From Candidatus Krumholzibacteriia bacterium (lineage in GTDB: Bacteria; Krumholzibacteriota; Krumholzibacteriia; Krumholzibacteriales; Krumholzibacteriaceae), in assembly GCA_023131975.1 (NCBI GenBank), contig JAGLYV010000119.1, positions 1-36,118 on the forward strand: a stretch of DNA of 36,118 nt. Direction: 5' to 3'. The notes beneath the pieces were generated by a model that saw only the letters and a program-made list of their open reading frames with translations, made no database searches and was not told the origin of the DNA. How positions within the stretch are numbered: the first letter of the stretch is position 1; every line of letters starts with the position of its first letter. Both the position numbers and the translations under genes were made by a program. Shown in pieces: positions 1 to 36,118 of this stretch.

Positions 1-164
1 ATGATCAGGTACTGGACCGAGCTTCCCGGCTCAAAAGAGACCGTTTCCAGAGACACGCCCGGTATCAGAAAATCTATGTCTCCCGAGAGCAGGGCCGAGG
101 GAACAAGGAGAAGGGCAGCACACAAAGATACCATGACTGCCGCGGTAGATTTACGTGCTCTCAT
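1..164 (-). CDS. Exported protein, N-terminal fragment (runs off window)
   Basis: Only the first 54 codons are inside the window. The ATG at 164 has GGAG about nine bases upstream and overlaps the last 14 bases of the preceding heme-lipoprotein gene, so the two are translationally coupled in one operon. The translated start is a basic n-region (MRARKS) followed by a hydrophobic core (VMVSLCAALLLVPSALLSG), a clear Sec-type signal peptide or signal anchor. The visible mature part (DIDFLIPGVSLETVSFEPGSSVQYLI) shows no motif I recognise. The coupling suggests an envelope protein working with the upstream gene, but this is inference. A second in-frame ATG at 134 would shorten the n-region and lacks as good a ribosome site. 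Confidence 0.6.
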   Translation of the reverse strand, partial: MRARKSTAAVMVSLCAALLLVPSALLSGDIDFLIPGVSLETVSFEPGSSVQYLI

Positions 165-1533
165 CATGCAGCTCCGTTCCGGACGAATCGGCGCCCACGC
201 AATGATGGATATGTTTCATCATCTCCTCGTAATCAAAATCGGGGGTCCATTCCGGCGTATGGCACCGTCTGCACGACTTTCTGGCGCCTGCGGCATAGCT
301 GCCGTCCCTCCTGTGGATAGTGCCGGGACCGTGACAGGCCTCACACTGCACTCCTCTCAGATTGGTTGCGCCTCTCTCCTCGGATTTTACGGAATACCCG
401 CTGAAATGACCGTATCCGACCGTATGACAGGCCATGCAGCTCGGATCATCTTCTTTGCCGGCAACGGTGAGCCTCGTAAAGGCCCTGAAATGTGGAGTAG
501 TCATAAATTCCGACATGATATCGAAATGGCACCTGGCACAGGTCTCCATCCCCAGGTACCTTTCCCGTATCCTGCCGGTGACCGGATCACGCGAAAGAAA
601 TTCACTGATACTCATCTCTCTCAGTCTCGCGCCCTCGCTGATGCTGAAATCTTTCATCAACGCGGCTATCTCAGGATCCCGGGGCATCGATCTCTTCAGT
701 TCTATCAGCACAGTGTCGGTCAAAGCCGGTTTTCCCGACTCATCGAAACTGATCCCGGCCATTCCTATGGCCTTGCCTTTTTCGCCGGCGAAAAGTACCG
801 GTATACCAAACTCTTCGAATATGCCACCGAGTGTATCCGCGCAGTCCCCACTGACCGTCTGCCCCTTCGCGGCGTGCCCCCTGATGACCAGATCTATCCC
901 ATCAAGGGCGGTGATCACTTCCCGGAGTTTCTCTTTCCTCATATGAGCCAGGAGGATCGTGTAGTCGGTCTCCTTCTCGAGCTCTTCCATCACGAGCAGA
1001 CCCTCTGTCACTGGATCGCGGATCTCGAGATCTCCCTCATCGGCAGGACGCTCAGAGAGCAGGGCCATTATCCCTATCCTCGTCCCGTGTACTTCCTTTA
1101 TGACCGCAGGCGGAAAAAGCCTCTCTCCCTCTCTGTACAGATTCGCGCATATCACGGGAAGACCATTGGCAGCGTCTTCCAGAATGGCCCTCAATCCGTA
1201 AGAAAGTTCCTTTTCACCCACGGCTACCGCGTCATAACCGAGTTCTATCATCATCGACGACAAAAATCGGCTGCGGTACATCTCGGCTATCCCTGACTTC
1301 GCGTAGAAATCCCCTGCCGACAGCAGAAGAAGCTGCGGATCGGATACTCTCTGCGATTTTATCTCGGCAGCCCGCCGGGCCAGCCCTCCGGAAGACCGGT
1401 CGCCTCACCCGGAGGGAACGAGTCTTCCCTGATCGTCTCCGGTGAAGAGGATCCTGAACGACTCTTTCTCCGAGCATCCGGATAACGTGAGCAGAAGCGC
1501 GAGGACAATTGATATTCCAATGATGGTCTTCAT
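151..1533 (-). CDS. Lipoprotein: 5'-nucleotidase/metallophosphatase-like domain plus tetraheme cytochrome c, with in-frame UGA (possible selenoprotein)
   Basis: The frame reads from ATG 1533 (AGGAAAG upstream) to TAA 151, 460 codons, with a single TGA at 1405-1407 (residue 43). Residues 1-20 form a lipoprotein signal with lipobox LSGC (Cys20). Residues about 26-290 resemble the 5'-nucleotidase/metallophosphatase fold: FTGDDQGRLVP, then GGLARRA, LLLLSAGDF, and VGEKELSYG where a typical enzyme has GNHEFDYG, so metal ligands look degenerate. The C-terminal third has four CxxCH heme motifs near residues 332, 366, 397 and 421 (CARCH, CMACH, CEACH, CRRCH), like cytochrome c554-type multiheme proteins. 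Family members I remember have P-C-G-C-x5-GG; here it is P-S-G-UGA-x5-GG, so the UGA falls exactly on the second Cys. Either selenocysteine is inserted or the gene is broken by a nonsense change. No frameshift is needed. It overlaps the next gene by 14 bases. Confidence 0.75.
1366..1407 (-). promoter_or_regulatory. In-frame UGA with SECIS-like hairpin
   Basis: The UGA at 1407-1405 is followed, within the coding sequence, by a potential stem-loop: GCCC(28-base offset)-GGC-GGGC with the GGC apical loop at +29 to +31 after the UGA, extended below by GGC/GCC pairs (1385-1366). Known bacterial SECIS elements have a small loop with a G in its first two positions, at roughly 16-37 bases from the UGA, so geometry fits. 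A second short hairpin CCGG-UCUU-CCGG lies closer to the UGA. GC-rich sequence forms such stems by chance, so this is suggestive only. Confidence 0.4.
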
Positions 1534-1586
1534 AAAGCTTCTTTCCTGTTCGGTAAGGTCTATACCAGCCACTACAGGTAAATATA

Positions 1587-1623
1587 GGAAAAGGGGCAAA
1601 GCGATTCCAGTCTCTTTGCCCCT
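1587..1623 (-). terminator. Rho-independent terminator of the HU gene
   Basis: On the minus strand a nine-base perfect stem GGGGCAAAG / CTTTGCCCC (1622-1614 and 1601-1593) with a 12-base loop is followed by TTTTCC. It lies 17 bases past the HU stop codon and would separate HU from the heme lipoprotein gene. Confidence 0.88.
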
Positions 1624-1639
1624 CTCATAGTCTATCCCT

Positions 1640-1936
1640 CTACTTGTTGGCTACGCGTCCCTTCAGGGACTTGCCGGCTACAAAAGCGGGGAATTTTGTC
1701 GCTTGGATCGTGATGGTCTCACCCGTCTGCGGGTTACGTCCCAAACGTTTTTTGCGCTTGCGCTGTACGAAAGTACCGAATCCTGTGACCTGGACTCTTC
1801 TTCCGGCTGCTACCTCGGTGGCAATAATGCCTTCCTTCGGAGCCGTGCTGAAAATCGCGTCGACTGCTGAGCGCGCATCCTTCATCGTCAGTCCGGTTTT
1901 CTTGGCGACCTTTTCGGTCATTTCAGTCTTGTTCAT
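1640..1936 (-). CDS. hup: HU-family DNA-binding protein
   Basis: A 98-residue protein of the HU/IHF family, which forms dimers that bind and bend DNA and compact the nucleoid. The sequence has the usual N-terminal helices (MNKTEMTEKVAKKTGLTMKDARSAVDAI), the GFGTF turn near residue 52, the basic arm RKRKKRLGRNPQTGETI with the conserved RNPQTGE, the tip proline region (ATKFPAFVAGKSLK) and a short C-terminal helix. Length is normal. The lysine-rich KRKKR before the RNP motif is slightly more basic than in many homologues. The start is fixed by a near-perfect AGGAGGTG seven bases upstream. It is a single-gene transcript, with a consensus promoter upstream and an intrinsic terminator downstream. 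HU rather than IHF is inferred from the general sequence. Confidence 0.95.
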   Translation of the reverse strand: MNKTEMTEKVAKKTGLTMKDARSAVDAIFSTAPKEGIIATEVAAGRRVQVTGFGTFVQRKRKKRLGRNPQTGETITIQATKFPAFVAGKSLKGRVANK

Positions 1937-1974
1937 CTTACACCTCCTTTCAACATTTAACTGAATTCAGCGAA

Positions 1975-2003
1975 ACTTTAACCCCGCCCACAAAGGCTGT
2001 CAA
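1975..2003 (-). promoter_or_regulatory. Sigma-70-type promoter of HU
   Basis: Minus strand TTGACA (2003-1998), 17-base spacer, TAAAGT (1980-1975). The -35 is a perfect match and spacing is ideal. The +1 would fall about 30 bases before the HU start codon. Confidence 0.85.
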
Positions 2004-2158
2004 CACTTTTATACCTGTTTCTTCCCGTCCTCATCACTTTTTTCGAGAATCGGGCTTTTTAAATCGAAGGATTTTCTGGCTTTCGGGAATCGTTTTCAGT
2101 TCCCTCGTTCGGAAGATTTCTGAAGTTTTTGAAGCATTATTTTCCCGGGCCGGGCAGA

Positions 2159-5100
2159 TTAGAATCCTCTCATCCCGCTCAGTCCCCTTCTTCCGACTTC
2201 GTGGAAGATGTCGGGCAGATCCTTGATCCTGATCCTGAAATAAAATCCCCAGTCGCCGGCAAACCTGGAGTGTGTGAATTCGGCCTCCCAGCAATGCAGG
2301 TCTCGATGGATGCTATAGACCTGGTTGGTGAACTTCCTCGCTTCAGGGTCGTAATAAGCAGTATATCTGAGCTTCCAACTCTTTGTCAGATTTAGCGTTC
2401 CATTGATATCGATCTTGCTGCTCATGGTGCGCCTGAGATTCGCTCCATAGTTCGTCGAGAAGGAAAACCCCGTGTGTATGGTCCATGAAGGGAATCCGTC
2501 CGCCTCTCCATGACCACCCGGCATCCCGTCAGCTGAAAGCGGCTCCAGACTCATCTCAAGCTCGCCGTCATCGAAGACGCCCCCGGTACCAGCCATACCG
2601 TCCGCATCGGTCGATTGCTGCTTTTCAGAAGGTTTGTCATCCCTGCCCCGCGCCGCGGCGATCTTCTCCTGCTCGGGGGGCTCCCAGTCTGAATCATACT
2701 TGAAACTACCCCTGAAATCCCTGTTCATATTGAGCGAAAAATTTGTTGAAAGAAATTTCCATTCATAGGGATCAATCGTGTGATTGAGCCTCAAAGAGAC
2801 GATTCTGCCCAGAGCTGTACTGATGTTACTTCTGATCGTCGAGAACCTATGATCCTTGTCGGCCTTCGGATTGTAGCTGCCGCTCATGTCCCAGGTGATG
2901 GCGTTGTTCTTTTTTACTTCCTGTCCGTTCTTCAGGTATTTCAAGTCGATCACGTTCCTGACCGAATAGCTCACGCTCTGTCTTTCGGTCTGGTTGGCCG
3001 TGAGTTTCGGAGTGTAGGAGTAGTTCACCGTCGGGTTGAACGTGTGCCTTATCCCCCTGAGTGGTCCTATCTTCGTATAGAATGTGCCGTAGAGACTGGT
3101 ACCCACTCCGGTGGAAAACGACATGCCGACCTCGTTCTTGTACGAGGTATCTACCACGGGGCCCGTCATGTTCGTTCCCGTCTTATAGTCTCCCGGCATC
3201 ATACCTATTGTCGTGTATATCGAATTGCCGGGATCCTCAAGACGGAGCGATGTGGAGGTTCCGTAACCATTGGATGAAAACCTGAAATATCCGCTGTCGG
3301 CGGCTGTCTCGACAAAGGCGACATCGACTATCTGGCCCGAAGCGGCAAGAGCGTTACCTATCGATACGGCAAGAGACGCGAGGTCGAAAGATGAGAGACA
3401 GTCCTGGTCGGGAACGGTGACGACCGGCCCGGCCGTTCCGTCGACCTCGATCTGAAGACTGTTGTTGGTCCCGTCGATGTATAGAGGCACAGTGACGATC
3501 TCCCCTGTGATGACTGCCGGACCGGCGTCAACGACGAGGTTCTCGTTTATATCGTCATAAAGTATGTCATTATAATTCCAGTTGAGACTCACCCTGGGCG
3601 AAAGGTTCAAAAACAGCAGCTTGTGCTGCTGGCTGAACGAGGCTCCGGAACTGGCCGATATCTTTCCCTTTTTTCTCGCCAGGCTCTCTTCGGTCGTGAT
3701 CGTGCCCTTCAGATTGGGGGCAAGAGTGATGCTTCTGAGCGCTTTCTCCAGTTTTCCCCGTTCGGCTTCCTTATGTTTTTCTCCGAACCAGAGCGACGTC
3801 CTGGGAAAATTAAGGCTGAGAGAGGGTATCGTCATGGATATTCTGTTCTCGTAAGGATTGTCATCGCTGACATTCAGTTTCTGATCGCGCCTCGCGGAAA
3901 GACTCAGGCTGGTCCCGCCCCAGCTTTTCCTGAAGCTGGCTGTCGAAAATATCCTGCGGTCTATGACCCTCTGAACGTCCTCCGCGCTGTATACCGACGA
4001 CTGAGCCTCGTCACTGCTGACAAAGCGAAGATCGGCGGTAAGCGACGCTTTCCTGCCGAATTTCTGATTGTGTCTGCCCTTGATCGTCCATTCGTTCGCG
4101 TTTGTCCTGAAATTCCTGAAGTAGTTGAAGTTGACATTTCCGTCCAGTGAGTATCTCACCTTGTACCGGTTATCGACGAGGAAACGAAAGTTCATGTTCT
4201 CATTGAAATCTGTCTTGAAAACAAAATCTGTATAGTCGTTGGTCGCCCAGTAGTAGCCCAGCCCCCTGATGAATCTTCCGTCGCGGCTGTTGATACCGAC
4301 ATCGAAGTTCGGCCTTATCAGCCCGGAATGCCTGTCACGCCTGAGTGAGTTGGCCAGAAAGGGCAGGTAGAACACCGGTATTTCTCCGATATACAGTCTG
4401 ATCGGGCCGGAAACGATCTTGTCGCCGATATAGATCTTCATCTTCCCCGCCCTCATCGAATAATGGGGATGCTTCAGATCGCAGGTCGTATATGTCGAGT
4501 TGTATACCTTCAGGATCTTGTCGCCATCCTTGAAGATATGTTCTCCGCGGAAGTATCCGGTGTCGTAATGGGTCGACCCCCCTACGACCAGGCCTCCCTC
4601 CGAATCCATGTCGTACCCCATCGATTCCCCGAACATCTCCTGTCCACTCTCCTCCAGTACGGGATCGCCCTCGGCGTCCAGGACATTCAACCTCGAGTTG
4701 AACTTGATGTAATTCGCCTTGAGCGACTTGTTCTGATAATCGAGTGTCGATTCCCCGTTGAGGACGATATCCTCCACCTCGGCAAAATATTCTATCTGCT
4801 TCGCCTTGTAGACCACTCTCTCGGCGCCGGCGGCGAAGGGCCTGTAGGTCAGAGTCGTATCGATCACCGTTGACAGTGAATCGATAGTCTCTCCAGGCTG
4901 GAGATTGACGTAATTGTATACTCCCTCCGATTTCCCCGAGATCCTTACATAGCTCAGATCGGGTCCGGCGAACCTGAAATACATGCTGTCACCACTGGAG
5001 TAGTTGTTGGACACCTTGCGTTCGTCACCCTCGTGCGGATAGTACATCGCCTTCGCGCCACCGAACACCTTGACCGAGTCGACCTCGTCGTCGGACATGT

Positions 5101-6124
5101 AGATGATCAGCGAATCGCCATCGAGCCACGAGTCTTCCCTCCAGGGCGAACCATGCGATGGAGCGTCGGTCAGTTTTCCGCCTTCCGGCAGGACCACTCT
5201 TTCGACGCCCTGTTCGTTGTAGTAAAGAACGGCCCTCTCACCACTCATACCCGCGGAGCCGTTTCTGGCATAGGGATCGCCGAAAAGTTCCATGTACTCT
5301 TCATCGTTATGGATGACCGCCGAATCGCATGTCGACCTGGTCTCTCCCTTCACCATCTTCACATCTCCCACAGCGATCCCGGTCGACGAATCCATATTGA
5401 AATGCATCAGACGGCTGACGACCCTCCCCTGCTCTTCGGACCTGTCGTCGAAGACAAGCACCGGATCTTCATCCATCACCGCCTCTTTTGTATTCCTGAA
5501 AAACCTCGCGTGCCTGCCCGATATCGAGTAGTCCTCTGTCTGGTCTATGAGGACGACCTGTCCGGTGGCGTCAGCGATCTCCGTGTTTCGGTCATAATAG
5601 ATACTGTCCGCGTACATCACTCTTGTCTCATCCGACATCCTGACATGTCCGGTCAGGATGACCACGGCCCGGTCCCTGTCATAACTGGCCCTGTCACAGA
5701 TGATCTCCATCCCGTCATCGAGGATGCGGACACTCTGTTCTATGACCATAGTATTGGTAAATCCGAAATACTCGCCGATCTTGCCGTACATGTCCATGGT
5801 ACCATCGTGGCAGTGGACGTTTCCGATAAGTAACGTATGTTTGCCCGCCCTGAAATCTTTTCCGTTGTCACTCGTGATCCATGCGGTCTGATGATCGATC
5901 CTGACATTGCCGTCGAGATAGGACACCTCGACACCATTTTCCAGTCTCAACCTGTAGGTGTCGGCTTTGACCCTGTAAACGGTGGAATCTGACAACGCCT
6001 GATCGCTGCTACGCGCACGCGCCGACCCTGCAACAGCGGTCTGGCCCGACGAAGCCGCGGTGTAAACCGCCCCCGACAGGATGACTGCCATAAGGCAGCT
6101 GATTATCAAAATTCTACCGATCAA
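2159..6124 (-). CDS. lptD: LPS-assembly outer-membrane protein LptD/OstA-like, oversized
   Basis: LptD inserts lipopolysaccharide into the outer leaflet of the outer membrane. This 1321-residue protein is much longer than the usual 750-1000. A signal peptide covers roughly residues 1-30. Residues about 50-330 are OstA/LptA-type beta-jellyroll repeats (LENGVEVSYLDGNVRI, IICDRASYDRDRAVVILTGHVRM, YADSIYYDRNTEIADATGQVVL). The LptD core begins around residues 560-640 (TYTTCDLKHPHYSMRAGKMK, GEIPVFYLPFLANSLRRDRHSGL), followed by a long series of amphipathic strands typical of a beta barrel and a C-terminal Phe. Two insertions stand out: a domain at about residues 860-985 and an acidic/Gly-rich loop near 1130-1210. 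The start overlaps the ROK kinase stop (ATGA), showing coupling. The rest of the Lpt machinery is not in the window. Confidence 0.87.
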   Translation of the reverse strand: MIGRILIISCLMAVILSGAVYTAASSGQTAVAGSARARSSDQALSDSTVYRVKADTYRLRLENGVEVSYLDGNVRIDHQTAWITSDNGKDFRAGKHTLLIGNVHCHDGTMDMYGKIGEYFGFTNTMVIEQSVRILDDGMEIICDRASYDRDRAVVILTGHVRMSDETRVMYADSIYYDRNTEIADATGQVVLIDQTEDYSISGRHARFFRNTKEAVMDEDPVLVFDDRSEEQGRVVSRLMHFNMDSSTGIAVGDVKMVKGETRSTCDSAVIHNDEEYMELFGDPYARNGSAGMSGERAVLYYNEQGVERVVLPEGGKLTDAPSHGSPWREDSWLDGDSLIIYMSDDEVDSVKVFGGAKAMYYPHEGDERKVSNNYSSGDSMYFRFAGPDLSYVRISGKSEGVYNYVNLQPGETIDSLSTVIDTTLTYRPFAAGAERVVYKAKQIEYFAEVEDIVLNGESTLDYQNKSLKANYIKFNSRLNVLDAEGDPVLEESGQEMFGESMGYDMDSEGGLVVGGSTHYDTGYFRGEHIFKDGDKILKVYNSTYTTCDLKHPHYSMRAGKMKIYIGDKIVSGPIRLYIGEIPVFYLPFLANSLRRDRHSGLIRPNFDVGINSRDGRFIRGLGYYWATNDYTDFVFKTDFNENMNFRFLVDNRYKVRYSLDGNVNFNYFRNFRTNANEWTIKGRHNQKFGRKASLTADLRFVSSDEAQSSVYSAEDVQRVIDRRIFSTASFRKSWGGTSLSLSARRDQKLNVSDDNPYENRISMTIPSLSLNFPRTSLWFGEKHKEAERGKLEKALRSITLAPNLKGTITTEESLARKKGKISASSGASFSQQHKLLFLNLSPRVSLNWNYNDILYDDINENLVVDAGPAVITGEIVTVPLYIDGTNNSLQIEVDGTAGPVVTVPDQDCLSSFDLASLAVSIGNALAASGQIVDVAFVETAADSGYFRFSSNGYGTSTSLRLEDPGNSIYTTIGMMPGDYKTGTNMTGPVVDTSYKNEVGMSFSTGVGTSLYGTFYTKIGPLRGIRHTFNPTVNYSYTPKLTANQTERQSVSYSVRNVIDLKYLKNGQEVKKNNAITWDMSGSYNPKADKDHRFSTIRSNISTALGRIVSLRLNHTIDPYEWKFLSTNFSLNMNRDFRGSFKYDSDWEPPEQEKIAAARGRDDKPSEKQQSTDADGMAGTGGVFDDGELEMSLEPLSADGMPGGHGEADGFPSWTIHTGFSFSTNYGANLRRTMSSKIDINGTLNLTKSWKLRYTAYYDPEARKFTNQVYSIHRDLHCWEAEFTHSRFAGDWGFYFRIRIKDLPDIFHEVGRRGLSGMRGF

Positions 6125-7107
6125 TCCTTTTCCTCGTCTTCAGAACTCTCAGTTTCTCTTCCTTCTGCGTTCGTCAGCCCGGCCCCGGCAGCCGCGAGCA
6201 TCGCCGCGCCCAGGAAAGACGCGGTATTGCCAAGTACGGCGGGCACGACCTCTATATCCTGCAGTATATCTCCCATCAGATGTCTCTTCATCGACTCTCT
6301 CGCCGGGCCAAGTATCATTTCGCCCGCGCCGGCGATCCCTCCCCCGATCGCGATCCTGTCGGGGTTGAGAATATGAACGATATTGGCAAGCCCGATCCCG
6401 AGATAACGTCCGGTCTCCTCAAAAGTCTCTATCGCGGCCGCGTCACCCCCGGCGGCAGCCTCGTATATCTCCTTCACCGAATGATCATCCTTGCCCGCCA
6501 GCAGGCTTTCTGTGCCGGAAGACTTCCGCGCGGCCCTGGCCCTTATCGCCTGTGATCCGATCAGAGCCTCGAGGCAACCCCGACTTCCGCAGGCACACCG
6601 GGGCCCGTCCGCGAGGATCACGTGATGGCCGATCTCCCCGGCAGATCCGCGCGCACCCCTGTAGAGGGTCCCGTTCAGGACTATTCCGCCCCCCACACCG
6701 GTACCGAGTGTGAGAGCCACAAAGGATGAAGTACCTTTGCCGGATCCGAGAAGATACTCTCCCCAGACGGCGGCGTTCACATCGTTTTCCACGGTCACTG
6801 CCATTCCCAGCTTCTCACCGAAGATCTTGCCCAGCGGAACGTCGGTCCAGCCATCCAGATTCGGGGAATTATAAAGAATTCCCCTGCGGCTGTCGACAAG
6901 TCCCGCGCAGGCGAGACCCGCTACACTGATCGAAGAATGTCCGGCCAGGTTCTCATGGTACCAGTCCCTCACTCTCCCGGCCAGAGCGTCCGGCCCTTCC
7001 TCCGGCCTCGTTTCGATAGTTCCGTGACTTTCTATACTGCCGTCGATCGATACGATCCCTGTCTTTACATCAGTACCGCCTATGTCGATCCCGAGTATCC
7101 TCTCCAT
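6121..7107 (-). CDS. ROK-family sugar kinase (glucokinase-type)
   Basis: ROK proteins are cytoplasmic ATP-dependent sugar kinases or repressors; this one (328 aa) has no DNA-binding N-terminus, so it is a kinase, most likely for glucose or a related hexose. It opens with the phosphate-binding motif GIDIGGTDVKTGIV, has the sugar-binding ENDVNAAVWGEY near residue 105, the second phosphate loop LGTGVGGGIVLNG, and the ROK zinc site GHHVILADGPRCACGSRGCLE (CxCGxxGCxE, with the upstream His). The catalytic Asp is in NDVNA. I start at ATG 7107, six bases after AGGATAC, rather than the adjacent GTG 7110. It follows folC by 29 bases and overlaps lptD by four. Substrate cannot be read from sequence. Confidence 0.88.
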   Translation of the reverse strand: MERILGIDIGGTDVKTGIVSIDGSIESHGTIETRPEEGPDALAGRVRDWYHENLAGHSSISVAGLACAGLVDSRRGILYNSPNLDGWTDVPLGKIFGEKLGMAVTVENDVNAAVWGEYLLGSGKGTSSFVALTLGTGVGGGIVLNGTLYRGARGSAGEIGHHVILADGPRCACGSRGCLEALIGSQAIRARAARKSSGTESLLAGKDDHSVKEIYEAAAGGDAAAIETFEETGRYLGIGLANIVHILNPDRIAIGGGIAGAGEMILGPARESMKRHLMGDILQDIEVVPAVLGNTASFLGAAMLAAAGAGLTNAEGRETESSEDEEKD

Positions 7108-7136
7108 CACGTATCCTTTCGATGCGTATGTGTCGC

Positions 7137-8468
7137 TTAGAGAAACCTTGCCGCCTCTTCGACCGTATGATGCGAACCGGTGATCAGCAGGACATCGTCT
7201 TCCCCGAGATCATTTCTGACGATATCCAAAGCTGCTCTCATCCCTCCTGCTTTCAGCACTTCCGCGGGACTTTCTCCATGATCGCGTGAAAAGGCCTCAC
7301 CGGCCTTCCTGAATTCCTCCGCCAGATCTTCACCGACCGCTCCACCTTCGCTTTCCAGAGTGACCGCTACTATCCTTCTTGACGAGCCGACGGCTACGGA
7401 CGGAAAACGACCAAGCTCCTTACGGGCCATCAGTCCGATCAGTATAACGCACCTGGAAGCGGGGGCGATATGATTCAATGTCGATAGTGCCGCCAAAAGC
7501 GACTCCTCATTATGTGATACGTCCAGGACGATCCTGGGTTTCCCCGGAAGCACCTGAAACCGGCCCGGCAGAAAAGCTTTTTTCACTCCTTTGAGGATCG
7601 CGTCCCTGTCGACCGACGGAAAGTGTCCGCCCATGATCTCGGCGCACCTTATCGCCGTAGTAGCATTCTCCATCTGGACACGACCTGTCATCCCTGTCGA
7701 AACGACACCGTAGTCCCTGAGCTTCGTCTCGAGGAAGAAGTCTGTGGAGGATATCCCTGTCGAACGCAGCCTCCGCCGCCGCCACGACCTGGCATCTACC
7801 CAGGGTATGCCTTCCTCACTACACCAGTCTCTCGCCTGCCCTGACAGGTTGTTCGAATCGAGGTTAGTGACCAGGGGGACTCCCCTTCTCGCTATTCCGA
7901 GTTTTTCCCGCAGGATCTTTTTTCTGCTCTGGCCGAGGTGCTGCATGTGATCCTTCGATATCCCCGTTATCACCGTAATTATCGCGTTGACCAGCCTGGT
8001 GGCGTCGAGACGTCCCCCCAGGCCGACTTCGAATACCGAGACGTCGACATTCTCTCTCATAAAATGGATGGCAGCCGCGGCGGTCACTCCCTCGAAAAAT
8101 GTAAAGGGGGTATCGTCATAATACTCCCTCAGCTCTCCGAGTATCGAATCGAGGACGGCAGAGGGTATCTCCTCGCCATCGATCCTTATCCGTTCATTTA
8201 TCCTGAAAAGATGGGGCGAATAGAACGATCCCGTTTTCAGCCCGGCCTGCCGCAGTATCGATGAGACACAGGTCGTGACCGAACCCTTCCCGTTCGTGCC
8301 CGCGACGAGGACCGACGGGACCGCCAGCTGCGGATCACCGATGCTCCGCAGGAGGTCCGTAATATTCTCAAGGCCCAGCTTCATCGTAGTGGGCCTGAGT
8401 GAGAAAAGGAATTCTATGTTTGAATAGGGGGCTGCCCTACCAGATGAGTGAGATAGTCTTGCGGTCAT
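7137..8468 (-). CDS. folC: Folylpolyglutamate synthase / dihydrofolate synthase FolC
   Basis: A Mur-ligase-family enzyme (443 aa) that adds glutamate to folates, and often also to dihydropteroate, in the cytoplasm. The N-terminal YSNIEFLFSLRPTTMKLGLENI matches the family's entry helix, followed by the P-loop VAGTNGKGSV, the FSPHL-like YSPHLFRINERIRI segment, FEGVTAAAAIHF, the metal-site motif EVGLGGRLDATR, and GISKDHMQHLG in place of the usual DH.-.LG loop. The C-terminal domain includes VLDVSHNEESL, the usual DGAHNP-like site, altered to DVSHNEE. ATG 8468 has AGGAGA close upstream. A further in-frame start would reach deeper into accD. The start lies inside the 3' end of accD (32-base overlap). 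accD followed by folC is also seen in E. coli. Confidence 0.92.
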   Translation of the reverse strand: MTARLSHSSGRAAPYSNIEFLFSLRPTTMKLGLENITDLLRSIGDPQLAVPSVLVAGTNGKGSVTTCVSSILRQAGLKTGSFYSPHLFRINERIRIDGEEIPSAVLDSILGELREYYDDTPFTFFEGVTAAAAIHFMRENVDVSVFEVGLGGRLDATRLVNAIITVITGISKDHMQHLGQSRKKILREKLGIARRGVPLVTNLDSNNLSGQARDWCSEEGIPWVDARSWRRRRLRSTGISSTDFFLETKLRDYGVVSTGMTGRVQMENATTAIRCAEIMGGHFPSVDRDAILKGVKKAFLPGRFQVLPGKPRIVLDVSHNEESLLAALSTLNHIAPASRCVILIGLMARKELGRFPSVAVGSSRRIVAVTLESEGGAVGEDLAEEFRKAGEAFSRDHGESPAEVLKAGGMRAALDIVRNDLGEDDVLLITGSHHTVEEAARFL

Positions 8469-9342
8469 TCTCCTGGTTATCTTCCTCCACCCGGACGGAT
8501 GCACCGCTCATAAGGCTGTCTAGAATATAGACAAGAGTCGTTTTCAGCTTCTGGCGGCTGGCTACAATATCTATCATACCATGATCGAGCAGGAACTCGG
8601 AGCGCTGGAAACCATCGGGAAGTTCCTCGCCCGTTGTCTCCTTTATGACCCTCGGTCCCGCGAAACCTATCATCGCTTTCGGTTCGGCGATTATTATATC
8701 ACCCTGAAACGCGAACGAGGCTGCTACTCCTCCCGTTGTGGGATTTGTGAGTATCGCGATGTACGGCAACCCGGCGCGCGATACGCTCGCGATCGCGGCA
8801 GAGGTCTTCGACATCTGCATGAGTGACAGGATCGATTCCTGCATCCTCGCCCCCCCTGAGGCTGTCACGATCACCAGGGGACGTCTCTCCTCGACCGCCT
8901 TCTTCGCCGCCCTGACGATCTTCTCGCCGACCACCGATCCCATACTTCCACCCATGAAGGAAAAATCCATGATGGCGAGGAGTACGGGGCGCCCGCCTAT
9001 TTCAGCTGTTCCAGTCATTATTGCGGAATTTCTGCCGGTCTTCTTGATGGCGGCCTTGACCCGGTCCTTGTATTTCTTGCTGTCCTTGAATTCGAGGGGA
9101 TCGCCGGAGACGAGCGCGGTATCCATCTCGGAGAAGGTAGAGGCATCGGCAAGGATGTCCAGGTAGGCCGGAGCATTTATCCTGAAATGAAAATCGCACT
9201 TTTTGCAGACAGAAAGCTGCCTGTCCAGTTCTTTACGGTAAAGTATCTCTCCGCATGAGGGACACTTCTCCCAGAGGCCGTCTGGAATGTCCTTTTTTCG
9301 CCAGGTCTTGATTCCCCGTTTGGCCCTGTTTAGCCAACTCAT
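8437..9342 (-). CDS. accD: Acetyl-CoA carboxylase carboxyltransferase beta subunit AccD
   Basis: The beta subunit of the carboxyltransferase that makes malonyl-CoA, the first step of fatty-acid synthesis, with AccA (not in this window). The 301-residue protein has the N-terminal four-cysteine zinc ribbon (CPSCG near residue 28, CKKC near 46), the start motif MSWLNRAKRGIKTWRKKDIPDGLW, and crotonase-fold segments (GGSMGSVVGEKI, TASGGARMQE, TNPTTGGVAASFA, GFAGPRVIKETTGEELPDGFQRSEFLLDHGMID). All are standard and length is normal. I choose ATG 9342 with GGGAG eight bases upstream. The reading frame extends further to a TTG, but no homologue has that extension. It overlaps folC downstream. Confidence 0.96.
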   Translation of the reverse strand: MSWLNRAKRGIKTWRKKDIPDGLWEKCPSCGEILYRKELDRQLSVCKKCDFHFRINAPAYLDILADASTFSEMDTALVSGDPLEFKDSKKYKDRVKAAIKKTGRNSAIMTGTAEIGGRPVLLAIMDFSFMGGSMGSVVGEKIVRAAKKAVEERRPLVIVTASGGARMQESILSLMQMSKTSAAIASVSRAGLPYIAILTNPTTGGVAASFAFQGDIIIAEPKAMIGFAGPRVIKETTGEELPDGFQRSEFLLDHGMIDIVASRQKLKTTLVYILDSLMSGASVRVEEDNQENDRKTISLIW

Positions 9343-9369
9343 ATCGCTCACTCCCGGAGTCAACCCGCA

Positions 9370-9393
9370 ACTGACGGTCCCGGCCCGGTCAGT
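9370..9393 (-). repeat. Imperfect inverted repeat in the accD leader
   Basis: Minus strand ACTGAC(C)GG ... CCGTCAGT, an eight-pair stem with one bulged base and a short GC-rich loop, lying 28 bases before the accD start codon and downstream of the proposed promoter. It could be an mRNA hairpin or an operator. No T-run follows, so it is not a terminator. Function unknown. Confidence 0.4.
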
Positions 9394-9416
9394 CCTCCCG
9401 GCCAGCCATCCTCTCC

Positions 9417-9444
9417 ATATTACATATCATCTGACTATTGTCAC
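9417..9444 (-). promoter_or_regulatory. Candidate promoter for accD-folC-ROK-lptD
   Basis: Minus strand GTGACA (9444-9439), 16-base spacer, TAATAT (9422-9417), in the 161-base gap between the phosphorylase gene and accD. The -35 matches five of six consensus bases, the -10 four of six. Just upstream is a perfect short palindrome TTAGATTCTAA (9445-9455), a possible operator half. I see no convincing terminator for the upstream gene in this gap. Confidence 0.45.
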
Positions 9445-9503
9445 TTAGAATCTAACATCTGGGCTGGAATGCATAAAGCCTTTTTTCAGTGATTCCGGCT
9501 GGT

Positions 9504-10331
9504 TCAGGGATCCATTCCCTTCAGGATGGCAAGAAGAGATTCCACGCTTTTCTTTCCTGCCCTGACGACCGAATCGTGCCCGGTCTCTGCGGCAGAGACA
9601 TTCACCGTATGGTTGGTGATCCATGTCAGGCAGGCCGCGTCCATCCTCGCTTCTACCGCTGCTATGAGTTCCGGAAGGGGGGACATCGTGGCAGCTGATG
9701 CTCCCAGCCTCTCGGCCATCACCGCTTCGGCAGCCGTCTCATAATTCGGGCCGGTCGCCCAGAAAAGGACCCCGTCTCTCAGTTCGACCCCAGCCCCCAC
9801 GGCGGCCAGCGCCACACGATCTCTCAATCTGGCTGATATCAGGCTGGTACGTCTGCCCCCACGACCCACCGACAATCCAGCCCCGACATATCCGGGAGTA
9901 CTATCCATTTCGTCCACGGACCATGCGCCCCTGTAAGGAAGAGAGATAATATCGGTGGGAAGAAGCCACGATGATACGGGGATAGAACGTTTCAGGCTGC
10001 CCGCCGCCTGGGTGAGTAATATACTCCGGCATCCGAGCCGGGCAGCGACACGCACGACAGCCCCGGATTCGGTCATATCGCCCGATTCGTAGAGATGGTT
10101 CCTCCCCGCGAATAGTATAGTGGATCTTCCGTAGAGATGGATATGACCAGGATGACCCTTGACTGAAGGAGAGTGAAGGCCTTCCACCCGGTCGAAAGGG
10201 ATCTGTCGGTCACGCGGGAGCCTGTCCGTGGCGGCGGAGAGCCCTGACCCGAGTACAACGGCAAAGCGAGGGTCGAATCCCTCTTCGCAAAAACGGACCC
10301 GTAGTTCTTCCGGCCGGATCCTGTCAGACAA
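9504..10331 (-). CDS. Purine nucleoside phosphorylase (PNP/MTAP family)
   Basis: A 275-residue member of the trimeric purine nucleoside / methylthioadenosine phosphorylase family, which splits purine nucleosides with phosphate in salvage. Motifs in order: VVLGSGLSAA (phosphate loop), VKGHPGHIHLYG, FAGRNHLYES (GRxHxYE), LTQAAGSL, FWATGPNYETAAE, MSPLPE and TNHTVNVSAAETGH. Several depart from the usual forms: LTNAAGG has Gln for Asn, and MSTVPE is MSPLPE. The purine-binding Asn of TNxAAG is kept (TNH). Fold assignment is firm, exact substrate is not. The start is TTG 10331 with GGAGA eight bases upstream, eight bases inside the rimI stop region, so it is coupled to rimI. Confidence 0.85.
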   Translation of the reverse strand: MSDRIRPEELRVRFCEEGFDPRFAVVLGSGLSAATDRLPRDRQIPFDRVEGLHSPSVKGHPGHIHLYGRSTILFAGRNHLYESGDMTESGAVVRVAARLGCRSILLTQAAGSLKRSIPVSSWLLPTDIISLPYRGAWSVDEMDSTPGYVGAGLSVGRGGRRTSLISARLRDRVALAAVGAGVELRDGVLFWATGPNYETAAEAVMAERLGASAATMSPLPELIAAVEARMDAACLTWITNHTVNVSAAETGHDSVVRAGKKSVESLLAILKGMDP

Positions 10332-10773
10332 TTTCTTTCTCCAGGATCAGGGCGTCCTCACCACTCTCACTGTAGTAGCCCTTTCTGACTCCTACCTGGC
10401 TGAACCCCTGTTTTTCGTAAAACTTCCGGGCCCTGAGGTTGCCATCTCTCACTTCCAGCAGGACCTTTACGCATCCCTGCCCCATGCTTATCTCAAGAAC
10501 CTCTTCCAGCAGAGCGTCCGCGATTCCTCCACCGCGACTGTCGGAATCGACTCCTATGCTCAGGATATGCGCTTCCTCGAAACCGAACCACGCGATGATG
10601 TACCCGGTTATTTTTCCATTCACCTCGTGTACGAGGCAGGCCGAGGCATCCTCCAGCCCGATCTGGCAGAGAAACATGTTCTCCGTCCATGGCACGGGAA
10701 AACATCTCGTCTCAAGTTCGAGTATCTCGGGGATATCTCCCTCTGTCATCTTCCTGATGGCCCCGCCGGTCAT
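10324..10773 (-). CDS. rimI: Ribosomal protein S18 alanine N-acetyltransferase RimI
   Basis: A GNAT-fold acetyltransferase (149 aa) that uses acetyl-CoA to modify the N-terminal alanine of ribosomal protein S18. It has the RimI entry IRKMTEGDIPEILELETRCFPVPWT, the beta-bulge region GYIIAWFGFEEAHILSIGVD, the acetyl-CoA pyrophosphate loop DSRGGGIADALLEEVL (RxxGx[GA]) and the C-terminal LEVRDGNLRARKFYEKQGFSQVGVRKGYY typical of RimI. Length is normal. Its ATG at 10773 overlaps the tsaB stop (ATGA). RimI next to tsaB/tsaE is a widespread arrangement, which supports the assignment. General GNATs look similar, so the specific substrate rests partly on context. Confidence 0.9.
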   Translation of the reverse strand: MTGGAIRKMTEGDIPEILELETRCFPVPWTENMFLCQIGLEDASACLVHEVNGKITGYIIAWFGFEEAHILSIGVDSDSRGGGIADALLEEVLEISMGQGCVKVLLEVRDGNLRARKFYEKQGFSQVGVRKGYYSESGEDALILEKEIV

Positions 10774-11504
10774 CCCTGCCCTCCCCCTTCCCTGAGCTTG
10801 CTGCCGGCCGGCAGTTTCGCGTCAGGAGGCCTGATATACATCGGTTCGATCGCGGCCAGATCCTCATACACGACTGGTTCCCTGCGCCTGGCGATCATGG
10901 CCGTGACAGCTGCCGACGGGTCTCCCGTGACAGGGTCGGCAATACAACTGCCCGCGGGCAGGACAGTCTCCAGTATCTCTCTGTAAGTCTCCGTACCGTT
11001 TCCGCACAATATCACACTGCCGGTCACCCCGCCTCCGGCGAGCGTCCCGGCCATATCTCCGGGGCGTATTGCCTGTGGGGGGATCACTTCTTCAGGGTAT
11101 CCGCCCGATGTATCGTACGCGCCAATATATATCTCGCTTCTTCTCGCGTCGAGAACGGGCACTACGATCTCTCTGCAGCAGGGAAATGATCCGGCGATCG
11201 ATTCGAGACTACCCACCAGGGCCACTGGACGTTTCCTGATCGAGGCCAGCGCCTTGATCGTGGCAAGCCCTATACGAAGGCCCGTAAAGCTTCCCGGCCC
11301 CGTGACTACAGCGAAAAGGTCGATCTCGTCGAGCCCCGGGCCAGCGGTCTTTACACATATGTCGACTGCGGGCATAAGGGTGGCCGAATGTGTATCGCTG
11401 GCGTCGAAAAGCAGTTCGCAGATCGTATGGGCACCTCTGACAATCGCCACACTACCTTTCAACCTGGAAGTATCCAGGGCCAGTATCAGTTTTTCATCAT
11501 TCAA
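10770..11504 (-). CDS. tsaB: tRNA t6A biosynthesis protein TsaB
   Basis: TsaB is the non-catalytic partner of TsaD in the complex that puts threonylcarbamoyl on A37 of ANN-decoding tRNAs. The 244-residue protein begins with the ASKHA phosphate motif LILALDTSRLKGSVAIV and carries the diagnostic AVVTGPGSFTGLRIGLATIKALA near residue 65. The later metal and nucleotide motifs of TsaD are absent, as expected for TsaB. PVLDARRSEIYIGAYD is another typical segment. The best start is TTG 11504 with a weak GGGG upstream. The nearby ATG is out of frame. It overlaps tsaE by eight bases and rimI by four. tsaD is not in the window. Confidence 0.93.
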   Translation of the reverse strand: MNDEKLILALDTSRLKGSVAIVRGAHTICELLFDASDTHSATLMPAVDICVKTAGPGLDEIDLFAVVTGPGSFTGLRIGLATIKALASIRKRPVALVGSLESIAGSFPCCREIVVPVLDARRSEIYIGAYDTSGGYPEEVIPPQAIRPGDMAGTLAGGGVTGSVILCGNGTETYREILETVLPAGSCIADPVTGDPSAAVTAMIARRREPVVYEDLAAIEPMYIRPPDAKLPAGSKLREGGGQG

Positions 11505-11988
11505 CCGGGGTACCCCACATTCTGTCCAGGAGACCCGAGGGCCCCTCGATCTCTATCTTCCGTTGCGATCCGGATGTTATCTCTATCCGCACCCGGACAT
11601 CGAATATATCTTCACCGCCGGGCAGCCTGTCTCCCCATTCGACCATCACGATATTTCTGCCATCGATGGCGTCGTAAAACCCTATCTTCTCGACTTCTTC
11701 GAGTTTCTCGAGCCTGTAGAGGTCAAAATGGAAAAACGGGATCTCCCCCCTGTATTCCTCGACCAGTATAAAGGTCGGGCTGAGTACTTCCGCGTCAATG
11801 CCCAACCCCCTGGCCACACCCTTCACAAAGCAGGTCTTACCGGCACCGAGCCCCCCCTCCAGAGAGACCACTGTCCCGCGGGGGACCGATCGGCCGAACG
11901 ACTCTCCAAGCGCGCGGGTACCTTTTTCATCCGCGGTCTCGAAGACGGCGGCAGACAAGTCACCTGTCGATCTTTCCAATCTTGCCAT
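11497..11988 (-). CDS. tsaE: tRNA t6A biosynthesis ATPase TsaE
   Basis: The small P-loop ATPase (163 aa) of the t6A machinery, needed to turn over the TsaD-TsaB complex. It has Walker A SLEGGLGAGKTCFVKGVARGLG near residue 42, the SPTFILVEEY segment that follows in all TsaE proteins, the HFDLYRL motif near residue 88, and the Walker-B-like VMVEWGDRLPG near 115. Length is normal. ATG 11988 has GGAG eight bases upstream and a gap of 49 bases from the PorX-like gene. The tight tsaE-tsaB-rimI order marks a single transcript. Confidence 0.95.
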   Translation of the reverse strand: MARLERSTGDLSAAVFETADEKGTRALGESFGRSVPRGTVVSLEGGLGAGKTCFVKGVARGLGIDAEVLSPTFILVEEYRGEIPFFHFDLYRLEKLEEVEKIGFYDAIDGRNIVMVEWGDRLPGGEDIFDVRVRIEITSGSQRKIEIEGPSGLLDRMWGTPVE

Positions 11989-12037
11989 ACCTTCTGCTCC
12001 GGTTCGATCACACTATCCGCGTTCCAGGACGCCGCCC

Positions 12038-13588
12038 CTATCTGGGAAGCAAGGTGATACAGGGGACTATGTTCTCCTCGAGAGATATCCCCCCATGCTG
12101 AAACGTTCCCTGGTACTGTCTTTCGTATTCATGAAAGCGGGTCGGGTATACAAAATAGTAGTTCTCTTTAGCGATGATATAATTCTTCGATGGAGACTCC
12201 GCGGGCAGCCTGTAGTCCAGGGGGTTGCGGATCATCAGGGTCTGCTTCGGATCACCATTGATATTCTCTCCGAACTTGTACCTGAGATTGCTCGATGTCT
12301 CCCTGTTACCGTGTACCAGGCTCGCCTTCTGACCGAGTACGGAACCATGGTCCGTGGTTATTACCGCGACGGCCTCATGCTTGGATATCTGTTTGAGGAT
12401 CTCGTACAGGGCGGAGTGGGTGAACCATGACCGCATCAACGACCGGAAGGCCCTTTCGTCCGGCGCGATCTCCTGAAGGATCTCGCTCTGGCTCCTGCCG
12501 TGAGCCAGGATATCAAGAAAATTGAATACCATTGCGACAAAATCTATATTTCTGTAACTGTTCACCTGTTTCTTGATCTCGTTGGCCTCTTCGGTCTCGT
12601 AGATCTTGATATACTTGTTCGAAAGATTTCCGAATCCGGACAGACGGAGCTGTTCCTGCATCAATTCCTGCTCGTACCTGTTCTTGCTGAACTCGTCCCG
12701 TGACCTCTCGAGCCAGTAATCGGGATATTTTTTCTGTATATCGAGAGGGTACAATCCCGAGAATATCGAGTTCCTCGCGTATGGAGTGGCAGTCGGCACG
12801 ATAGCGAAATAGCTGTCCCTCTGAATAGTAAAATACGGCGTGAGCAGATCCTCTATTGTCAGCCACTGATCCAGCCTCATGCAGTCGATGACGATAAAAT
12901 AGACTTTCTTTTTTTCCCTGAGATGTGGAAAGACAAACTGCCTGAAGACATCCGGGCTCATGTACGGCTTGTCGTCCGAATGGATCCAGTCGCGGTAGTT
13001 CTCTTCGAAATAGCTTCCGAACTCGAAATTGCATTTCTTCCTCAGATCCATATGGATCTGGTCCATACCAGTCGCGTTGAATTTGTCGAATTCTATGTCC
13101 CACTGGGAAAGATCGAAATGTATCTGGGTCCATTCTTTCCAGTCCGGACGGGAGGAGACCTTCTCGTCTATACGGCTGAATACATGAAGGTAGTCCTTGC
13201 TGACCGCGCCCTCCTGTATCTTGTGAGCCTCAAGCAATCGTTTGACCGCGGAGAATATCTGCAGGGGATTGATCGGCTTGAGAAGATAGTCGTCTATCTT
13301 CATACCGATCGCCTGTTCCATCAGGCCTTCCTCTTCGTTCTTGGTGATCATTATCACCGGTATACCCGCCACTATCTCCTTGATCTCCTGAAGGGTCTCG
13401 AGTCCGCTTTTGCCGGGCATCGTCTCGTCGAGCAGCACGAGGTCGAAGATTTCCCGGTTCAGGGCCTTGATCGCCTCGTCTCCACTGGAGACCCCCGTTA
13501 CCGAGTATCCCTTATCCTTGAGAAAAATCAGATGGGACCGAAGCATATCTATCTCATCGTCGACCCACAGTATTTTCTTTTCCTTCAA
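12038..13588 (-). CDS. porX: PorX-like response regulator with PglZ/alkaline-phosphatase-type effector domain
   Basis: In Bacteroidota PorX is a response regulator tied to type IX secretion, whose output is a zinc-dependent PglZ phosphatase-like domain rather than a DNA-binding domain. This 516-residue protein matches in architecture and length. Residues 1-120 are a CheY-like receiver (VDDE at 9-12, phospho-acceptor Asp54 in VLLDETMPG, Thr in MITKN, Lys in LLKP). Residues about 190-510 have alkaline-phosphatase superfamily signatures: FIVIDCMRLDQW, IVPTATPYARNSIFSGLYP (candidate nucleophile Thr), AVITTDHGSVLG and a late FQHGGISLEENIVP. The TTG 13588 start has GGGAAG/GAG upstream. It lies 21 bases after the histidine kinase gene, its likely sensor. 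No type IX secretion structural gene is in view, so the regulated process here is unknown. Confidence 0.85.
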   Translation of the reverse strand: MKEKKILWVDDEIDMLRSHLIFLKDKGYSVTGVSSGDEAIKALNREIFDLVLLDETMPGKSGLETLQEIKEIVAGIPVIMITKNEEEGLMEQAIGMKIDDYLLKPINPLQIFSAVKRLLEAHKIQEGAVSKDYLHVFSRIDEKVSSRPDWKEWTQIHFDLSQWDIEFDKFNATGMDQIHMDLRKKCNFEFGSYFEENYRDWIHSDDKPYMSPDVFRQFVFPHLREKKKVYFIVIDCMRLDQWLTIEDLLTPYFTIQRDSYFAIVPTATPYARNSIFSGLYPLDIQKKYPDYWLERSRDEFSKNRYEQELMQEQLRLSGFGNLSNKYIKIYETEEANEIKKQVNSYRNIDFVAMVFNFLDILAHGRSQSEILQEIAPDERAFRSLMRSWFTHSALYEILKQISKHEAVAVITTDHGSVLGQKASLVHGNRETSSNLRYKFGENINGDPKQTLMIRNPLDYRLPAESPSKNYIIAKENYYFVYPTRFHEYERQYQGTFQHGGISLEENIVPCITLLPR

Positions 13589-13609
13589 TTTCGTCTCACT
13601 TCCCTGCCG

Positions 13610-14848
13610 TCAGTCAACGGGAAAGGTCATCAGGAATTCAGTGCCCCTGTCAGGCTGAGTGTGGATGATCCTGATCGAACCGCCGTGGATCTCTTCCACG
13701 ATCCTTTTTACGAGAGCCAGACCCAGCCCCCATCCTCGCTTCTTCGTCGTGATCCCTGGATCGAACGCCCTTCTCCTCAGTCCGGCAGTCATACCTTTAC
13801 CATTATCAGAAAACCTGATCTCGATATGATTTTCGCTCGTGTTCATTACAGCCTTGATATGTATCTTTCCTTCCCTGCCAGCAATAGCGTCGAGAGAATT
13901 TTTTATAAGGTTCTCGAAGACCCAGCCAAGAAGGTCGGTGCTGCATCTGACAAGAGGCAACTCCTCTGCGTCCAGGTCGATGGTCGATTCGATCTTCAAT
14001 GAGGGACGTCTTCTTTCAAAATAGTCGACTGTCTCCCTGATGATGGCCACCATCTCCTGGTACTCAAGATCAGGCGCCGAGCCGATCTTTCCGAACCTCG
14101 ACGATATCCTGCTGAGCCTGTCCACATCGGCCTGAGCCTCGATCACCGCGCTCGACAGGCTTTCCGGCGCTCCTGCCTTGTCAGCCTGTTCCCTGATTAT
14201 GGCGAGCCAGCCCATTATCGAGGAAAGCGGGGTGCCCAGTTGATGGGCCGTCTCCTTTGCCATCCCCACCCAGATAGAACGTTGCTCGCCCTGCTTCATC
14301 GTCCTGAACCCGAGAAAACCGAACAGAAGAAAGATGACCAGTACGGCGAACTGGATGTACGGAGCATACGCAAGCTCTCTGGTCAGACGGGAATGACCGT
14401 AATGGATGATCAGGGAATATCCGGTCCCCTCGACGACGACCGGCCGGTTGATCCTGTCGAACTCCTTTGACATCCTGTATACGCTTTCCAGAACGGGGTC
14501 GTCAGGATGTTCCGGGTCGAAATCGATCCCCCGGGTATAGTCCTCGTCGCCTCCCATCTCTATCCCGATCCCGTTCCATATCAGGGGACGGCCCTCGGTG
14601 TCGGTGAGGATATAGGGAAGGTCGATCGCGGTCTGTATCTCCCTGAAGAAATCCTGGCGAACCTGATCCTCCGCCTCTTCCAGCGTGATCCCGACAAAAC
14701 GGGAAAACAGCTGGGTCGTACTTTCGGACTGCTCCTTCATCCTTTTGAGCAGGCTGTTGTTGTGCAGAATGGCCCCGGCCACGAATATCACCGTGCCGGC
14801 TATGAAATAGACCTTGAGAAGAAACGGAAGATTCCTGGGAATTCTCAT
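13610..14848 (-). CDS. Membrane sensor histidine kinase (likely partner of the PorX-like regulator)
   Basis: A 412-residue HisKA/HATPase kinase. TM1 is near residues 9-28 (LLKVYFIAGTVIFVAGAIL). About 150 residues of presumed periplasmic sensor region follow, with no recognised fold. TM2 (YIQFAVLVIFLLFGFLGF) is near 170-188. Next come the H-box AKETAHQLGTPLSSIMGWL, N-box FENLIKNSLDAIAG, G1 SDNGKGMTAG and G2 WGLGLALVKRIVEEIHGGSI. The AKETAHQLGTPLSS form of the H-box is common in Bacteroidota kinases. ATG 14848 is preceded by TTGAGG and starts seven bases after the serS stop; a TTG at 14866 has no ribosome site. Pairing with the downstream porX-like gene is inferred from adjacency. PorY itself is often encoded away from porX, so orthology to PorY is unproven. 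Confidence 0.9.
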   Translation of the reverse strand: MRIPRNLPFLLKVYFIAGTVIFVAGAILHNNSLLKRMKEQSESTTQLFSRFVGITLEEAEDQVRQDFFREIQTAIDLPYILTDTEGRPLIWNGIGIEMGGDEDYTRGIDFDPEHPDDPVLESVYRMSKEFDRINRPVVVEGTGYSLIIHYGHSRLTRELAYAPYIQFAVLVIFLLFGFLGFRTMKQGEQRSIWVGMAKETAHQLGTPLSSIMGWLAIIREQADKAGAPESLSSAVIEAQADVDRLSRISSRFGKIGSAPDLEYQEMVAIIRETVDYFERRRPSLKIESTIDLDAEELPLVRCSTDLLGWVFENLIKNSLDAIAGREGKIHIKAVMNTSENHIEIRFSDNGKGMTAGLRRRAFDPGITTKKRGWGLGLALVKRIVEEIHGGSIRIIHTQPDRGTEFLMTFPVD

Positions 14849-14855
14849 CTTATCA

Positions 14856-16127
14856 TCATGCCTCAAGATATTCGATACCGCCCATAAACGGTATCAGTGC
14901 GGAAGGTATCCGGACCTTGCCGGTCGGAGTCTGGTTCATCTCGAGTATCGTCGCGATGACCCTCGGCAGGGCGAGTCCGGAACCGTTCAGTGTATGTACG
15001 AATTCAGGTTTTGCTCTCTTTTCTCTCCTGAGCTTTATTCCCGCCCTCCTGGCCTGGAAATCCTCAAAATTGCTGCAGGAAGACACCTCGAGCCATTTCT
15101 CCACTCCGGGAGCCCACGTCTCTATATCGTAACATTTGGCAGCGGCAAAACTGAGGTCCCCCGTACAGAGCTCTATCACCCGATAGGGTATGTCGAGTAC
15201 TTCGAGGACCTCGCAGGCGTCGCCGAGAAGCACTTCGAGATCGCTGTAGGAATTCTCGGGCAGGGCGTACCTCACCATCTCTACCTTGTCGAACTGATGT
15301 ACCCTTGTCATCCCTCTTGTATCCTGTCCATAACTTCCCGCCTCTCTCCGGAAGCACGGAGTATAGGCGGTAAACTTCATCGGAAGCATGTCCCCTTCAA
15401 GAATAGTATCCCTGTACATATTCGTTACCGGTACTTCAGCGGTGGGGATGAGAAAAAAATCGTCCCTCTCACAGTGGTACATGTCATCCGCCATCTTGGG
15501 AAGCTGGCCCGTACCGACCATCGAAGCACGGTTGACCATGAAGGGTACCCAGAGTTCCTCGTACCCCTGCTTCCTGTGAATATCCAGGAAGAGATTGATC
15601 AGAGCCCTCGTAAGCAGTGCTCCGTCCCCCCGCATGACAACGAACCCGCGCCCCGAGACCTTTGCTCCGGCAGCAAGGTCGAGTATCCCCAGCTTTTCCC
15701 CTATTTCCCAGTGGGACAGCGGTTTTTCAGGCATCTCGGGGATCTCTCCCCAGCTTTTCACCACGGGGTTGTCTTCGGCCCCTTTTCCATACGGAACCGA
15801 TTCATGGGGAAGATTGGGCATGGCCAGGGCCAGGTTATCTATCTCTTCCGATATCGATTTAAGAGCCTCGTCCACTTCACGGATCCTGATAGACGTAGCC
15901 TTCATACCTGCTATGATCGGGGCCGCGTCCTTCTTTTCTTTTTTCAGTCTCGATATCTCATGTGATGCGTCATTTCTTTCAGCCTTGAGCTTTTCGGTCT
16001 CCTGAATAAGGTCGCGCATCTCTTCGTCTTTTGCCAGAAAAGCGTCCACGTCAAAATCGACGTGCTTACCCGCGATTCCCTTGCGGACCCTCTCCGGGTC
16101 CTTTCTTACCAGTTTTCTGTCAAGCAT
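14856..16127 (-). CDS. serS: Seryl-tRNA synthetase
   Basis: Class II aminoacyl-tRNA synthetase (423 aa) charging tRNA-Ser. It starts MLDRKLVRKDPERVRKGIAGK, has the long N-terminal helical hairpin that binds the tRNA variable arm (residues about 30-100), motif 1 around VPFMVNRASMVGTGQLPK, motif 2 FRREAGSYGQDTRGMTRVHQFDKVE near 265-290, the LEVSSCSNFEDFQARR serine-site segment, and motif 3 NGSGLALPRVIATILEMNQTPTGKVRIP near 385. Length is normal. The 27-base gap to the HemC-like gene has no room for a T-box, so no sign of tRNA-dependent control. It is linked to the histidine kinase gene downstream by seven bases, likely by read-through. Confidence 0.97.
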   Translation of the reverse strand: MLDRKLVRKDPERVRKGIAGKHVDFDVDAFLAKDEEMRDLIQETEKLKAERNDASHEISRLKKEKKDAAPIIAGMKATSIRIREVDEALKSISEEIDNLALAMPNLPHESVPYGKGAEDNPVVKSWGEIPEMPEKPLSHWEIGEKLGILDLAAGAKVSGRGFVVMRGDGALLTRALINLFLDIHRKQGYEELWVPFMVNRASMVGTGQLPKMADDMYHCERDDFFLIPTAEVPVTNMYRDTILEGDMLPMKFTAYTPCFRREAGSYGQDTRGMTRVHQFDKVEMVRYALPENSYSDLEVLLGDACEVLEVLDIPYRVIELCTGDLSFAAAKCYDIETWAPGVEKWLEVSSCSNFEDFQARRAGIKLRREKRAKPEFVHTLNGSGLALPRVIATILEMNQTPTGKVRIPSALIPFMGGIEYLEA

Positions 16128-16154
16128 CGGTCTCTTCCCGGTTAGATATCCTGA

Positions 16155-17048
16155 TCAATGCTTTCTGATCAATTGTTCTCCGCCCGCGTCGAGCAACTGA
16201 CTCACAAGTTTGCCCGCGGCGACCTTCTCTTCACCCTTCCACCCTGTCATCATTCCTTCTATTCTTTCCGATCCGTCTTCAGCCACGAGGACAGCGCTGA
16301 TCTGGAACTCGTCATCCTCGACCCGGCTGAGGGCTCCCACCGATTTTCTTCCCCTTCCCGGGATCTCTCCAAGAAAAATCCTCTCAAGGGATACTTCCGC
16401 CCATGACGGCTGATGATTTATCTTCTCGACTATCGATTTCACGCGTTTGTCACCACGTCTCGTTACAAGAGCCATGGCTCCCTGTCCAGCGACGGGCATG
16501 CATAGGGAAGATGTGAACACCTCGACTACACGGTCCTGGCAGGACAACGTCTCTACCTCCATCGCGTCTACGACGAAGCCTCCTATCTTTCCCTCCTCCA
16601 TCATCCCGTTGAGCGACTCTACACCACAGTCCATATCCACGAAAAGAAGATCGGGCCTGTAGTACATAAGCTGTCTCCTGCTTACCGGATCGGGGACCAC
16701 GATCGGCACATCGCTGGGCTGTTCCTCCAGGATCAACTCCTCGGCCGAAACCAGAACGTTGTAAGGATTGCCCCTTGACGGAACTGCTCCTATCTCAAAT
16801 CCATCATCCAGCGGATATGGCACCTCGCTGGCACTGGCTATCACAATATCCAGAGCCCCTTCGCGCAACATCCTGAAAAGGCCTTTGATCTCGAGCGATG
16901 CCTTTCCGCCGATAGCGGACCCGTTTTCCCTGAAATCTATTATATTGCCGCAACCAGACTCGACAAGCATCTCGATGACTCTGTCGGCCCTGCTAACGGA
17001 TGCCTTGTCGGTTTTGAACCCTGCTGTGATCTTCTTGTCGTTGCTCAC
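16155..17048 (-). CDS. HemC-like protein (hydroxymethylbilane synthase fold) lacking the cofactor cysteine
   Basis: The 297 residues can be aligned end to end with porphobilinogen deaminase by eye: LEIKGLFRMLREGALDIVIASASEVP (residues 52-77) matches GKGLFxKELE..L..GEIDIAVHSLKDVP; IGAVPSRGNPYNVLVS matches the AVPxRxDPRDALVS block; RRQLMYYRPDL matches SLRRQAQL..RPDL; VAGQGAMALVTRRGDKRVKSIVEKINHQPSWAEVSLERIFL matches the VGQGAL...NH....V.AER.FL block. Two hallmark residues are missing: the catalytic Asp of KDVP is Glu75 in SEVP, and the dipyrromethane-anchoring Cys of GGCQxPVGA is replaced (GRGRKSVGA, 231-239). It therefore should not make hydroxymethylbilane in the usual way. GTG 17048 has GAGGGAG seven bases upstream. 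No other heme gene is nearby. Function unknown. Confidence 0.7.
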   Translation of the reverse strand: MSNDKKITAGFKTDKASVSRADRVIEMLVESGCGNIIDFRENGSAIGGKASLEIKGLFRMLREGALDIVIASASEVPYPLDDGFEIGAVPSRGNPYNVLVSAEELILEEQPSDVPIVVPDPVSRRQLMYYRPDLLFVDMDCGVESLNGMMEEGKIGGFVVDAMEVETLSCQDRVVEVFTSSLCMPVAGQGAMALVTRRGDKRVKSIVEKINHQPSWAEVSLERIFLGEIPGRGRKSVGALSRVEDDEFQISAVLVAEDGSERIEGMMTGWKGEEKVAAGKLVSQLLDAGGEQLIRKH

Positions 17049-17141
17049 CCGGATGCTCCCTCGTATTGTAGTTATCGAAGTACGCAGTCAAAGGGGAAAA
17101 CTATCATAGCGTTGTATAAAAGGCAACGGGAAAGCAGGATG

Positions 17142-18248
17142 TCAATCTTCTCTCGAAAGCATCCCGTGTGAAGACACTCCGTATTTACTCAGGACTTCGT
17201 CGACTTTCTCCATCGGAATGTTGAACTTCACCATCTTCGTCAGGGCGACAGAGAAAAATACGGCTTCCAGTAGAATGCTGATGATGAGTGCCGACAACGA
17301 TACCATCATCGTCATGACTCCGAGAGTCGCGAATACAGCCGACATCGACCAGAGGAGGAAATCCACCTTCCTCATCGAATTAAAATGGTAGAGAAAGATG
17401 TGATGAAGGTGCATGTGATCCGCTTCGAAAGGCGGACGCCCTGTGAGTACCCGTCTGAAAAACGCCAGCACGGTATCCATCAGGGGAACACTCAGTATTA
17501 TGACGCATCCCGAGATTCGATAGAAGATATCCTTTCCAGGAAGCAGCGTAAGAAGTGAGATCAATCCGAACATAAGCCCCAGAAAAAGAGACCCGGAATC
17601 TCCCATGAATATCCTGGCCGGCGGAAAATTATACCTGAGAAACGCCAGCGTCGAACCTGCGAGCACCACCGAAAGCGCCATTATGACAGGCTGACCAAAA
17701 ATATTCCCCACCACGAAAAAAGCCAGCGCGGAGATAAACGCGATCCCTGATGCCAGGCCATCTATCCCGTCTATCAGGTTGAATGAAGTGGTCACAACAA
17801 GCATCCATACGGTCGATAGGCCGAAGGCTACCAGCCCCATCGGCAGAGACATACTGACAATACCGAAATGTTCGAGGAGTCCCAGGCCACCGGCCGACAC
17901 GAAGAGCGAGACCGTGATCTGGAAAAACAGTTTATACATGTAGTGCAGGCTTCTAAGGTCATCGATGATCCCCAGAAGAAAGATGAGGAACCCGCTGGCG
18001 ATCAGCACCGGAATAAATACCCTGTCAAGTCTGCTCTCTGGCAGAAAAAACAGAAATACAGGTATCAGGGCAAAGAGTATGGCGCCAATGATCGCCACCC
18101 CACCGATATGAGCAATCTCCCTGTTCGTCCTGCCATTCGGCTTTTCCAGTATCTTCCACCGCACCGCCATGCCTATCGCGAGGGGCGTAAAGAAAAAACC
18201 CAGGATGAATGAAATAACGAGGGGGACGATAATTCCGACTGTTGTCAA
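17142..18248 (-). CDS. wecA: WecA/TagO-type undecaprenyl-phosphate sugar-1-phosphate transferase
   Basis: An integral membrane enzyme (368 aa, about ten to eleven TM helices) of the MraY/WecA family that links the first sugar phosphate, usually GlcNAc-1-P, to undecaprenyl phosphate, starting O-antigen, teichoic acid or capsule chains. Motifs: early GGVAII, IIDDLRSLHYMYKLFFQ (the DDxx site), NLIDGIDGLASG, IFMGDSGSLFLG and the HMHLHH loop that separates WecA types from MraY. Length fits. TTG 18248 has AGGGAG seven bases upstream and is the only in-frame start before TM1. It sits at the end of the polysaccharide cluster near wecB, which makes UDP-ManNAc. The specific substrate is inferred, not shown. 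Confidence 0.88.
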   Translation of the reverse strand: MTTVGIIVPLVISFILGFFFTPLAIGMAVRWKILEKPNGRTNREIAHIGGVAIIGAILFALIPVFLFFLPESRLDRVFIPVLIASGFLIFLLGIIDDLRSLHYMYKLFFQITVSLFVSAGGLGLLEHFGIVSMSLPMGLVAFGLSTVWMLVVTTSFNLIDGIDGLASGIAFISALAFFVVGNIFGQPVIMALSVVLAGSTLAFLRYNFPPARIFMGDSGSLFLGLMFGLISLLTLLPGKDIFYRISGCVIILSVPLMDTVLAFFRRVLTGRPPFEADHMHLHHIFLYHFNSMRKVDFLLWSMSAVFATLGVMTMMVSLSALIISILLEAVFFSVALTKMVKFNIPMEKVDEVLSKYGVSSHGMLSRED

Positions 18249-18320
18249 GATCTACTCCCTTCTACCACCTGAAATAAGAATCGTTCATTGTGAAAGGCAA
18301 GTCAAGAAGTAAGAGTGAAG

Positions 18321-19850
18321 CTATCTGCCGGCCCTGAAGACGGGAGCCAGAGTCTCCCTGATCTCTGTAAGTGTGATCGCCCGTGTCAGAACGAGCCCCC
18401 CGGTGAACACCAGTACGAGGACAGCGGCATGCACGATCGCCGGAAACAAATCGTCAGGACTCTCGATCATAGATCTGTAGGCCAGGACCACGGCGGCGCC
18501 TGTCATAAGACAACGGACTACCCTGGACCAGTTGCCCTGCTTCCAGAAACCGGGCAGGACCTTCCACAGCGCTCTCAGTCCGAGTATCTCCACCGGCAGG
18601 TATGAGAGGAGCGTGGATATGACCGCCCCGTTGGCCCCATACCTCGGAATCAGCGCGAGGTTCAGCAGGAAGTTGAGTACGGCACCAGTAAGAGTTAACC
18701 TGGCATAGGTGTCGGCCCTGTCCGCGGCGATCAACCCGGGCAGTATCACCGAACCGATACTCCTCATCAGGATCAGCGGTAGAAACATCAACAGTATCTT
18801 CGCCGAGTCGGCAAATTCGCTGGAGAACAACCCGGTGACGAGCGGCATCGCCAGACAGCTGAACAGGGTGATAACACACACTGAGTAGAAGACCGCGTTG
18901 AGTATCGACTTGTCGATCAGGCTCCTGCACCTGTCGTGGTCGCCGGCGGCCCATCCACCGGCCAGTGCGGGCCTCAATATCATGACCAGGGCAAAAGTAG
19001 GAAAAAGACTGGTCTCGAGCAGGTTTCTGGCTATCGAATATATCCCTACGGGGGCGGCTCCGTGAAAATAGCCAAGCATCAATTTGTCGAGCAGGGAATA
19101 GATCGTGACCGAAGCTCCACTGACAGCCAGCGGAGCGCTCAACCGCAGCATCTTTTTCCAGACTGGTCTTTCGAGTCGAAAAACAGAACCACTTCTGTAA
19201 GCGGCCAGGAGAATGGAGAATATCAGGATCGCGGGAAGAAGCGCGGCAGCCGTATATGCTCCCAGTATTCCACCGGGCCCGGCGGCCACATATATCACTC
19301 CAGCCACGAGGCCTGTCCTCAGGACAAACATCACCGTCCTCATGAGAAACAGCAGCCGGAATCTTTTCAGTCCTACCGCCAGGAGGCTCGCCAGTTCATT
19401 GATGCTGACCGCGAGTATGAGCAGGGCACTGATCCTGAACAACGGTTCGAGCGCTTCCTCTCCGAAAAACACCGCGAACCACCGGGCGGAGACCACAGTG
19501 ATCAGACAGACCGGCACGGTGAATAAAAGTCTCATCAACAGGCTCGTCCTGACAGCAGGGCCCACAAGGTCCGGCTCGGACACGGAATATCCGGAGACCA
19601 TTCTCGAAGCGGCTCCATCTATACCGAATTTTGCGGGGATGAGAAGGATGGTCGCGAGTGCCATCGCCCAGTTTATCAGGCCGGCCGCTCTGGGTCCCAT
19701 CCACCTGGCTATCAGGAGAGACGCGACAAAGGCGCCGACAAGCGGCAACGCCGTAGAACCGAATGTCCATAAATATCCAGCCGTCAATGAAGACGCCTTT
19801 CCGGACTTCCGGCTGTCTGTAGGATCAGATGAATTCTTTTTCGAGTACAT
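18321..19850 (-). CDS. wzx: Polysaccharide flippase, MOP superfamily (Wzx-like)
   Basis: A 509-residue membrane protein with about 12-14 hydrophobic helices, of the polysaccharide-specific transporter branch of the MOP superfamily, which moves undecaprenyl-linked repeat units across the inner membrane. Recognisable features: the opening SLTAGYLWTFGSTALPLVGAF with LLIARWMGPRAAGLINWA, the amphipathic loop after TM2, SVTIYSLLDKLMLGYFHGAAPVGIYSIARNLLE in the middle, and the tail repeat ALIPRYGANGAVISTLLSYLP. I start at ATG 19850 (GGAACG upstream), which overlaps the wecB stop by 26 bases. A further ATG at 19877 lacks a ribosome site. Sugar specificity cannot be read; the position between wecB and wecA supports the role. 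Confidence 0.85.
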   Translation of the reverse strand: MYSKKNSSDPTDSRKSGKASSLTAGYLWTFGSTALPLVGAFVASLLIARWMGPRAAGLINWAMALATILLIPAKFGIDGAASRMVSGYSVSEPDLVGPAVRTSLLMRLLFTVPVCLITVVSARWFAVFFGEEALEPLFRISALLILAVSINELASLLAVGLKRFRLLFLMRTVMFVLRTGLVAGVIYVAAGPGGILGAYTAAALLPAILIFSILLAAYRSGSVFRLERPVWKKMLRLSAPLAVSGASVTIYSLLDKLMLGYFHGAAPVGIYSIARNLLETSLFPTFALVMILRPALAGGWAAGDHDRCRSLIDKSILNAVFYSVCVITLFSCLAMPLVTGLFSSEFADSAKILLMFLPLILMRSIGSVILPGLIAADRADTYARLTLTGAVLNFLLNLALIPRYGANGAVISTLLSYLPVEILGLRALWKVLPGFWKQGNWSRVVRCLMTGAAVVLAYRSMIESPDDLFPAIVHAAVLVLVFTGGLVLTRAITLTEIRETLAPVFRAGR

Positions 19851-20913
19851 CAGCGATTCGTTCCGCAGTCTTGCCATCCCAGAGTGGAGGTATCCCGTGA
19901 TCTCCTATGCCATCATCGAGTATCCTCATGGCTTCGGATTCTACTTTTTCCGGGGTAGTGCCGGCAAGGACATTCGTACCCACCTCGATGGTGATGGGAC
20001 GTTCCGTGTTCTCACGGACCGTGATGCATGGGATGCCGAGGACAGTTGTCTCTTCCTGTATCCCACCCGAGTCGGTGATGACCATCTTTGCCGTTTTCAT
20101 AAGTCTGAGAAAATCGAGATATCCTACGGGGTCTATCATCCTGAAACTCTCCGCCGAGTCGAAAGGAGGGTCGGCAGAATCTATCATCTTCCTCGTCCTC
20201 GGATGTACTGGAAAAATAACCTGGTGTCTCGCCGAAAGTCTGACAAGCATATCGAAGAGGGCACGAAGTTCCTCCGGATCATCTACGTTCGAGGGCCTGT
20301 GAAGAGTGACCAGGATATAATCGTCCTCCTCGAGCGAAAGCTCTTTCAGAACAACCGACCTGTCGGCTTTTTCGGAGAGGTAACGGAGCGAATCTATCAT
20401 TATGTTGCCGGTAAAGAAGATCCTTTCCTTCCCCACTCCCTCTTTCAGGAGATTCGTTTCGGCTTCCGGCGATGTGGTAAAACAGTAGGACGAGAGGATG
20501 TCGGTCACCATGCGGTTTATCTCTTCCGGCATATCGAGGTCGAAACTCCTCAATCCCGATTCGACGTGCGCCACGGGAACGTGAAGCTTGGCTCCCACTA
20601 TCGAACAGGCCAGTGTGGAATTGACGTCTCCCACGACGATGATGATATCGGGTCTCTGCTTCTCTACGATGATCTCGAAAGCGACCATCACCTTCGCCGT
20701 CTGTTCGGCGTGACTCCCGGAACCGACTCCCAGATATATATCAGGTTCGGGCAGTTCCAGGTCGTGAAAGAACACTTTTGACATATTTTCGTCATAATGC
20801 TGCCCGGTGTGTACCAGCAATGTCTCGACATTCCCCCGCTTCGCAAATTCACGCATAAGGGGGGCGACTTTCATGAAATTCGGGCGCGCGCCGACTACAA
20901 GGACTGCTCTCAT
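19825..20913 (-). CDS. wecB: UDP-N-acetylglucosamine 2-epimerase (non-hydrolysing)
   Basis: Converts UDP-GlcNAc to UDP-ManNAc for surface polysaccharide, in the cytoplasm. The 362-residue protein (GT-B fold) starts MRAVLVVGARPNFMKVAPLM and carries TGQHYDENMS, the VGDVNSTLAC motif, HVESGLRSFDLDMPEEINR, TLHRPSNVDD, and the nucleotide-binding SGGIQEETTVLGIPCITVRENTERP near residue 285. All are intact, including the His and Asp/Glu positions expected for catalysis. The ATG overlaps the rmlB stop (ATGA); an upstream extension of the frame lies inside rmlB and is not used. No wecC-type ManNAcA dehydrogenase gene is next to it. The Ugd downstream of the gmd pair might serve another sugar. Confidence 0.95.
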   Translation of the reverse strand: MRAVLVVGARPNFMKVAPLMREFAKRGNVETLLVHTGQHYDENMSKVFFHDLELPEPDIYLGVGSGSHAEQTAKVMVAFEIIVEKQRPDIIIVVGDVNSTLACSIVGAKLHVPVAHVESGLRSFDLDMPEEINRMVTDILSSYCFTTSPEAETNLLKEGVGKERIFFTGNIMIDSLRYLSEKADRSVVLKELSLEEDDYILVTLHRPSNVDDPEELRALFDMLVRLSARHQVIFPVHPRTRKMIDSADPPFDSAESFRMIDPVGYLDFLRLMKTAKMVITDSGGIQEETTVLGIPCITVRENTERPITIEVGTNVLAGTTPEKVESEAMRILDDGIGDHGIPPLWDGKTAERIADVLEKEFI

Positions 20914-21935
20914 TTCCTGACCTTCCCGCCTTCTATCCTGTCTTTGTACATTTTCCTGTAATACTTTTTGAAGCTGCCTTCCTTGGTCTTTCTCCACCAT
21001 TCTTCATTATCCCTGTACCAGTCGACCGTCATGCGCATACCTTCGTTGAACGGCACCTTCTTCTTCCAGCCCAGTGACCTGATCTTCCTTGTATTGACGG
21101 CATAACGCCTGTCATGCCCCGGCCGGTCCGAGACAAGGGTGAGCAGGCCCCGGTCGGCTCCCGAGAGGCTGACGATCTTTTTCGCGATGAAGATATTCTC
21201 TTTCTCGTCTCCCGCCCCGATATTGTATACTTCGCCGACCTTACCCTTCCGCCCGACAAGGTCTATCGCCCTGCAATTATCTTCCACGTAGATCCAGTCT
21301 CGCACATTCTTCCCGTCTCCATACAGAGGCATCGGCTTTCCCTCCAGCGCGTTCGTCGTAAAGAGAGGTATGAACTTCTCGGGATGCTGGAATGGGCCGA
21401 AGTTGTTGGAAGACCTGGTGATGATCACGGGCAGTCCGTATGTGCGGTGGAATGACCTGACAAGCATATCGGCTCCGGCCTTGCTGGCAGAATAGGGGCT
21501 GTTCGGCTTCATGGGATCACTCTCCCTGAACTTTCCCTTTTCGATACTGCCATAGACCTCGTCGGTCGATATCTGAACGAACCTCCGGACCTTGTGCTTG
21601 AGCGCCATCTGAAGAAGGGTGTAGGTGCCGACGACATCGGTCTTGACGAAGCTTCCAGCTTCGAGGATCGATCTGTCCACATGGGTCTCCGCGGCAAAGT
21701 TGTATATGATATCGGTCCCGGGCAGAAGCTGATCGAGCAGTCTACCGTTGCAGATATCCCCCTTCACAAACTCGAACCCGTCCATCCCGGAAAGGTCGGC
21801 AAGATTATCCAGATTGCCGGCATAAGTCAGTTTGTCGAGAATGACGATCTTGCGCCGCCCTTTTCTTTTCATCAGCATTCTGGCGAAATTAGAGCCGATG
21901 AAACCAGCTCCGCCCGTTACCAGGATCTTCTTCAT
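20910..21935 (-). CDS. rmlB: dTDP-glucose 4,6-dehydratase RmlB
   Basis: Short-chain dehydrogenase-type enzyme (341 aa) turning dTDP-glucose into dTDP-4-keto-6-deoxyglucose, the precursor of L-rhamnose and other deoxysugars. It has the NAD loop TGGAGFIGSNFARML, LDKLTYAGNLDNL, NFAAETHVDRSI, the catalytic STDEVYGSIEKG (Thr-Asp-Glu) and YSASKAGADMLVRSFHRTYGLP (Tyr-x3-Lys), and the RmlB-specific SNNFGPFQHPEKFIPL and DGKNVRDWIYVEDNCRAI. ATG 21935 has GGAG six bases upstream. rmlA, rmlC and rmlD are not in the window, so they are elsewhere or the keto-sugar goes to another product. The C-terminal tail is basic, SFKKYYRKMYKDRIEGGKVRK. Confidence 0.95.
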   Translation of the reverse strand: MKKILVTGGAGFIGSNFARMLMKRKGRRKIVILDKLTYAGNLDNLADLSGMDGFEFVKGDICNGRLLDQLLPGTDIIYNFAAETHVDRSILEAGSFVKTDVVGTYTLLQMALKHKVRRFVQISTDEVYGSIEKGKFRESDPMKPNSPYSASKAGADMLVRSFHRTYGLPVIITRSSNNFGPFQHPEKFIPLFTTNALEGKPMPLYGDGKNVRDWIYVEDNCRAIDLVGRKGKVGEVYNIGAGDEKENIFIAKKIVSLSGADRGLLTLVSDRPGHDRRYAVNTRKIRSLGWKKKVPFNEGMRMTVDWYRDNEEWWRKTKEGSFKKYYRKMYKDRIEGGKVRK

Positions 21936-21968
21936 TTGTACTCCGTCAACAGTTTCCGGCCCGGCCGT

Positions 21969-23291
21969 CTATTTCATAGCGTCAGAGGGCCTGCCGAACG
22001 ACTGGTATCTGAATCCCATTTTATTCATCAACCCGGGTTTGTATATATTGCGGCAATCTATGACTACGGGCTCATTGAGCAGATTCCTGATCTTCTCAAG
22101 ATCAAGCTGCCTGAACTCGTTCCATTCCGTCATCAGGATGAGTCCATCGGCACCATCCATTGCCGAATAGGCGTCATCAAAATAACTGACCTTCCCTGAA
22201 TATTCTTTCTTCGCGTTATCCATCGCTATAGGATCGTACGCGTGGATGGTCACACCCATCTCCCGCAGACTGTCCATAAGCTTCAATGAGGGAGCATGCC
22301 TGAGATCATCCGTATTCGGTTTGAACGAAAGCCCCAGGATCGCTATCGTCTTTCCGTCCAGGTTGTCGATCTCCAACTTCAACTTTTCGATCAAGCCTTC
22401 GATCCTGTTTTCGTTCACATCGCTCGCCGCCTGTATGACCCTGAGTTTTGTGCCTAGATCTTCAGCTGTGTGGAGAATAGCAGACACATCTTTCGGCAGG
22501 CAGGATCCCCCGTAGCCGACTCCCGCATGGAGAAACTTCGGGCCGATCCTCTTATCGAGACCCATCGCCCTGGCCACTTCACTTACGTTGGCTCCGACCT
22601 CTTCGCACAGGTCCGCCACCTCGTTTATGAACGATATCTTTACCGCAAGAAAGGCATTGCTTGTGTACTTTACCAGCTCAGCGGTCTTTATCGATGTGAA
22701 TATTATGGGTGTCTCGAGAAGGTAGAGCGGCCTGTAGATCTCTCTCATGATATCTTTAGCCCTGTCGCTCTCCACACCGAGGACGACCCTGTTCGGCCTC
22801 ATGAAATCCTCTATCGCCGAACCCTCTCTGAGAAACTCGGGGTTTGAGACCAGGTCGAAGGGTATATCCTTTTCAAGATTTGCGCTGATTATCTTTCCCA
22901 CTTCTTCCGAAGTGCCTACGGGCACGGTGCTTTTCTGCACGAATATCTTGTACTCGTCCAGATTCAGCGCCACATCCTTCGCCACTTTACGGACGGCGCT
23001 GAGATTCGCCGACCCGTCTTCCCCCATAGGTGTACCGACAGCAGAGAAAACGACCAGAGATTCGCGCACGGCCGAAGCCAGGTCTGTCGTGAATTTCAGC
23101 CTGCCCGCGTCGTGATTCCTCTTTACCAGTTCCTTAAGGCCAGGTTCATAGATCGGCATGATGCCTTTTTCGATATTATCGATCCTGGACTTGTCTATAT
23201 CCACGCAAGTGACCATGTTGCCAAAATCGGCGAGGCACGCTCCGCTTACAAGCCCGACATATCCGGTACCAACCATACAGATCTTTGGCAT
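21969..23291 (-). CDS. ugd: UDP-glucose 6-dehydrogenase
   Basis: Oxidises UDP-glucose to UDP-glucuronate (or a related UDP-sugar), giving an acidic sugar for polysaccharide. The 440-residue protein has the NAD loop CMVGTGYVGLVSGACLADFG, the VDIDKSRIDNIEKGIMPIYEPGL segment, SAVGTPMGEDGSANL, the QKSTVPVGTSE block, the catalytic GVGYGGSCLPKDVSA (Cys about 262), and the C-terminal LGLSFKPNTDDLRHAPSL with YDPIA. Length is typical of Ugd. ATG 23291 has AAGGGG upstream. A 209-base gap separates it from the SDR gene upstream and holds a candidate promoter, so ugd may have its own start. UDP-ManNAc dehydrogenase is closely related, but the sequence reads best as Ugd. Confidence 0.92.
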   Translation of the reverse strand: MPKICMVGTGYVGLVSGACLADFGNMVTCVDIDKSRIDNIEKGIMPIYEPGLKELVKRNHDAGRLKFTTDLASAVRESLVVFSAVGTPMGEDGSANLSAVRKVAKDVALNLDEYKIFVQKSTVPVGTSEEVGKIISANLEKDIPFDLVSNPEFLREGSAIEDFMRPNRVVLGVESDRAKDIMREIYRPLYLLETPIIFTSIKTAELVKYTSNAFLAVKISFINEVADLCEEVGANVSEVARAMGLDKRIGPKFLHAGVGYGGSCLPKDVSAILHTAEDLGTKLRVIQAASDVNENRIEGLIEKLKLEIDNLDGKTIAILGLSFKPNTDDLRHAPSLKLMDSLREMGVTIHAYDPIAMDNAKKEYSGKVSYFDDAYSAMDGADGLILMTEWNEFRQLDLEKIRNLLNEPVVIDCRNIYKPGLMNKMGFRYQSFGRPSDAMK

Positions 23292-23349
23292 TCCATACCC
23301 CTTTTTCTGATCACTTCACATTCCGGATCCGGCCACGCCACCCCCGGAA

Positions 23350-23367
23350 ATCGGCCATCTGGCCGAT
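23350..23367 (-). repeat. Perfect inverted repeat at the ugd transcription start
   Basis: ATCGGCC-ATCT-GGCCGAT, seven-base arms, directly downstream of the proposed -10. With only TTT after it on the minus strand it is a poor terminator. Its position fits an operator or a 5'-end hairpin. Function is inferred. Confidence 0.45.
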
Positions 23368-23375
23368 ATTATTGA

Positions 23376-23405
23376 TTAATAACAGTTTTCCTTCAAGGAT
23401 GCCAA
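23376..23405 (-). promoter_or_regulatory. Candidate promoter for ugd
   Basis: Minus strand TTGGCA (23405-23400), 18-base spacer, TATTAA (23381-23376). The -35 matches five of six bases, the -10 four. The AT-rich patch here contrasts with its surroundings. It lies about 85 bases before the ugd start codon. Confidence 0.4.
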
Positions 23406-23500
23406 CGGTCTGTTCATCGGGCCTTTTCACCAGTCGGCCTGTTCGTCAGACCGCATCCGCTATTCAGCGGCCGATCGCAGCTTTTCAACAGCCATCGCAA

Positions 23501-24463
23501 CTACTCAGCGGCCGATCTCGACAACCACCAGTCAAACAGGTCTCCGAGCATCCTCTCTCTTCCTATCTGGACTTCCCATCCGGTATCCTTCGCCAGCCTA
23601 CAGTTGTCGCCTGTCAATACAGGCACATCCACTGGGCGGGCGAGGGCCGGATCGACCTCTTTTCTCACATCCGTTCCCGTCATCGCTATCAGCGAATCGA
23701 GAGCCTCTCCGAGAGCCAGTCCATTACCGCTGCACACATTGTATACCCTTCCCTCGACACCCTTTTCCAGCAGCAGCCTGTAGGCGCGGACGACATCTCT
23801 GACATCGAGGAAATCCCTGACAACACCGGTATTCCCCGTCTTTACCACCGGCTCCGCACTGCCTGCCGCGATGGCCGCGCACTGCCTGGCAAACGCCGGA
23901 AGTACGAATCTGTCCGGCTGCCCGGCTCCAGTATGGCTGAAACTCCTTGTCAGGACCACCCGGGTGCCGAAGGCCCTGAAATACTGCATAGCCAGCAGGT
24001 TCTGTGCCGCCTTGCTCGATGCGTACGGACTGACAGGCTCGATCGGAGAATCTTCTCCGAGGGGCATCTCCTCTGGACGCCTCACCCCGTACTCGTCACA
24101 CGAACCGGTTATCAGTATCCTGGCTTTTGTCTTCGCGTTTTTGTCAGCTTCAAAAAGATTGAGGGCGCCCAGGATGTTGGCGCGATAAGTCCCGACCGGA
24201 TCGTCGAACGATCGCGCCGCGGAGCTCTGGGCCGCGAGGTGAATGATCCCTCCAGGCATTTCTTCGCCTATAAGTGACAAAACCGACTGTTCGTCCGTCA
24301 GGTCACACTGCCGATAGGAACAGCCCGGCGCGGAACCGGTCCGGTCGGGCCGGGCTGTAGCGGCAAGATCTACCTCCAGCACTTCATGGCCGCCACGTAC
24401 CAGCTCGCTGGCGAGATAACCTCCCACAAAACCGTTCGAACCTGTGACTATGACCTTCATCAT
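23501..24463 (-). CDS. NAD(P)-dependent sugar-nucleotide SDR, GMD/RMD-like (second of a tandem pair)
   Basis: A 320-residue extended SDR. NAD loop VTGSNGFVGGYLA, LDLA-like acidic residue region, HLAAQSSAARSFDDP, SCDEYGVRRPEEMPLGEDSPIEPVSPYASSKAAQNLLAMQYF (Tyr-x3-Lys intact), RSFSHTGAGQPDRFVLPAFARQ, GNTGVVRDFLDVRDVVRAY, and a C-terminal ARPVDVPVLTGDNCRLAKDTGW. This last block resembles GDP-4-keto-6-deoxymannose reductase (RMD) more than GDP-mannose dehydratase. It is a close paralogue of the gene just upstream (shared SFVP/SSAA, DFxDVRDxVRAYxLxLEKG, DNxxxxxDTGW). ATG 24463 has GGGAG five bases upstream; ATG 24460 is almost equally placed. A natural reading is dehydratase then reductase, giving GDP-D-rhamnose or similar, but which is which is unproven. 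Confidence 0.75.
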   Translation of the reverse strand: MMKVIVTGSNGFVGGYLASELVRGGHEVLEVDLAATARPDRTGSAPGCSYRQCDLTDEQSVLSLIGEEMPGGIIHLAAQSSAARSFDDPVGTYRANILGALNLFEADKNAKTKARILITGSCDEYGVRRPEEMPLGEDSPIEPVSPYASSKAAQNLLAMQYFRAFGTRVVLTRSFSHTGAGQPDRFVLPAFARQCAAIAAGSAEPVVKTGNTGVVRDFLDVRDVVRAYRLLLEKGVEGRVYNVCSGNGLALGEALDSLIAMTGTDVRKEVDPALARPVDVPVLTGDNCRLAKDTGWEVQIGRERMLGDLFDWWLSRSAAE

Positions 24464-24476
24464 GCCTGCTCCCGGA

Positions 24477-25439
24477 TCATCCATGGCTGGCACAGGTACG
24501 CCAGAATTCGAGAAGGTCGGCAAGTGTCTTTTCTATAGGGATCTCGGGCTTCCACCCTGTATCGGCTGTAAATTCGCTATTATCTCCCTCGAGCAAGGGA
24601 ACGTCGCTCGGGCGGAGCCTTCCCCTGTCGGTCCTGACCTCTACCTTTACACCACTGAGCTCTATGAGCTGGTCAAGTATCTCTTTGATACTGTAGCTTT
24701 TTCCGGTGCAGATGTTGTAGACCTTTCCAGGTTTTCCCTTTTCAAGGGAGAGCCAGTACGCCCTGACCATATCCCTCACATCCGTAAAGTCGCGCCTGGC
24801 GTCGAGGTTTCCCACCTCCATCACGGGATCCTTGCGTCCCTGCTCTATATCTACGATCTGTTTGGCAAAATCACTGCATACGAAGACCGGGCCTCTCCTC
24901 GGGCCTGTATGATTGAATCCCCTCGTTCTCACGATCTTCATGCCATAACTCATAAAATACTGGTACCCCAGCATATCCTGTCCGACCTTGCTGACACCGT
25001 ACGGACTCAGGGGCCTCAGTGGGCTGCTTTCCTTGATCGGGACCTCGTCCGGATGGACCATGCCATATTCCTCACTCGAACAGGCGATCTGGATACGACA
25101 GTCGACATCGAGTTTTTTGACCGCTTCGAAGATATTCAGCTGGCCTATGATATTGGTCGTCAGCGATTCGGACGGAGCATTCCACGACGTCGGCACAAAT
25201 GACTGAGCTGCCAGATGGAAGATATATTCGGGCCTGACCTCCTCGATCACGTCGCGCGTCGACGAAGCATCCCGAAGGTCGCATTCCAGGAGATTGAGCC
25301 TGTCCCGGATATGCTCGATATTCTCTGTGCGGCTTCTCCAGCGTATTATTCCGTAGAGTTCCACATCCTTTTTCGACAGACAGAGGTCGGCGAGATGGCT
25401 CCCGGCAAAGCCGGTTATCCCGGTAATCAATACTCGCAT
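24477..25439 (-). CDS. GDP-mannose 4,6-dehydratase/RMD-family sugar-nucleotide SDR (first of a tandem pair)
   Basis: A 320-residue extended SDR and the first gene of the polysaccharide operon. It has TGITGFAGSHLADL, the GIIRWRSRTENIEHI loop resembling the GMD/RMD cofactor-binding region, FHLAAQSFVPTSW, CSSEEYGMVHPDEVP, SPYGVSKVGQDMLGYQYF (Tyr-x3-Lys), RGFNHTGPRRGPVFVCSDFAKQIVDIEQG, GNLDARRDFTDVRDMVRAYWL, and RLRPSDVPLLEGDNSEFTADTGWKPEIPIEKTL. The RPSDVP...DTGWKP tail is typical of the RMD side of the family, so annotation as Gmd alone may be wrong. ATG 25439 has AAGGGAG six bases upstream. Thirteen bases separate it from the next SDR. It is preceded by a leader with a strong promoter and hairpin. 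Confidence 0.8.
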   Translation of the reverse strand: MRVLITGITGFAGSHLADLCLSKKDVELYGIIRWRSRTENIEHIRDRLNLLECDLRDASSTRDVIEEVRPEYIFHLAAQSFVPTSWNAPSESLTTNIIGQLNIFEAVKKLDVDCRIQIACSSEEYGMVHPDEVPIKESSPLRPLSPYGVSKVGQDMLGYQYFMSYGMKIVRTRGFNHTGPRRGPVFVCSDFAKQIVDIEQGRKDPVMEVGNLDARRDFTDVRDMVRAYWLSLEKGKPGKVYNICTGKSYSIKEILDQLIELSGVKVEVRTDRGRLRPSDVPLLEGDNSEFTADTGWKPEIPIEKTLADLLEFWRTCASHG

Positions 25440-25532
25440 CAGGCTCCCTTTCTGATTGTCCGCTATTCCCACTCAGCAATAGTCTCTTAAAGTTCTATCC
25501 CGATTAATAGTTTCGATACTCCATGAATAAAT

Positions 25533-25574
25533 CCCCCGGGCAAATTGTGTCTGTTCATGTGCCGGGGGCCTTTT
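25533..25574. promoter_or_regulatory. GC-rich hairpin in the polysaccharide-operon leader
   Basis: CCCCCGG(G)CA / TGCCGGGGG, nine pairs with one bulge and a 17-base loop (25533-25568). On the plus strand it is followed by CCTTTTATCT, so it reads as a terminator there, yet there is no plus-strand gene before it. On the minus strand it begins about ten to fifteen bases after the proposed transcription start and is followed by GATTTATTC, so it could act as an early attenuator or a 5' stabilising hairpin. Roles are inferred. Confidence 0.5.
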
Positions 25575-25589
25575 ATCTACAGTCTATTG

Positions 25590-25617
25590 ATTATATCAGA
25601 ATATCCGGTACGGTCAA
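25590..25617 (-). promoter_or_regulatory. Strong promoter of the polysaccharide operon
   Basis: Minus strand TTGACC (25617-25612), 16-base spacer, TATAAT (25595-25590), a perfect -10. The transcript would start near 25583 and carry a leader of about 145 bases before the first SDR gene. Confidence 0.75.
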
Positions 25618-25642
25618 GCGGTCAAAAAACCGGCGATAACGA

Positions 25643-25707
25643 GCCTGGCTGGATCGATCCATCTGGAATCAATAAACACGTTTACCAGATGATCAGGCCA
25701 GCCTGGC
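25643..25707. repeat. Long imperfect inverted repeat in the divergent intergenic region
   Basis: Arms 25643-25666 and 25685-25707 pair through GCC/GGC, GGCTGG/CCAGCC, GATC/GATC and ATCTGG/CCAGAT (about 19 pairs, a few mismatches and one bulge), with an 18-base AT-rich loop. Nothing in it codes. It could be an operator, a small mobile-element remnant or a structured RNA. The intergenic region of 374 bases (25440-25813) otherwise holds the minus-strand promoter and leader hairpin, and near the plus-strand gene a 12-base perfect palindrome TATCGTACGATA (25758-25769). Confidence 0.6.
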
Positions 25708-25757
25708 GGAAAAAAGATAATATCATGGATCTCTTGTGATTTTCATTGAAACCAAAA

Positions 25758-25769
25758 TATCGTACGATA
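25758..25769. promoter_or_regulatory. 12-base palindrome upstream of the plus-strand gene
   Basis: TATCGTACGATA is a perfect palindrome 45 bases before the start codon of the repeat-protein gene, in an AT-rich patch (TTGAAACCAAAA precedes it). It may be an operator. I found no convincing -35/-10 pair around it. Confidence 0.35.
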
Positions 25770-25813
25770 CGTAGTAATAGACAGGTAAAGTAACCCCTTA
25801 TGGAGGTAAGAAG

Positions 25814-27049
25814 ATGAGATTGGTCAGGATGTTTGCTCTGGCTGCGATCCTTGTGTCTCTGTTCGCCGCATCCGTGCTGGCGGATAACAGTGAGAGGATA
25901 TACGGCAGGATCACCACAGTAGATGGAGATGAGTTCGAGGGATATATCCGCTGGGACAAGAATGAGGGCGCCTGGGTAGACTACCTCAACGGCAACAAGG
26001 ACCTGCACAGATCAAATAAAAGTCACAGAAGAAGATACAGTGACAGGAAAAAGAAGATAACGATATTCGGCATACCCATCGGTTACTCCTCCACCCTTGA
26101 CTACTATACAGGCTCGGCCCAGTGCGGCGTACGATTCGGACACATGCTGTCGATCGAAGTGATCGACGATGATGCGGTGCTGATCACGCTCAAATCCGGC
26201 AGGGAACTGGAACTTGAATCAGGCTCCACCGATATCGGCACCAATATTCGCGAACTGGTCATCGAGGACCCTGTTGAGGGAGAGATCGAGTTCGAATGGG
26301 ATGATATCGAATCAATCGAATTCAAGCAGGGCGGATCAAGCGACGTCTCCTCTTTCGGCAAGAGGCTTTTCGGCACGGTCGTGACTCGCCGGGGGGACGA
26401 ATTCTCTGGCTGGATATGCTGGGACATAGACGAGACTTTCAGCAAGGACGTGATCGACGGCAAGGAAAAAGGCAGGAACCGGGAGATCAAATTCGAGAAT
26501 ATCCGTGAGATCCACAGAAGAAACTCGAGCAGCGCGGATCTCATCCTCGTCAACGGGAAAGAGATCACACTGCGTGGCACGAACGATGTCGACAGCTCGA
26601 ACCGTGGCATCGTCGTGACCGATCTGGACCTCGGCGAGGTAGTGATAAGATGGAAGGATTTCGAAAGCCTGCAGCTCCATTCATCGGCCCCGGTCGTCAG
26701 GTATGACGATTTTGACGGCGGAGACCGCCTGCGGGGAACAGTATACACGGAAGACGGCGACCAGTACTCGGGACAGATCAGATGGGATGACGACGAAGAA
26801 TATACCTGGGAGCTTCTCGACGGGAATTACAGGGATATCGAATTCAATATAGAATTCGGTAATATAGCGGAGATCCATAAAAAGGGTTCACGATCGGCGA
26901 TAGTAATACTGAAGGACGGGCGCACGTTCCGCCTGCGCGGCTCAAACGATGTCGACGGGGATAACAAGGGCATCTTCATCGAGACGGTGGCCGGAGACGA
27001 AGAAGAGATCTACTGGGAAGATTTTGAGAAAGTTATTTTTGGCAGATAG
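25814..27049 (+). CDS. Exported protein of three internal repeats, function unknown
   Basis: The only plus-strand gene. 411 residues with a signal peptide (MRLVRMFALAAILVSLFAASVLA, cleavage near 23). The mature part is three copies of a unit of about 105-140 residues: repeats at about 29-171, 184-287 and 305-409. Each carries a G-x-V/I-x-T-x-x-GDEF-x-G-x-I-x-WD opening, an EIH or SIE strand, then L-x-x-GR/E-x-x-L-x-G-S/T-x-D-V/I with a closing GE-x-x-x-W-x-DFE/DIE. The pattern is beta-rich and acidic, without cysteine pairs or known catalytic motifs. GGAGG is seven bases before ATG 25814. It converges on the permease gene with six bases between stops. I do not recognise the family. An envelope or secreted structural/binding role is a guess. 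Confidence 0.9.
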   Translation: MRLVRMFALAAILVSLFAASVLADNSERIYGRITTVDGDEFEGYIRWDKNEGAWVDYLNGNKDLHRSNKSHRRRYSDRKKKITIFGIPIGYSSTLDYYTGSAQCGVRFGHMLSIEVIDDDAVLITLKSGRELELESGSTDIGTNIRELVIEDPVEGEIEFEWDDIESIEFKQGGSSDVSSFGKRLFGTVVTRRGDEFSGWICWDIDETFSKDVIDGKEKGRNREIKFENIREIHRRNSSSADLILVNGKEITLRGTNDVDSSNRGIVVTDLDLGEVVIRWKDFESLQLHSSAPVVRYDDFDGGDRLRGTVYTEDGDQYSGQIRWDDDEEYTWELLDGNYRDIEFNIEFGNIAEIHKKGSRSAIVILKDGRTFRLRGSNDVDGDNKGIFIETVAGDEEEIYWEDFEKVIFGR

Positions 27050-27055
27050 AACAGA

Positions 27056-28372
27056 TCAATTATAGATAAACCAGAGCACGATCCAGGAGACTGTCGTGGC
27101 CGCCAGGGTGAATGGCAGGCCGATCCTGACAAAGCTGCCGAAGGAGATCGGTCTCCCTTCCCTCTCGAGGATCCCCATCGCAACAAGATTGGCCACGGCG
27201 CCTATCGGTGTGATGTTGCCTCCCATGCAGGAACCGATGAGTACTCCAAAGGCAAGAAGCGCCGGATCGAGCCCCAGGCTCGCGCTGAGCCCCGATACGA
27301 GAGGAAGCATCGCCGCGATATACGGGATATTGTCTATGAAGGCCGATATAAGGACCGAACCCCATACGATCGCCGAATAGATGAGAAATGGACTCATCCC
27401 CTGCAACGCATCGAGCCTGCCGATGACCGCCTCGACTACACCATTTTTGGTCAACATATGGACGAGGGCGAAAACAGCCATTAGAAAAGCTACTGTGCCC
27501 CAGTCGAGTCCCCACTTCATCTTCTCCTTCTCGCCGCGCGATCTTACCTTGTACCAGAGGAATCCGCCCAACCCTACAAGCATACAGACCGTCCCGCCGA
27601 ACCATTCGAACTTCGAATCGAACCTGTTCATGAACGACAGAAGTATGATGACGATCACTATCAGCCAGAACGGCACCCAGCTCTTCACTGGAGTCACAGG
27701 TATGATCCCCGGCCTCTGCACGTTCTTTCTGAAAAAGAGATACAGCACTCCGAATCCGGCGATAGCCCCCAGCTGGACTATCCAGAAGATCGATGGCTTA
27801 CCCTGGTAGAAAAAGAAATCGAGGAAATTCAGCTTCTCCTGAGCGGCCAGGAGCATACTCGGCGTATCGCCGATCAGTATCGCCATCCCCTGCAGGTTCG
27901 AGGATACGGCCAGGCCGATCACAACAGGTACCGGAGAGACCCCCGCCTTTCTCGTCAGCTGAAGTGCGATAGGCGCTATTATGAGTACGGTGATCACATT
28001 ATCCATGAAGATCGAGAATACCGAGGCAAAGATCACCACCATCAGAAAGGCTCTGCCCAGACTGGACGACCTGTTTACAAGAACATCAGATATCGTCTCC
28101 GGCATGTTCGAATATATAAATAGTTCCGCGATAAAGAGAGAACCGGTAAAGATCCCGACGACATTCCAGTTGATCCCGTGCAGGATGACATCCGACACTT
28201 TCAGGATATCCGACTTTCCCAGGATCTCCGGCAGCATCAGGACTTGATGCCGCGACAGAGCGCTGATAACCAGCGCCAGGAGCACGCCCCCCCAGGCGAT
28301 GGCCCACCGGTGCCTCTTGGACACAATGAGCCCGATATATACTGCTATGAATATTGCCGCTGCCAGGATCAT
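27056..28372 (-). CDS. ArsB/NhaD-type (ion transporter superfamily) permease
   Basis: A 438-residue inner-membrane protein with about 11-12 hydrophobic helices, of the ion transporter superfamily that includes ArsB, NhaD and dicarboxylate carriers. Family marks are the repeated half-sites: the first half with SIFMDNVITVLIIAPIALQLTRKAGVSPVPVVIGLAVSSNLQGMAILIGDTPSMLL, and the second with SAFIDNIPYIAAMLPLVSGL followed by GSCMGGNITPIGAVANLVAMGI. The two xDNxxxVxxxxP motifs are typical. The substrate (Na+/H+, arsenite, citrate-like anion) is not clear. Its ATG overlaps the pyrF stop by four bases, so it is transcribed with the pyrimidine genes, and its 3' end converges on the plus-strand gene at 27049. 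Confidence 0.8.
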   Translation of the reverse strand: MILAAAIFIAVYIGLIVSKRHRWAIAWGGVLLALVISALSRHQVLMLPEILGKSDILKVSDVILHGINWNVVGIFTGSLFIAELFIYSNMPETISDVLVNRSSSLGRAFLMVVIFASVFSIFMDNVITVLIIAPIALQLTRKAGVSPVPVVIGLAVSSNLQGMAILIGDTPSMLLAAQEKLNFLDFFFYQGKPSIFWIVQLGAIAGFGVLYLFFRKNVQRPGIIPVTPVKSWVPFWLIVIVIILLSFMNRFDSKFEWFGGTVCMLVGLGGFLWYKVRSRGEKEKMKWGLDWGTVAFLMAVFALVHMLTKNGVVEAVIGRLDALQGMSPFLIYSAIVWGSVLISAFIDNIPYIAAMLPLVSGLSASLGLDPALLAFGVLIGSCMGGNITPIGAVANLVAMGILEREGRPISFGSFVRIGLPFTLAATTVSWIVLWFIYN

Positions 28373-29100
28373 TCCGTGGGTCCGCTTCCCTTCATTTCCC
28401 CTATGATGGCGGCGGCGGCCTCCGCGGGTGATTCCGCCTGGTAGATCGGTCTTCCGACCACGAGATATGTCGATCCCGATTCCATAGCGACCCTGGGAGT
28501 AGCCACCCTCTTCTGGTCGCCCACAGAGGCTCCAGCCGGTCTTATACCGGGAGTGACTATGACTATATCCTCACCGAATTCTTTCCTTATCGCGGCTGTC
28601 TCCCGAACGGATGCAACCACGCCGTCAAGCCCCGAAGAAACGGCCCTGTCGGCTCTGCGGAGTACCAGGTCCTCCACACCTCCGTCATAGCAGGAGACGT
28701 CGGCAAGATCCTCCTTCGACATACTCGTAAGAACGGTCACTCCCACGATAAGGGGTCTCGCCCCTCCGGAACGTTCGGCATATTCACCAGCTTCATCGGC
28801 GGCCGCTTTCATCATGTCCGAACCACCGCAGGTATGGATCGTCATCATGCTTATCCCCAGTCCGCAGGCGGCCCTTACCGAACCGGCAACGGTGGCCGGG
28901 ATATCATGGAATTTCAGATCGAGAAATACTCTGGCTCCACTTGCGGTGATCTCTTGTACCATTCCCGGGCCCTCGGCCGTGAACAGCCTGCTCCCGACCT
29001 TGAAAAAATCGATCTGCCCCTTGAGACGGTCGACCAGCTTGATCGCCTTTTTTCTCTCCTCGACGTCAAGCGCCACGATCACGCCAGGTATTTTTACCAT
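28369..29100 (-). CDS. pyrF: Orotidine-5'-phosphate decarboxylase
   Basis: Last enzyme of UMP synthesis. The 243-residue TIM barrel has IVALDVEERKKAIKL at the start, KVGSRLFTAEGP, the catalytic block FLDLKFHDIPATV (Asp-x-Lys-xx-Asp), MMTIHTCGGSDMM, GVTVLTSMSKEDL, GLDGVVAS, VTPGIRP, and the phosphate-binding GSTYLVVGRPIY. All are intact and length is normal for the PyrF group 1 type. ATG 29100 has AGGA seven bases upstream. The 106-base gap from pyrD holds a small hairpin (29124-29151). Confidence 0.96.
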   Translation of the reverse strand: MVKIPGVIVALDVEERKKAIKLVDRLKGQIDFFKVGSRLFTAEGPGMVQEITASGARVFLDLKFHDIPATVAGSVRAACGLGISMMTIHTCGGSDMMKAAADEAGEYAERSGGARPLIVGVTVLTSMSKEDLADVSCYDGGVEDLVLRRADRAVSSGLDGVVASVRETAAIRKEFGEDIVIVTPGIRPAGASVGDQKRVATPRVAMESGSTYLVVGRPIYQAESPAEAAAAIIGEMKGSGPTE

Positions 29101-29123
29101 CTGTCATCCTTTCGAGTACCGCG

Positions 29124-29151
29124 GTTTCCGATCAGGCACCACCGCGGAAAC
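29124..29151 (-). repeat. Hairpin in the pyrD-pyrF gap
   Basis: GTTTCCG / CGGAAAC, seven-base arms with a 14-base loop, 24 bases before the pyrF start. No T-run follows, so it is not a terminator. It may be an mRNA processing or translation feature; role unknown. Confidence 0.4.
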
Positions 29152-29206
29152 GAGGTATCGCCTCACGGGTGCACATCGTCTCACGGGCCGGGCATCGCTT
29201 TACCGT

Positions 29207-30109
29207 TCAGGCTCCACCTCTGTTGATCGATGCCGGAATACCATTCTTTTCGAGTTCGGTTATTATCTTTTCAGGCAGCCGGGAATCGTAGAATATGGCG
29301 GTCCCGACCTGAACGGCCGCGGCTCCCGCCATGAAGAATTTCAGAGCATCGTCCACAGAATCGATCCCTCCCACACCTATGACCGGGATATCGACCGTAT
29401 TGACGATCCGCCATACCGCCTCAAGAGCTACGGGAAAGATCGCGGGCCCGGACAATCCCGCCCTGATCCGTTTGAATACGGGTCTCTTCGCGTGGATATC
29501 TATATCCATTCCGACAATGGTGTTGATCGCCGTGATCGCGTCCGCTCCCGCCTCCTCCGCCGCCAGAGCCAGTCTGCCGATATCCTGGACGTTCGGCGTC
29601 AATTTGGCGATTACCGCTGTACCCGAAAGAATATCTTTCGCGTGACCGACATACCGGGAGATCATACGCGGGTCGGTGCCTACAGCCATCCCCCCACGAT
29701 CGACATTGGGACAGGACAGGTTCAACTCAACGATATCTATTTCTCCGGCACCGGCCGCCGCGTCGAGCAATCTGCGATAGCCGTCCCAGTCCTCCGCGGC
29801 GAGGCTCACAATCGGCCTTATCCCGTTATCCAGAAGGCCGGGCAGCTTTTCCCCAAAGAAAACTCCGGCCCCGACATTCTCAAGGCCCACTGAATTCAGC
29901 AGTCCTCCACGTGTTTCCTGAAGCCTTGTCCCTGGATTGCCCGCTTTCGGTTCGTATGTCACCGTCTTTGTGACGATACCACCCAACCGCTGAAGATCGA
30001 CGAAATCTGCGTATTCCTCACCATACCCGGCAGGTCCCGAAGCGAGGAATACAGGATTGTCGAACGAAACATCCCCGATAGTCACCTTTATCGATCCAGA
30101 CGCGCTCAT
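29207..30109 (-). CDS. pyrD: Dihydroorotate dehydrogenase, class 1B catalytic subunit
   Basis: Oxidises dihydroorotate to orotate with FMN; partnered with PyrK, which passes electrons to NAD. 300 residues. It has NPVFLASGPAGYG, KTVTYEPKAGNPGTRLQETRGGLLNSVGLEN, the catalytic-base region IVELNLSCPNVDRGG (Cys of class 1 enzymes), AKLTPNVQDI, TAINTIVGMDID, and the phosphate/FMN motifs GVGGIDSVDDALKFFMAGAAAVQVGTAIF. The absence of an N-terminal membrane helix and the adjacent pyrK identify class 1B. ATG 30109 overlaps the pyrK stop (ATGA), and the upstream extension of the frame, inside pyrK, is not expected in the family. Confidence 0.96.
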   Translation of the reverse strand: MSASGSIKVTIGDVSFDNPVFLASGPAGYGEEYADFVDLQRLGGIVTKTVTYEPKAGNPGTRLQETRGGLLNSVGLENVGAGVFFGEKLPGLLDNGIRPIVSLAAEDWDGYRRLLDAAAGAGEIDIVELNLSCPNVDRGGMAVGTDPRMISRYVGHAKDILSGTAVIAKLTPNVQDIGRLALAAEEAGADAITAINTIVGMDIDIHAKRPVFKRIRAGLSGPAIFPVALEAVWRIVNTVDIPVIGVGGIDSVDDALKFFMAGAAAVQVGTAIFYDSRLPEKIITELEKNGIPASINRGGA

Positions 30110-30918
30110 TCCCAGTCCTCCCAGGCGATCTGTGAAGCGTCGAATACGGTCCCATCGCTGCAGACAGCCCTCAGCTTCCTGCCGTCCTCTTCCCTCAACG
30201 GCACGGTACAACCCCTGCAGGCCCCGACTCCACAGGCCATCACCGCCTCAAGCGATGTATAATGACTGTCGAAACGGGTCGACACCTTTAGCTCCAGCGC
30301 TTTCACCATCCCGGCAGGACCGCAGGAATAAAGCTTTGAGCCGGATATCGTGTCATCATTGAGCAGGCTCTGGAGGTATGATACGGCGTCCCCGTCGTAC
30401 CCTTCGGACCCGTCCATCGTAGACCTGAATACCTTTGTAAAATCACTCTCGCAGAAAGTGCCGAGAAGCTCTTCTGATGTCGCCGCTCCATGGATCAGAT
30501 AACTATTACCAGTATTTCCTTCCCTTTTCCATGTCCTCGCCGCAAATATCATCGGGGCCAGGCCTGTGCCGCCTCCTACAAAAACGGCATCCTCACCGGC
30601 AGGCGATGGAAAGACCGTTCCCCCTAGAACTCCGGCTATATCCATCCGGTCTCCGACAGCCGCTTCAGCCAGCAGTCTCGAACCCGGACCGACGACCTTG
30701 ACGAGAAGCAGTAGTTCGGTCTCCGTAAGATCCATGATGCTGTACGGCCTCCGCAGAAGCGGGACAGAGAAAGAATTCACCCTGACCGAGACGAAATGCC
30801 CCGGTTTCGCGTCGGGGAATCCTTCGGGCCTGGCGAACCTGATCAACCGGCAGGCAGGAGACAATTTTTCGTTGCCGGCGACCTCCGCGCTGAACAACCC
30901 TTTCTCTATGCCAGCCAA
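30106..30918 (-). CDS. pyrK: Dihydroorotate dehydrogenase electron-transfer subunit PyrK
   Basis: A 270-residue FAD and 2Fe-2S protein that carries electrons from PyrD to NAD. It has the flavin-binding RPYSIMD near residue 58, GPGSRLLAE, the nucleotide-binding VFVGGGTGLAPMIFAARTW, the LYSCGPAGMVKAL block and the iron-sulfur site MACGVGACRGCTVPLREEDG...CSDG (four cysteines). Length is normal. I prefer the TTG at 30918, six bases after GGAAGGAG; the ATG at 30948 has no good ribosome site. It lies 70 bases after the TPR lipoprotein gene and overlaps pyrD by four. Confidence 0.93.
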   Translation of the reverse strand: MAGIEKGLFSAEVAGNEKLSPACRLIRFARPEGFPDAKPGHFVSVRVNSFSVPLLRRPYSIMDLTETELLLLVKVVGPGSRLLAEAAVGDRMDIAGVLGGTVFPSPAGEDAVFVGGGTGLAPMIFAARTWKREGNTGNSYLIHGAATSEELLGTFCESDFTKVFRSTMDGSEGYDGDAVSYLQSLLNDDTISGSKLYSCGPAGMVKALELKVSTRFDSHYTSLEAVMACGVGACRGCTVPLREEDGRKLRAVCSDGTVFDASQIAWEDWE

Positions 30919-30988
30919 TCTATCTCCTTCCACTCCCCTGTCTATCATTGATCCGGGGAGAAATAATCTTCCCAAACTCTGATCGTAT

Positions 30989-32740
30989 CTATCCTCTGCC
31001 CGGAACGACACGGGTACTGTCTGAAGGCACGCCCCCACTTCCCCACATCCACCTTCTCATCCTCTCGAATTTCTCTCTTCGCACCATTTCCAGGATGGCA
31101 GGCCTGAAATTACCATCCAGTGTATACTTCTTTTCCTTTTCCACACTTCCCCTGTCGACAGGAACAGGTGGCTGGACGGGCCGCATCCCCGGCCTTTTTC
31201 CGTCCGGGATCTGCCCGGCCTCTTTCCCCGCGGCTGCCAGACTGATGCTGTCCACCATTGCCGTTTCTTTCCTGCGCCGCATGTCCGCGGCTATCGCCGC
31301 GGTATCGGCCATAGCCGAATCTATATACGACTCGAATGAAACCGCGAGCTCATCGAATCCTGTCGCGTAAAGCTGCGAGAGGGCACCCTTTGCCTGGGGC
31401 GACCGTGGATATCTCTCGATCACTTCACTGAACGCTTTGGCAGCCTTCAGTGAGTCCCCGACTTCCTTCCTGTATATCCACCCGACCGCGTAAGCCGCCA
31501 TCGGAGCATATTGTGATTGAGGAAAACTGTCGATCACCGACCGGTAGTTCGAGATTGCGGGGAGGATCTCTCCGAGCCTGGTCAACTGGATCTCCGCCTC
31601 TTCAAACTGCTTCCCGGCCTGCTGATCGGAGGTGCTTTCGCCGCCCTCCGTGTTCCGCAGTTCAAGGAGTTTTCGTATGCTCGAAGCCTTCAGCGTCGAA
31701 ACAGCAGCGAATTCGGAACTGGACGACTCTTTTCCGACCATTTCGAAAGCATTCTGCGCCAACTGAAGGGAATCGAGTCGCTCGTGATAGATCTTGCCCA
31801 GCCTGTAGTAGCCTTCCGCTGAATAGTTCGAATGAGGAAATTTCTTTACGATCGTCTCGTATTTACTCATGGCCGTATCGAGAGAATCCATACAGATATA
31901 TGACGAAGCGAGGCCCAGCCAGACCGGGCCCTCATCCTTTACTCTCGGCACGTCCGGAAGGATATCTTCGTATAACCTGAGAGCTTCATTACACTTCCCG
32001 ATCTTTACATAACAGTCCGCAAGGGCAAGGGTGATATCGTACCGCAACTGCCACTTAAGACCCTTTCTCAGCAACCCTGAATAACTCTGTGCCGCGTTCT
32101 CCCAGTCTTCAAACAGGTAATAAAGCCTGGCGCTCTTCAGCATCGATTCCTCGACGATCTCTCTCTTGTCAGTCGATTCAGCCACCCTGGAATAGAATGC
32201 CAGAGCTTCCTGGTCCTTACCAAGTTCGAGTTTGGTGTCGCCAGCCAGAAACAGGACCATGTAACTGATCTCGTGGTCCGGGTATCCCTCGATGTATCGT
32301 TCCAGATAGAGAAGAGCCTGATTGTACTCATGTCTCTCGTAACTGGTCAGCGCCAGCCAGTAGAGCGCGTGAGGTACATATTCACTTTCGGGAAAATTTG
32401 TGGTGAGTTCCAGAAATTTCCTCGACCCCTTCGAGTATTCCTTCTGTTTGACCAGAGCCTTTCCCATCAGAAAGACCGCATCGTCCACCCAGCTGCTTCC
32501 AGGATGGTCCCGGAGCACCTTCGAACATTTGATGACTACCTGGGAATATTTCTCTTTCGCGCCCCTGTTATCGGCGCTGCTCGATTCTGCCTCCATCTCT
32601 TCCGCTTCACCATACAATCTGCGCGCGTTGTACATCTTATTGAAGTAGACACAGGAGGGCAGGATCGCGACAACCAGAGCGGCTATCACGGCCCGCAGGA
32701 AAACAGACGGAATCTTCCCTGTGCTCAACACAATCCCCAT
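30989..32740 (-). CDS. TPR-repeat lipoprotein inside the pyrimidine operon
   Basis: 583 residues. The N-terminal hydrophobic stretch ends in the lipobox AILPSC (Cys30), so it is likely lipid-anchored in the envelope. Residues about 60-480 are tetratricopeptide-type helical repeats (VDDAVFLMGKALVKQKEYSKGSRKF, ALYWLALTSYERHEYNQALLYLERYIEGYP, YYRLGKIYHERLDSLQLAQNAF, AYAVGWIYRKEVGDSLKAAKAFSEVIERYP). Such proteins act as scaffolds, as in BamD-type outer-membrane assembly or tol-pal-like systems. The C-terminal part is rich in Pro, Arg and Lys (VQPPVPVDRG), with no known domain. ATG 32740 lacks a good ribosome site; TTG codons a few residues later could be the true start. It sits between pyrC (39 bases) and pyrK with no link to pyrimidines. 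Function not identified. Confidence 0.85.
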   Translation of the reverse strand: MGIVLSTGKIPSVFLRAVIAALVVAILPSCVYFNKMYNARRLYGEAEEMEAESSSADNRGAKEKYSQVVIKCSKVLRDHPGSSWVDDAVFLMGKALVKQKEYSKGSRKFLELTTNFPESEYVPHALYWLALTSYERHEYNQALLYLERYIEGYPDHEISYMVLFLAGDTKLELGKDQEALAFYSRVAESTDKREIVEESMLKSARLYYLFEDWENAAQSYSGLLRKGLKWQLRYDITLALADCYVKIGKCNEALRLYEDILPDVPRVKDEGPVWLGLASSYICMDSLDTAMSKYETIVKKFPHSNYSAEGYYRLGKIYHERLDSLQLAQNAFEMVGKESSSSEFAAVSTLKASSIRKLLELRNTEGGESTSDQQAGKQFEEAEIQLTRLGEILPAISNYRSVIDSFPQSQYAPMAAYAVGWIYRKEVGDSLKAAKAFSEVIERYPRSPQAKGALSQLYATGFDELAVSFESYIDSAMADTAAIAADMRRRKETAMVDSISLAAAGKEAGQIPDGKRPGMRPVQPPVPVDRGSVEKEKKYTLDGNFRPAILEMVRREKFERMRRWMWGSGGVPSDSTRVVPGRG

Positions 32741-32779
32741 TCTTGGGTGGTCAGATCGTTCACCGGTCGACTTACGATA

Positions 32780-34081
32780 TCAGGATACATCTTCAAGGTA
32801 CTTTCCCTCAAGGAAAACTCCTTTGACCCTTCCCTTGAACTTCTTCCCGATAAGCGGCGAGTTGTACGACCGGGACCTGATCATCTGTTTTTCGAATACC
32901 CATTCCTCGTCAGGATCGATCAGGACAAAGTCCGCCAGCTCTCCCTGCTTCATCCTCCCGCCGGGAAAGCCCATGATAGAGGCCGGGCTGGAAGTCATAA
33001 GCCTGATCAGATCGATGAGCTCTATGTCACCGTTCTTTACAAGCTCGGTATTGAGCTGGGGAAAGGCTGTCTGAAGGCCCAGCATTCCCGGAGGCGCGAA
33101 ATTGAACTCCACCTGCTTGTCGATCTCGTTGTGCGGCGCGTGATCGGTGGCCACACAGTCGATAGTCCCATCCCTGAGAGCCGCTTTCAAAGCCGAGATG
33201 TCCGCGGCGCTCCGGAGCGGAGGGTTGACCTTCAAATTGCGGTCATAAGTCTCCAGCATCGTCTCGTCGAGAGTCAGGTGATGCGGAGTGACCTCTGCCG
33301 TAACGGCTATCCCCTTCTTTTTTGCTTTCTTTACAAGGTCCACACCGCCGGCAGTCGATATATGCGCTATATGCAGGTGCGCGCCCGTAAGCTCCGCGAG
33401 CTTGATGTCCCTCGCGATCGCTATCTCTTCACTCGCCGAGTGAGCCCCCTTCAACCCCAGCCTGGTCGATACGAATCCCTCGTTCATCTGCGAATCGGCC
33501 GTAAGGTATGGGTCTTCACAATGAGATATGACAGGCATACCCAGCACTCGCGCGTACTCGAGAGCCGCCCTCAGGACCTTGCTGTCCGAGATGTATTTCC
33601 CGTCATCGCTGAGAGCCACCGCTCCCGACCGCTTCAGATGAAAGAACTCCGTTATCTCTCTGCCTTCCAGTCCCTTCGTGACGGCTCCCGTCACATACAC
33701 CCTGCAATGTCCTGACTCTTCGGCCCTTCTCGTTATATATTCCACGACACTCGGGTCATCGACGACAGGATCGGTGTTGGCCATACAGAGGATAGAAGTG
33801 TATCCCCCCGCGACCGCGGCAGCCGTACCTGATTCGATCGTCTCCTTATCTTCAAAACCCGGTTCTCTCAGGTGTGTGTGGATATCGATAAACCCGGGAG
33901 CCAGCACGAGGCCTCCCGCGTCAAACACGGGCAGTTCCGTTTCGGGCGATTTCTGCCAGACGATCCCGGCTATCATACCTTTCTGGATCAAAACCGATCC
34001 AGCCCGTATCTTCCCCGCCTCCGGATCTGCGACCTTCGCCCCGGAAATCCAGAATTCTCTTTTATCTTTCCAACTCGTCAT
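32780..34081 (-). CDS. pyrC: Dihydroorotase
   Basis: Closes N-carbamoyl-aspartate to dihydroorotate. A 433-residue amidohydrolase with the metal-binding opening APGFIDIHTHLREPGFEDKETIESGT, GAVALSDDG, PVISHCEDPYL, HLHIAHISTAGGVDLVKKAK, VTPHHLTLDE, NPPLRSAAD and CVATDHAPH, followed by GMLGLQTAFPQL and the C-terminal small beta domain GELADFVLIDPDEEW. All are intact. This is the longer, type I dihydroorotase group often paired with pyrB. I start at ATG 34081 because GAGGA sits six bases before it, while TTG 34087 overlaps that site. It follows pyrB by 19 bases. Confidence 0.96.
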   Translation of the reverse strand: MTSWKDKREFWISGAKVADPEAGKIRAGSVLIQKGMIAGIVWQKSPETELPVFDAGGLVLAPGFIDIHTHLREPGFEDKETIESGTAAAVAGGYTSILCMANTDPVVDDPSVVEYITRRAEESGHCRVYVTGAVTKGLEGREITEFFHLKRSGAVALSDDGKYISDSKVLRAALEYARVLGMPVISHCEDPYLTADSQMNEGFVSTRLGLKGAHSASEEIAIARDIKLAELTGAHLHIAHISTAGGVDLVKKAKKKGIAVTAEVTPHHLTLDETMLETYDRNLKVNPPLRSAADISALKAALRDGTIDCVATDHAPHNEIDKQVEFNFAPPGMLGLQTAFPQLNTELVKNGDIELIDLIRLMTSSPASIMGFPGGRMKQGELADFVLIDPDEEWVFEKQMIRSRSYNSPLIGKKFKGRVKGVFLEGKYLEDVS

Positions 34082-34100
34082 TTTCAATCCTCGTCTCCGT

Positions 34101-35057
34101 TCAGTTCTCGTTCAATTCCGTGTCATCGACCTTGCCCCCCGCGATAAGGAACAGAACAGCCATCCTCACCGCGACACCGTTAGTCACCTGCGGAAGGATG
34201 ACAGCCTGCTCGCTATCGGCCACTTCCTGCGCGATCTCGACTCCCCTGTTCATCGGTCCCGGATGCATCACGATGCAGTCGTCCGGTGCCAGGGAGAGCA
34301 CATCGCTGGTGACTCCGAAAACCTCGAAATATTCGCGGCTGCTTGGGAACAGCCTGATGCTCTGCCTCTCCAACTGGATCCGCAGTATATTTATGGCGTC
34401 TGCTTCGCTGACGGCCTTTTCCAGGTCGTATTCCAGTTTCACGCCGCCCTCACCGAGTTTTTCTATCTCCATCGGCATCATCGTCGGCGGGCCGCAGACA
34501 GTGACTTTTGCTCCCATCTTCGTCAGGCCCCAGATATTCGACCTGGCCACCCGGCTGTGCATGATGTCACCAATGATCGTCACTTTTTTTCCATTGAGAG
34601 TCCCCCATCGTTCCCTCAGGGTCATCATGTCGAGCAGAGCCTGGGTCGGATGAGCGTGTTGCCCGTCTCCGGCGTTGACAATCGAGACGTCGAGAAATTC
34701 GGATGCGAATTTGTGCGCCCCCGAAGATCCGTGCCTCATCACCACGATATCCACCTTCATCGCCTTGATATTCTCGAGGGTATCCCTGAGGGTCTCCCCC
34801 TTCTTCACGGATGATGTGGCCTTAGAGAAATTGATGATGTCCGCGCTCAGTCGTTTTTCGGCCAGCTCGAAACTCATCTTCGTTCGCGTACTCGGCTCAT
34901 AGAAAACATTCGCGATGGTGACCCCCCTGAGGGCAGGTACCTTTTTTATCTTTCTCCCCAGGACTTCCTTGAAATTATCCGCAGTATCAAGAATGAGTTT
35001 TATCTGTTCCGATGTAAGTTCCTCAAGTCCGAGGAGATCTTTTCTGTTGAATTGCAC
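34101..35057 (-). CDS. pyrB: Aspartate carbamoyltransferase catalytic subunit
   Basis: First committed step of pyrimidine synthesis, joining carbamoyl phosphate and aspartate. 318 residues with the carbamoyl-phosphate site FYEPSTRTKMSFELAEKRL near residue 54, SSVKKGETLRDT, MRHGSSGAHKFA, the NAGDGQHAHPTQALLD motif near 130, GDIMHSRVARSN, ILRIQLERQ and MHPGPMNRGVEI. All active-site blocks are present. GTG 35057 has AAGGAGG nine bases upstream. No pyrI regulatory chain is present in the window. The gap of 49 bases from pyrR contains no terminator, so they share a transcript. Confidence 0.97.
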   Translation of the reverse strand: MQFNRKDLLGLEELTSEQIKLILDTADNFKEVLGRKIKKVPALRGVTIANVFYEPSTRTKMSFELAEKRLSADIINFSKATSSVKKGETLRDTLENIKAMKVDIVVMRHGSSGAHKFASEFLDVSIVNAGDGQHAHPTQALLDMMTLRERWGTLNGKKVTIIGDIMHSRVARSNIWGLTKMGAKVTVCGPPTMMPMEIEKLGEGGVKLEYDLEKAVSEADAINILRIQLERQSIRLFPSSREYFEVFGVTSDVLSLAPDDCIVMHPGPMNRGVEIAQEVADSEQAVILPQVTNGVAVRMAVLFLIAGGKVDDTELNEN

Positions 35058-35106
35058 CTAACGTTACCTCCTTCCGGCAGCGTTCGCCCAATGCTGTACA
35101 AGGGCG

Positions 35107-35934
35107 TTATTTCTTTCTGGATTTACCTGCAGTCTTCTTCGTCACTGTTTTTGTTTTTATCTTCGATTTAGCCTTTGTCTTTGCTTTTGTCTTCGGCTTT
35201 GTTTTTGATTTCACCTTTGTCTTCAATTTCGTCTTTGTTTTCGACCTGGCCTTTGTCTTCACCTTTGCCCTGGCACCGGTCTTCGCCTTTGCCTTTTTCC
35301 CCGCGCCTTTTTTGTTACCCGTCCCGGGCTTCGCCGCAGCCATCTTCTTTTTGCTTCCAGCTGCTTTCGCTGCCACTGGACTGTCTGCCGGAACGACGTC
35401 GCTCAACACGACCTGCTCCTCACCATCTATCTCGGCGAGCAGCACTTCGACCGTCTCGTTATTCGAGGTCGGCACATTCTTCCCCACAAAATCGGCCCTG
35501 ATCGGATATTCCCTGTGTCCCCTGTCGACAAGTACGGCAAGCTGAATAGATCTGGGGCGGCCGAAATCCACGAGTTCGTCAAGTGCGGCCCTGACCGTTC
35601 GGCCGGTGAAAAGGACATCATCGACAAGAATGATCATCTTGTCCGTTATATCCTCATTGATCTCCGTTTTCCCCACCACCGGGGCGCTGGCGATCATCTG
35701 GACGTCATCCCTGTAAAGCGTAATATCCAGCGCGCCGACAGGGATCCTGGTGCCCTCAAATTTCTCGATAGCCCTGGCTATCCTCTCGGCAAGCGGCACA
35801 CCTCTCTTCCTGATGCCAACGAGGATCAACCCCTCGACCCCCCTGTTCCGCTCGACGATCTCATGCGCGATCCTCATGATAGTACGCCTCATCTGCTGCG
35901 TATCCATGACGATCGCCTTCTTAAGTTTTTTCAA
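35107..35934 (-). CDS. pyrR: PyrR (pyrimidine regulator/uracil phosphoribosyltransferase) with long lysine-rich C-terminal tail
   Basis: PyrR senses UMP/UTP and binds the pyr leader RNA to control transcription; many also have uracil phosphoribosyltransferase activity. Residues 1-184 are an ordinary Pyr[51 protein letters not shown], the PRPP loop [19 protein letters not shown] near 102-119, and [23 protein letters not shown]. Residues about 185-275 are an added tail of Lys, Thr, Ala and Arg with repeating K-T/A/S-K units (net strongly positive), not found in standard PyrR of about 180 residues. TTG 35934 has GGGAGG five bases upstream and its N-terminus matches the family better than the later ATG 35907. 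It is the first gene of the operon, directly after an attenuator-like leader. Confidence 0.93.
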
Positions 35935-35960
35935 GAAGACCTCCCGGGGTAAGATGATAC

Positions 35961-35991
35961 TAAAAAAATACCTGCCGGACGGAGAGGCAGG
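35961..35991 (-). terminator. Leader terminator of the pyr operon (attenuator)
   Basis: On the minus strand CCTGCC-(9-base loop)-GGCAGG is followed by TATTTTTTTAG, a classical intrinsic terminator 27 bases before pyrR. Sitting between promoter and first gene, it is expected to be conditional. Confidence 0.8.
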
Positions 35992-36046
35992 AAAGGTTTG
36001 AACGTATGAATGTCCTTTTCGATCCCTTCCTGGTCTCCCGGACCAG
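35988..36046 (-). promoter_or_regulatory. PyrR-type attenuator: competing hairpins in the leader
   Basis: An upstream hairpin CTGGTC-CGGGA-GACCAG (36046-36030, perfect six-base stem) has a loop resembling the CNGNGA of PyrR-binding loops (CCGGGA). The overlapping segment CAGGAAGG (36032-36025) can instead pair with CCTTTCCTG (35996-35988), which includes the 5' arm of the terminator, making an antiterminator. PyrR bound to the first hairpin would block this pairing and let the terminator form. This logic is as known in Bacillus; here it is read from base pairing only. Confidence 0.6.
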
Positions 36047-36069
36047 ATTAAAAGGCTTCGTCTGGAGAG

Positions 36070-36098
36070 ATACTAACCGATGTAGGATCGCTATGCAA
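36070..36098 (-). promoter_or_regulatory. Candidate promoter of the pyr operon
   Basis: Minus strand TTGCAT (36098-36093), 17-base spacer, TAGTAT (36075-36070). Both boxes are imperfect, but the position, about 130 bases before pyrR, fits the leader. Confidence 0.45.
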
Positions 36099-36118
36099 TA
36101 TCTTTTTGTGACTGACCG

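Follow-up and report, generated by a model that had tools for sequence, protein, structure and literature searches.

A gene on the reverse strand of the window (the whole 36,118-nucleotide stretch of Krumholzibacteriia DNA analyzed here) encodes what is, judging from its sequence, an exported lipoprotein selenoprotein in which a 5'-nucleotidase-like domain is joined to a tetraheme domain of the cytochrome c554 type. The decoding of its in-frame UGA (codon 43) as selenocysteine (Sec) is strongly supported by the presence of the Sec machinery, by the UGA shared with homologues, and by a covarying SECIS hairpin. The protein most likely functions as a redox enzyme rather than a phosphatase. The explanation as a whole, in which Sec43 would be the center of a tetraheme-coupled redox enzyme whose partner thiol has moved, is assigned a probability of about 0.8. 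The gene and its product comprise the following features:

151..1533 (-): gene for the UshA-like selenoprotein, with 460 codons and a TAA stop, UGA codon 43 as Sec (translation with TGA as U)
1474..1485 (-): lipobox LSGC, residues 17-20, read from the translation
700..1458 (-): domain of the calcineurin-like / 5'-nucleotidase type whose metal site is degenerate (PDB profile, Foldseek)
1405..1407 (-): in-frame TGA (predicted Sec), codon 43, shared at that codon by homologues
1147..1149 (-): Cys129 codon (ICANLY), clade-invariant
841..843 (-): codon of Cys231; the loop that carries it is longer only in this same-order clade
526..540 (-): heme motif 1, CARCH, residues 332-336, invariant columns (PF13435)
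424..438 (-): heme motif 2, CMACH, residues 366-370, invariant columns
331..345 (-): heme motif 3, CEACH, residues 397-401, invariant columns
259..273 (-): heme motif 4, CRRCH, residues 421-425, invariant columns

Apart from the TGA at 1407-1405, the frame 1533..151 (-) is free of internal stops, in agreement with the initial annotation, which had described it as open from the lipoprotein signal to the four-heme C-terminus; the residues around the UGA (LVPSG-U-GDRSSGGLARRAAE) are also as given there. That TGA serves as a normal stop in the neighboring genes is borne out by 18 of the 29 open reading frames counted in the window. The lipobox Cys20 is kept in 95% of the aligned clade members. In a profile search, the N-terminal domain matches 5'-nucleotidases of the PDB with an E-value of 3e-43, and Foldseek matches it to CD73 and UshA (AlphaFold model of the protein, pLDDT 87.9); its match to PF00149 stays below the cut-off. 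The C-terminal tetraheme domain scores 42.3 bits against the cytochrome c554 family (PF13435; cut-off 20.8).

The UGA is conserved throughout the close relatives of the protein. An alignment of homologues has TGA at the position of codon 43 in all same-order orthologues found (24/24; 44-100% identity) and in 53 further family members of the set that was read. When genome contigs were searched with this protein alone, a distant homologue from Vagococcus was the only match. The claim that relatives have Cys at this site holds for distant paralogues, one of which is encoded in the source genome (Cys in a CGC residue motif), but not for the near relatives, which mostly have UGA. Likewise, the PCGC motif named there exists in the outer family, but its first Cys is missing throughout the same-order clade, which had been overlooked. 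The residues G42, G44, G49, G50, R53, and R54, which flank the UGA, do not vary within the clade. A comparison of the two closest genomes gives a dN/dS of 0.20 ahead of the UGA and of 0.08 for codons +14 to +200, indicating that selection acts on the two sides as on a single protein.

Downstream of the UGA lies a hairpin that was evaluated by folding, pair counts, bSECIS limits, and energies:

1366..1385 (-): hairpin of the bacterial SECIS type, with GGC (1376..1374) as its loop

It extends from +20 to +39 after the UGA, and the GGC loop begins at +29, leaving 28 nt between UGA and loop. The hairpin with a G-rich three-base loop noted initially is therefore real, but the 29 bases given as its distance refer to the start of the loop and not to that of the hairpin. 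With its loop of GGC, a 6-bp stem (5-8 bp across the clade), and a spacing of 28, it conforms to the published bSECIS model, which allows loops of 3-9 nt, stems of 4-16 bp, a G in the first two loop positions, a spacing of 16-37 nt, and a minimum free energy of at most -7.5 (PMC13188914). The energy is -12.6 kcal/mol with flanks and -5.9 for the bare 6-bp hairpin. A strict bare-hairpin rule is passed by 20 of the 24 clade members, as opposed to 2.9% of the TGA triplets in the window.

Among codon shuffles of the window sequence, the hairpin of the window gene alone is no stronger than the controls (p 0.31). Pairing in the same-order clade amounts to 95.8%, and in five sequences a wobble pair shows a compensatory exchange of G-C for A-U. 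In a set of 75 distinct UGA genes, 90.3% of the cells are paired, and there are 39 double changes. Slid versions of the hairpin are 32-50% paired, and genes with a Cys codon are 42.9% paired at those columns (L090, counted among the Cys members in the pairing table, in fact has the UGA and is shifted by one codon in the alignment, which does not affect the conclusion). In same-residue comparisons, the stem codons differ in 23% and the flanking codons in 62-71%. All 24 clade members use CGG for the first Arg of the hairpin, whereas CGG makes up about one-fifth of the Arg codons elsewhere in these genes. Judging from these patterns, the hairpin clearly exceeds chance across the family, though not in the window sequence alone.

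A check of the source genome for sel genes, as the initial annotation had proposed, revealed selA, selB, and selD together with a tRNA-Sec with the anticodon UCA (68 bits), all with matches that exceed the curated cut-offs. Among the 24 same-order genomes that carry the gene, 19 have a tRNA-Sec at an E-value of 1e-9 or better. The remaining five all possess selB, and in three of them a tRNA-Sec scores just over the family cut-off; two of these weak matches are truncated, and that of G014 is only marginal. In the same-order MAGs G014, G018, and G021, the gene and selB are present and a clear tRNA-Sec was not found. In two genomes of the same genus (G009 and G015), the only tRNA-Sec match is a truncated one of 52 bits that covers positions 9-83 of 91, although selB is intact there, as is the UGA gene; their tRNA-Sec may be unusual in form.

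The same evidence bears on other readings of the UGA. Although the assembly is fragmented (171 contigs) and errors are possible in principle, a nonsense TGA in a pseudogene or a miscalled Cys codon (TGC/TGT) is vanishingly improbable, as the TGA recurs in the 24 same-order genomes and in 53 further genes, purifying selection acts on both sides of it, and the frame contains no other stop; this reading is refuted by the conservation of the codon. An ATG-started open reading frame of 376 amino acids (1281..151) does follow the UGA, as expected if a 42-residue lipopeptide ended at a true stop and translation restarted to give a separate heme protein. The product of such a restart would have no signal peptide, yet c-type hemes need attachment outside the cytoplasm. 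Moreover, strand 1 of the domain precedes the UGA, the invariant residues lie on both sides of it, and conservation of the hairpin is limited to genes with the UGA, all of which renders a restart very unlikely.

If a suppressor or a changed code placed a different amino acid at the UGA, the codon would be translated as well, and a conserved frame alone does not discriminate between this case and Sec. However, the frequent use of TGA as a stop in the window, the tRNA-Sec(UCA) with SelA, SelB, and SelD, the conserved SECIS-type hairpin, and the Cys at this site in distant homologues leave it an extremely small probability. Both the restart after a true stop and the changed code were rejected on conservation, SECIS covariation, and the normal TGA stops. 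In the favored explanation, by contrast, the SECIS hairpin (+20 to +39) would direct the decoding of UGA-43 by SelB and tRNA-Sec.

The metal site of the N-terminal domain is only partly preserved. Four metal-site residues of 5'-nucleotidases (D33, D75, H197, and H220) are kept without variation across the aligned clade, where E107 takes the place of a ligand Asn in 21/21 of the members. The His of the DxH motif and the catalytic Asn-His (GNHE) of 5'-nucleotidases are lost in the window protein, so that the residue set of CD73/UshA enzymes (DxH, GD, GNHE, H, GH) is incomplete. Some more distant members (e.g., L072 and L068) have lost further ligands and kept the UGA. The losses in the metal site, together with the fused tetraheme domain, make redox chemistry at Sec43 likelier than hydrolysis. 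In the proposed mechanism, Sec43, located in the loop that follows the first strand of the metal site, would react with the substrate, and electrons would pass to or from the hemes of the tetraheme domain.

It is less likely that Sec43 is a metal ligand or a structural residue in an active metallohydrolase and that the hemes serve another purpose, a reading that would agree with the metallophosphoesterase fold, with the retained residues (including E107), which could bind one metal, and with the affiliation of the hydrolase SoxB with the same superfamily. It is opposed by the absence of the His of DxH and of the catalytic Asn-His, by the persistence of the UGA in other members such as L072 and L068 despite their additional ligand losses, and by two features that point to redox work, the fusion with a tetraheme domain and the relatives' CxU motif. 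The combination of a selenium center and four hemes in one exported protein, which occurs in nearly every searched genome of the phylum, makes the function of UshA-like selenoproteins approachable.

Sec is usually paired in function with a nearby Cys. In a tree of 88 proteins, the 24 same-order sequences form a single clade (support 100/100) beside relatives that bear the PCGU motif, and in none of them is the residue two positions before Sec (U-2) a Cys (0/24; A, S, F, Y, or G instead). Outside the heme motifs and the lipobox, the clade has two invariant cysteines. Cys129 (24/24) is present also in the nearest sister group, whereas Cys231 (24/24), which is located in a loop that is about 8 residues longer than in the relatives, is found in 0/30 of the other aligned members at the aligned column. 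The loss of the U-2 Cys and the appearance of Cys231 both map to one branch of the tree, so that their association counts as a single event only. The pattern suggests a move of the partner thiol from U-2 to Cys231, which, perhaps with Cys129, would be the likely replacement for the lost PCGU thiol as the partner of Sec43, a weaker proposal than that of the redox role. It is conceivable, though doubtful, that the redox pair was rebuilt order-wide: the Cys of CxU would have been dropped for the remote Cys231, so that in a former nucleotidase Sec and a distant Cys form a couple connected with four hemes. A clade with a variable residue in place of the U-2 Cys but a constant Sec represents a natural test of the purpose of the Cys in CxU.

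The source genome encodes additional UshA-like proteins. One of them (L112; C115:14103-14975, +) has an in-frame UGA (YREPCGUKKDKYTGMARWASYI), an N-terminal membrane anchor, and no hemes, and scores only 109 bits against the NCBIfam model NF041198. Related UGA genes (L113-L128) are present in at least 15 same-family genomes, and the group may represent a separate selenoprotein subfamily that has not been modeled. Another (L103; C94:88409-89281) is a Cys-form protein (SCGC) without hemes. The source genome thus holds solo-Sec, Cys-Sec, and Cys-Cys versions of one fold.

The selenoprotein gene has conserved neighbors on both sides:

1640..1936 (-): HU/IHF-family DNA-binding protein (PF00216), conserved upstream neighbor
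1..167 (-): overlapping downstream gene for an exported protein of no known family, start only, cut by the contig end (translation)

The HU-family gene, itself preceded by an LptD-like gene, lies before the selenoprotein gene in all same-order loci that were read. The gene for the exported protein (DIDFLIPGVSLETVSF) follows in most of them, including L016, L017, L019, and L020, and its copy in L019 has no matches in Pfam and NCBIfam. Elsewhere in the window, a response regulator receiver domain is fused to a PglZ domain (12038-13588, -), and a histidine kinase gene (13610-14866) adjoins.

UshA-like selenoproteins of the CxU type (COG0737; PMC2398784, PMC13188914) date back at least to 2008 (PMC2398784). 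The initial annotation of a possible new selenoprotein is strongly supported with respect to Sec insertion but not with respect to novelty, as the kind is known and is covered by NF041198 (UshA-like (seleno)protein, motif PCGU). The window protein matches this model over its full length, including both the UshA-like and c554 domains, in two stretches, the best of which reaches the profile end at 519 (E 2e-62); the score of 211.5 bits, however, is below the cut-off of 275. The same is true for three clade mates (206, 216, and 186.5 bits), whereas the class-level relatives L047 and L056 score above it (284 and 296 bits). The failure in the defining features of NF041198 (PSGU instead of PCGU / CxU in the window protein) places it, on sequence grounds, in a divergent sister branch of the UshA-like (CxU) selenoproteins and not in a new family. 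A literature search on the PCGU model name, Krumholzibacteria selenoproteins, and multiheme selenoproteins yielded nothing on this branch; only the branch and its altered cysteine pattern look new. The current model scores the same-order clade below its cut-off, and a gene finder that takes UGA for a stop would truncate the protein at codon 42 or place its start at an ATG further downstream.

The branch shares with NF041198 the two-part architecture, the in-frame UGA at the same place, and the SECIS downstream. It differs in having PSGU, PAGU, AFGU, PYGU, or AGGU, in the longer loop with the invariant Cys231, and in its scores (187-216 vs. 275 among the clade members tested). The likeness to the UshA-like selenoprotein family 2 (NF049981; CxxU; PMC13188914) is weak and confined to the N-terminal part (E 1.6e-9; 37.6 bits, below the cut-off of 140), and the motif differs. 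CD73, UshA, and SoxB have the fold of the N-terminal domain in common with the window protein, but the match stops before their C-terminal domain; the window protein carries hemes in addition and no longer has the catalytic Asn-His. The tetraheme domain is that of the cytochrome c554 family, in this case C-terminal and fused to an UshA-like domain. ExtKL of Geobacter (NF040886) is also a selenoprotein with c-type hemes (PMC13188914); it probably corresponds to the Geobacter cytochrome cluster with five N-terminal CXXCH motifs and a C-terminal part without known relatives (PMC1914089).
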